The position numbers and the translations under genes are program-made. This document shows, piece after piece, positions 1 through 43,152 of a stretch of DNA of 43,152 nt. The notes under the pieces are model-generated. The model was not told the origin of the DNA, did not search any database, and saw only the letters and a list, made by a program, of their open reading frames with translations. Every line of letters starts with the position of its first letter. The stretch's first letter is position 1. This DNA is from a virus. The stretch covers positions 1-43,152 of IMG/VR virus record IMGVR_UViG_3300032298_000245, one strand, 5' to 3'.

Positions 1-804
1 AGGGGGAACTATGCGACGTTGAATCCCCTTCTTCTTGGTGGCACAAATGTTGTTCTTTCTAATGGCAACTTAGATGAACAGGAAACTACAGCCGCCTATC
101 GAACTACCAGTGGAACTATTTATGTTTCAACTGGTAAGTGGTATGCAGAGATGTTGGTCATTTCAGGGCCTTATGGACAGTTTGGCATTGTGAGGCAAGG
201 TGCTTTCACACCCAGTACTCGGTTTGGCTTGGGAACTGGGCAATCAGGTGCATACTGCTATGGTGCGTATGAGGGGGGCAAGTACAACAACGGATCGTCT
301 ACTTCATATGGATCTACATATGGAAATAACGATGTTATTGGATGTGTTTTAGATTTAGATGCTGGTACTGTTTCTTTTAGCAAGAATGGTATTTCACAAG
401 GAACTGCATTTACCTCTCTTCCCGCTGGTTTATACACTTTTGCAGTTGGTCACGGAAATGCCTCCTGTTCAGTTAACTTCGGCCAACGCCCGTTTGCCTA
501 CCCAGCCCCAAGCGGCTTCAAGGCGTTGTGTGATACCAACCTGCCAACAGGATCCATCACCACCAGCGGCAGCTTCACGGGTAATGCCAATGCTAATGGC
601 CCCTTTGTCTACCTGAACGGTGTTCCCACTGCTATGACCATCAACAGCAACCCGGTCACCTTCGCCACCCACGTCGATAAGTTGGCCAATGGTTTCAAAT
701 TGCGTTCAAGCAGTAGCAGTTTTAACACCGCCGGAACCAATACCTATTCCATTACGACAACTGGAGCTACATTCAAAGTAGCCCGTGCCCAAGCCAACCC
801 CTAA
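1..804 (+). CDS. SPRY-domain virion/fibre protein (5' partial)
   Basis: The frame is open from the first base of the window, so the N-terminus lies outside it. The first residues read RGNYATLNPL, a phrase I associate with phage SPRY-domain structural proteins, which argues against the internal TTG at 19 being the start. The middle part, around the sequence GCVLDLDAGTVSFSKNG, has the SPRY/B30.2 signature (a beta-sandwich fold used for ligand binding). The C-terminal third is Ser/Thr/Gly/Asn-rich, as in fibre tips. The next gene resembles a tail-fibre assembly protein, and the collagen-like fibre gene at the far end of the window would precede this one in a permuted map. A receptor-binding or fibre accessory role is inferred. 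Confidence 0.75.
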   Translation, partial: RGNYATLNPLLLGGTNVVLSNGNLDEQETTAAYRTTSGTIYVSTGKWYAEMLVISGPYGQFGIVRQGAFTPSTRFGLGTGQSGAYCYGAYEGGKYNNGSSTSYGSTYGNNDVIGCVLDLDAGTVSFSKNGISQGTAFTSLPAGLYTFAVGHGNASCSVNFGQRPFAYPAPSGFKALCDTNLPTGSITTSGSFTGNANANGPFVYLNGVPTAMTINSNPVTFATHVDKLANGFKLRSSSSSFNTAGTNTYSITTTGATFKVARAQANP

Positions 805-808
805 TACT

Positions 809-1342
809 ATGGCTACCTATCAACTTCCAAATGGCACGACGGTAAGCGACTCAATGTCGTTTACTTACGATGACATTCAATACCCTGAAAACTGGGTCCG
901 CCTCAGCACAGAAGAGGACCGCGAGCGTATTGGCCTTACTGGACCACTGCCAGAGCCCCCTTGGTATGACCAACAGTTCTACTGGGGGCCAGATTCACCC
1001 AAGGATCACGCTGGATTGGTGGAGATGTATTGCGGCTTTGTCAAACTGAATGCCAATGCAATCCTCCGTGAAACTGACTGGTATATCACTCGCGCCTCTG
1101 AGACCGGCATAGAAGCCCCTCAGAGCGTGCTTGATCGTCGATCTGAAGTACGAGTCCTAAGTAACCAAAAGGAGGCCTTCCTGAGGGCCACAGAGTCCAC
1201 TCAGGAGCTTGCTGCTTACGCCACCAGTCTTGAATATTGCCGGTGGGAAGCTACGCCAGAGCCCGTCGAGACCATCGAAGCTCCTGTCGTTATTGAACCT
1301 CCTCAATCTAGCTGGCCGGTTAACTCAGCTAACGGCATCTAA
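809..1342 (+). CDS. Putative tail-fibre assembly protein (gp38-like)
   Basis: A 177-residue soluble protein. The segment LRETDWYITRASETG, followed by a charged helix (about residues 85-145), resembles the helical C-terminal part of phage tail-fibre assembly chaperones, where a tryptophan/tyrosine motif ending in T-R-x-x-E is common. I use ATG 809, five bases after the upstream stop; a GTG at 785 would add eight residues but overlaps the SPRY gene. The tail end is rich in Pro, Glu and Val. Position directly after a fibre protein supports a chaperone role in fibre trimerisation or attachment. The assignment rests on motif resemblance only. Confidence 0.55.
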   Translation: MATYQLPNGTTVSDSMSFTYDDIQYPENWVRLSTEEDRERIGLTGPLPEPPWYDQQFYWGPDSPKDHAGLVEMYCGFVKLNANAILRETDWYITRASETGIEAPQSVLDRRSEVRVLSNQKEAFLRATESTQELAAYATSLEYCRWEATPEPVETIEAPVVIEPPQSSWPVNSANGI

Positions 1343-1382
1343 ACTTTCAAACCTTTAATAACTCTTACCCTTATTAAACATC

Positions 1383-1586
1383 ATGCTTACCATCCTCGGT
1401 GCCAAGGTCTCGATTGAGACCGTTACCTTTTTTGTGCTGTTTCTTGCTTCTGAGTACCTCGGCACTAACCCCCGCCTTAAGTCCAACAGCCTTGTACAGG
1501 CATTCACTTCTGCTGTCAATTCCTTTAAGCTTTTCCGTAAGGAAGACGACCGGATTCGTCGCATCAAAGACTCCTTCAAGGGTTGA
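1383..1586 (+). CDS. Small membrane protein, candidate holin
   Basis: A 67-residue protein with one hydrophobic segment (about residues 10-28, including VTFFVLFLASEYLG) and a strongly basic C-terminus (FRKEDDRIRRIKDSFKG). Such small one-pass proteins with a charged tail next to a lysis enzyme are typical holin candidates. The gene lies directly upstream of, and nearly overlaps, the C39-like peptidase, which supports a lysis cassette. It has no specific family motif that I can name, so the holin role is inferred from size, topology and neighbours. Confidence 0.5.
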   Translation: MLTILGAKVSIETVTFFVLFLASEYLGTNPRLKSNSLVQAFTSAVNSFKLFRKEDDRIRRIKDSFKG

Positions 1587-1591
1587 AATCA

Positions 1592-2137
1592 ATGGTGCTG
1601 CTTCCGGTGAAGCAGTATTACCCTCAACTTGATAGCAAGACAGGTCACGGAGGTCGGATGTGCTTTAGCTCAACATGTGCTATGGCCGTCAAGTACCTCC
1701 GTCCTGATTCTTTAAAGGGGAGTAATGCTGATGATGATTACTTAAAGACCGTTCTAAAATACGGTGATACAACACAAGCCCACGCACAGATCAAGGCTTG
1801 TGCCCAATATGGGGTCTTTGCAACTTTCTATACCACCGGTAATAAGCAGTCGATTAACTCGGAACTCCAAAAAGGGTTTCCTGTAGCAACTGGAATCCTC
1901 CACCATGGGCCAGCTTCGGCACCCACTGGTGGGGGTCACTACATGCTCTGCATTGGTGATGAAGGTGCCAACGGCATCTTTCACGACCCATACGGGCAAC
2001 TAGACAATGCCAACGGTGGCTACGACAAGGTTGGTTCCGGTGGTATGTCTGTTAAGTACGGCTGGACTAACTGGCTAAAACGTTGGCAAGTTGAAGGTCC
2101 TAATAGTGGTTGGTTTATGACCTTCAGAAAACAATGA
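1592..2137 (+). CDS. C39-like cysteine peptidase, candidate endolysin
   Basis: A 181-residue papain-like peptidase of the C39 type. The candidate catalytic Cys is in GRMCFSSTCAMAVKYL (about residues 22-37), the His is in GGHYMLCIG, and the Asp is in FHDPYG shortly after it, in the order expected for a Cys-His-Asp triad. There is no signal peptide, so export through a holin would be needed if it cuts peptidoglycan peptides. I prefer ATG 1592; a TTG at 1583 overlaps the previous stop. It overlaps the next gene by ATGA at 2134-2137, which suggests translational coupling. Between a membrane protein and a membrane-anchored coiled coil, an endolysin role is the simplest reading. A structural or maturation peptidase is the alternative. 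Confidence 0.6.
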   Translation: MVLLPVKQYYPQLDSKTGHGGRMCFSSTCAMAVKYLRPDSLKGSNADDDYLKTVLKYGDTTQAHAQIKACAQYGVFATFYTTGNKQSINSELQKGFPVATGILHHGPASAPTGGGHYMLCIGDEGANGIFHDPYGQLDNANGGYDKVGSGGMSVKYGWTNWLKRWQVEGPNSGWFMTFRKQ

Positions 2138-2379
2138 TTGAAGCAATTCTTACTGGTGTTGTCTCACTAGTCATCGGTGCTAGTGGTGGCATGGCAGCCC
2201 TGAACTCACGTACCAGCAACAAGGTGGCTGAGTTGGACCGGCGTATTGACCAAATGGAACTACGTGTTGCTGAAAAGTATGTTCCACGTAATGAACTATC
2301 CAATGCACTCCAAAAGATGGAAGATCACATGATCCGCATTGAAAATAAACTTGATCAAATAGCACTTAGAAATGTCTAA
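2134..2379 (+). CDS. Membrane-anchored coiled-coil protein (spanin or holin-like)
   Basis: An 81-residue protein with an N-terminal transmembrane helix (residues 2-22, IEAILTGVVSLVIGASGG) and then heptad-like helices: KVAELDRRIDQMELRV, a break at YVPRNEL, then MEDHMIRIENKLDQIAL. ATG 2134 overlaps the peptidase stop. The architecture resembles an inner-membrane spanin or a small lysis accessory protein, and it sits where T7 places genes 17.5 to 18.5. No outer-membrane spanin lipoprotein was found beside it. Function is inferred from topology and position. Confidence 0.5.
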   Translation: MIEAILTGVVSLVIGASGGMAALNSRTSNKVAELDRRIDQMELRVAEKYVPRNELSNALQKMEDHMIRIENKLDQIALRNV

Positions 2380-2629
2380 CAAACCTAAGGCTACAGAAAA
2401 TATGTTTAATGAGTTGCACAATATTGTAACTCTAGAGCTACTTAATCGGATTAAATCCGGTGAAGCCTCTACTGCTGATCTTAAAGCAGCTTGTGATTGG
2501 CTACACAAGAACGATATTTCTGGGGTTGCATATGAAGGTAACCCCTTGGATAAGCTTACTTCCATTATGCCAAAAGTAGATCCAGAACTCGTACAACGTA
2601 GACTGTATGGCCCCAAAGTTATCGGCTGA
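2372..2629 (+). CDS. Terminase small subunit (T7 gp18-type DNA maturase A)
   Basis: An 85-residue helical protein just after the lysis genes and upstream of TerL, the T7 position of gene 18. The sequence runs from FNELHNIVTLELLNRIKSGE through ADLKAACDWLHKND to VDPELVQRRLYG, a pattern I associate with small terminase proteins of T7-like cyanophages. It would recognise concatemeric DNA and recruit TerL to the prohead portal. The start overlaps the preceding stop by eight bases and the gene overlaps the next by 23. The family match is by eye; length and location agree. Confidence 0.75.
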   Translation: MSNKPKATENMFNELHNIVTLELLNRIKSGEASTADLKAACDWLHKNDISGVAYEGNPLDKLTSIMPKVDPELVQRRLYGPKVIG

Positions 2630-2891
2630 TCCTGGTAAGTCTGCTGCTTATTATCGTAGCAATCCAGAGGCTAGAGCAGTAAAAAATGCTGCTCAACGTA
2701 AAAGAAACAAATCCAAGCTATCTATTCAATACCGCATTGACCTAAAGCGTGAACGACGCCAACGGGGTATTGATGGCAAAGGTGGGCCTGATATGAGCCA
2801 TGACTCTAAGGGTAACTTGGCCCCTGAAAGTCCAAAGAAGAATCGTGCCAGAAATGGTGCGGGTGATAACGCAAGGTTTCGTCGTCCATAG
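2607..2891 (+). CDS. Small basic HNH-like / DNA-binding protein
   Basis: A 94-residue, very basic protein. The C-terminal half contains GPDMSH followed about 16 residues later by PKKNRARNGAG. This has the layout of the phage HNH-like family in which a D-x-D/S-H motif is followed by N-x-x-N-L and K-N-R-S segments, but the central Asn-Leu part is poor, so catalysis is uncertain. It overlaps the TerS gene by 23 bases, which suggests co-translation with the packaging genes. It could be a nuclease helper in packaging or a plain DNA-binding protein. Confidence 0.5.
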   Translation: MAPKLSADPGKSAAYYRSNPEARAVKNAAQRKRNKSKLSIQYRIDLKRERRQRGIDGKGGPDMSHDSKGNLAPESPKKNRARNGAGDNARFRRP

Positions 2892-2895
2892 CTGA

Positions 2896-3222
2896 ATGAC
2901 ACCCCTCTTCCCAACGCCTGATCATTATCTCCACAACCTAATAACGATGACAAGCTCTGAAGCCAAAAGACTACATCGTCGTGCAATTAAAGAACATTTC
3001 AATTGTCAATGTGTTTATTGTGGAATACAACATAACCTCGATCAACTAACTATCGATCATGTGCGGCCTCGCTCCAATGGAGGTCCATCCCTTGCAAGCA
3101 ATCTCGTGCCTTCTTGTAGGGCATGTAATCAGGCAAAAGGAAGTAATAACTGGCTCTCTTGGATGAGAGACACCTTTGGTGTTACCCAAAGGGAACAACT
3201 CATTTTATCTCATATTAATTAA
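2896..3222 (+). CDS. HNH endonuclease
   Basis: A 108-residue protein with a clear zinc-type HNH fold: CVYCG, then LTIDHVRPRSNGG (catalytic His), then NLVPSCRACNQAKGS (second Cys pair and Asn). This is the McrA-like HNH layout with two CxxC knuckles. ATG 2947 (protein beginning MTSSEAKRL) is an alternative start that keeps the whole domain. HNH nucleases next to terminase genes assist DNA packaging in several phages; free-standing homing endonucleases have the same fold. The position inside the terminase cluster favours the packaging role. Confidence 0.8.
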   Translation: MTPLFPTPDHYLHNLITMTSSEAKRLHRRAIKEHFNCQCVYCGIQHNLDQLTIDHVRPRSNGGPSLASNLVPSCRACNQAKGSNNWLSWMRDTFGVTQREQLILSHIN

Positions 3223-3224
3223 TT

Positions 3225-4292
3225 ATGGCCGCTCCTAAAAAACCAGGAAACCCTTGGAACCAATTTCCCAAGAAGAAAGCCCCTGGCAAACTGTCTACAC
3301 GTACCCCTAAGCCTACTGTTACCCCTAGCCGCGCAGTTGGTGCTGGTGGCCCTCCTGCAGCCCCTCCTGGGCGTGGCGGCACTGGTGGTGGTAGCCGACG
3401 TGGTGGTGCCATTGTTAAAGCTTCAGGCAATGGTGCTAATACCTCAACACGGGTTAACCCTGTCAACGTTCGTGATGTTACTGGCCAACCCCGTGGCCAA
3501 GTCGCTGGATCTTCCAATAAAGGTTCGTTAGGTACTCCTAAGTCTCCAGCCAAACTTCCTGGTGGCTTACCTAAGCCTGCACTTCCTAAGGGTGCTGCGT
3601 CAACTGCTGGCAATGTTGCTAAGACTACAGGCAAAGGTTTGCTGGCTAAAGCTGCAGTCCCGGTTGATATTGCACTCACGGCCAATTCTATCTTTAACCC
3701 CAACAGCGAAGGCAATCAACAGCTGTCTAAGGCAGCTGCTGCAGTTAATAAGCGATTCTCCAGTAACTACGGTCCTCGATTTCAGAACCCTAATACCGGC
3801 GCTGTTTCCTCTAAAGGTGCCAAGCCTTCGGCACCCATGCCTAAGGGTTCAGGTGATGCACTACGCGAAAAGTCTTATGCTTCCCTCCAAAAGTTCCAAG
3901 TTCCAGCCGATAAGGTTCCTACAACTTCTAAGTCACCTTCTGTAGCCAGAATTTCTTCTAGCACTGCACAACCTGCTCGTTCTTCTGGCAGCACTGCAAT
4001 GCGTCCTCCTGTCCGTTCCTCTTCTACTAAGCCTGCCGCCTCCCAGCCAGGACAGTCAAAGGATATGAATGAGAACTACAGGATCTGGGCCGCCGCTCAC
4101 AAAGACTTGGCATCCAAAGTCAAGAAAGGACAAGCCGGTTACAACGCTATTGCGAAAGAAGCTGTCTCTGGTGTAGGCCCAGTGCGTGACTCTGCTTCCT
4201 ACAAGCCTAGTGTTTCCAGCTCTGATACTGCCAGCATAGATAAGAAGGATTCACTCAAGATTGCATCCCTCGACAAGAAAAAGAAGAAGTAA
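3225..4292 (+). CDS. Large basic disordered protein of unknown function
   Basis: 355 residues, very rich in Pro, Ser, Lys, Gly, Ala and Thr, with no convincing globular core except short helical patches (about residues 145-175, and 280-325 around NYRIWAAAHKDLASKVKKG). It starts MAAPKKPGNPW and ends in a run of lysines. The ATG lies two bases after the HNH stop and the stop abuts the next start, so it is part of the packaging operon. Composition suggests binding to nucleic acid or an acidic partner. I do not recognise the family. Confidence 0.65.
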   Translation: MAAPKKPGNPWNQFPKKKAPGKLSTRTPKPTVTPSRAVGAGGPPAAPPGRGGTGGGSRRGGAIVKASGNGANTSTRVNPVNVRDVTGQPRGQVAGSSNKGSLGTPKSPAKLPGGLPKPALPKGAASTAGNVAKTTGKGLLAKAAVPVDIALTANSIFNPNSEGNQQLSKAAAAVNKRFSSNYGPRFQNPNTGAVSSKGAKPSAPMPKGSGDALREKSYASLQKFQVPADKVPTTSKSPSVARISSSTAQPARSSGSTAMRPPVRSSSTKPAASQPGQSKDMNENYRIWAAAHKDLASKVKKGQAGYNAIAKEAVSGVGPVRDSASYKPSVSSSDTASIDKKDSLKIASLDKKKKK

Positions 4293-4838
4293 ATGGCTAA
4301 GGTAACTTCATCCAATACACGCAGTACACGTAAGACAACCCAACCAGTGCGCCAAGGACAAGATCCTTACCGTGCTAACCGTCAAGCTGTCTCTAAGGCT
4401 ACTGTCTCCAAAAGTGGCGAAGGCGTCACACCTGGCTCTGCAAAGGTAACCACCGGTCAAGGTAAGCAACGGGTAACCCTCCCCAACCTTCCTAAGCCCA
4501 CTACTGGTACTACCAACACCATTCGTGCCACTGGCGGTAACAGCACAGACGCCAAGATCAACCGTCTGTCTGCCCAGACTGCCCCAATCAGTGGTAACAG
4601 CCCGATTGCCCGTCAACCCAAGCCCAAGCCTAAGGCTGCTGCCAACTTGGCGAAGTCCCAACAGATGCTCCGTAATCAAATGGGACCCATTGCATCAGCT
4701 TTGGGTGGTGTTAAAAGCCTTGGTCTTCAGGCTATTGCTGAATCCGTGGCTCCTCGGCCTACGGCTAACCAAGATGTGGCTTATAACCAAAAGAAAGCTG
4801 CTGACGTTCTTAAAGTAAAGAAGAAGCGTACAGCGTAA
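4293..4838 (+). CDS. Basic disordered protein of unknown function
   Basis: 181 residues, Thr/Ser/Lys/Gln/Pro-rich and strongly basic. Most of the chain looks disordered; a helix-prone segment near residues 115-150 (AANLAKSQQMLRNQMGP and what follows) is the only likely folded part. It begins on the base after the stop of the 355-residue protein and shares its composition, so the two may be related or act together. It is followed by an intrinsic terminator and then TerL. No function is assigned. Confidence 0.6.
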   Translation: MAKVTSSNTRSTRKTTQPVRQGQDPYRANRQAVSKATVSKSGEGVTPGSAKVTTGQGKQRVTLPNLPKPTTGTTNTIRATGGNSTDAKINRLSAQTAPISGNSPIARQPKPKPKAAANLAKSQQMLRNQMGPIASALGGVKSLGLQAIAESVAPRPTANQDVAYNQKKAADVLKVKKKRTA

Positions 4839-4850
4839 TCACCTCTTATT

Positions 4851-4890
4851 GACCCCTAGAAGCCTCTGCAAGGTGCCTCTGGGGGTCTTT
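4851..4890 (+). terminator. Intrinsic terminator upstream of TerL
   Basis: GACCCC (4851-4856) pairs with GGGGTC (4882-4887), with further weaker pairs inside (AGA/TCT), followed by a T-rich run TTTCTATATATT. It lies in the 71-base gap between the basic protein and TerL. Confidence 0.6.
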
Positions 4891-4909
4891 CTATATATTC
4901 CCTTTATCT

Positions 4910-6679
4910 ATGCCCTCAAAGCGTGCTACAGCGGCTCCTGAGAAGAGTACGTTAGATCTATTAAGGGAAGACTTCAAAGTCTTTCTTCAGGCCCTTTGGA
5001 ATCAGCTTGAGTTGCCCTCTCCAACAAGAGCACAATACTCCATTGCTGACTACCTCCAACACGGTCCTAAGCGTTTACAGATCCAAGCCTTTCGGGGTGT
5101 AGGTAAATCCTGGATTACCGGTGCCTTTGTGTTGTGGACTCTTTTCAATAACAAAGAAAAGAAGATCATGATTATCTCAGCTTCTAAGGAACGGGCTGAC
5201 AACATGTCCATCTTCCTTCAGAAGCTCCTGATTGAGACACCGTGGCTAGCCCACATGAGACCAAAAGATGACGCTTCTCGGTGGTCACGGATCTCCTTTG
5301 ACATCAATTGCCCACCTCACCAGGCACCATCCGTTAAATCGGTCGGTATTACCGGTCAGCTAACCGGTTCACGTGCTGACCTCATGATTCTCGATGACAT
5401 CGAGGTCCCTGGTAACTCCATGACCGAGATGATGCGTGAAAAGCTCCTTCAGTTATGCACAGAAGCTGAGTCTATCCTCACACCAAAGGCTGACTCAAGG
5501 ATTATGTACCTTGGGACACCCCAGACTACCTTTACCATCTACAACAAGCTTGCAGAGCGCAACTACCGCCCCTTTGTTTGGCCCTCACGCTACCCCCGTG
5601 ACCTAGCCAACTACAAGGGACTGCTTGCTCCCCAGCTTCAAGAAGACATTGAGAGTGGTGCTGAGAAGTGGCAGGTCACAGATCCTGATCGTTTCTCTGA
5701 TGATGACCTCCTAGAACGGGAGGCTGCCATGGGGCGGTCCAACTTCATGCTTCAGTTCATGCTGGATACCAGCCTGAGTGACGCTGAGAAGTTTCCCCTT
5801 AAGTTCCAAGACCTCATCATTACCGCAGTTAACCCAACCCAGGCTCCTGACTCTGTGGTGTGGTGCTCAGATCCAAGGAATGTCCTTAAGGAACTGCCTA
5901 CCGTGGGCCTACCCGGTGACTACTTCTACTCACCAATGCAACTCCAAGGTGAGTGGACCCCCTACACGGAGACCATTTGCTCCATTGACCCAAGTGGACG
6001 CGGTACCGACGAAACAGCAGCCACCTACATCAGTCAAAAGAATGGGTTTCTCTACGTTCACGAGATACGAGCTTATCGCGACGGTTATAGCGACAATACA
6101 CTTCTTGACATCCTTCGTGGGTGTAAGCGTTACAACGTCACGAAGCTCCTCATCGAAACCAACTTCGGTGATGGAATCATTGCAGAGCTGTTCAAAAAGC
6201 ACCTCCAGCAAACCAAGCAAGCCATAGACGTAGAAGAAGTCCGTGCCAACGTCCGTAAAGAGGACCGCATCATTGACTCCCTAGAGCCTGTCATGAACCA
6301 ACACCGGCTCATCATTGATCGTGGCCTGGTGGAGTGGGACTACAACTCCAACAAAGACGCCCCACCAGAAGAACGCATCCTTTACATGCTGTTTTACCAG
6401 ATGTCTCGGATGTGCCGGGAGAAAGGTGCCGTCAAACATGACGACAGATTGGACTCCCTAGCCCAAGGCGTCAAGTACTTCACAGATGCCCTGTCGATCT
6501 CAGCCCATGAGACCGTCAAACTACGGAAGCAGGAAGACTGGCAAGACATGCTGGACTCCTGGCTAGATGACCCCCAGTCAGCTGCTAATCACATGGTCTT
6601 TGGTATGGACCTCTCACAGCGTCAAAAGGCTCGTGGATTGGCTGGTAAAGGCGGTACACCCCTCTGGAAAAGACTGTAG
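4910..6679 (+). CDS. Terminase large subunit (T7 gp19-type)
   Basis: 589 residues, the usual length for T7-like TerL. The N-terminal ATPase has Walker A FRGVGKS (residues 61-67) and Walker B LMILDDIE (about 158-165). The C-terminal RNase H-like nuclease shows CSIDPSGRGTDE (about 356-368), a central acidic segment around LIETNFGDG, and HDDRLDSLAQG near residue 510. The protein pumps concatemeric DNA into proheads through the portal and cuts it. The start follows a terminator by about 20 bases, so it may have its own promoter or depend on leaky termination. Confidence 0.95.
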   Translation: MPSKRATAAPEKSTLDLLREDFKVFLQALWNQLELPSPTRAQYSIADYLQHGPKRLQIQAFRGVGKSWITGAFVLWTLFNNKEKKIMIISASKERADNMSIFLQKLLIETPWLAHMRPKDDASRWSRISFDINCPPHQAPSVKSVGITGQLTGSRADLMILDDIEVPGNSMTEMMREKLLQLCTEAESILTPKADSRIMYLGTPQTTFTIYNKLAERNYRPFVWPSRYPRDLANYKGLLAPQLQEDIESGAEKWQVTDPDRFSDDDLLEREAAMGRSNFMLQFMLDTSLSDAEKFPLKFQDLIITAVNPTQAPDSVVWCSDPRNVLKELPTVGLPGDYFYSPMQLQGEWTPYTETICSIDPSGRGTDETAATYISQKNGFLYVHEIRAYRDGYSDNTLLDILRGCKRYNVTKLLIETNFGDGIIAELFKKHLQQTKQAIDVEEVRANVRKEDRIIDSLEPVMNQHRLIIDRGLVEWDYNSNKDAPPEERILYMLFYQMSRMCREKGAVKHDDRLDSLAQGVKYFTDALSISAHETVKLRKQEDWQDMLDSWLDDPQSAANHMVFGMDLSQRQKARGLAGKGGTPLWKRL

Positions 6680-6911
6680 AGGTTACTCGCAAGCTCGCTG
6701 TCATACCAACGGGTTTGAACAACAGGGACGTATACAGGGGAAGGAAGGGCCAAAGGGGGGAAGACGCTCTCATTGACTGGCGTCAATAAGACCAATCTTC
6801 CCCTTTACTGATGTCCTAAGCGAAGCGTGTGAAGGGACATCTCTTAAAGACACACTTCCCACTCCTTCTTACTAACAGGATTCAACCCAGTACTGGATCC
6901 TGTGAAACCCG
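6680..6911 (+). other. Intergenic region with 21-nt repeat and strong hairpins
   Basis: 232 bases without a convincing gene between TerL and the next ORF. Positions 6719-6739 are identical to 13196-13216 inside the RNA polymerase gene. A nested hairpin follows: GGGGAAGA (6757-6764) with TCTTCCCC (6796-6803), enclosing ATTGAC/GTCAAT (6772-6777/6782-6787). A third perfect stem is GATGTCC/GGACATC (6810-6816/6835-6841). The region may terminate TerL transcription, be processed, or lie close to the genome end. Confidence 0.5.
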
Positions 6912-7298
6912 ATGGAACCGCCAAGGCCAACACGGAGCGAAGCGGAGTCTGAACCATCTAATTACTACTTATCCTACTGTATGGAGTACAAGTACGAAGG
7001 TAATACTAATGATACCTACATTAGTTATTTCCGTAACAGAGAAGGCCCCAATGGTATCCTAGTCTATTACAAGAATGTAAGCAGATTTGTTACCACCAGT
7101 AAAGGACTACGTGATGTCTTTGGACCTGCACGGTACACAGACAGTGTTAAGTCGGCATCGAAATGGTGTGATGAGATGATTGAGAAGTATGACTCAGTAG
7201 CAGCTGAGGTTACCCATTATCAGATTGTTAAGGATGGGTTCGGTCCTGAAGCACACGGTGATGAAGACCCAACAGCTAAGACGAGGATGGTTGTCTGA
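6912..7298 (+). CDS. Hypothetical protein
   Basis: 128 residues; family not recognised. After a charged, Pro/Glu-rich start, a compact domain seems to begin near residue 19 (YYLSYCMEYKYEG) and has alternating aromatic and charged strands, then helices including SAKW-like and CDEMIEKYDSVAAEV segments. ATG 6981 inside it is an alternative start. Its stop overlaps the next ATG (TGATG), so the two genes are coupled. They form the end of the late operon, downstream of TerL, where T7 carries genes 19.2 to 19.5. Confidence 0.6.
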   Translation: MEPPRPTRSEAESEPSNYYLSYCMEYKYEGNTNDTYISYFRNREGPNGILVYYKNVSRFVTTSKGLRDVFGPARYTDSVKSASKWCDEMIEKYDSVAAEVTHYQIVKDGFGPEAHGDEDPTAKTRMVV

Positions 7299-7573
7299 TG
7301 GAACCCTTAAAGCTAAATATCTCTAAAGACCTGTATAAAAGTATCAATACTAAGATCCCTTGGTTGGATCACCTTCTCTTAGGCCTCCTGAAGGGCATAG
7401 AAGAGTGGTATATTGATCAGAAGGTAGTATCTGCCGTTGATGCGGCTATCGCTGAGTATGAGGCTCAGGAGGTTGTCTCAGAGAGCGCTCCTATTTACAG
7501 TGAAACAGAGGATGGGGAGATGAGATTGACTGCTCCTTGGTATATCCCTGAGAAAAATGACAAAAATGTCTGA
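7298..7573 (+). CDS. Hypothetical acidic protein
   Basis: 91 residues; family not recognised. It begins with MEPLKLNISKDLYKS, has an amphipathic helical middle (LDHLLLGLLKGIEEWYIDQK) and an acidic tail. The start overlaps the previous stop by one base. It is the last gene before a gene-free region of about 650 bases and a strong hairpin at 7598-7631, so it probably closes the late transcript. Confidence 0.6.
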   Translation: MEPLKLNISKDLYKSINTKIPWLDHLLLGLLKGIEEWYIDQKVVSAVDAAIAEYEAQEVVSESAPIYSETEDGEMRLTAPWYIPEKNDKNV

Positions 7574-7597
7574 AACCCCTTATCGTATGCTCAAGGA

Positions 7598-7631
7598 CCC
7601 ACGTTACCCCCAGTAGGGGTTACTTAGTGGG
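7598..7631 (+). terminator. Hairpin ending the late operon
   Basis: ACCCC (7606-7610) pairs with GGGGT (7616-7620) around a CAGTA loop, inside an outer CCCAC/GTGGG stem (7598-7602/7627-7631). The downstream T-run is poor (TGTATTTAGG), so it may be a weak terminator or an RNA-processing hairpin. Confidence 0.45.
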
Positions 7632-7817
7632 TGTATTTAGGTGTCTTATTGGTTACTTAGGCCGCGCTAGTTGTACAGTCTGACCGTGCCAGCTGGGCTG
7701 ATGCAGGCTGCAGCGCCGCCACCCTGGTCTCAGTTGTTACTGCTATTGAGAATCACTCTCTTGTTATCTGTCTGGCCTTCGTATTGTTTGCATATATAGA
7801 TCGCGCGCGGTTCCTTT

Positions 7818-8110
7818 CACTTGCCCACGACCGGGCAAATGTAACGGTTGCTAACAGAGCGATGCGCTTCGCTGTCACCTGCCCACTAGAGGATGTATAG
7901 TTGCTGCATGAGCGAAGGGGGGCCACGGGTCACCCACGCTTCAGACCTAGGCTTAGGCCCAGGCTCTGGAACATAGAAAACCGAATAAAGCAGTCAAGAC
8001 CTAGGGTCAAGGCCGCCACACTGTTAGCTAGGCATGAGCACGGATGCTCCATGAGACCAAAGCTTGTGTGGGCTAGGGCAAACTTTAGGTTCTATCTTAC
8101 TTGCCCACTA
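7818..8110 (+). repeat. Three dispersed copies of YACYTGCCCACKA
   Basis: CACTTGCCCACGA at 7818, CACCTGCCCACTA at 7876 and TACTTGCCCACTA at 8098, all in the same orientation in non-coding DNA. The CCCACTA core with downstream purines (AGAGGAT, AAACAAGGA) loosely recalls the CTCACTATAGGGAGA half of T7 promoters. They could be phage-polymerase promoters or binding sites at an origin or genome end. Confidence 0.4.
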
Positions 8111-8134
8111 AACAAGGACGCACCACAATCAAAC

Positions 8135-8184
8135 GGTAGGCATCACTTATAGCGCGATGCTTGGGTTCAAAACCCTTGCCTACC
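8135..8184 (+). other. tRNA-like structured element (not a complete tRNA)
   Basis: GGTAGGC (8135-8141) pairs perfectly with GCCTACC (8178-8184) like an acceptor stem. Directly before the 3' strand is a T-arm-like stem-loop, GGGTTCAAAACCC. GCATC/GATGC (8140-8144/8156-8160) can form another stem but competes with the end of the acceptor. The element spans only 50 bases, too short for a tRNA, with no D-arm or identifiable anticodon arm. A terminator follows at 8188. It may be a tRNA relic, an RNA decoy or a stable 3' end. Confidence 0.4.
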
Positions 8185-8187
8185 TAT

Positions 8188-8214
8188 TGCTTCCTAATGA
8201 GGGAAGCATTCTTT
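8188..8214 (+). terminator. Intrinsic terminator before the first early gene
   Basis: A perfect 7-bp stem, TGCTTCC (8188-8194) with GGAAGCA (8202-8208), is followed by TTCTTT. It lies only a few bases before the ATG at 8220, so it would end or attenuate a short RNA carrying the tRNA-like element. Confidence 0.65.
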
Positions 8215-8219
8215 AAACC

Positions 8220-8474
8220 ATGGCCACGCTTTACATTCCTGAGACTGTAAGCCTACGGTTTACATTGTCCGAAGAATGCCCCATTGAAGAATATTTAATG
8301 GATGGCATCGTTAATGAATTCTTCCCACAAGATGACGGCACTAGTCAAGTAATTATTAAGGACGTAGATTTAGCGTTACTTGATAATCTAAACCCTGATG
8401 AGTTATGCGAGTTTTTAGGTATTGATACAGAGTTTGTGATAGCTGCAGAATGTTTCGATTCTATCCCTGCTTAA
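8220..8474 (+). CDS. Hypothetical acidic early protein
   Basis: 84 residues, strongly acidic, with a C-terminal motif LNPDELCEFLGIDTEFVIAA. Family not recognised. It is the first gene after the gene-free region, and its ATG is six bases after a terminator T-run with no good Shine-Dalgarno sequence. Acidic early proteins of T7-like phages often bind and inhibit host proteins (T7 Ocr is the classic case), but nothing specific links this one to that role. Confidence 0.55.
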   Translation: MATLYIPETVSLRFTLSEECPIEEYLMDGIVNEFFPQDDGTSQVIIKDVDLALLDNLNPDELCEFLGIDTEFVIAAECFDSIPA

Positions 8475-8479
8475 CACAA

Positions 8480-8497
8480 TTCACAATCACCAAGGAG
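8480..8497 (+). promoter_or_regulatory. Repeated translation leader, copy 1
   Basis: TTCACAATCACC followed by AAGGAG, seven bases before ATG 8505. It is a variant of the leader TTCACAATCACCACAAGGAC found before other early genes; the purine part is a good Shine-Dalgarno sequence. Confidence 0.6.
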
Positions 8498-8504
8498 TCA
8501 ACCA

Positions 8505-8819
8505 ATGGCTAAGCCTAAGTTAACTGTTAATGCCAAGCCTAGAGTTAAAGCTCAGGCAAAACATAAGGGGTTTGTAATCGACAAAGGATTAAGTCCTATT
8601 GATAACAAACCCTACGTTGCCATTGCTACAGTTAATTGCTCTAATCGCAAAACTGGCAATATGGTCCAGGTTTGGATCATGCGGGATGATGTTAACCCAG
8701 TGGTAGCAATTGCTACGGGTGACGATGTCAGCATTTGTGGCACCTGTCCACATAGAAAGAATGCTAAGGGTGAAAGGTCTTGCTACGTTAACGTTGGCCA
8801 GGCTCCGAATATTGTCTAG
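8505..8819 (+). CDS. N-terminal part of an amber-interrupted 251-codon protein
   Basis: 104 codons before an in-frame TAG (8817-8819). The same frame stays open for another 147 codons to 9260, and the combined product reads as one protein of a conserved phage family. This part holds VNCSNRKTGNMVQVWIMRDD, an ICGTCPH cysteine motif and RSCYVNVGQAPN; the next residues after the stop are KTYKRGGYS. In relatives as I recall them, this junction reads like APNxxWKxYKRG, so the amber probably replaces an aromatic codon (TGG or TAT). It has leader copy 1 and a good Shine-Dalgarno sequence. Function unknown; the cysteine motifs suggest metal binding. Confidence 0.6.
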   Translation: MAKPKLTVNAKPRVKAQAKHKGFVIDKGLSPIDNKPYVAIATVNCSNRKTGNMVQVWIMRDDVNPVVAIATGDDVSICGTCPHRKNAKGERSCYVNVGQAPNIV

Positions 8820-8951
8820 AAAACATATAAGCGGGGCGGTTATTCTACAGACCACAGCTACAACGACCTAGCAGCTATTTTTAAGGGACGTAAGATTCGC
8901 TGGGGAGCATATGGTGACCCTGCGATTATTGATCCCGGTGTTGTTATTACC

Positions 8952-9260
8952 TTGAATAAGTATGCAGCTGGGCATACTGGCTACACTCACATGTGGTCTT
9001 TAGATCATGCTCAAGAATTCAAGGGTTTGTATCAAGCAAGCTGCGATTCTCTCAAGGATTATATCGAAGCCTCAAGTATGGGCTGGAAAACATTTCAAGT
9101 GACTAGCAAGAATGCTACGTTAAAGAATGCTATCTTGTGCCCTGCTACTCGAGAGAATAGTAAGACCCAATGCATAACTTGCACCCTATGTGATGGCAAC
9201 ACTAAGGACGTGTATGTGCAAGCTCATGGATCTGGGGCAAAGTATGTAGCCTATGCCTAA
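8952..9260 (+). CDS. C-terminal part of the amber-interrupted protein
   Basis: A TTG-initiated frame of 102 codons. The same frame is open from 8820, immediately after the TAG, and encodes RGGYSTDHSYNDLAAIFKG and GAYGDPAIIDP before this point. The rest includes AAGHTGYTHMWSLDH, ILCPATRE, a CITCTLCDG double CxxC and AHGSGAKYV. There is no Shine-Dalgarno sequence at the TTG, so independent translation is doubtful. It is better read as the distal two fifths of the gene starting at 8505, expressed only by readthrough or lost by mutation. Codon use and conserved-looking motifs suggest recent interruption. A terminator follows at 9275. Confidence 0.5.
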   Translation: MNKYAAGHTGYTHMWSLDHAQEFKGLYQASCDSLKDYIEASSMGWKTFQVTSKNATLKNAILCPATRENSKTQCITCTLCDGNTKDVYVQAHGSGAKYVAYA

Positions 9261-9274
9261 CTTATACACTAAGC

Positions 9275-9310
9275 AAGGATCATCGCCTTTGATGGTCCTT
9301 CTCTTTTTTA
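9275..9310 (+). terminator. Intrinsic terminator
   Basis: A 10-bp stem with one G-T pair, AAGGATCATC (9275-9284) with GATGGTCCTT (9291-9300), loop GCCTTT, then CTCTTTTTTA. A translation leader begins only 13 bases after the stem. Confidence 0.8.
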
Positions 9311-9313
9311 TCT

Positions 9314-9333
9314 TTCACAATCACCACAAGGAC
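9314..9333 (+). promoter_or_regulatory. Repeated translation leader, copy 2
   Basis: TTCACAATCACCACAAGGAC, with AAGGAC as Shine-Dalgarno sequence 11-12 bases before ATG 9345. It differs from copy 3 (10059-10078) at one base. Confidence 0.65.
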
Positions 9334-9344
9334 GCACCCATTGC

Positions 9345-9461
9345 ATGAAACTCAACGCCATCATTTTAACAGCTAGCCTATCCCTTTTTGTCTTGGGATT
9401 CTTCATCTCACCAAGTGCTAGCCAAGTTAATTCGTCAACGTGTTCAACTCAAGTTAACTAA
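9345..9461 (+). CDS. 38-residue peptide with signal sequence
   Basis: A short gene: a positively charged start (MKLN), a hydrophobic core (AIILTASLSLFVLGFFIS) and a small-residue cleavage region (PSAS, then QVNSS). After cleavage only a dozen residues would remain, so the product is either a tiny secreted peptide or a small membrane protein. Support for coding comes from leader copy 2 and its Shine-Dalgarno sequence, and from the textbook n-h-c signal layout. The stop is 10 bases before the next ATG. Possible roles are envelope modification or superinfection exclusion; this is inference. Confidence 0.55.
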   Translation: MKLNAIILTASLSLFVLGFFISPSASQVNSSTCSTQVN

Positions 9462-9471
9462 GGACTCAATC

Positions 9472-9642
9472 ATGCCCGCTAAAAAGTTTGGTTTTGTTAA
9501 ACCTGTCAGGCTAACAATTACGCTGCCCAATCGTGTCTTCTCTATTTTAGAGGAGCAAAGCTACATTCAAGGACGCAGTATGTCTAACCTGGCTGCTGTA
9601 ACCATTGAGAAAACATTGCTGAGGGATTATGTCAAAGCTTGA
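9472..9642 (+). CDS. Small ribbon-helix-helix DNA-binding protein
   Basis: 56 residues. The beta strand VRLTITLPNRVFSILEEQSY followed by helices IQGRSMSNLAAVTIEK matches a CopG/Arc-type ribbon-helix-helix fold, which binds DNA as a dimer through the paired strands. ATG 9472 is preceded by AAGGAC at good spacing; in-frame codons upstream overlap the signal peptide gene and look non-coding. As an early gene it may repress early transcription or bind host operators. The target is not visible. Confidence 0.65.
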   Translation: MPAKKFGFVKPVRLTITLPNRVFSILEEQSYIQGRSMSNLAAVTIEKTLLRDYVKA

Positions 9643-9784
9643 TTCCTACTTCTGGAAACTACTTGATGCCTATCTTGAGGATTACTTTGTAGACCATGAA
9701 AACACTAACGAAGGACTTACTGAGGATGAGATCGAAGATCTTATGAACAATCCTAATTGGACTGGTTCGAGGTGTCACTACTGA
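9629..9784 (+). CDS. Hypothetical 51-residue acidic protein
   Basis: It starts with ATG 9629, overlapping the RHH gene by 14 bases, and reads MSKLDSYFWKLLDAYLEDYF, then an acidic stretch (GLTEDEIEDLMNNP) and a short tail ending CHY. GAGGG precedes the start by three bases. Its stop overlaps the next start (TGATG). Family not recognised; a helical, acidic, host-directed early protein is plausible. Confidence 0.5.
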   Translation: MSKLDSYFWKLLDAYLEDYFVDHENTNEGLTEDEIEDLMNNPNWTGSRCHY

Positions 9785-10008
9785 TGAGCTTCAACGCAAA
9801 CACTATTTACAAGGCCGTGGATGTAGACCAATTGGCTAAAGAATGTAAGGACGCTATCACTCAGGATGATGTCTATGTTATTGTTGACAGTATGTTTGGC
9901 GAAGTTCATAGTATCTACCGATCTCATGCGAAAGCCATTACTGAATGCATAAAATTAGGTAATTTAGATCCTGATTACTGGACTATTGAAAAGCATGTGG
10001 TGCATTAA
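9784..10008 (+). CDS. Hypothetical 74-residue protein
   Basis: It begins at ATG 9784, overlapping the upstream stop by one base; a longer version from 9757 would overlap coding sequence. The sequence MSFNANTIYKAVDVDQLAKE, then DDVYVIVDSMFGEVHSIYRS and a helix (AKAITECIKLG), looks like a small alpha-beta protein. Family not recognised. It ends just before an intrinsic terminator. Confidence 0.55.
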   Translation: MSFNANTIYKAVDVDQLAKECKDAITQDDVYVIVDSMFGEVHSIYRSHAKAITECIKLGNLDPDYWTIEKHVVH

Positions 10009-10017
10009 CACTTACCT

Positions 10018-10046
10018 GGGTTGCGGTAATACGTAGCCCTTTTTTA
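10018..10046 (+). terminator. Intrinsic terminator
   Basis: GGGTTGCG (10018-10025) pairs with CGTAGCCC (10032-10039), eight pairs including two G-T, loop GTAATA, then seven T bases in the tract TTTTTTA. Leader copy 3 starts 20 bases after the stem. Confidence 0.75.
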
Positions 10047-10058
10047 TTGCCCAACCCA

Positions 10059-10078
10059 TTCACGATCACCACAAGGAC
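10059..10078 (+). promoter_or_regulatory. Repeated translation leader, copy 3
   Basis: TTCACGATCACCACAAGGAC before ATG 10085. It repeats the terminator-leader-small gene arrangement seen at 9275-9345. Confidence 0.65.
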
Positions 10079-10084
10079 TTACTC

Positions 10085-10246
10085 ATGCTGACAACTTTTG
10101 AGGCCCAGTTCTTGACCGCTGACAATCAAACAAGGACCTGGTTGATCCGTTCACAAACCTATGCTCAAGCGATTCTGGCTGCTAAGGGCTTGTCTGACTT
10201 AGAGGACGGCACGTTAATTCGCGTTTTTAAAGAGTTTGTATGGTAA
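10085..10246 (+). CDS. Hypothetical 53-residue protein
   Basis: It starts MLTTFEAQFLTADNQTRTWL and continues through a helix (YAQAILAAKGLSDLEDG) to end FKEFVW. The layout of a strand, a helix starting near 25 and a final strand suggests a compact alpha-beta protein. Leader copy 3 supplies a Shine-Dalgarno sequence. The stop overlaps the next ATG at 10246. Family not recognised. Confidence 0.55.
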   Translation: MLTTFEAQFLTADNQTRTWLIRSQTYAQAILAAKGLSDLEDGTLIRVFKEFVW

Positions 10247-10545
10247 TGGCTAAGAAGTATTTCCCTAATAACTGGCAAGAGTACAAGGACGAGCCCGACG
10301 ATTCATTCATTCCACATACATTCCAAGAGTTAATGGAGTGGAAAGTAAGCGAATGGGAGTTGCCTCCCAGCATTTACTGCATCCTGCGGTGCATGAATCT
10401 TAAGACTGGCAAGGTCAAGGAACACGTCTACCAAAGCCAAGGACAGGCCTTTCGCAAGCTTGAACTGATGGCAAAAGATCCCGACATGGAGGTCACCATG
10501 TGTACTAACGAATTCATTGGCAAAACCGTCTCAACCCATGATTAA
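10246..10545 (+). CDS. Hypothetical 99-residue protein
   Basis: I start it at ATG 10246, coupled to the previous stop; ATG 10240 would add two residues. It begins MAKKYFPNNWQEYKDEPDD and carries FQELMEWKVSEWELPPSIYC, then a region resembling the strand-helix pattern of the 53-residue neighbour (YQSQGQAFRKLELMAKDPD). That similarity suggests both share a small fold in which a helix follows the word AQA or QAF, but I do not recognise a named family. Confidence 0.6.
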   Translation: MAKKYFPNNWQEYKDEPDDSFIPHTFQELMEWKVSEWELPPSIYCILRCMNLKTGKVKEHVYQSQGQAFRKLELMAKDPDMEVTMCTNEFIGKTVSTHD

Positions 10546-10666
10546 CCAACTGTCCGACGACCGCTTCCATCAGTTGATCGAAGCCATTATGCAACATCCG
10601 CATAGTGACGAGCTTCAAGTATTGCTGGAACAACAGATGGAGGATGACACTTATGTGATCCTGTAA
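10538..10666 (+). CDS. Hypothetical 42-residue protein
   Basis: A short acidic, His-containing helical protein (MINQLSDDRFHQLIEAIMQH, ending TYVIL). It overlaps the end of the 99-residue gene by eight bases. Evidence for coding is the overlap arrangement typical of this cluster and plausible composition; there is no family assignment. Confidence 0.4.
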   Translation: MINQLSDDRFHQLIEAIMQHPHSDELQVLLEQQMEDDTYVIL

Positions 10667-10755
10667 CACCAGGAACGCAGCAGACCAGCCAAAGGCGGCT
10701 AGAGTATTTTTGTACTACCCCACAAGGACAGAGCCGATCCAGGTATTGAAGATTT

Positions 10756-10923
10756 ATGACGTTGGTTTCAATTGGTTCCCTTTATGTCGGTTTGCAACAG
10801 GATTCAGTATGGTACTTATGCAGCTCATCTGCTGCGCTATCTATCCACGTGGGTAGGGTGTTGATAGAATTAGATAGACCCAAACACAGGTTACGTGGAT
10901 CCACTCAAGCGGACGCTCACTGA
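10756..10923 (+). CDS. Possible 55-residue small protein overlapping the regulator
   Basis: ATG 10756 opens a frame reading MTLVSIGSLYVGLQQDSVWY to a basic tail containing ELDRPKHRLRGS. GAAG lies five bases before the start. It overlaps the first codons of the MarR-like gene, and its middle covers a CACGTG-centred palindrome. The alternative is that 10667-10894 is a non-coding control region. Composition is protein-like but the call is weak. Confidence 0.35.
   Translation: MTLVSIGSLYVGLQQDSVWYLCSSSAALSIHVGRVLIELDRPKHRLRGSTQADAH
10839..10876. promoter_or_regulatory. Palindromic operator candidate upstream of the regulator-integrase pair
   Basis: CTATCCACGTGGGTAG (10843-10858) is a near-perfect 16-base palindrome around CCACGTGG. 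TCTATC just inside its left edge and GATAGA to the right form a wider inverted pair, and GATAGA is repeated as GATAGA near 10873. A dyad 37 bases before a MarR-like start is a plausible autoregulatory site. Confidence 0.4.
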
Positions 10924-11251
10924 TCGCCCCATGGCTCAGGTGCTGAAAGCCTTTGAGCTGTTGCGGTTGATGGATCGGGAGATTCCAGGTCAATTGGTGA
11001 GTGCTTTTTTATACATAGCCTCCCATAATCCCTGCCATAAACAGGCCTTGGAAGAAGACTTGGATCTCGCTACATCCTCCAGTAGTCGTTTGGTTGATTG
11101 GTTATCTCACTATCACCGTTTGGGTAAGCCTGGTCTTGGCCTTGTAACTAAAACCAAGGACCCAACCAATTTCAGGCGGATCATCATCACACTCACCCCT
11201 AAGGGCGAATCTTTAGCCCGTCAAATGAAGGAGCATCTCTATGGAGACTAG
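10895..11251 (+). CDS. MarR-like winged-helix regulator
   Basis: 118 residues from GTG 10895 (ATG 10931 is possible). The winged helix spans roughly residues 25-110: LVSAFLYIASHNPCHKQALE, the recognition helix around LATSSSSRLVDWLSHYHRLG, and the wing around VTKTKDPTNFRRIIITLTPKG ending in the T-P-K-G turn characteristic of MarR proteins. The gene overlaps int by 11 bases, so it is probably co-translated with it. It may regulate int or the early genes, a possible switch function for integration. Cyanopodoviruses with int often carry such a neighbour, to my knowledge. Confidence 0.7.
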   Translation: MDPLKRTLTDRPMAQVLKAFELLRLMDREIPGQLVSAFLYIASHNPCHKQALEEDLDLATSSSSRLVDWLSHYHRLGKPGLGLVTKTKDPTNFRRIIITLTPKGESLARQMKEHLYGD

Positions 11252-12104
11252 CGTCAAAACGTGGGGACAGGCCCTGGACTATACGTTCAGGACCCGTCAC
11301 ACATGGAGACATGGAGCAGGAGCTAAACCTGCAGCCATTAATTGTGGCCATTTCACTCGGCTCAGGGGACGCAGCCTGCCGGTTGCCAAGATCGCCCCAG
11401 CCTTGATGTCACAAGTGTGCATTGAGTTGGAGGAGGAGGGAAAGTCTGATGCCACGATCAACCGTGTCGTCAGTGCGGTTTCCACTGTTCTCAATCACTG
11501 TGCCTTTGATGAACTCATTCCCACGCCATCTAAATTTAGACGCCGTAAGGAGGGCTCGCATCGCCTTACCTGGTTCAGCCAAGATGAGGTAGAGCAGTTT
11601 GTCTATGTGTCACTGAATACGTTCAACCGCCAGGACCTGGCTGATATCTCGTTGACTGCAGCCTACACAGGGATGCGTGTCAGTGAGTTATTCAAGCTGA
11701 AAGCCCGTGATATTGACCTGGGAACAGGGACAGTGTTTGTGGGTGGTCGGCCTGGCTTTGATACCAAGAATGGCGACTATAGGGCCGTACCCATTCATGA
11801 TCGCATCAAGGGCTTGCTCTCTGATCGCATCGAACAGGTTGCTGCCAATCTTCCCATCTTTGGTGACGAGTGGAATGACAAGGACCAATTACTCCGGGCC
11901 TTTAAAAAGTCCAGGGACTTAATTGGTAAGGATGAAACCTATGTGTTTCACTCCTTTCGTCATAGTTTCGGTACCTGGTTAGCAGAAAAGAATGTAGCCA
12001 TCCGCACGATCATGGACCTGATGGGACATAAACGTGTGGAGACCACATTGCGGTATGCAAAGTGTACCGACCAGGCAAGGACTGCAGCGATTGACTTGAT
12101 TTGA
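11241..12104 (+). CDS. int: Tyrosine recombinase / integrase
   Basis: 287 residues. The N-terminal SAM-like core-binding region (about 35-85) precedes a catalytic domain with Arg in TGMRVSEL (about residue 145), Lys in the beta-hairpin region near FDTKNGD, H-x-x-R in HSFRHSFGTW (about 237-240), and His in MGHKRVETT, with the nucleophile Tyr in LRYAKC (about residue 271). All catalytic positions look intact. Just downstream lies a tRNA-Leu-identical segment, the expected attP. It would integrate phage DNA into a host tRNA-Leu gene, although the rest of the genome is that of a lytic T7-like phage. Confidence 0.9.
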   Translation: METSVKTWGQALDYTFRTRHTWRHGAGAKPAAINCGHFTRLRGRSLPVAKIAPALMSQVCIELEEEGKSDATINRVVSAVSTVLNHCAFDELIPTPSKFRRRKEGSHRLTWFSQDEVEQFVYVSLNTFNRQDLADISLTAAYTGMRVSELFKLKARDIDLGTGTVFVGGRPGFDTKNGDYRAVPIHDRIKGLLSDRIEQVAANLPIFGDEWNDKDQLLRAFKKSRDLIGKDETYVFHSFRHSFGTWLAEKNVAIRTIMDLMGHKRVETTLRYAKCTDQARTAAIDLI

Positions 12105-12233
12105 GGTGTACCTTCACAATCGTCAAATCGGCCTGTGGGACCTAGTCTAAGCGTGACTACCGGTGCCGTGATACGCTGCTTTCGGCTTCAAGCGACGGAG
12201 ATTCTCACTGAGTCCCATCGCTGGAATCCCTTC

Positions 12234-12274
12234 GCGGATGTGGCGGAATTGGTAGACGCGCTAGTTTCAGGTAC
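12234..12274 (+). other. Candidate attP: 5' half of a tRNA-Leu gene
   Basis: Starting at GCGGATGTGGCGGAATTGG this reads as the 5' acceptor strand, D-arm and anticodon arm of a bacterial tRNA-Leu (anticodon CAG in the loop TTCAGGT). After 12274 the match breaks by an inserted GC, and no T-arm or 3' acceptor strand follows, so it is not a functional tRNA. P-SSP7 is known to carry a 42-bp piece of its host's tRNA-Leu gene directly after int; this is the same arrangement and about the same length. Confidence 0.75.
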
Positions 12275-12297
12275 GCTAGTGACTTCTGCCTGCTAGT
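12260..12297 (+). repeat. Three GCTAGT direct repeats at the attP edge
   Basis: GCTAGT occurs at 12260-12265, 12275-12280 and 12292-12297, spaced 15 and 17 bases. The first is inside the tRNA-Leu anticodon stem; the others lie just outside the identity block. They may be integrase core-binding sites. Confidence 0.4.
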
Positions 12298-12303
12298 GCA
12301 TAG

Positions 12304-12332
12304 GCCAGTCCACAAGGGCTGGCTTCTCTTTT
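12304..12332 (+). terminator. Intrinsic terminator before RNA polymerase
   Basis: GCCAGTCC (12304-12311) pairs over eight positions with GGGCTGGC (12316-12323), loop ACAA, then TTCTCTTTT. It would end the regulator-int transcript, so RNA polymerase needs a promoter between 12333 and 12389 or depends on readthrough. Confidence 0.75.
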
Positions 12333-12389
12333 GCTGCAACGTATCCACTCAGCAAGCAATCTTCTATACGGATCTAACGCACAAGTCTT

Positions 12390-14723
12390 ATGCACACACC
12401 AGCCCAAATTGATGCCCAGGTTGAATTGGAGAGGGAGGCCATGCGCCAGGGGCTCAAGCGGCTGCAGGACAACACCACCCAGCTAGAGCAGCGCAGCTAT
12501 GCCAGCGCCAGCATTTACGGGATCAGCTCCATAGAGCAGCTGATGGGGCCCTTGGTGGACCTGATCAAGGAGACCAGCCACGACCGCGTCAAGCGGGCCA
12601 CAGGCCAGTTCGCAACTGTCAAGGTCTACATGGCTGAGCTAGAGCCACTAGCCGCTGCTGCCATCGCTCTCAAGCTCACCTTTGACAAGGTGTTTGGCTA
12701 CAGGGATAAATCCAACCAATTGGTCACCGTGGTGGAAGCCATCGGTTCAGCCATCGAGGATGAATGCCAGATGCGCTTCTACGAGCGGGAGGCGCCAGGT
12801 CTGCTTCATGTATTGAAAGAGAACTACTGGCATAGGAGTTGTGGCACAGCCCAAAAGCTGCGCTCCGTCCAGACCCTGATGAACCGGCATGACATTTGCT
12901 GGAAAGCCTGGGGCAGATCCAACTGCATCAAGTTGGGGACATGGTTACTGGAATGCATCATCCAAGTCAGTGGTTGGTTTGAAAAGGAGACACGCAGGGA
13001 AGGTCGTAAAACGCTCAATTATGTGGTTCCTACTCCTGAATACCTAGCCATCAAAGACCAAGTGATGGCCACTGCTGAGTTGTTTGCTCCCTTGGCCTGG
13101 CCGATGCTGATTGAGCCCAACGATTGGGGCGAGAACCGTTCCGGTGGCTACCTTCTTAACGAAGTGATGCGTGGCCATGACATGGTGCGCCGTGGACAAC
13201 AGGGACGTATACAGGGAGAACAGATCTACCTCTTTCTCAACCACCTCCAGAAGGTTGCTTACCGCATCAATCCATTTGTCTATGGAGTGGCCAAGCAGCT
13301 GATGGAGAGGAGAGTGAGGGTAGGTAAGTTTCTCCCTATTGTGGAGATGCCCTTACCTGTCAAACCCTTTGACATTGCTGAGAACTACGATGCCCGAAAG
13401 GATTATCGTAGGAGAGCAGCAGAGGTAAGGAATACCAATGCCCATGCGTTCAAGGCTTCTTGCCGGACACGCATGACTATGGAGACAGCTGCGCGTTTCA
13501 TTGACAAGGAACAGTTCTTCCTTCCTTGGTCGCTGGATTATCGGGGTAGGGCTTACCCAATCCCCGCTTTCTTGACGCCACAGGATACAGACTTTGGGAA
13601 AAGCTTGCTGCGCTTTGCGACAGAGTCTTATATGACCCCTGAAGCAGAAGACTGGCTCGCTTTCAGCGTTGCTACTACCTACGGCCTAGACAAGGCTCCC
13701 ATGGCTGAGAGGCTGGAGTGGACTAGAAAGCACCATCACCTCATTGAGGCGGTGGCTACCGATCCACTAGGCAATCTAAGTGAATGGGAAGCAGCAGAAG
13801 AGCCTTGGCAATTCCTTGCAGCTTGTGAGGAGTTCTATCATTGCTGTATAGCCTGTACTAGGCAATTTACTGGTCTTATGGTGGCAACGGATGCCACTTG
13901 TAGTGGCTTGCAGATCTTGGCTGGCCTCGCTCGGGATAAAACCTGTGCCAAGCTCGTCAATGTCTTACCTAGTGAAAGACCTCAGGATGCCTATAAGGTT
14001 GTCGCTGAGGTGGCAACACCAGCCTGTCCTGAATCCATCCAACCCTATATGGATCGCAAGGTCACCAAACGGGTTGTGATGACCATTCCCTATAACGCTA
14101 AACCTTTTTCCAATCGAAGCTACATCCGTGAAGCTTTAAAAGATAAGGAGGTTGAGATCAGTAAAGAAGATCTCACTCAGACAGTTAAGGCTGTAAGAGC
14201 AGCAATGTGGGAGGTCGTTCCTGGTCCTATGGCCGTCATGGATTGGATCGAAAAGGAGGTCACTGCTCTGATCCATAGGGGTGTGACAGAAGTTTCTTGG
14301 ACAACGCCTTCTGGTTTTATTGTTACCCAGAAGTTAATGAAAAAGAAATTTGAACGTTTGCAGTTACACCTTCTTGGAGAGTGTGAGGTACGAGTGGCAA
14401 CGGGTGACACCGATGAGGTGGACATCAACCGCCATAAAGCTGCAACTGCACCGAATCTGATCCACAGTTTAGATAGTTCACTTTTACACCTGGCTTTCAC
14501 AAGGTTCAGCGCACCGTTCAGTGTCATTCATGACTCTGTCCTGTGTCGTGCAACAGATATGTCCCAACTATCGGCAGTAGTTCGGGAAACCTATATGCAC
14601 CTGTTTGCTGAACAAGATTACCTTTCCGATTGGGCAAAACAAATCGGAGCCCTTTACCCGCCGCCGATCATTGGGGATCTAGAACCCGAATCCGTGATCG
14701 AATCCACCTATTTTTTCTGTTAA
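12390..14723 (+). CDS. Single-subunit DNA-dependent RNA polymerase (T7 gp1-type)
   Basis: 777 residues, about 100 shorter than T7 gp1, as is usual in cyanopodoviruses. Motifs: LDYRGRAYPIPAF near residue 380 (T7 DWRGRVY), DATCSGLQ near 500 carrying the first catalytic Asp, KRVVMTIPYNA near 558 (catalytic Lys and sugar-selecting Tyr), and HSLDSS plus VIHDSV near 713 with the second Asp. It transcribes replication and virion genes from phage promoters. The C-terminus ends in aromatic residues (TYFFC), comparable to the FAFA foot of T7. Inside it, 13196-13216 repeats an intergenic sequence after TerL. Confidence 0.97.
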   Translation: MHTPAQIDAQVELEREAMRQGLKRLQDNTTQLEQRSYASASIYGISSIEQLMGPLVDLIKETSHDRVKRATGQFATVKVYMAELEPLAAAAIALKLTFDKVFGYRDKSNQLVTVVEAIGSAIEDECQMRFYEREAPGLLHVLKENYWHRSCGTAQKLRSVQTLMNRHDICWKAWGRSNCIKLGTWLLECIIQVSGWFEKETRREGRKTLNYVVPTPEYLAIKDQVMATAELFAPLAWPMLIEPNDWGENRSGGYLLNEVMRGHDMVRRGQQGRIQGEQIYLFLNHLQKVAYRINPFVYGVAKQLMERRVRVGKFLPIVEMPLPVKPFDIAENYDARKDYRRRAAEVRNTNAHAFKASCRTRMTMETAARFIDKEQFFLPWSLDYRGRAYPIPAFLTPQDTDFGKSLLRFATESYMTPEAEDWLAFSVATTYGLDKAPMAERLEWTRKHHHLIEAVATDPLGNLSEWEAAEEPWQFLAACEEFYHCCIACTRQFTGLMVATDATCSGLQILAGLARDKTCAKLVNVLPSERPQDAYKVVAEVATPACPESIQPYMDRKVTKRVVMTIPYNAKPFSNRSYIREALKDKEVEISKEDLTQTVKAVRAAMWEVVPGPMAVMDWIEKEVTALIHRGVTEVSWTTPSGFIVTQKLMKKKFERLQLHLLGECEVRVATGDTDEVDINRHKAATAPNLIHSLDSSLLHLAFTRFSAPFSVIHDSVLCRATDMSQLSAVVRETYMHLFAEQDYLSDWAKQIGALYPPPIIGDLEPESVIESTYFFC

Positions 14724-14735
14724 AAACCTGTCCAC

Positions 14736-15305
14736 ATGGCACAATCTATTCACGTAACCAAACAGCCTGTAACTCTTGAAGGTTATCAAGCTGTGATGAA
14801 ACCTAGTAAGTTTGGCTTTTCACTACATGCATTGGTAGGTAGTGAGCTGATTGACACACTCGAAGAGGATCGTGCTGATGCTCTCAAGTGGAGTGAATCA
14901 AAGCTGAAGAACCCTAAGCGCAGTGTCTTGAAGCCTGAGCCCTGGGAAGAAGTCAGTGAAGGTCAGTACAAGGTTAAGTTCACTTGGAATGAAGAGAACA
15001 AACCTTCTATTGTTGATACTGAAGGTACCTTGATTACTGATGAGAACATGCCGCTTTACAGTGGCTCTCAAGTTAAGTTGGCCTTCCGTCAGAAGCCTTA
15101 TGTCCTTAAGGATGGGGTGACTTATGGTACCAGCCTCAAGCTTGTCGGCATTCAGGTTGTCGCACTAAGTTCGTCAGCCGGTGTGGATCGTGGTGATATG
15201 AGTGATACGGAAGTTGCTGAACTCTTTGGCACTACCCGTGGCTTTAAGACCCAAGACCCTAATGTCACCGCGCCTGAGGAAGTCGTAGGTGATGACGACT
15301 TCTAG
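14736..15305 (+). CDS. Single-stranded DNA-binding protein (T7 gp2.5-type)
   Basis: 189 residues, with an OB-fold-like body and an acidic C-terminus that ends DDDF; the terminal Phe after acidic residues is the feature through which T7 gp2.5 contacts polymerase and helicase. The central VKLAFRQKPYVLKDGVTYG and SLKLVGIQVVALS fit the family. It coats ssDNA at the replication fork. It lies 12 bases after RNA polymerase, and the stop overlaps the GTG of endonuclease I. Confidence 0.85.
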   Translation: MAQSIHVTKQPVTLEGYQAVMKPSKFGFSLHALVGSELIDTLEEDRADALKWSESKLKNPKRSVLKPEPWEEVSEGQYKVKFTWNEENKPSIVDTEGTLITDENMPLYSGSQVKLAFRQKPYVLKDGVTYGTSLKLVGIQVVALSSSAGVDRGDMSDTEVAELFGTTRGFKTQDPNVTAPEEVVGDDDF

Positions 15306-15652
15306 TGAGAAGCAAACTTGAAGAGAAAGTCGCTCAGCTCCTCAAGGAGTTGGGCGTTTCTTTTGAGTATGAGTCAACGAAGGTGCCGTACATACTTCAA
15401 TGTAACTATACCCCAGACTTCCTGCTCCCCAATGGTATCTATCTAGAAACCAAAGGGCTGTTCTCACCTGAGGATCGCCGCAAGATGGTTGCCGTTAAAA
15501 AGAACAATCCTGAACTTGATATCAGGATGGTCTTTCAGGCACCCTTCAACAAAATTGAGAAAAGGTCTAAAACCACCTACGCCCAATGGTGCGAAAAGAA
15601 CGGTTTTAAATGGTGTTCATTTACTTCCATCCCAATTGACTGGTTGACATGA
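15305..15652 (+). CDS. Endonuclease I, Holliday-junction resolvase (T7 gp3-type)
   Basis: 115 residues, from a GTG overlapping the SSB stop. The PD-(D/E)XK catalytic group is seen as a Glu in LEEKVAQLL, Asp in YTPDFLLPNG, and Glu/Lys in IYLETKG, the order found in T7 endonuclease I. The enzyme resolves branched replication intermediates and helps degrade host DNA. Length is somewhat shorter than T7 gp3 (149 residues), but the active site is complete. Confidence 0.9.
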   Translation: MRSKLEEKVAQLLKELGVSFEYESTKVPYILQCNYTPDFLLPNGIYLETKGLFSPEDRRKMVAVKKNNPELDIRMVFQAPFNKIEKRSKTTYAQWCEKNGFKWCSFTSIPIDWLT

Positions 15653-15870
15653 CTATCGACAAAAAAACTGCTTACACACAAGTTGTTGAATACTTCTCTG
15701 ACACCTTGGCTGATGCTGAGGATGCAGTAAAGAACGGAGTACTGACTCCCGATGATGTTGTTGACGCCTTTGTAGAGGCCATCGACGACTGGCACTCTTA
15801 TTTCATTGATACTGCTGCTACCTATGCATCCATTGCAAAAGCAGTGCGAGAGCGAGTTTCTCAGGCATGA
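15649..15870 (+). CDS. Hypothetical 73-residue acidic protein
   Basis: The sequence MTIDKKTAYTQVVEYFSDTL, then DDVVDAFVEAIDDWHSYF, forms a small helical, acidic protein. The start overlaps endonuclease I by four bases (ATGA) and the end overlaps the primase N-terminus by 47 bases. Family not recognised. The tight overlaps on both sides support translation. Confidence 0.6.
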   Translation: MTIDKKTAYTQVVEYFSDTLADAEDAVKNGVLTPDDVVDAFVEAIDDWHSYFIDTAATYASIAKAVRERVSQA

Positions 15871-17419
15871 GCCCTGTGTGAACTGCGGCAGTAGTGATGC
15901 CAATAGCTTATATAGCGACGGGCATTCCTACTGCTTTTCTTGTACTACCTATACTCACCCAACTGGTGAGGCTTATTCACAATCACCACGCATGTCAAAT
16001 GTTCAACTCCAAGGTTCAGCCCAAAGGCTGCAAAAACGAGGGTTGTCTGAGAAAGTCTGTGACAAATACAAAATCTACAGAGATGGAGACCTGCTGCGCT
16101 TCTACTACTTCAGTAGTGACGGTATCCTCAAGGGCTGCAAAGTAAAGACAAAGGACAAAGATTTTAGATATGAAGGAGAGACAGATGGCACCTTCTTTGG
16201 ACAACACTTATTTCCTTCCACTGGAAAACGAGTGGTCATTACAGAAGGGGAACTCGATGCAGCTTCGTGTTATTCAGCTATGGAGGGCTGGCCGATGGCC
16301 TCTCTGCCTAGCGGTGCCGCTTCGGCAAGAAAGGCGATCCAAAGGAATCTCGAATGGTTACAGGGCTATCAAGAGATTGTCCTGTTCTTCGACAATGACG
16401 CTCCAGGCCGTAAAGCAGCGGAGGAAGCGGCAGGGGTCTTACCACCTGGCAAGGTCTCGATCGCTCGCATATGCGAACCGTATAAAGACGCAAGCGATGC
16501 GCTTCAAGCCAATGACCCTGAAGCAATTCGGAGAGCTATTTGGGATGCCACCCCGTACAGGCCGGATGGCATCGTTGAGGGCAGGTCTCTTTTAGAACTA
16601 GTTACAACGCCTAACTCACCACATGATTACGAATACCCCTTCAAAGGGTTACAGGAAAAGCTCCACGGGATTCATAAAGGCGAACTCATCTCGATCACAG
16701 CAGGATCTGGCATCGGGAAGAGTTCCTTCTGCCGGGAGCTTGCAACTCACTTACTCAACAACGGGGAACGAGTTGGATACCTGGCTCTGGAGGAGTCCAA
16801 CCGACGCACAGCCTTAGGGCTGATGTCTGCTGCTGTAGGTAAATCCCTACACATTGGTGAACATGATCGAGCTACGTTGGTTGAAGCTTATGAGTCTTCA
16901 CTAGCCAACTGGGATCTTTACCTATTTGATGGTTTCGGGAGTTATGATCCCGACATTATTTATAATAGGATTGAGTATCTAGCTACTGGTCTCGATACCA
17001 AGATTGTCTTCCTTGATCACCTGTCAATCCTATTGAGTGGGTTGGATGGAGATGAGCGAAGGATCATTGACCAGACCATGACGAAGCTCAGGTCGCTGGT
17101 GGAGCGCACGGGAATCACTTTATTCCTTGTGTCTCACCTGAAGCGTACCTCTGGTGATCAGAACCACGAAGAGGGGGCACGGGTAACTCTGGGTCAGCTT
17201 CGAGGCAGTGCGGCCATCGCGCAGCTGTCAGATTCTGTTATAGCCCTAGAGCGCAACCAACAGGCTGCTAATGGTGGAAGCTCCACTGTGGTACGTGTTC
17301 TAAAGAACCGCTTTAGCGGTGAAGTAGGGATTGCATGTCATCTTGATTACGACCTGTCCACTTGTAAATTCATAGAAACTAAAGTAGATGAAGAATTCGA
17401 CGCAACTCAAGACTTCTGA
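15824..17419 (+). CDS. Primase-helicase (T7 gp4-type)
   Basis: 531 residues from ATG 15824; a TTG at 15806 would add six. The N-terminal zinc finger has Cys 18, 21, 37 and 40 within CVNCGSSDANSLYSDGH, very close to T7 gp4A. The TOPRIM primase follows (ITEGELDAAS near 138, FFDNDAPGR near 186). The DnaB-like helicase has Walker A AGSGIGKSS near 292 and Walker B IVFLDHLSIL near 393, then RGSAAIAQLSD. The acidic tail ends DATQDF, like T7. An internal ATG at 15992 lies where T7 starts its helicase-only 4B form. Confidence 0.95.
   Translation: MHPLQKQCESEFLRHEPCVNCGSSDANSLYSDGHSYCFSCTTYTHPTGEAYSQSPRMSNVQLQGSAQRLQKRGLSEKVCDKYKIYRDGDLLRFYYFSSDGILKGCKVKTKDKDFRYEGETDGTFFGQHLFPSTGKRVVITEGELDAASCYSAMEGWPMASLPSGAASARKAIQRNLEWLQGYQEIVLFFDNDAPGRKAAEEAAGVLPPGKVSIARICEPYKDASDALQANDPEAIRRAIWDATPYRPDGIVEGRSLLELVTTPNSPHDYEYPFKGLQEKLHGIHKGELISITAGSGIGKSSFCRELATHLLNNGERVGYLALEESNRRTALGLMSAAVGKSLHIGEHDRATLVEAYESSLANWDLYLFDGFGSYDPDIIYNRIEYLATGLDTKIVFLDHLSILLSGLDGDERRIIDQTMTKLRSLVERTGITLFLVSHLKRTSGDQNHEEGARVTLGQLRGSAAIAQLSDSVIALERNQQAANGGSSTVVRVLKNRFSGEVGIACHLDYDLSTCKFIETKVDEEFDATQDF
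15975..15994 (+). promoter_or_regulatory. Leader-like sequence and internal ATG for a helicase-only form
   Basis: TTCACAATCACCAC (15975-15988), identical to the first 14 bases of the early leader, is followed by the in-frame ATG 15992. The AAGGAC part is missing. The encoded protein would lack the zinc finger, matching T7 gp4B in position (Met 57 here, Met 64 in T7). Confidence 0.4.
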
Positions 17420-17594
17420 TCTTCCAGGCTATACCACTGTGATGTACGAGCAGCCTGATGGAACATTCCTGACAGCTATTAGTCCTGAACCGCCAACAGC
17501 TGAGGCAATTGCTAAGGCTCAACCCTTTAGGGCTGACATTTTGAACAAGATGGAAGCAATCATTAAAAATCCTTCGTATCAGATTACTGGATGA
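17388..17594 (+). CDS. Hypothetical 68-residue protein
   Basis: The sequence MKNSTQLKTSDLPGYTTVMY, then QPDGTFLTAISPEPPTAEAI and a helix, is a small soluble protein. It overlaps the helicase by 32 bases and the exonuclease by four (ATGA). Family not recognised; its place between helicase and polymerase suggests a replication-linked role. Confidence 0.55.
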   Translation: MKNSTQLKTSDLPGYTTVMYEQPDGTFLTAISPEPPTAEAIAKAQPFRADILNKMEAIIKNPSYQITG

Positions 17595-18118
17595 ACCTAA
17601 TCTTTGACTTAGAAACAGACGGTCTTTACGATGATGTTACCTGTATCCACTGTATCTGCATCCATGACCTTGATGCTAAACAAACCCTTGTCTTTAATGA
17701 TACGGGTAGTGAGCAGCCTGTGGTTAAGGGTATCCAAATGCTTGAAGATGCCAGCCATTTAATTGGCCATAATATCATCTCTTACGACATACCTGTAGTT
17801 CGCAAACTATTTCCCTGGTTCAATACAGACGCTACTCTTTTAGACACCTTAGTCCTGTCACGCATCTATCACGCTGACAGAACTAATGAAGACTACGAGA
17901 ACAGGAAGCCTAAATGGAAGCACATGCCCCTTCAGTTAATTGGCAGACATTCTCTTGAATCCTATGGCTACCGCCTAGGTGAATACAAGGGTTCCTTTGG
18001 TAAGACTGCCGATTGGAAAGAATGGAGTCAAGAGATGGAGGACTACATGGTGCAAGACGTAAACGTAACCAGGAAACTATGGAATTATTTCCAACCATAC
18101 CTGACTGGGTCTCTCTAG
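17591..18118 (+). CDS. 3'-5' exonuclease domain of split DNA polymerase
   Basis: 175 residues matching the proofreading domain of T7 gp5. DxE is seen in IFDLETDG (residues 4-11), ExoII in LIGHNIISYDIP, LDTLVLSRIYHAD as in T7 (IDTLVLSRLIHS), and ExoIII-like YMVQDVNVT near the end. The frame ends at TAG 18116, where T7-like enzymes would continue into the polymerase domain. The polymerase motifs resume in another frame that overlaps by 40 bases. Removing one CT from TCTCTCT (18110-18116) would fuse the two frames as T-G-S-L-E-H-H. Confidence 0.9.
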   Translation: MNLIFDLETDGLYDDVTCIHCICIHDLDAKQTLVFNDTGSEQPVVKGIQMLEDASHLIGHNIISYDIPVVRKLFPWFNTDATLLDTLVLSRIYHADRTNEDYENRKPKWKHMPLQLIGRHSLESYGYRLGEYKGSFGKTADWKEWSQEMEDYMVQDVNVTRKLWNYFQPYLTGSL

Positions 18119-19347
18119 AGCACCATGTCGCACAGATCCTTACTGACCAAGAAATCTATGGATGGAGCTTTGATGAAAGAGCTGCATGGGAACTTGAATC
18201 AACTCTCCGACGAGAGCTTGAAACACTTACTCAATTACTTCGCGGAAGGCATCCTTACGTTGCAGGGCCATCGTTCAATCCAAAAAGATCTAACAAGACA
18301 CAGGGGTACTTCACAGGATGTGAGTCAACAAGGCTGAAGGAATTAAACCCTTCATCACGTGATCACATTGCCTGGATCTTTCAAACCTTCTATGACTGGA
18401 CACCCACTGAATTCACAGATAAGGGCAAAGCATCAATTGACGAAACAGTCCTCAAGGAAATTGGAACCCCAATTGCCCTTCAGTTCTTCAGGGTACTTGA
18501 ACTCACGAAACAGCTTGGACTCCTCAGTGAGGGTGTTAATGCCTGGCTCAAACTCGTACGCGATGGTCGGATCCACCACAACTGTAGTGTCGCCACTGCC
18601 ACACATAGATGTGCCCACCGTAAGCCCAACCTTGCCCAGGTTCCCGCAGAAGAAGATTTCCGCAAACTATTCAGAGCAACGCCTGGCTTACAGATGGTCG
18701 GCGCTGATCTTGCTGGGATTGAGCTTCGTATGTTGGCTCATTATCTGGCACGTTTTGACGGGGGTCGGTACGCCGACATCCTCCTCAACGACGACATCCA
18801 CCAAGTTAATGCAGACAAGATTGGCATTTCCCGTAGGGCCGTAAAGACTGTTACTTATGCATTCCTTTATGGAGCTGGGGATGAAAAGATTGGGTTATCC
18901 TTCGATCCCTTGCTTCCCAAGAACAAGGCAAGAAAAAGGGGTAAGGAGATTCGTCAAGCATTTATGGATGCTATCGACGGTCTGGAGACCCTAGTAACCA
19001 AAGTAAAAGAGAAAGCTGCTGGTGGGTACATCAATGCTATTGATGGTCGGAAGATCAGCGTAGATGGTACACACAAGGCTCTCAATTACTTGCTGCAGTC
19101 CAGTGCTGGTGTTATTGCCAAACGCTGGATGGTAACGGCCCACGATACTATCCAGGCTACAAATATTAATGCACGACAATTAGCCTTCGTGCATGACGAA
19201 CTTCAATTTGAAACTAAACCTGAGTATGTAGATGACCTTAAGCTTGCACTTACCTTTTCAGCAGTACACGCTGGAGAGTATTACAACTGCCGATTGCCCA
19301 TCGAAGCAGAAGCAACAGTCGGAAAGTCCTGGGCTGAAACTCACTGA
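18079..19347 (+). CDS. DNA polymerase I-family polymerase domain (T7 gp5-type, split)
   Basis: 422 residues from ATG 18079. NPSSRDHI, TDKGKASIDETVL and NLAQVP match T7 gp5. Motif A is GADLAGIELRML (near 207), motif B RRAVKTVTYAFLYGAG (near 252, with the Tyr that allows ddNTP use), motif C FVHDELQFE (near 369). The thumb insert that binds thioredoxin in T7 is about 40 residues shorter here, so processivity may work differently. With the upstream frame the total is near 590 residues, the size of an intact cyanopodovirus polymerase. Either two subunits are made, or the split is a tract-length mutation. Confidence 0.9.
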   Translation: MELFPTIPDWVSLEHHVAQILTDQEIYGWSFDERAAWELESTLRRELETLTQLLRGRHPYVAGPSFNPKRSNKTQGYFTGCESTRLKELNPSSRDHIAWIFQTFYDWTPTEFTDKGKASIDETVLKEIGTPIALQFFRVLELTKQLGLLSEGVNAWLKLVRDGRIHHNCSVATATHRCAHRKPNLAQVPAEEDFRKLFRATPGLQMVGADLAGIELRMLAHYLARFDGGRYADILLNDDIHQVNADKIGISRRAVKTVTYAFLYGAGDEKIGLSFDPLLPKNKARKRGKEIRQAFMDAIDGLETLVTKVKEKAAGGYINAIDGRKISVDGTHKALNYLLQSSAGVIAKRWMVTAHDTIQATNINARQLAFVHDELQFETKPEYVDDLKLALTFSAVHAGEYYNCRLPIEAEATVGKSWAETH

Positions 19348-19645
19348 CTCAAGCAGGCTTGGTGACATTGCTGAGTATGTCGTTGTTACCGAAGCCCTTA
19401 AGCGAGGGGCCGACGTTTATAAAAACGTGGGTTGTACTGGCAAAACTGATATTGTTATTGCAATAGAAGGAGCGACACTTCATATTGATGTGAAGGTCGA
19501 AGAGTGGAGTACAACCGCTGGTAGGTACTACTCACGTGGTGTCTGTGGAGCTACTAAGGATCGAGTACTTGTAAATCCATCCACTTGGCAAGTTAGGTGG
19601 CCTAAGGGCAAAGCTCCTAATGGCTGGGAATCATTCTGGAATTAA
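19232..19645 (+). CDS. PD-(D/E)XK nuclease-like protein
   Basis: 137 codons from ATG 19232; the first 35 or so overlap polymerase and look non-native, so the true start may be a nearby rare start codon around 19241-19350. The core reads SSRLGDIAEYVVVTEALKRG, GKTDIVIAIEG and LHIDVKVEEW: Glu, Asp and D-x-K in the PD-(D/E)XK order, similar to resolvase-like or intron-type nucleases. It sits between polymerase and gp6-type exonuclease, so a role in recombination or host-DNA breakdown is likely. Confidence 0.65.
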   Translation: MTLSLHLPFQQYTLESITTADCPSKQKQQSESPGLKLTDSSRLGDIAEYVVVTEALKRGADVYKNVGCTGKTDIVIAIEGATLHIDVKVEEWSTTAGRYYSRGVCGATKDRVLVNPSTWQVRWPKGKAPNGWESFWN

Positions 19646-19648
19646 CTT

Positions 19649-19783
19649 ATGGCATCTAAATCAAAAACAACCTTAAGCCGGAAACCATTCGAGTCTCGGG
19701 CCAAATACAAAACAACTAAACAAGGAAACGGTTTACGTTCCAAACCATCACATGGTCGCAAACTAAAGCGGGGTCAAGGATGA
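19649..19783 (+). CDS. 44-residue highly basic protein
   Basis: It starts MASKSKTTLSRKPFESRAKY and ends KLKRGQG; about one residue in three is Lys or Arg. It lies three bases after the nuclease-like gene and overlaps the next start by ATGA. Probably a nucleic-acid-binding peptide acting in replication or DNA condensation. I believe similar small basic proteins occur in related phages, without known function. Confidence 0.5.
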   Translation: MASKSKTTLSRKPFESRAKYKTTKQGNGLRSKPSHGRKLKRGQG

Positions 19784-20550
19784 GCTTGCTTATAGATGCA
19801 GACTTCATTGTCTACAAATGCTGTGCTTTTACTGAAACCGAGATCGACTACGGAGAAGACCTAATTGTCGTCACTTCAAGCTTCTCAGATGCCTACAACT
19901 TTGTGCAACGGGAGTTGTACAAGATCGCATCCGACGTTGGAGTTTACGATGATACTATTCTTTTCTTTAGTGATAGCGTTAACTTCCGTAAGACTGTCGA
20001 TCCTGATTACAAAGGTCACCGTAATCGCAAAAAACCTTGTGGCTACAAAAGGGTCATCAATGCGTTAAAAGCGGAATATCCAGTGCATCAAATGCCGACC
20101 CTAGAGGCTGATGATGCGATGGGTATCTGGGCTACTAAAGAGCCTGGTCACATCATCTGCTCCCCTGATAAGGACATGAGACAGATTCCTGGAGACTTGT
20201 ACGACATGTCTACTGGTGTGGTCACAATCACCAAAGAGGAAGGCTTCAACTGGCATCTGATCCAAACAATGGCTGGTGATCAGACAGATGGTTATGCCGG
20301 TGTTCCTGGTATCGGTATCAAAAGAGCTGTATCCCTGCTCGATGCTGATGGGTACACGTGGGAGACAGTCCTACAAGCATTCCTTGATAAGGGTCTTACT
20401 GAAGAAGATGCACTTCGGAATGCCCGACTAGCAAAAATCCTTCAGAACGATGACTATGACCACGAACTCCAGCAACCGAAGCTTTGGACCCCCACCTCCT
20501 CCAGTGATGGAGTTGACGATGGAACAGCAATTCAAGCTGAGACAGATTGA
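19780..20550 (+). CDS. 5'-3' exonuclease (T7 gp6-type, flap nuclease family)
   Basis: 256 residues. Acidic metal ligands appear in LLIDADFIVY (start), LEADDAMGIW and SPDKDMRQIPG, followed by GDQTDGYAGVPGIGIKRAV, the helix-3-turn-helix of FEN-type nucleases. The basic gateway segment DPDYKGHRNRKKP is present. The enzyme removes RNA primers and degrades host DNA for nucleotides. Start overlaps the small basic gene. Confidence 0.9.
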   Translation: MSLLIDADFIVYKCCAFTETEIDYGEDLIVVTSSFSDAYNFVQRELYKIASDVGVYDDTILFFSDSVNFRKTVDPDYKGHRNRKKPCGYKRVINALKAEYPVHQMPTLEADDAMGIWATKEPGHIICSPDKDMRQIPGDLYDMSTGVVTITKEEGFNWHLIQTMAGDQTDGYAGVPGIGIKRAVSLLDADGYTWETVLQAFLDKGLTEEDALRNARLAKILQNDDYDHELQQPKLWTPTSSSDGVDDGTAIQAETD

Positions 20551-20746
20551 AGACGCATTGCGTAATCCTGAGAGCAAAAAGGAAGACATCATCACGATCT
20601 TCCTAGCTCTACAACGCCAGTCCTATGTACTGGGAAATAACATGAGCAATCTTATTAAGCAATGGCCGTTACAAACATCACAGGACCAAGCTACTACAAG
20701 CGTGGCCAAATCCAAGTTTGGGATTTCATCCGAGACCAAGAGCTGA
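20507..20746 (+). CDS. Conserved small protein of unknown function
   Basis: 79 residues from ATG 20507, within the end of the exonuclease gene. The core MEQQFKLRQIEDALRNPESK, then EDIITIFLALQRQSYVLGNN, is helical and looks well conserved; the tail after about residue 50 overlaps the next gene and is Ser/Thr/Lys-rich. No known function. It belongs to the replication and nucleotide-metabolism run. Confidence 0.6.
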   Translation: MELTMEQQFKLRQIEDALRNPESKKEDIITIFLALQRQSYVLGNNMSNLIKQWPLQTSQDQATTSVAKSKFGISSETKS

Positions 20747-20979
20747 ACTTTCACCTTGGGAATGCTATCAAATACATCTGCCGTGCAGGCTACAAGGAAG
20801 ATCGAATTGCTGATCTAACCAAAGCAATCCATTACCTACAAAACGAACTTGAACATGAAATCCTATTCAAAAAGGAAGTCGAAACTCAGCGAACAGGCTC
20901 AGGAATTCAGGACCGCTTTCCGGGTGAGCAACAGTACAACGCCAGCTTCACGGACTACGCAACGGACTTTGATCGTTGA
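20662..20979 (+). CDS. DUF3310-type protein (T7 gp1.7-like)
   Basis: 105 residues. YYKRGQIQVWDFI, LNFHLGNAIKYICRAGYKED and LTKAIHYLQNELE match the DUF3310 pattern, found in T7 gene 1.7, whose product is a nucleotide kinase. The domain fills residues 9-65; the rest overlaps the MazG-like gene in another frame. It likely acts in nucleotide metabolism together with the adjacent MazG-like protein and RNR. Confidence 0.8.
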   Translation: MAVTNITGPSYYKRGQIQVWDFIRDQELNFHLGNAIKYICRAGYKEDRIADLTKAIHYLQNELEHEILFKKEVETQRTGSGIQDRFPGEQQYNASFTDYATDFDR

Positions 20980-21250
20980 GGAGTTCAAGGAATTCCTAGA
21001 GGCTGAAAACTTTCTATTTCGTAATGGAAAGGTCTTTCACGAAGAAGCCTTGAAAGAGTTGGCTGACCTTGTATATGTCTGCTATCAGTATGCCACCAAC
21101 ATCGGTTGGGACTTGGATGAGGCACTGGACCGTGTACATGAATCCAATATGTCCAAGCTTGATGAAGATGGGAGGCCTATCTATCGGAGTGATGGAAAGG
21201 TCTTGAAGGGGCCGAACTATAAGCCACCTAACCTTAGTGATCTTGTTTAA
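20849..21250 (+). CDS. MazG-like nucleotide pyrophosphohydrolase
   Basis: 133 residues (ATG 20855 also possible). The signature is LIVEEFKEFLEAENF followed by EEALKELADLVYVCYQYATN, giving the E-x-x-E and E-x-x-D metal-binding pairs of the all-alpha NTP pyrophosphohydrolases. Then come SNMSKLDEDGRPIYRSDGK and GPNYKPPNL, typical of phage members. It would hydrolyse (d)NTPs or an alarmone-like nucleotide. The N-terminal third overlaps the DUF3310 gene by 131 bases, an unusually long overlap. Confidence 0.85.
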   Translation: MNMKSYSKRKSKLSEQAQEFRTAFRVSNSTTPASRTTQRTLIVEEFKEFLEAENFLFRNGKVFHEEALKELADLVYVCYQYATNIGWDLDEALDRVHESNMSKLDEDGRPIYRSDGKVLKGPNYKPPNLSDLV

Positions 21251-21256
21251 TTACCT

Positions 21257-21490
21257 ATGGCAACTTTACAGCAACTAATTAAGGTCAACAGTGACATTGA
21301 AAAGGCAAAGGAAAGGCACGACGCATTGTGCTTTAAGCGTAAACAATTGGTAGATGAGCTGGAGCTTAACAAGCCAATTGGTTACTACGCAGGCAAGGCT
21401 GAAACACTTGTGACCATCAACGATAAGCCTCACCGAATTTGGGTTTATTCGTACGGTGAAGTTTCTATTGAAGAACTAGCATTTAACTAA
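21257..21490 (+). CDS. Hypothetical 77-residue coiled-coil protein
   Basis: An N-terminal helix with heptads (MATLQQLIKVNSDIEKAKER through KRKQLVDELEL) is followed by a small beta part (VTINDKPHRIWVYSYGEVS). Family not recognised. The stop overlaps the RNR start by one base (TAATG), so it is coupled to RNR expression. Confidence 0.6.
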   Translation: MATLQQLIKVNSDIEKAKERHDALCFKRKQLVDELELNKPIGYYAGKAETLVTINDKPHRIWVYSYGEVSIEELAFN

Positions 21491-22869
21491 TGAAAAAAGA
21501 TCTTATTGCCCGTACCGGACGAGTGCAATCTTGGATTGACGATCCGACCTCCCGACTGCCTGTGTCTTGCACAGTGTTTGTTGTGGAAGACGAGATGGAG
21601 GGTCCTAATGGTATTGAGGCCAGCTGGCGCTTTGCTAGCCACGCGCTCCGCTTTGGGGCTGGGTGTGCCATTCACCTATCCAAGCTGCGTGCCAAGGGTC
21701 GTGAGAATGGTAAAGGGCTTGTGGCATCTGGTCCGGTGTCCTTTGCCAAGATCTATTCCACACTGAATGAGATCCTACGTAGGGGTGGTCATTATAAAAA
21801 TGGAGCTATTGTATGTCATCTTGATATTGATCATCCTGACATCATTGAGTTTGTCACTGCTAGCCGGGCTGATCTGCCTTGGGTTAAACGCTGTGTCAAC
21901 CTTACTACTCTTAAGTGGGGTGAAACCACCCCCGAAGTGAAGGCTGCAGTACTGGCTGCTATTGCACGGGGGGACGTGTGGCTAAACAAGTCAAAAATAG
22001 GACCTGATGGAAACCGAATCTACGGGAATGTCTGCCTTGAGGTATACCTGCCCTCACGCGGCACATGCCTTCTGCAACACGTCAATCTCGGTGCCTGTGA
22101 CATCGAAGACATCGAACCAGCTTTTGTTACTGGTATGTCCGAGCTGTGTTCTCTCCATAGTAAGACAGGTGTTGGCGGATCCGGAGAATATCTAAACCCT
22201 GAGGTAGACCGGCAGGTAGGTCTTGGGATGCTTGGCCTTGCCAACCTATTGGCACGGCATGGTGTGACCTATGAAGCCTTTGGAGAAGCCCTTGAGGATC
22301 TCCGTGGCAACGAACCATATGAGCGGACTGGGGCACATGTACTCGCTTCTAAACTACAACGTGGAATTGAAGCTGCTGCAGAGGTGGCTCGTTATAGCGG
22401 GATGGTACGTGCATTTGCAATCGCTCCTACCGCTTCATGTTCGTACCGCTACACCGACTCACTGGGCTTCACAACAACGCCAGAAATTGCTCCCCCGATC
22501 TCTCGGCAAGTGGACCGCGATAGCGCCACTTTTGGGGTTCAGTCTTTCGACTACGGCAATGTGGAGATTGCCAGTGAGGTAGGTTGGCAAAACTATAAGA
22601 GGGTTGTTGATGGCATCCTTCGTCTGCTGGACAGCACAGGTCTGCTCCACGGTTACAGCTTTAATAGTTGGTCCGATGTGGTCACCTATGACGAAGCGTT
22701 TATTGAAGAATGGTTGGCTTCACCGCAAACCAGTCTTTACTATTCTCTCCAAGTTATGGGTGATACTCAGGATAAATCAGATGCATACGCTGCACTGAGG
22801 GATGCTGACATTGACTCATACCTGGAGGACATTTTGAATGAATCCCCAGATTGTGAGTGCGGCGAATGA
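21490..22869 (+). CDS. Ribonucleotide reductase class I alpha subunit
   Basis: 459 residues, much shorter than NrdA of bacteria but the size known for T7-like cyanophages. LPVSCTVF supplies the first redox Cys (about 27), GNVCLEVYLP the N-x-C-x-E catalytic loop (about 178-182), HVNLGACDIE the second redox Cys, and APTASCSYRYTDS the phosphate-binding loop. SLYYSLQVMG carries the two Tyr of the radical path, and the tail ends CECGE, a redox pair as in class I. No N-terminal ATP cone is visible. A beta-subunit gene follows with ATGA overlap. Confidence 0.9.
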   Translation: MKKDLIARTGRVQSWIDDPTSRLPVSCTVFVVEDEMEGPNGIEASWRFASHALRFGAGCAIHLSKLRAKGRENGKGLVASGPVSFAKIYSTLNEILRRGGHYKNGAIVCHLDIDHPDIIEFVTASRADLPWVKRCVNLTTLKWGETTPEVKAAVLAAIARGDVWLNKSKIGPDGNRIYGNVCLEVYLPSRGTCLLQHVNLGACDIEDIEPAFVTGMSELCSLHSKTGVGGSGEYLNPEVDRQVGLGMLGLANLLARHGVTYEAFGEALEDLRGNEPYERTGAHVLASKLQRGIEAAAEVARYSGMVRAFAIAPTASCSYRYTDSLGFTTTPEIAPPISRQVDRDSATFGVQSFDYGNVEIASEVGWQNYKRVVDGILRLLDSTGLLHGYSFNSWSDVVTYDEAFIEEWLASPQTSLYYSLQVMGDTQDKSDAYAALRDADIDSYLEDILNESPDCECGE

Positions 22870-23576
22870 ACCCTTATCAGAAACTACAGAACAGAAAGCG
22901 TAAGTGGACCCCTGTGCAAACCACAGCCGGTCCAGTGGTCGAGGGTGCCGAGGAGACAATCTTCCGTGCCCTGGCAATGCGCCACATGGAGCTACCCGTT
23001 GGCGACTTTATTAAAGACTCTCTAGATGAAATTCCAGACCTATCGCGGGACCTACTGCGATCCAATATCACAGACGAAGAGAACCACGATTTGGCTCTCG
23101 GTTACATCACCAACGCTCTTGGGATGGATGAGAAAGCTGAGGCGGAAGCAAAGCGAATTAGAGATGCTTGGACGGCGCATCCAGATCACACGGTCCTCAA
23201 AGCAATGGTGGCCGAGCGTGCAATCTTCTTCGTATTACTCCCATTCTTCCGCTTTAATGGTGACGCTGGCCTACGAACGGTAAGTGCTGACATTAGCCGT
23301 GATGAACAAATACACGTTGCCGCTAATTCTTTGGTCTGCCGTGAGTTGGGCCTTGTGGTCTCTCCAAGTCTTGACAAACTAAGGAAAGCAACAATCAATT
23401 GGGTGATGCAACCTTTGGGTAAATCATCCAACAAATATCTTGATAAAAAATTTTGGCTGGATACCAGTGATTCGTTGATGTATTCAGGTAAAGCCGAAGG
23501 GCTTCTGGAAACACAGCGTGCACGTATGCCAGCGTTCTTTGAACATGCAAATCCAAACCTCCCACAGTACGCTTAA
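22866..23576 (+). CDS. Ribonucleotide reductase class I beta-like subunit
   Basis: 236 residues from ATG 22866, coupled to alpha by ATGA. Ferritin-like metal ligands are E-x-x-H in DEENHDLALGY, Glu in AERAIFFVLLPFF, and E-x-x-H in SRDEQIHVAAN. The residue at the normal radical-Tyr position (four after the first His) is Leu by my alignment; a Tyr occurs two residues later. The protein is about 100 residues shorter than typical R2. It should generate or hold the radical initiator for dNTP synthesis. Confidence 0.8.
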   Translation: MNPYQKLQNRKRKWTPVQTTAGPVVEGAEETIFRALAMRHMELPVGDFIKDSLDEIPDLSRDLLRSNITDEENHDLALGYITNALGMDEKAEAEAKRIRDAWTAHPDHTVLKAMVAERAIFFVLLPFFRFNGDAGLRTVSADISRDEQIHVAANSLVCRELGLVVSPSLDKLRKATINWVMQPLGKSSNKYLDKKFWLDTSDSLMYSGKAEGLLETQRARMPAFFEHANPNLPQYA

Positions 23577-23736
23577 CATTGGCTTGACTGTGGATGTATT
23601 AATGGGGGAGTTAGAGAAGGTTTACCCTAACTCTTTGCCCACGCCACATGATGCTTATGAAACCATTATGTATCGTGCTGGTCAACGCTCCGTAGTGGAG
23701 TGGATGAAACAACGTATTCAAATAGAGGAACTTTAA
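23545..23736 (+). CDS. Hypothetical 63-residue protein
   Basis: From ATG 23545 it reads MQIQTSHSTLNIGLTVDVLM, then LEKVYPNSLPTPHDAYETIM and RAGQRSVVEWMKQRI. It overlaps the RNR beta gene by 32 bases and ends two bases before the next ATG. Such small soluble genes often stand between the replication and virion modules in T7-like cyanophages. Family not recognised. Confidence 0.55.
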   Translation: MQIQTSHSTLNIGLTVDVLMGELEKVYPNSLPTPHDAYETIMYRAGQRSVVEWMKQRIQIEEL

Positions 23737-23738
23737 TT

Positions 23739-24053
23739 ATGTGTGGCGGTGGAGAAAAGCGCGCACGTCGCGCTGCAGAACGTGCTGCAGAACAGCAGGC
23801 ACAGCAATTTGAACAATCACTTCAAGCTGCTGAACAACGTAACCAACAGATTGTAGAAGCTATCAAGCCTACCTATAAACCGTACACCCCAGATCCCATT
23901 GATACTGGTGCATCGTTGAAAGACAATGGTGGTGTACAGAAAAAGAAATCAAGGAAGTCAAGCATCATTGATGCAAGTAAAGGTGTTGCATCCCTACGTA
24001 TCCCACTAAACACTGGCGGTACTGGTGGTAGCCCTGGTCCCAATATTGGTTAA
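23739..24053 (+). CDS. Hypothetical 104-residue protein upstream of portal
   Basis: It begins MCGGGEKRARRAAERAAEQQ, a long Ala/Glu/Arg/Gln helix (coiled-coil-like) to about residue 45, then a Pro-rich and basic part (QKKKSRKSS) and a Gly-rich end. A longer frame from 23700 overlaps upstream coding. MCGGGG-like starts are common in podovirus proteins next to the portal, possibly a virion-associated or chaperone protein. Function unknown. Confidence 0.6.
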   Translation: MCGGGEKRARRAAERAAEQQAQQFEQSLQAAEQRNQQIVEAIKPTYKPYTPDPIDTGASLKDNGGVQKKKSRKSSIIDASKGVASLRIPLNTGGTGGSPGPNIG

Positions 24054-24057
24054 TTAA

Positions 24058-25647
24058 ATGACAGCACGTAGTAGGTACGATCATCTAACCAGCTACCGTT
24101 CACAATTTCTAGATACAGCTATTCAATGTTCTGAGCTTACCCTTCCGTACCTTATCCAACGTGATGAAGTCCGGGTAACTCATAAGACGCTTAAGCAGCC
24201 TTGGCAATCAGTTGGTGCAAAGGCGGTGGTGACATTAAGTTCCAAGCTAATGCTTGGGTTGCTACCTCCTCAGACCACCTTCTTTAAGCTTCAAGTTCGT
24301 GATGACAAGTTAGGTGCTGAACTACCTGCACAAGTCAGATCTGAACTTGATCTTAGCTTTGCCAAGATGGAGCGTATGGTCATGGATTCTATTGCTGCTT
24401 CCAGTGATAGGGTAACCGTTCACCAAGCTCTCAAGCATCTTGTGGTTGGTGGTAATGCTCTGATTTACATGGGCAAAGATGGGTTGAAGAACTACCCATT
24501 GAATAGGTATGTCGTAGAACGAGACGGGAACGGTAACATACTTGAGATCGTCACCAAAGAACTAATCAACAAAAACCTTCTTCCTAAAGAGTTTCACGAT
24601 TCGGATAAGGTTGTTAATCGTGTCAGTGATAATGGGTTCTCGACTGGTGATGACGTTGAGGTTTTCACTCACGTACGTCTAGACAACAACCGTTGGTTGT
24701 GGCACCAGGAAGCTCTTGATAAGAAGATACCTGGCACAGAAGGTAAGGCTCCAAAGGATGCAAGCCCCTGGCTGGTATTGACCTTCAATTCTGCTGATGG
24801 GGAGAACTATGGTCGGGGTCGGGTGGAAGAGTTCCTTGGAGATCTCAGGTCTCTGGAAGCTCTTGCTCAAGCTCTGGTTGAAGGGTCAGCAGCAGCTGCA
24901 AAGGTTGTCTTTGTGGTATCACCTTCTAGTACCACTAAGCCCCAGACTCTTGCAGCAGCTGGTAACGGTGCAATTATTCAAGGTAGGCCAGATGATATTG
25001 GTGTAATTCAAGTTGGTAAGACAGCAGATTTTGCTACTGCTTCCAACATGATGACCATATTGGAGCGGCGTATTGCTGAAGCTTTCTTGGTTATGAATCC
25101 AAGGAATGCAGAAAGAGTTACAGCGGAAGAAATTCGTCTTACTCAGATGGAGCTGGAAGCCCAACTTGGAGGACTATTCAGCCTTCTAACTGTTGAGTTC
25201 CTAGTGCCTTATTTGAACCGCAAGCTGCTTGTTCTGCAACGTTCTGGTGAACTACCACGTATTCCAAAGGATCTTGTTACACCAACCATTGTGGCTGGTA
25301 TTAACGCTTTGGGTCGTGGGCAAGACCGTGAAGCCTTGACAACGTTCCTTGGCACTATTGCCCAAGCACTAGGTCCAGAGGCTTTGCTCAAGTTCATCAA
25401 TGTAGATGAGGCAATTAAGCGTCTTGCTGCAGCTCAAGGTATTGATGTGTTGAACCTTGTTAAGTCCATGGATCAACAACAGCAAGAGAAAGATGCAGCA
25501 ATGCAACAGCAACAACAAATGATGATGATGCAGCAGGCACCTCAACTACTTAAGGCACCTATTGCTGACCCCTCTAAGAACCCTAATGCCGAAGAAGCTA
25601 TCGCCTCAGTAATGGGCGGTGGTGAGGAGGCTCCCCCGATTGAATAA
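24058..25647 (+). CDS. Portal / head-tail connector (T7 gp8-type)
   Basis: 529 residues, the standard size. The N-terminal part has ELTLPYLIQ and VTLSSKLMLGLLPPQTTFFKL, and the C-terminal part the wing and crown region with a Gln/Met-rich tail (QQQQQMMMMQQ). The dodecameric portal is the DNA entry pore, contacted by TerL, gp11-type and gp12-type tail proteins. It is followed closely by scaffold. Strong match by order and sequence. Confidence 0.95.
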   Translation: MTARSRYDHLTSYRSQFLDTAIQCSELTLPYLIQRDEVRVTHKTLKQPWQSVGAKAVVTLSSKLMLGLLPPQTTFFKLQVRDDKLGAELPAQVRSELDLSFAKMERMVMDSIAASSDRVTVHQALKHLVVGGNALIYMGKDGLKNYPLNRYVVERDGNGNILEIVTKELINKNLLPKEFHDSDKVVNRVSDNGFSTGDDVEVFTHVRLDNNRWLWHQEALDKKIPGTEGKAPKDASPWLVLTFNSADGENYGRGRVEEFLGDLRSLEALAQALVEGSAAAAKVVFVVSPSSTTKPQTLAAAGNGAIIQGRPDDIGVIQVGKTADFATASNMMTILERRIAEAFLVMNPRNAERVTAEEIRLTQMELEAQLGGLFSLLTVEFLVPYLNRKLLVLQRSGELPRIPKDLVTPTIVAGINALGRGQDREALTTFLGTIAQALGPEALLKFINVDEAIKRLAAAQGIDVLNLVKSMDQQQQEKDAAMQQQQQMMMMQQAPQLLKAPIADPSKNPNAEEAIASVMGGGEEAPPIE

Positions 25648-25652
25648 TTGTA

Positions 25653-26447
25653 ATGGCCGAAACACTTACGTATGATCCCACACCCGATGCTGAGGTTATG
25701 TCCTCCATCGAGGCAGATGAGTCAGAATCTCTTGCTATTGGATCAGAACTAGAAGCTGAACATGAATCGCTTCTTGCTGGTAAATACCAGAATGCTGAAG
25801 AGCTAGAACAGGCATACCTTGAACTTCAACGGAAGCTCGGCTCTAATGACGAGGCTGAAGAAGAAGTAGAGTATGAGGATGATGAAGCTCCTGATGAAGA
25901 GGAGCAAGACGAAAGCGAAGATCCATATGTTGACTTTCTTTTTAATGTCAACGATGAGTTCGCTGAGAACGGTGCACTAAGCGAAGAGACGCTGGCACAG
26001 TTTGACAACCTTGCTCCACGTGACATCGTTGATGCTTACTTCCGCTTCCAACAGCAACAGGAACAAGCTGAACCAAGTGTTGTTGAGTTATCGACAGCAG
26101 AGGTTGGTGAAATCCAGAATGCCGTTGGAGGACCAGCTGCATATCAGCAACTTACCAGTTGGGCTGCTGATAACTTTGCTCCTGCTGAAATCGAAGCATT
26201 CGATCAGGTTGTTGAATCTGGAAACATGGGTGCAATTAACCTTGCCCTACAAGCTCTCTATTATCGCTACACAGATGCCATGGGTTACGAAGGACAAATG
26301 ATTCAGGGTAAACCTGCACGTTCACAAGATGTCTTCCAAAGTCAGGCAGAGGTGGTACGTGCAATGAGTGACCGAAGGTACGACCGTGACCCCGCCTATC
26401 GACAAGAAATTGTTGAGAAGCTTGGTCGCTCTGACCTGGAGTTTTAA
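25653..26447 (+). CDS. Capsid scaffolding protein (T7 gp9-type)
   Basis: 264 residues, very acidic (a run of Glu and Asp about residues 68-90), with AGKYQNAEELEQAYLELQRK typical for podovirus scaffolds and a basic C-terminal helix (SDRRYDRDPAYRQEIVEKLG) that would bind the capsid protein. It guides prohead assembly and then leaves the head. A terminator directly after it separates the transcript from the RlpA-like gene and the capsid gene. Confidence 0.93.
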   Translation: MAETLTYDPTPDAEVMSSIEADESESLAIGSELEAEHESLLAGKYQNAEELEQAYLELQRKLGSNDEAEEEVEYEDDEAPDEEEQDESEDPYVDFLFNVNDEFAENGALSEETLAQFDNLAPRDIVDAYFRFQQQQEQAEPSVVELSTAEVGEIQNAVGGPAAYQQLTSWAADNFAPAEIEAFDQVVESGNMGAINLALQALYYRYTDAMGYEGQMIQGKPARSQDVFQSQAEVVRAMSDRRYDRDPAYRQEIVEKLGRSDLEF

Positions 26448-26454
26448 GTTAACA

Positions 26455-26490
26455 AGCCCAATACCTTGCGCGTAGTGTTGGGCTTTTTTG
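26455..26490 (+). terminator. Intrinsic terminator after scaffold
   Basis: A perfect stem AGCCCAA (26455-26461) with TTGGGCT (26478-26484) is followed by TTTTTG. Confidence 0.85.
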
Positions 26491-26527
26491 TGTAGGCGGC
26501 AATATAAAAGTCCTTTGCAAACAAACA

Positions 26528-26824
26528 ATGCTACCTCTTCTAACTACACTGTCAGTGATCACCAGTTGGTACGGTCCAGGCTTCCACGGAAACCGAACGG
26601 CCAACGGTGAACGATACAATCAAAACGGTCTTACTGCAGCTCATAAGACTCTACCGTTTGGAACCAGACTTAAGGTCTGCTTTAGGCAGTGTGCTGTTGT
26701 CAGGGTTAATGATCGTGGTCCCTACATCCATGGTAGGTCCATTGATCTTAGTAAAGGAGCGGCTGATGCTATCGGTCTCACGAACTCTGGAGTTGGACGA
26801 GTTAAATTAACTCGACTAACCTAA
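26528..26824 (+). CDS. RlpA-like double-psi beta-barrel protein
   Basis: 98 residues, the size of one RlpA domain. Signature: SWYGPGFHGNRTANGERYN, LTAAHKTLPFGTRLKV, VVRVNDRGPYIHGRSIDLSK and a final strand GRVKLTRL. The catalytic-type Asp in NDRGP is present. RlpA proteins are lytic transglycosylases acting on peptidoglycan without peptide stems. There is a short hydrophobic start (MLPLLTTLSVITSW) but no full signal peptide. It sits between scaffold and capsid genes and is framed by terminators, which suggests a late acquisition with its own expression. Confidence 0.85.
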   Translation: MLPLLTTLSVITSWYGPGFHGNRTANGERYNQNGLTAAHKTLPFGTRLKVCFRQCAVVRVNDRGPYIHGRSIDLSKGAADAIGLTNSGVGRVKLTRLT

Positions 26825-26825
26825 C

Positions 26826-26848
26826 ACTTCTCTATAGAAGTATTTTTG
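26826..26848 (+). terminator. First of two tandem terminators
   Basis: A perfect 6-bp stem ACTTCT/AGAAGT with loop CTAT, followed by ATTTTTG, two bases after the RlpA-like stop. Confidence 0.75.
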
Positions 26849-26851
26849 ATT

Positions 26852-26880
26852 GGGGGCACCTCAGTGTCGGACCCCCTTTC
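26852..26880 (+). terminator. Second of two tandem terminators
   Basis: GGGGG (26852-26856) pairs with CCCCC (26872-26876), and CC with GG inside it, followed by TTTCTATT. This blocks upstream transcription before the capsid gene. Confidence 0.65.
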
Positions 26881-26881
26881 T

Positions 26882-26945
26882 ATTGGCTATTGGCCCGTAC
26901 GCGGATACCCTTTAGCCGGATGACGGTGGGAGAGACCACAACAAA
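26882..26945 (+). promoter_or_regulatory. Candidate phage promoter for the major capsid gene
   Basis: GGGAGAGACCACAAC (26928-26942) closely matches the first transcribed bases of the T7 phi10 promoter (GGGAGACCACAAC) with two extra bases. The 17 bases before it do not match the T7 consensus, as expected for a diverged polymerase. ATTGGCCCGTAC (26889-26900) resembles the published Syn5 promoter ATTGGGCACCCGTAA with three bases missing. Either could mark the start; transcription by the phage enzyme fits the tandem terminators upstream. Confidence 0.5.
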
Positions 26946-27004
26946 ATAGGCTACAAAATTTTCCAAAGCTTTGGGGAGAATTCAACAACAACTCTCTCTT
27001 TCAA

Positions 27005-28129
27005 ATGGCACAACAATCTTCCGTTAACCCGGCTCAAGTAACGATGCCGGGTGCGTCCAACTCCACTGGAGATCGGCGCGCACTCTACCTGAAACTGTTT
27101 TCGGGTGAGATGTTCAAGGGCTTTCAAAACAATGCGATTGCCCGCGACTTGGTTATGAAGCGTACCTTGAAGAACGGCAAATCAATGCAGTTCATCTATA
27201 CAGGTCGCACAACGGCTGAGTATCATACGCCCGGAAATAGCATCCTTGGTAATACCGATGGTGCGCCTCCTGTGGCTGAGAAGACCATCACCTGTGATGA
27301 CCTCCTCGTTAGCTCTGCTTTCGTCTACAAGCTGGACGAAGTTCTTTCTCACTACGATCTGCGTTCTGAAATCAGCCGCAAGATTGGTTATGCTCTCGCC
27401 GAGAAGTATGACCGTTTGATCTTCCGTTCGATTGCACGTGGTGCTCGTCAAGTTCACCCTGTCAGCAAGGCTGGCTTTGTTGAGCCTGGTGGTACCCAGA
27501 TCCGTGTTGGTACTTCTGCCAACCAATCTGATGCTTTCAGCGCCTCCGCTCTGATCACTGCTTTCTACGATGCAGCTTCTGCATTGGACGAAAAGGGTGT
27601 GACCCAAGACGGTCGCGTGGGTGTGCTTAACCCCCGTCAGTACTACTCCTTGATCCAAGCGATTGGTACGACTGGTCTGATCAACCGTGATGAGCAAGGC
27701 GACAGCCTGCAGAACGGTAACGGCATCATCGAGATTGCCGGTATCAAGATCTACAAGTCGATGAACATTCCGTTCCTCGGTAAGTACGGTACTGCCTATG
27801 GCGGCACCACTGGTGTCACTTCGCCTACTAATGTGGGTTCCTTCATTGCTCCTAGCATTGAAGCAGCTACTGCTAGCGACACCGGTATCCGCAACGAGTA
27901 TGGCGGTGCTGCTGCATTCAACAGCTCCTGCGGTTTGATCTTCCAACGTGAAGCAGCTGGTTGTGTTGAGGCCATTGGTCCTCAAGTGCAAGTCACCAGC
28001 GGCGACGTGTCGGTGATCTACCAGGGCGATGTGATCCTTGGCCGTCTGGCCATGGGTGCTGACTACCTGAACCCTGCAGCAGCTGTTGAGCTGTTTGCTG
28101 GTACCGGTACTGCACCTACCTCTTTCTAA
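27005..28129 (+). CDS. Major capsid protein (T7 gp10A-type)
   Basis: 374 residues. RRALYLKLFSGEMFKGFQNN at the start, MKRTLKNGKSMQFIYTGRT, the E-loop region, and VLNPRQYYSLIQA plus GIIEIAGIKIYKSMNIP are characteristic of T7-like capsids. Codon use is strongly biased, as in highly expressed genes. It has about 60 bases of 5' leader after a candidate promoter and is followed by a strong terminator, like T7 gene 10 and T-phi. I see no slippery site for a 10B-type frameshift. Confidence 0.96.
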   Translation: MAQQSSVNPAQVTMPGASNSTGDRRALYLKLFSGEMFKGFQNNAIARDLVMKRTLKNGKSMQFIYTGRTTAEYHTPGNSILGNTDGAPPVAEKTITCDDLLVSSAFVYKLDEVLSHYDLRSEISRKIGYALAEKYDRLIFRSIARGARQVHPVSKAGFVEPGGTQIRVGTSANQSDAFSASALITAFYDAASALDEKGVTQDGRVGVLNPRQYYSLIQAIGTTGLINRDEQGDSLQNGNGIIEIAGIKIYKSMNIPFLGKYGTAYGGTTGVTSPTNVGSFIAPSIEAATASDTGIRNEYGGAAAFNSSCGLIFQREAAGCVEAIGPQVQVTSGDVSVIYQGDVILGRLAMGADYLNPAAAVELFAGTGTAPTSF

Positions 28130-28137
28130 GTCCTTCT

Positions 28138-28164
28138 GGGGATCCTTCGGGGTCCCCTTTTTTT
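28138..28164 (+). terminator. Strong terminator after capsid gene (T-phi position)
   Basis: GGGGATCC (28138-28145) pairs with GGGTCCCC (28150-28157), one T-G pair, around a TTCG tetraloop, followed by seven T. It is in the same place as T-phi of T7. Confidence 0.9.
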
Positions 28165-28178
28165 ATATCAAAAAAGAT

Positions 28179-28796
28179 ATGCCTGCTCCTACTTATGCTG
28201 TGTCCACAGAACTGGATGCTGTTAATCAAATATTAAGCTCGGTGGGACAGGCACCTGTCACCACACTTGACTTGCAGAACCCTGAGGTTGCCATTGTGCT
28301 CACCACCTTGAGGGAAGTCAACAAGCAAGTACAGTCAGAAGGTTGGGTCTTTAATACAGAACGGAATTATGTATTATCTCCTGATGCAACCACGAAGGAG
28401 ATTGCATTCCCTACCAACGCTTTAAGCATTGACACCAACGTTTACGAACATAATGCAAGCTATGATCCTGTTCGGCGGAACGGTAAGTTGTACGACCGCT
28501 ACAACCACACCTACGAATGGGGTACTGATATCCACGCTGACATTGTTTGGTATCTAGCGTTTGAAGACGTACCACCTATCACTCAAAACTATATTGTAGC
28601 TAGGGCTGCTAGACAGGCTGCTACAAAAATGATTGGCGATAAGGAAATCAATAGCCTCCTTGCAGAACAAGAGATTCAAACCAGATCAGCTGCACTGGAA
28701 GATGAATGCAACCAAGGTGACTACAGCATCTTTGGTTGGAGGGATGGCACTAATTATTACAACAGCTATCAACCTTATACTGCACTTAGTCGATGA
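28179..28796 (+). CDS. Tail tubular protein A (T7 gp11-type adaptor)
   Basis: 205 residues from ATG 28179; upstream in-frame codons cover the terminator and are not coding. ELDAVNQILSSVGQAPVTTL at the start, EGWVFNTERNY, and YNHTYEWG plus IVARAARQAATKMIGD fit the family. It forms the ring between portal and nozzle. It overlaps tail tubular B by four bases (ATGA). Confidence 0.94.
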   Translation: MPAPTYAVSTELDAVNQILSSVGQAPVTTLDLQNPEVAIVLTTLREVNKQVQSEGWVFNTERNYVLSPDATTKEIAFPTNALSIDTNVYEHNASYDPVRRNGKLYDRYNHTYEWGTDIHADIVWYLAFEDVPPITQNYIVARAARQAATKMIGDKEINSLLAEQEIQTRSAALEDECNQGDYSIFGWRDGTNYYNSYQPYTALSR

Positions 28797-31738
28797 GCAT
28801 TGTCACCCAAAGGATACCCAACTTTTTACTAGGTGTCTCACAGCAACCAGATAATCTTAAGTTCCCTGGTCAGCTTGTTGATTCCGTTAATACCTTTCCA
28901 GATTATTCACTTGGTCTTCTCAAGAGGCCTGGTGGTAAGTATGTTGCTGAGCTTTATAATGCAACACCTACCGGGCGTTGGTTTTCAATCCTGAGGGATG
29001 ATGCAGAAAAATACGTAGCTCAGTATGCCAACAATGCATTCAGGATATGGAGCATTATTGATGGCCTACCTAGGGCAGTCAATATGGGCACAAATACAGG
29101 TGTACCTGGGACCTGTAACATTGCCAATGTTAAGACTACTCTTAGCAACTACAACACAGCCAAGACACTGACTGCTACAAGGTTGTCAGCGCTAAATGCT
29201 GCTGAGGCAAACTATCAGAAGGTGTTGGCTGGTCAACAAACTACCGAGAGTATTAAGTTTGAAGTTGACACAAGTTATACTGGTGGTGACATTGAGCAGT
29301 CAATAGCCAATGGCATTTACATCAACGCTAACGCTACAACCAATCAGTACGTAATCAAGGAGAACAGCGCCGTAGTTGGAAGCTATGCATCAACAGCTGC
29401 TTTCCCTAGTGGCTATATGCTCGGTAACAACAGGTCTGATGAATACCCAATTCTCAAGAATCAAGGATACTTTGTCTATGCCCTTGTCAAGACCGTAGCA
29501 GCGGCTAACACCAGCGGAGACCTTACCTCAGCTACTACCGCTCTTACAACAGCACAGAGCAACTACACAGCTGCTGTAACCGATGAAGCAACCAAGAAGG
29601 GTTTGTATGACACACAAGTTAGCAACTGTGTAATTTCAGCAAGTCCAAGCAATGCGTACCTCTTTGGTGCATCTGCTGCTGATATTGAGATCCTTACACT
29701 CAATGATTACACCTTCGTTCTAAACAAGAAGAAGGTAGTAGCAATGAAGGCTGCCACTGTGGCTGCCCTTCCCAATCAAGCCTTTGTGATCATCAACGTA
29801 GTTGCTTATAATGCGAGATACGTCGTCACCCTTAATGGGGCTGAGTACAGTTATCAAACACCGTCTGATGTGTCAGGTGGTGTCACTGACAGCAATACAA
29901 TTGCTACTAACCTAGTCAATGCTATCAACGCAGGTGGTGGTGGCTTCTCAGCAACTAAGGTTGGCCCTGGACTGAGGATTTCCAATGGCTCGGCATTCTC
30001 TATCTCGACAAATGGTTCAGCCAGTGAAGAGGGCATTTACTCCTTTCAAGACAAGATCGACTCGATTGGTAGGCTTCCTAACCAATGCACCAATGGCTAT
30101 AAGGTGCGTGTTGTCAATACGACTGATGTAGATGCAGATGATATGTGGGTTGTGTTTAACACCACTAATAGTGCTGCATCTGGTCCTGGTGTATGGGAAG
30201 AGACAAACGGTCCAGGTATTACGTATCAACTGGATGAGCTAACCCTGCCTCATCAATTGGTACGCCAAGGGGACGGGTCCTTTACGTTTGACCCAGTTGT
30301 CTGGGATGAGCGGGCAGTTGGTGATAATACAACTAACCCGTTACCAAGCTTTATTGGACAAACAATCTCTAGTGTTTTCTTCTACAGGAACAGGCTAGGG
30401 TTCTTGTCTAATGAATCAGTGGTGCTGAGCAAAGCTGGTGATTACTTCAACTTCTTTGCTACCTCTGCACAAACAGTCACTGCTGATGACCCTATTGATG
30501 TAACCGCTACATCCACCAAACCGGTCACTCTGAGCCACGTACAAGCCACCAACGTGGGTCTGATGCTGTTTGGACGTAATGAGCAGTTCCTTCTGTCAAC
30601 AGACGCTACAGACGTTCTTAGCCCTCAGACAGCAAACATCAGCACGTTCTCCAAGTACGAGTGTGATGCAAACCTTGAAGCTGTATCTCTAGGAAATACT
30701 GTCGCCTTTCTATCAAAGACTGCTCTGTATACCAGAGTCTTTGAGTTTTCTAATATACGGTCTGATGCTCCACCTAGTGTGGGCAATCTGACTACAACTG
30801 TATCTGAGTTTATCCCGTCAACCATTGACAACTTCATAGCATCACCCGCACTGTCGTTGCTATCAATGGGTCAGACTGGTAGCAGCACTGTCTATCAGTA
30901 CAGGTTCCTTCAGGAAGGTGATGAACGAAATGTCAATACTTGGTATAAGTGGAACCTGACTGGCACAATGCTAGATCAGTTCTTTGAGAATAGTACTTAC
31001 TATGCTGTGGTTACTAATGGTACCCAGGTATCAGTAAACTCCTTTGACCTTACACAGGCAAGTGAGCAGGGTTACCTGACGCTACCTAGCGGTGAGAAGA
31101 CAGATGTATGTCTTGATATGTTTACTATCAACCCATACAGGTCATACAACTCAACCACTAAGCTTACAAGGGTTTACCTCCCATACAACAAATACACTAA
31201 CAAGCAGCTTTCAGTTGTCTTGCTGGGTAGCTACATCGGTCACACTGCGCCTACCACTGATCAGTCAGTTGGTGCCATCCTGTATCCAACAGTTCAAGGT
31301 ACTGCTGGTGCATACTATGTGGAGTTGGCTGGTGACTACCGGGGTAGAGATCTCATTATTGGTTACACCTATGAGATGCTGTTGGAGCTACCAAAGCTTT
31401 ACCTAGGTCAACAAGCAGAAAGGCGCTGGATTGCTGATAACACAGCAGAGCTGATAATCCATAGAATCAAGGTTTTCACTGGTTTAAGTGGTCCTGTTAC
31501 CTACAAGATTGACATTACTGGCAGGGATGAGTGGGTAAACGTAATCAACGTGACACTTCCATATCAGTACGTCCTGAACAACGTGAACCTCTCAGCAGAG
31601 AATACACACGTTGTGCCTATCTATCAACGCAATAAAAACCTAAGGATACGCATTGTTGGTGATACGCCATTCCCTGTAAGCCTACTTGGTTGCACTTGGG
31701 AGGGCCTATACAAACGACGCTTCTATACCCGATCCTAA
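28793..31738 (+). CDS. Tail tubular protein B (T7 gp12-type nozzle)
   Basis: 981 residues, longer than T7 gp12 (794) but common in cyanophages. The N-terminus TQRIPNFLLGVSQQPDNLKF and GLLKRPGGKYV are family hallmarks; a Thr/Ala-rich helical insert lies near residues 110-150 and 240-280. FFYRNRLGFLSNESVVLSKA and TADDPIDVTATS are in the core, and the end is beta-rich. It builds the tail nozzle and carries the fibres. Confidence 0.95.
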   Translation: MSIVTQRIPNFLLGVSQQPDNLKFPGQLVDSVNTFPDYSLGLLKRPGGKYVAELYNATPTGRWFSILRDDAEKYVAQYANNAFRIWSIIDGLPRAVNMGTNTGVPGTCNIANVKTTLSNYNTAKTLTATRLSALNAAEANYQKVLAGQQTTESIKFEVDTSYTGGDIEQSIANGIYINANATTNQYVIKENSAVVGSYASTAAFPSGYMLGNNRSDEYPILKNQGYFVYALVKTVAAANTSGDLTSATTALTTAQSNYTAAVTDEATKKGLYDTQVSNCVISASPSNAYLFGASAADIEILTLNDYTFVLNKKKVVAMKAATVAALPNQAFVIINVVAYNARYVVTLNGAEYSYQTPSDVSGGVTDSNTIATNLVNAINAGGGGFSATKVGPGLRISNGSAFSISTNGSASEEGIYSFQDKIDSIGRLPNQCTNGYKVRVVNTTDVDADDMWVVFNTTNSAASGPGVWEETNGPGITYQLDELTLPHQLVRQGDGSFTFDPVVWDERAVGDNTTNPLPSFIGQTISSVFFYRNRLGFLSNESVVLSKAGDYFNFFATSAQTVTADDPIDVTATSTKPVTLSHVQATNVGLMLFGRNEQFLLSTDATDVLSPQTANISTFSKYECDANLEAVSLGNTVAFLSKTALYTRVFEFSNIRSDAPPSVGNLTTTVSEFIPSTIDNFIASPALSLLSMGQTGSSTVYQYRFLQEGDERNVNTWYKWNLTGTMLDQFFENSTYYAVVTNGTQVSVNSFDLTQASEQGYLTLPSGEKTDVCLDMFTINPYRSYNSTTKLTRVYLPYNKYTNKQLSVVLLGSYIGHTAPTTDQSVGAILYPTVQGTAGAYYVELAGDYRGRDLIIGYTYEMLLELPKLYLGQQAERRWIADNTAELIIHRIKVFTGLSGPVTYKIDITGRDEWVNVINVTLPYQYVLNNVNLSAENTHVVPIYQRNKNLRIRIVGDTPFPVSLLGCTWEGLYKRRFYTRS

Positions 31739-31739
31739 T

Positions 31740-32198
31740 ATGACACAAGAGCGCTATCTGGCAGAGACTATTAGACCTGCAACCCTGAGTGATATTCCAG
31801 TCATTGTTGATAACTTGTTACCAGCTGCACAGCAGGACATCAAAAGAGCCGGTCAACACCCAGTTCTTATGATGGCTGAAGACATGGAACATTACAAAAC
31901 AAGTGTTGTCTTAAGTCCTGATGGTCAGCCAATGGCACTCTTTGGTGTTAGTTGCACTGGGAATATTTGGATGCAGATGACTAACGATGTCACGAAGTAT
32001 CCAAAGGTCTTTATGAAGACAGCAAAGCTGTGGCTGAGCAATCAACCACACAAGCTTCTCTATAACTATATTGATATCAATAACACAGCCCTATTGAAGA
32101 TGGTCAAAAGACTGGGCTTCAAATTCCTAAGGGTTGTACCTCGAACAAGAAACAACCTTTATTACGTGGAGATCGTACGAGTATGGCCTTGCCATTAA
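31740..32198 (+). CDS. Internal virion protein A (T7 gp13-like, acetyltransferase fold)
   Basis: 152 residues from ATG 31740, just after the nozzle stop. IRPATLSDIPVIVDNLL, the strand MALFGVSCTGNIWMQMT, and YNYIDINNTALLKMVKRLGF followed by a final strand show a GNAT-like layout, as T7 gp13 does. Its catalytic competence is unclear. In T7 gp13 is needed for correct assembly of the ejected core. Confidence 0.8.
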   Translation: MTQERYLAETIRPATLSDIPVIVDNLLPAAQQDIKRAGQHPVLMMAEDMEHYKTSVVLSPDGQPMALFGVSCTGNIWMQMTNDVTKYPKVFMKTAKLWLSNQPHKLLYNYIDINNTALLKMVKRLGFKFLRVVPRTRNNLYYVEIVRVWPCH

Positions 32199-32857
32199 TT
32201 GCTGGTCTTGCAATGGGCGGCATTTCGGGTATTTCCTCTATATTTGGAGGTAACGCTCAAGCCAAAGCTCAAGCAGGAGCCCAAGCATTTCAAAATAAGC
32301 TATCTCAAGAACAGACTAGGATTCAGAATTCTTACAAAGACAGGGCTTTTGGTAGGGCAGTTAGCGCTACTAAGGAGCAGCTTGGCGAGAACTCCAATGC
32401 CTTCAGTCGGGCTACAGCACAGGAAAGGGCACGCTTTAACGAGCAGCTGTATGGGTTCTCCATGCAACGCCAAAGCGCCATCAGAGATCTGATCCAAACT
32501 CAGGGCATGTCGAATGCCTCTGAGAGGTATGGCAGGAGTGCCGCACGGATGAATGCTGTTGAGATCATGGGTAACTATGGTCGGAACCAACAGGTCTTCA
32601 CTGACAGTGTTGCAAGTGCTGGTAGGCAATACAACCGTAATCAAAGTAACTACGCTCAATCCCGCTACGAGGCAGATCGGCAAACTGTTGCATCGTTGGC
32701 TGGTTCTTCTGAGAGCTACCTACCTGGGATGGCACAGACAAGCTATCAAGGCAGCAGCAATAACAGCTTCCTTACAATTGCTAATGGGTTGCTATCTGGT
32801 GCACAGAGTGGCCTTAATTTGTATACATCAATGGGTGGCAAATTTGGCAAACCGTAA
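32183..32857 (+). CDS. Internal virion protein B (T7 gp14-type)
   Basis: 224 residues. A Gly/Ala-rich hydrophobic N-terminus (LIAGLAMGGISGISSIFGG) is followed by a long Gln/Arg/Ala helical body, the layout of gp14, which forms the outer-membrane channel on infection. It overlaps the gp13-like gene by 16 bases. Order gp13-gp14-gp15-gp16 is kept here. Confidence 0.87.
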   Translation: MALPLIAGLAMGGISGISSIFGGNAQAKAQAGAQAFQNKLSQEQTRIQNSYKDRAFGRAVSATKEQLGENSNAFSRATAQERARFNEQLYGFSMQRQSAIRDLIQTQGMSNASERYGRSAARMNAVEIMGNYGRNQQVFTDSVASAGRQYNRNQSNYAQSRYEADRQTVASLAGSSESYLPGMAQTSYQGSSNNSFLTIANGLLSGAQSGLNLYTSMGGKFGKP

Positions 32858-32875
32858 ATTCCTTAAGCAGTAACA

Positions 32876-35860
32876 ATGCCACAAATCAAACCTTTAGAGG
32901 GGGAGGAGAAGTTCCAGGGTTACACCGAGAGGGCTCAATTCAACCCCGTTAACGTACCCGACCCTAATCAAGGTCTGGGCAATTTACTTAGTAATATTGA
33001 CTCTGGCTTTCAGAATCTACAAGCCAGTGGCCGATATAGATTTGAGCAAGAAGCCAACAAGTGGCAACAACTGTCGCAATTCTCGGAAACCCTGACTAAC
33101 GCTATTGGCGTTGGTTACAAGATGTACGATGAAAATGCTAAGGATCAAGCTCTTGCTGAATTCAACCAGGATGAAAGGGCACAGCAGGAAGCCCTTGCAA
33201 GGTTTAAACCACTAGAAGATACTCTTAATGCTGTCAATGCTTCTCAGGATCAACAAGCATTAGCAGCACAAAAGGCTGGTGCTCCTGTTGAAATCACCGA
33301 AAGGATGAAGTCAATGGGTGGCCGTAAAGGCTACTACTATAAAACTTTTGCTGCTAAAGCTGCTGGAGATAATCTGAAGGCTTGGATCCAAGACCAAGAG
33401 ACTAACAATACAACAGAAGTAGCTTTTGAAGGCAAGAGGCTTCCTCTCAATAGTCCACTTTGGGATCCAGCCGAAAAGGCTGGTCTCCGTAGACAGCTTG
33501 AAGTTCAGTACCAAAAAGCAAATGGTCTAGATCAAGTTAACCCTGGTTTGCTTGCTAAGTACTACATGCCAGGTGCTAATAAAGCTTTAACTGAACTGAT
33601 GGCTGATAGCCGGAAGCAGTATGGCATTGATAAATCAAGAGTTAACCGTGACCTAGCTTTAGCTAAGTTTGGACAAGACTTTGATCTTACTCAAGCATTA
33701 GTTGCACTAGCCTCTACTGTTGATGAGAATGGCAAGCCATTAGGCTTTGGTGGGGCATGGCGTGATATCAAGAAAAATATCTCTGATCTAAATAAAGCTG
33801 GATCATTGCCTCCCGAGACCCTTGATAATATGTTGGGTCAAATAGACCCTGAGACAGGCAAACCTTACGGCGTACGCTTTAAGACTCAATTTGCATTGTT
33901 GGAGGAGGAGTGGGCTTCAGAAAGGCGTCAGAACTTTGCTGACAGTGAAGCTGAACTCAAAATGCAAAAGGATGAGGATCTCAATGCCATCATGGCTGAG
34001 ATTACAGCGACGCGTCAATCTGATGCTCAAATCAATACTATTATTGAGATGTGGCAGAAGAAGTATGGTACTACTGAAGTTCCTTCTCAGCTAAGAGATT
34101 ACCAAACTAACTTCACGCTTCAAGCCAGAGATAAAAAGGAACAAGAAGTAGAACTTAATAAGCTTCTGGCGTCTGATCAGCTGACGACAACAGAGTTGAA
34201 TTCTGGTAAGTATGCAGACGAGCTTAAGATCAAATACAAGTCCCAAGCTCAGGCTACTGACAAGCTATATGGTGAAGGTGGTGCGGTTGCCAAGGCAAGT
34301 GCCGAACAGATTAAAGCCATTAAAGATGCTATCAGAACCCCAGGTCAGCTCTTGGATAACGACAGCATTAATGACCCTTCCGTCAGTTTTGCAACCGGTG
34401 CAGCATTAGCCGAACTTACGAAGCAAGCAAAAATTCTTAAACTTGCTAACCCAATTATGAATTGGGACGCTGCTTACAATCAAGCAGGCCAAGCTCTAGT
34501 TCAAGAAATTAAGGCTGCACAAGTAAAGGGATCTGGCTACAGCCGTTGGAAAACAAATGGGAGGATTGGACCTGAGTCAGCATTCCCAGCTTTCAGCACA
34601 GGAATGTCCTCCCAGCAGAAAGTACAGGCTGCTCAGAACAAGATTTCGTACATGAGGTCTACTGTTATTAGTGGTGGTCTTGCTGCTCTTAAAGAGAATA
34701 AGAACAATCTCTTCACTGATGAAGAACTCAAAGCCCTTGCCAATCCAGAAAACAAAGACTTCGGCAAGATTGGCATGATTACTGGCTGGCTTAACCAGCA
34801 GGGTAAGAATGTCACTATTGACGAAGCTATCAACTTGGCTCTGAGTAGTGCCAAGCTGAAGCGTGAGGCACCCTTTAAGCAGGATCCTTATGAGCAGACT
34901 GCTTTGTCAGCCAACATGATTCGCCTCCTTACTAGCCCCACCCCTGCACGTATTTCACGTGTGGCTGCTCAAGGTTCGCTCCCACCTCCGACCATTCGTC
35001 AAGGTGTTGAGGGTGGTAGGGATGTCATCCAGGCTGCTATTAGCTTTGGTCTTCCTCCTGCGATTGCACCACTTGCTGGTGTTGTCTTTGGATTGGAATC
35101 TGGCTGGGGTAAGTTCCAGAGTGGAAAGAACAACGTCTTTGGTATCAAAGGTAAGGGCACAGTAACTAATACCAAGGAAGACTACGGCAACGGTAAAGTT
35201 GCGGTTCGAGCTGAATTCAGGGACTACGCCTCGCCTGTTGAAAGTGTTAACGACTTCGTGCAGCTTCTTAAAAATGCACGTTATGCTCGCGTCTTAAAAG
35301 CTACCACGCCAATTGAAGCTCTACGTGAGCTTCGTGCAGCTGGGTATGCCACAGATGCGGACTACGTCAAAAATGCTACACCCCTATTTACCTCACTTGG
35401 GATCAACCCCAATAAGCCATACGCTTACCAAGGTTTAACCAGTTCCCCCTGGTCTAATCCAGCTTTGATGGGTAATGCTGCAAAGCAGTTCATCACAGGC
35501 AAAACCGGCATAGGTACAGGACCACACCTCGATATGCGTGTGTTTAACCCCAGTACTGGTCAGTATGACAATCCTACGGGATATGAAAACTATCTAGTCG
35601 TCGGCGGGGTACCTATTGCTAAAAAATATTCGGTTACATCTGGCTACGGCCCACGCAGAGCACCTGCACCAGGAGCCTCAACATTCCATAAAGGAGTGGA
35701 TTATGGAACTCCTGAAGGTACTGCGGTCACTGTCCGTGGAGGAAGCTATCTCAGAACATGGTGGGACGATGGTGGCGGAGGCGTTGTCTCTAGCTACAGA
35801 CTCCCTGATGGTAAAGAGCTAAGGCTACTGCACGGTTCTAAACAGAACTTACAGTCTTAA
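32876..35860 (+). CDS. Internal virion / ejection protein with murein hydrolase domains (T7 gp15-type)
   Basis: 994 residues. The first 700 are helical and Gln/Lys-rich like T7 gp15. Near 721-840 a glucosaminidase (FlgJ-type) domain appears: LAGVVFGLESGWGKFQSGKN with the catalytic Glu, NVFGIKGKG, and NDFVQLLKNARYARVL. Near 885-994 is an M23-like region with GPHLDMRVF, VTSGYGPRR, FHKGVDYGTPEGTAV and LLHGSK, in an order that suggests a permuted or incomplete LytM fold. T7 gp15 lacks these, and gp16 has the lytic domain instead. It would open the peptidoglycan during DNA ejection. Confidence 0.88.
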   Translation: MPQIKPLEGEEKFQGYTERAQFNPVNVPDPNQGLGNLLSNIDSGFQNLQASGRYRFEQEANKWQQLSQFSETLTNAIGVGYKMYDENAKDQALAEFNQDERAQQEALARFKPLEDTLNAVNASQDQQALAAQKAGAPVEITERMKSMGGRKGYYYKTFAAKAAGDNLKAWIQDQETNNTTEVAFEGKRLPLNSPLWDPAEKAGLRRQLEVQYQKANGLDQVNPGLLAKYYMPGANKALTELMADSRKQYGIDKSRVNRDLALAKFGQDFDLTQALVALASTVDENGKPLGFGGAWRDIKKNISDLNKAGSLPPETLDNMLGQIDPETGKPYGVRFKTQFALLEEEWASERRQNFADSEAELKMQKDEDLNAIMAEITATRQSDAQINTIIEMWQKKYGTTEVPSQLRDYQTNFTLQARDKKEQEVELNKLLASDQLTTTELNSGKYADELKIKYKSQAQATDKLYGEGGAVAKASAEQIKAIKDAIRTPGQLLDNDSINDPSVSFATGAALAELTKQAKILKLANPIMNWDAAYNQAGQALVQEIKAAQVKGSGYSRWKTNGRIGPESAFPAFSTGMSSQQKVQAAQNKISYMRSTVISGGLAALKENKNNLFTDEELKALANPENKDFGKIGMITGWLNQQGKNVTIDEAINLALSSAKLKREAPFKQDPYEQTALSANMIRLLTSPTPARISRVAAQGSLPPPTIRQGVEGGRDVIQAAISFGLPPAIAPLAGVVFGLESGWGKFQSGKNNVFGIKGKGTVTNTKEDYGNGKVAVRAEFRDYASPVESVNDFVQLLKNARYARVLKATTPIEALRELRAAGYATDADYVKNATPLFTSLGINPNKPYAYQGLTSSPWSNPALMGNAAKQFITGKTGIGTGPHLDMRVFNPSTGQYDNPTGYENYLVVGGVPIAKKYSVTSGYGPRRAPAPGASTFHKGVDYGTPEGTAVTVRGGSYLRTWWDDGGGGVVSSYRLPDGKELRLLHGSKQNLQS

Positions 35861-35862
35861 CT

Positions 35863-38800
35863 ATGCCTTATTCACCCACGGGTAATGTCGGGAATTACTA
35901 CAAAGCTCAAGGTAATCCCCAGGATGATCTACTTGTAACTTCTGATCAGCTAAACAAGGAATCTCAGGTTCAAGTTGATCAGGAGGAGCAGCTACAGAAA
36001 CAGGAGCAGCAGAAGCAACTTCAAGCTGCAGAAGCTGCAAAGACTCCTGAACAAAAGAAGAAAGAAGAAGCAGCAGGCGCCAACCCTTTACAGGAAGTTG
36101 GTACTGCTGTTGTTGGTGCTGGTATTGATTTTGTAGAAGGGCTAGGTGCTACTGCTGAAGGTCTTTCTACAGGCAAGATCCTTGATCCTGAATTTAAGCC
36201 TACTTGGCTACAAGTGACCGACGATCAAGAGCCCATGAACAAGACGGTATGGGGCAACATCCTTCGTACTGTAGGTGAGTTTGGGCTTGGTTTTGCAGCT
36301 ACTGGCGGCTTAGGTAACCTTGGCAAGATTTCTAAAGTTCCAGGTTTGGTTCAAGTTGGACGGTACTTTGCTGATCCTAAGGTGACCAAACTTGGACAGG
36401 CTGTTCAAGGTGTTGCCAAGAGTGCTGTAGTCACTTTCACCAATTCTAATGCTGAAGGCGAGACCATCAACGACATGCTCAGTGAGGTGATGCCTTGGTT
36501 CCCCAAGGTTACCACCACAGACAAAGATGATTCTCCATTGGAGAAGCGTATGAAGAATGTGGTTGAGGATCTAGGCTTTGGTCTAATTGGTGAACTTGCA
36601 CTAGGATGGAGAGCTGGTAAAAAAGCTGCTCAAGGTCTAGATAATGGTACGGTAGTCCCGCCTAATATTAACCTCACTAAAGTCTCTAATGAGATTGAAG
36701 TCTTGAAGGGTGAACTTGCCAAAGGTCTAGACCCTGCAAGTGCTGATGGCATCAAGAAGATGAAACGTCTTGAGACTCTTCAAGCACGCATGGATGACTA
36801 TGTCTCTAAGGATCCTGATGTGGTCAAAGAGATGAAGCAGTCACAGATGCGGGAAGCACAGGAGTCTGCTGCTAAGGAGAGTGTTCAACTTGACTTGGAG
36901 TTGGATCCTGAGATTACTAGGCCCACTCCCGCATTGCACCCTGACTACTTTGACGCTCCTGATAAAGGTCTTCGTGGTGTTGAACCTCGTAGCCTTTATG
37001 ACCACATGAAGGACATGCTTTTGATGGCAAGTCGCGGTGACCTCAGTGCTGGTCGTAGGGCAAACCTAGTTACTGATGCTGCGATCAAGCGGATGGGTCG
37101 GAATAATTCTGAACTCACCAAGCAGTTGGATGCGTTTGCACAGGAGATCCAGAAGGGGTTGGAGATCCCAGCAGGACAGAACGTTGGCGGCCTTCAAACG
37201 AGTCTTGACGGTGTCAGGCAACTAGCTGTTGCTAAGTATCTTGATATTCAATCACTGAACTTTGAGAAGGCTGACTGGGAGGATATCTCCAAATCGCTCC
37301 TTCAAGATGCTATTGAAGTGCCAAACATCTCTGGTGGTACAACCAAGGTGATGAATAGCTCTAACGCTATGGCACTTGAGATGATGATGTACGACTTGAA
37401 TGCCGCTGTTGCTGATAAAGCTACTGCACTGCAGTCAGTCGTTGATAAGGTACCGGTTGAAGAAGGTCTTAACAACCTACTTGATAAGGTTGAAGCTGCT
37501 TTCATGATGAACCAGAAGGCAAGTGAGTTTGCTGGTTCCTTGCTTCGTGCCCGTCGTGGTGATGCAATTTCCAGAAAGTCTGGTACTGCATTGACTAACG
37601 CCACCAAGGAGCAGAAGATCAAGCAGTTCATGGGAGAGCTGCGGAACATTGTTACTACTGATCCAGAGATGACCCAAGCAATGCTTCGTGCATTTGCTGA
37701 GACTAATGGTGATGTGGTCTCAATGGAGGCCCTTCGTAAGTATGCCACTGATAGTGTCTTTAACTGGAAGGCACTAACTGGTCAAGATGGTGCTAAGAGT
37801 CGCTTTGTTGAAGGTATGTTTGCTACCCTCTACAACAGCATCCTGAGTGCCCCTAAGACGCTGGCTAGGGCATTCAGTGGTACTAACCTTTTAACTGTGC
37901 TACGGCCCCTACAGATAGCCGCTGGTGGAGCATTAAGCTTCGACGAGCGGACTATGGCTAAAGGTCTGCACATGGCCTTTGACAATATGTGGGGAACTAT
38001 TGATGAGGCATGGCAATTAGCTGGTCAAACCCATAAGTCCCTCATTACAAACACGTCGGGTGCTTACGTCAATCAAGTTGTAAGTCCCACTGAGCAAGCC
38101 TATTGGCAGAGTCTTGGTGCTGTTATTGAATCCAAAGGTAGCTTCGGAGAAAAGATGATGTATCGTCTTACTTCTGCGATGCAGGATTTTAATAATCAGT
38201 CTTGGGTTAGGTATCCTACCAATGCAATGCAGGCTATTGATACGTTCTCTAAGACGTTGATTGGCCGTCAAGAGCTTAAGTCACGAGCCTTTGACCAAGC
38301 CTGGAATGAGACCGGCGGCAAGGTAACCAAAGAACTTGTTCAAAAGTACGAAGAGAACCTTAGAAACACTGTCTTTAACAATCAGGGTGAAGTCATTGAC
38401 ACCATTGCTGAACGTGCTGGTAAAGAAGTAGCGCTACAACTACCCCTTACTGGTCGCATTGCTGAGTTGGACTCGCTACTTCAGCGGTCCCCATTGATCC
38501 GCCCATTCTTCCTGTTTATGAAGACAGGTTGGAATGCCCTGGAAGTTGTGCAAAAGCACACTCCAATCTTGCACCGCTTTAACGATGAAGTTGGCTCGAT
38601 TCTACGGGCTACACCTGATCAGTTTGATGATGTCTTGAAGTATGGTATCAGCACACCTGAGGAACTTGCCCAGGCTAAGGCTCTCATTAAAGGCAGGGTT
38701 GCTACTGGCTACATGACTGTTGGCTCAGCCATTGGTCTTTACACATCAGGCAAGCTAAGCGGTAACGGTCCTGCTGATGCCGAGACACGTAAAGCATGGA

Positions 38801-39753
38801 CTAAGGAAGGCTGGAAACCTAGGTCAATCAAGTTTGGTGATAAGTGGGTGAACTATGACGGCCTGGAGCCGTTTGCTTCGTTCCTTGCCCTTGTTGCGGA
38901 TATCGGTGATAACTCAACCACACTTGGTGAAGCTGGTACTGAAAACTTCTTCCGTAAGGCTGGTTATCTGATCGGCATGAACATTAGTAATAAGTCATTT
39001 CTTGCTGGTCTGCAGCCCCTCACTGATATCCTAGCCTTTGATGGTGCCAGGTCTCAGGTATGGGCGGCAAACTTAGCTAATAACTTTATTCCTTGGTCCG
39101 GTGCTAGAAACGAGATTGCTAACGTCTTTAATCCTGGACTTCGTGAAGTTGAACGTGACTTCATAAGCACTATCAAGAACCGTAATCCTATTGCACGTGG
39201 AGGTCTTCCTTTGCAGTATGACCCACTTGATGGTTCTGTTGTTAGGGACTTTGACTTTCCGACTCGAATGTGGAATGCAATTAGCCCGATACAACTCTCT
39301 GGTAAAGACACTCCTACTCGTAGACAGCTTAGGGATAGTGGCTTCGACCTCGCTACCACCTTCAATACCGACAGCTATGGCAACCGTCTGACTGACGTTC
39401 AACGTAGCAAGATGGCCCAACTTATGGGTCAGTACAAGATTGAAGATCAGCTTAAGGAATTGTTTGCTAAACCCCAGATCAAGAAAGAGCTTGCTTACTA
39501 CCGTAAGAAGCGTGATGAGGGCTACACAGGTCAAACTCCTACCAACCCTGACAACCTAGCAATTGATAAGGCCTTAGTCTATCAACAGATACGGCGTATC
39601 TTCGACACTGCAAAGCGTAATGCTGAGCTGGAGATGTATGCACAAGACCCGACTCTCAGGCAACAGGGTATCAATTCTAAGGTTAAAGTCAATCTACAGC
39701 GTGGTGGTTATACAGAGCAACTGGATAAACTCCTTTCTATTAATAACCCGTAA
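35863..39753 (+). CDS. Internal core protein / ejectosome (T7 gp16-type)
   Basis: 1296 residues, close to T7 gp16 (1318). It begins with a Gln/Lys/Glu-rich region (about 25-75) and then a hydrophobic Gly/Ala stretch near 82-100, continuing as helices. No SLT transglycosylase is visible at the N-terminus, consistent with hydrolase domains having moved to the upstream protein. The C-terminal part carries FFLFMKTGWNALEVVQKHTP and DKWVNYDGLEPFASFLALVA, typical of podovirus core proteins. It would form the periplasmic and inner-membrane tube for DNA translocation. Confidence 0.88.
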   Translation: MPYSPTGNVGNYYKAQGNPQDDLLVTSDQLNKESQVQVDQEEQLQKQEQQKQLQAAEAAKTPEQKKKEEAAGANPLQEVGTAVVGAGIDFVEGLGATAEGLSTGKILDPEFKPTWLQVTDDQEPMNKTVWGNILRTVGEFGLGFAATGGLGNLGKISKVPGLVQVGRYFADPKVTKLGQAVQGVAKSAVVTFTNSNAEGETINDMLSEVMPWFPKVTTTDKDDSPLEKRMKNVVEDLGFGLIGELALGWRAGKKAAQGLDNGTVVPPNINLTKVSNEIEVLKGELAKGLDPASADGIKKMKRLETLQARMDDYVSKDPDVVKEMKQSQMREAQESAAKESVQLDLELDPEITRPTPALHPDYFDAPDKGLRGVEPRSLYDHMKDMLLMASRGDLSAGRRANLVTDAAIKRMGRNNSELTKQLDAFAQEIQKGLEIPAGQNVGGLQTSLDGVRQLAVAKYLDIQSLNFEKADWEDISKSLLQDAIEVPNISGGTTKVMNSSNAMALEMMMYDLNAAVADKATALQSVVDKVPVEEGLNNLLDKVEAAFMMNQKASEFAGSLLRARRGDAISRKSGTALTNATKEQKIKQFMGELRNIVTTDPEMTQAMLRAFAETNGDVVSMEALRKYATDSVFNWKALTGQDGAKSRFVEGMFATLYNSILSAPKTLARAFSGTNLLTVLRPLQIAAGGALSFDERTMAKGLHMAFDNMWGTIDEAWQLAGQTHKSLITNTSGAYVNQVVSPTEQAYWQSLGAVIESKGSFGEKMMYRLTSAMQDFNNQSWVRYPTNAMQAIDTFSKTLIGRQELKSRAFDQAWNETGGKVTKELVQKYEENLRNTVFNNQGEVIDTIAERAGKEVALQLPLTGRIAELDSLLQRSPLIRPFFLFMKTGWNALEVVQKHTPILHRFNDEVGSILRATPDQFDDVLKYGISTPEELAQAKALIKGRVATGYMTVGSAIGLYTSGKLSGNGPADAETRKAWTKEGWKPRSIKFGDKWVNYDGLEPFASFLALVADIGDNSTTLGEAGTENFFRKAGYLIGMNISNKSFLAGLQPLTDILAFDGARSQVWAANLANNFIPWSGARNEIANVFNPGLREVERDFISTIKNRNPIARGGLPLQYDPLDGSVVRDFDFPTRMWNAISPIQLSGKDTPTRRQLRDSGFDLATTFNTDSYGNRLTDVQRSKMAQLMGQYKIEDQLKELFAKPQIKKELAYYRKKRDEGYTGQTPTNPDNLAIDKALVYQQIRRIFDTAKRNAELEMYAQDPTLRQQGINSKVKVNLQRGGYTEQLDKLLSINNP

Positions 39754-41388
39754 ATGGCTACAATTACTAATAGCTACACAGGGAACGGGTCTACCGTTCT
39801 CTATTCATTTACCTTCCCATATCTAGACACAGCAGATGTTAAGGTAAGCCTTAATGGTGTTGTCACAACCGCATATACCCTAGCCAATGCCACCACGGTT
39901 CAGTTCAACACTGCACCGGCAAACGGAGTTGCCATTAAGATCTACCGGGAGACAAGCGAGGAGAACGTTGCTGAGTTCTATGCAGGTTCTGCAATTCGCT
40001 CCGATGACCTTAATAATAACTTCCTTCAAAGCCTGTATGTTTCGCAAGAAACTGTAGATAAAGTTGATGTTGCTACGGCTGGCGTTGCTACTGCAGTTAC
40101 AACGGCAAATACTGCTAATGCTACGGCAAATGCTATCTCAGCAACAGCCAACACTGCACTAACGAATGCTAATGCTGCTGTTGTTACCGCTAACGCAGCT
40201 GCAACTAGCGCTACGAGTGCCTCTAGCACTGCAACCACAGCGCTTAGTACGGCCAATACGGCTTCTACTAACGCTACAGCTGCTGTTACTGCCGCGACTA
40301 CGGCAACTACTACAGCAAATACAGCACTAACTACAGCAAATACTGCCAATTCCAACGCAAACTCAGCTATTAACGCTGTTTCAGCGGTGGTTGCCTTTCC
40401 TATTGTTGCTGCTGTCGCCAATATTCCAGCTAGTCCTACTAACGGTCAAGGTGTTCAGGTAACAAATTCCACAGGGCTTGAAAGCTTCATGCCTCTTGTA
40501 GGTAGGCCTGCTGGTTTTGTAGGTGACTCTGGCATTAATGTTAAGCTGCAGTACACAACGCTTGGTTCTACATGGAACTGGGTTGGATATGCACCTAATG
40601 ATTTGGATGCTCGTTACCTAAGGCTTGCTGGTGGAACACTAACAGGAGCGCTAACTCTCCCAGGTTCCCCTTCATCAGCGCTTCATGCAGCTACTAAGGC
40701 TTATGTGGACGCTACTGATTCGACGCTTAGTGCAGCAGCTTCTTCTGCATTAACGGCAGCTACCACTGCTCAAACAACGGCTAACACTGCGGTAACCAAC
40801 GCAGCCGCTGCCCAAACTACGGCTACCGCCGCTTTACCTAAAGCAGGCGGAACAATGACTGGCGACCTGATTCTTGTTGGAGCCCCTACTTCCAACAATA
40901 TGGCTGCGACTCGTGCCTATGTGGACAGCAAAGAAGCATTTGCAGCTGGAACTGCGCTGTTATTTGCCCAGACGGCAGCCCCAACGGGTTGGACTAAGAG
41001 CACGACGCACAACAATAAAGCCCTTCGAGTTGTCAGTGGTACAGCTGGTAGTGGTGGTTCAACGGCATTCACCAGCGTCTTTACCAGTCGGGGTGTTCCC
41101 CTGCCTGAACACAGCCACGGTGTTTCTGATCCTGGCCACTCTCACGGTGTTTATGATCCTGGCCACGCCCACCTTTGGGGTACTGATGACAATGGTGGTG
41201 CTGGTGGGGGTGGCAATCCTGATGCTAACGGTGGAAGTGACTGGAAAGGAACCACATCTACCAGTGGTACGGGAATTGGAATTTATGGCAGTGGCACAAA
41301 CATCAGCATTCAAAACTCAGGTACAGCGGGAGCCTCTATGGACTTCAACGTTGCCTACGTTGATGTGATTATTGCAACCAAGAACTAA
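39754..41388 (+). CDS. Tail fibre protein (T7 gp17-type N-terminus)
   Basis: 544 residues. Residues 1-105 match the T7 gp17 nozzle-binding domain (TGNGSTVLYSFTFPYLD, IYRETSEENVAEFYAGSAIR, LNNNFLQSLY). About 105-215 is an Ala/Thr/Asn coiled-coil-like shaft. Two copies of a GGTLTGALTLPG / ATKAYVD module follow (near 290-330 and 368-392). The C-terminus has three H-x-H motifs, EHSHGVSDPGHSHGVYDPGHAH split into units of about nine residues, like metal-binding fibre tips, and a Gly-rich end. It binds the host surface. Confidence 0.93.
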   Translation: MATITNSYTGNGSTVLYSFTFPYLDTADVKVSLNGVVTTAYTLANATTVQFNTAPANGVAIKIYRETSEENVAEFYAGSAIRSDDLNNNFLQSLYVSQETVDKVDVATAGVATAVTTANTANATANAISATANTALTNANAAVVTANAAATSATSASSTATTALSTANTASTNATAAVTAATTATTTANTALTTANTANSNANSAINAVSAVVAFPIVAAVANIPASPTNGQGVQVTNSTGLESFMPLVGRPAGFVGDSGINVKLQYTTLGSTWNWVGYAPNDLDARYLRLAGGTLTGALTLPGSPSSALHAATKAYVDATDSTLSAAASSALTAATTAQTTANTAVTNAAAAQTTATAALPKAGGTMTGDLILVGAPTSNNMAATRAYVDSKEAFAAGTALLFAQTAAPTGWTKSTTHNNKALRVVSGTAGSGGSTAFTSVFTSRGVPLPEHSHGVSDPGHSHGVYDPGHAHLWGTDDNGGAGGGGNPDANGGSDWKGTTSTSGTGIGIYGSGTNISIQNSGTAGASMDFNVAYVDVIIATKN

Positions 41389-41666
41389 TGGAACTTAAGC
41401 CTGGCAGCTACTGCCCGCTAATCAAAAAGGATTGTATTGGTCTTCAATGTAGCTGGTTTACCCAGTTACGTGGTAACAACCCAAACACTGGTAAAGAGAT
41501 CGATGAATGGGGCTGTGCAATGACGTGGCTGCCTGTATTACTTGTTGAGAATGCCCAACAGTCTCGCCAGGCTGGGGCTGCTATTGAATCTTTTAGGAAT
41601 GAAGTTGTGGCTATTAATCAAGAGAGTCAAGCCTTGATTGCCCCCTCTGTAAAGCTTCTGAACTAA
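41388..41666 (+). CDS. Conserved Cys-containing small protein
   Basis: 92 residues. MELKPGSYCPLIKKDCIGLQ, then CSWFTQLRG and EWGCAMTWLPVLLVE place four Cys in the first half, perhaps one zinc site; a helix QQSRQAGAAIESFRNEVV follows. The start overlaps the fibre stop by one base. I believe relatives are common in cyanophages. Function unknown; its place within the fibre cluster suggests a link to tail assembly. Confidence 0.65.
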   Translation: MELKPGSYCPLIKKDCIGLQCSWFTQLRGNNPNTGKEIDEWGCAMTWLPVLLVENAQQSRQAGAAIESFRNEVVAINQESQALIAPSVKLLN

Positions 41667-41675
41667 CAACCTTAT

Positions 41676-42413
41676 TTGTCTAAAGTATACACATTAACAC
41701 TTGCAACTAATCCAATGCCTACTTATTTGACGATTCCCTCTGGAGCTGGTGCCAACAGGCAGACCACTGTAACCGAGCCTATCCCTGTAACCCTAGACGG
41801 TGGCTCAGTTACGATCAGCAATATCACAGTACCTACCTCGGTTACTGTTAATAACACCAACGGCAGCCCCGTTCCTATCTCTGATGCAGGTGGGTTGATC
41901 TCGATTGACGATGGTGGCGGTTCTATCACCGTTGATGGTCCCCTTACTGACACTCAGCTACGCGCTACTGCTGTTCCTGTCACTGGTGGTCTTACTGACA
42001 CCCAGCTGCGTGCAACGGCTGTACCGGTTTCTGGTCCTCTGACTGATACCCAACTCCGTGCCACAGCACTCTCTGTGACTGGTGGGCTGACTGATACCCA
42101 GCTGCGGGCTACTGCCGTTCCTGTCACCGCCAACACCCCCGCTCGAACCCCTACCACAACCTCCATCAGCGGTGCCGCTACGAGTGGCCTGGTGCTGGCA
42201 TCTAACGCCAACCGTAAAGGCTTGAGTATCTCCAATGTGAGTACAAGCAAGCTTTACCTTTCCTTCAGCACACCTGCCACTGTTGCCAACTCATTCGTTG
42301 AGATGCAGCCTGGAGCCTTTCTCCTGTTTGACCAGCAGCTCATTGTAGCTAACGCTATTTATGGCATCTGGACTAATGCCAATGGATCGGCACAAGTTAC
42401 TGAGTTTGTCTAA
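41676..42413 (+). CDS. Repeat-containing fibre / baseplate-type protein
   Basis: 245 residues from TTG 41676; ATG 41715 would lose 13 residues that look coding. The middle contains four tandem 16-residue units beginning LTDTQLRATAVPV, then a jelly-roll-like C-terminal domain (GLVLASNANRKGLSISNVST through VEMQPGAFLLFDQQL) seen in virion surface proteins. It overlaps the next gene by one base. Probably an accessory fibre or head-fibre protein. Confidence 0.65.
   Translation: MSKVYTLTLATNPMPTYLTIPSGAGANRQTTVTEPIPVTLDGGSVTISNITVPTSVTVNNTNGSPVPISDAGGLISIDDGGGSITVDGPLTDTQLRATAVPVTGGLTDTQLRATAVPVSGPLTDTQLRATALSVTGGLTDTQLRATAVPVTANTPARTPTTTSISGAATSGLVLASNANRKGLSISNVSTSKLYLSFSTPATVANSFVEMQPGAFLLFDQQLIVANAIYGIWTNANGSAQVTEFV
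41943..42134 (+). repeat. Four tandem 48-bp coding repeats
   Basis: Units start at 41943, 41991, 42039 and 42087 and encode L-T-D-T-Q-L-R-A-T-A followed by six variable residues. Third-position differences between units show they are not recent duplicates of one copy. Confidence 0.8.
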
Positions 42414-43152
42414 TGGCTAGGTATGTGACAGCCCCTGAGGGGGATTCAAGTCCTGGCGTAGCCCCTGGTGGTTTGGAGAATCAGATTCTTCGTAAAGCCA
42501 GTGACATTAACTTTGATACCGAGTGGGTTGATATAAGTGTTAGCGGTTCGGGAACGCCTGGACCGCAGGGTCCGGCAGGTCCCGCTGGCCCACAAGGTCC
42601 GGCTGGCAGCAACGGGGCAGCTGGTGTAGCTGGGCCCCAAGGGCCGGCTGGCAATAATGGCGTCAATGGAACGAATGGAAGCACGGGGGCCACAGGACCC
42701 GCTGGAGCAGCAGGAGCCGCCGCAACTGTCACCGTTGGCACTACGACTACCGGCACTGCTGGCTCTAGTGCCACTGTTACCAACTCCGGGACCAGCTCTG
42801 CAGCGGTCCTCAACTTCACCATTCCCCAAGGTGCTGCTGGCTCTACTCCAAGTCTTACCGGCTATGCCCAGCTAGCAGTCGCTCAGAACTTCACCGCTGC
42901 CCAACGTGGCACTCCGGTGGCACTGACGGATGCAGCAACAGTGGCTGTTGACCTAAGCCTCAGCAACCACTACACACTGGCCTTGGGTGGCAACAGAACG
43001 CTTGGTGCCCCTACCAACCAAACCGCTGGTCAAAGCGGCGTGATCGTCATCACCAACGGTGGAAGCAACACGCTTGCTTTTGCGTCGGTCTGGAAGTTTC
43101 CAGGTGGTACTGCCCCAACGGTTACGGCTAGTGGGGTTGATGTGTTGGCCTA
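42413..43152 (+). CDS. Collagen-like fibre protein (3' partial)
   Basis: The frame opens at ATG 42413 inside the preceding stop (TAATG) and is still open at the window edge, giving at least 246 residues. MARYVTAPEGDSSPGVAPGG and ILRKASDINFDTEWVDIS form an N-terminal attachment part. About residues 50-100 are collagen-type G-x-y triplets (GTPGPQGPAGPAGPQ and more), then an Ala/Thr linker and a beta-rich domain (NFTIPQGAAG, ALTDAATVAVDLSLSNHYTL, GVIVITNGGS). Trimeric phage fibres have this build. Confidence 0.85.
   Translation, partial: MARYVTAPEGDSSPGVAPGGLENQILRKASDINFDTEWVDISVSGSGTPGPQGPAGPAGPQGPAGSNGAAGVAGPQGPAGNNGVNGTNGSTGATGPAGAAGAAATVTVGTTTTGTAGSSATVTNSGTSSAAVLNFTIPQGAAGSTPSLTGYAQLAVAQNFTAAQRGTPVALTDAATVAVDLSLSNHYTLALGGNRTLGAPTNQTAGQSGVIVITNGGSNTLAFASVWKFPGGTAPTVTASGVDVLA

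Follow-up and report, generated by a model that had tools for sequence, protein, structure and literature searches.

Whether an in-frame amber codon within a phage gene reflects a nonsense mutation, a codon that is still translated, the end of a shortened product, or an error in the record is the question raised by a locus in the viral contig IMGVR_UViG_3300032298_000245, which we analysed over its whole length of 43,152 nucleotides (hereafter, the window). On the evidence presented below, we consider it most probable (about 0.85) that the stop is a recently arisen nonsense allele of an accessory gene that this T7-like cyanophage can dispense with. The RNA polymerase of the window (70% to S-B28 and S-CBP1) and its integrase (59% to S-CBP1) place this phage with T7-like Synechococcus phages, and its host is presumably a picocyanobacterium. 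A 39-bp match to the 5' half of a tRNA-Leu-like sequence (positions 12234-12272), located 3' of the integrase gene, is the likely attP. Elsewhere in the window, the exonuclease and polymerase domains of DNA polymerase are found in separate ORFs (17591-18118 and 18013-19347), the same arrangement being present in the related contig L003 described below; in Synechococcus phage DSL-LC07, an annotated DnaQ-like exonuclease adjoins the DNA polymerase.

A single gene interrupted by an amber codon

The frame in question lies on the plus strand and runs from ATG 8505 to TAA 9258-9260, with TAG as its codon 105 (8817-8819). A Shine-Dalgarno-like AAGGAG (8492-8497, plus strand) is present 7 nt 5' of the ATG. 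The codon separates a predicted truncated product of 104 aa (8505-8819) from a distal part of 146 codons (8820-9260). When searched alone, the proximal half matches phrog_2554 at profile positions 273-373 (E 2e-29) and the distal half at positions 386-519 (E 1e-34); because these positions are consecutive, the two halves represent one gene rather than two chance ORFs, which confirms the initial annotation in its description of one frame, 8505-9260, broken by TAG. Its statement that the distal part has no Shine-Dalgarno sequence also agrees with our observations, as none was evident at the restart candidates 3' of the TAG (TTG 8952 and ATG 8991).

The family corresponds to Pfam PF23872 (DUF7227), for which the intact copy of L003 scores 28.4 bits, above the cut-off of 27 bits, and the window frame read with X scores 24.9 bits, below it. 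In an alignment of 60 sequences, seven cysteines are invariant, three before the stop (C78, C81, and C93) and four after it (C212, C223, C226, and C229), and the window frame contains all of them; the predicted truncated product would have only the first three, and the distal part has the other four together with H241. Such conservation suggests metal or cluster binding. The fold predicted from the 60 sequences is one domain (mean pLDDT 89.7), in which a helix formed by residues 100-109 spans the stop. A fold search for a solved relative gave nothing significant (best E 0.086), and BFVD matches to gp88 and Gp37/Gp68-like proteins were not significant either; thus, no function is claimed for the DUF7227 protein.

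Origin and reality of the stop codon

The nearest relative having the gene is L003 (IMGVR_UViG_3300037189_001796, a phage contig of 41,193 bases), which aligns at 75-90% over a large part of the window's left half. Its gene is intact and codon 105 is TGG, one base apart from the window. We also examined this codon in 107 distinct homologues drawn from IMG/VR and GenBank phages: TGG occurs in 63, TAT in 17, TAC in 12, TTT in 10, ATG in 2, and TTC, CAC, and TTG in one each, corresponding to Trp in 63, Tyr in 29, Phe in 11, Met in 2, and His and Leu in one each. The residue is aromatic (W/Y/F) in 103 of the 107 and a stop in none, so relatives do not end at the same site, an outcome that the initial annotation had named as one that would refute it. 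Two-feature records that suggested splits of this gene in other phages turned out to be alignment overruns into a neighbouring or overlapping gene. A single change had been proposed to explain the stop, from either TGG or TAT, and L003 favours TGG: the nonsense allele would have arisen by one G-to-A change that turned TGG, at a site aromatic almost family-wide, into TAG. We infer this direction of change from the family and not from a dated tree.

The same TAG is present in a second IMG/VR record, IMGVR_UViG_3300033571_003355, which is 10365 bases long and exactly reverse-complementary to window positions 1-10365; no further contig with the TAG allele turned up when IMG/VR was scanned with a degenerate pattern. 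This second contig speaks against sequencing error, but its independence may be incomplete, since the two contigs have a common end at window position 1.

A dispensable gene in a variable slot

The gene lies between terL and the integrase/RNA polymerase genes, in a slot whose content varies. Among the 23 relatives whose loci include both terL and the integrase or RNA polymerase gene, it is present in 7 and absent from 16. A close relative, L207 (IMGVR_UViG_3300047308_000105, integrase 91%), keeps the flanking genes and lacks both the DUF7227 gene and the 84-aa ORF that precedes it in the same slot of the window (8220-8474, plus strand) and is also found in L003. At positions 2102-3071 of L207, three unrelated small ORFs, one of which matches phrog_554, stand in place of this cassette. 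Judged by this distribution, the DUF7227 gene is a dispensable accessory cassette, and with most relatives lacking it, plain loss would be unremarkable. The locus had been introduced as a conserved early gene, which is appropriate for the family, being widespread, but not for this phage group, in which the gene is accessory.

Upstream of the cassette, a tRNA-like branched RNA was observed at 8135-8208 (folding z-score -4.25), comprising an 8-bp stem, a small hairpin, and a T-arm-like GGGTTCAAAACCC; a terminator-like hairpin (8188-8208) comes next. Its sequence is identical in L003 and differs in L207, where four pairs are changed on both sides and 24 of 24 pairs are kept, a comparison of two distinct sequences only. 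The element has no Rfam match at gathering thresholds and no CCA. Its tRNA-like part (8135-8184) was considered as a suppressor tRNA because of its fold, but it has neither an ARAGORN call nor a CUA loop; it was also considered as attP and dropped, the match at 12234-12272 being likelier.

Selection and age of the stop

In comparison with L003, codons 1-104 show dN of 0.052 and dS of 0.29, and codons 106-251 encode an identical protein despite 17 synonymous differences (dS 0.21). The probability of observing 17 synonymous and no amino-acid changes is approximately 5e-12 if the differences arose neutrally, and neutral drift over the whole window branch predicts approximately 35 amino-acid changes in codons 106-251. 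It follows that the stop is young, or that recombination has covered its effects, or that the codon is still translated. Neutral time would be at most about 8% of the window branch, a bound that may fail if the distal part was renewed by recombination: the window and L003 agree at every base of a 209-bp tract 3' of the stop (8835-9043) whereas its flanks are diverged, a sign of recent recombination. The window residues at positions 27, 67, and 103 are unseen in 59 homologues, and L003 is unusual at none of these positions; such residues, few in number, give a weak hint of relaxed constraint. On balance, a very recent mutation, one of the explanations offered at the outset, is the best reading of a distal protein that has remained that of L003.

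Alternative explanations

An error at base 8818, in sequencing or assembly, appears very unlikely. It could be argued that the second TAG contig, identical over 10365 bases and with the same end, goes back to the same data or to closely related ones; however, the codon is found in two IMG/VR records, and other nearby positions also differ from L003 in a pattern resembling real divergence. That the phage keeps the 104-residue product on purpose, as a short form with a function of its own, seems barely conceivable. This product would retain the first cysteine group, and shorter family-like models of 97 and 168 aa are listed in BFVD, but one domain makes up the whole predicted fold, with the stop inside a helix, the four invariant cysteines of the distal part would be lost, and none of the homologues examined ends at codon 105.

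The conserved distal protein would also be expected if TAG were translated, either by an amber suppressor tRNA of the host or a helper or by readthrough, giving the full-length protein at a reduced level, and in-frame stops under purifying selection have been reported in bacterial genes, with mobile-element genes over-represented (PMC7918605). Several observations nevertheless make such translation highly unlikely. None of the 107 homologues carries a stop at codon 105, whereas a programmed readthrough site would be expected to be conserved among relatives; ARAGORN detected no tRNA gene in the window, which may lack parts of the phage genome, and the anticodon-like loop of the tRNA-like element is without CUA; no second in-frame stop was found among genes conserved between the window and L003; and TAG is used as a terminator by 5 of the 48 listed ORFs (TerL and four others), in agreement with the earlier remark that it is a normal stop elsewhere in the window. 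The L003 comparison and the use of TAG as terminator rule out genome-wide recoding. A search for the host in GTDB contigs, using homologues and a 21-mer of the tRNA-like element, found nothing. Amber suppression and readthrough, both suggested originally, are improbable and have no positive support from tRNA genes, other TAG codons, or stops in homologues. It is likewise highly improbable that the natural host translates UAG at a useful level, with selection on the gene continuing through this one suppressed codon.

Returning to the nonsense allele, its product is probably a 104-residue fragment that ends within a helix of the predicted fold; lacking the distal half of the domain and the second cysteine cluster, this fragment would be without function. 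The phage would tolerate this loss because the slot is variable and filled otherwise in most relatives, and intact alleles would persist in the recombining population. Nonsense alleles of dispensable phage genes are ordinary, and this one matters little by itself. It nevertheless provides a clean example of how comparing relatives can place an in-frame stop of a phage genome, and it is no case to be listed under recoding or readthrough. Were the codon found to be translated, that would document amber suppression in a picocyanobacterium.

Comparison with known systems

The window copy resembles other members of PF23872/phrog_2554 in having both halves in order and all seven cysteines, and differs from them in that its frame is broken at codon 105 and its Pfam score is under the cut-off. 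In the matches listed, the T7-like integrase-bearing cyanophages S-CBP1, P-SSP7, and S-TIP37 do not occur among the phages with a DUF7227 gene. TAG-recoded phages, such as crAss-like phages, use genetic code 15 (PMC9523058); they share with the window the presence of TAG within the frame of a phage gene, but the window has one such TAG instead of many, still uses TAG as a terminator rather than avoiding it, and has no suppressor tRNA of its own. A fitting parallel is given by in-frame stops in bacterial and mobile genes, which are short-lived and in which mobile elements are over-represented (Belinky et al. 2021, PMC7918605). The present case differs in comprising a single stop-bearing lineage, which gives no measure of persistence; it is like those stops in its single nonsense change, its open and conserved distal frame, its location in a mobile-element gene, and the occurrence of the TAG in identical sequence only.
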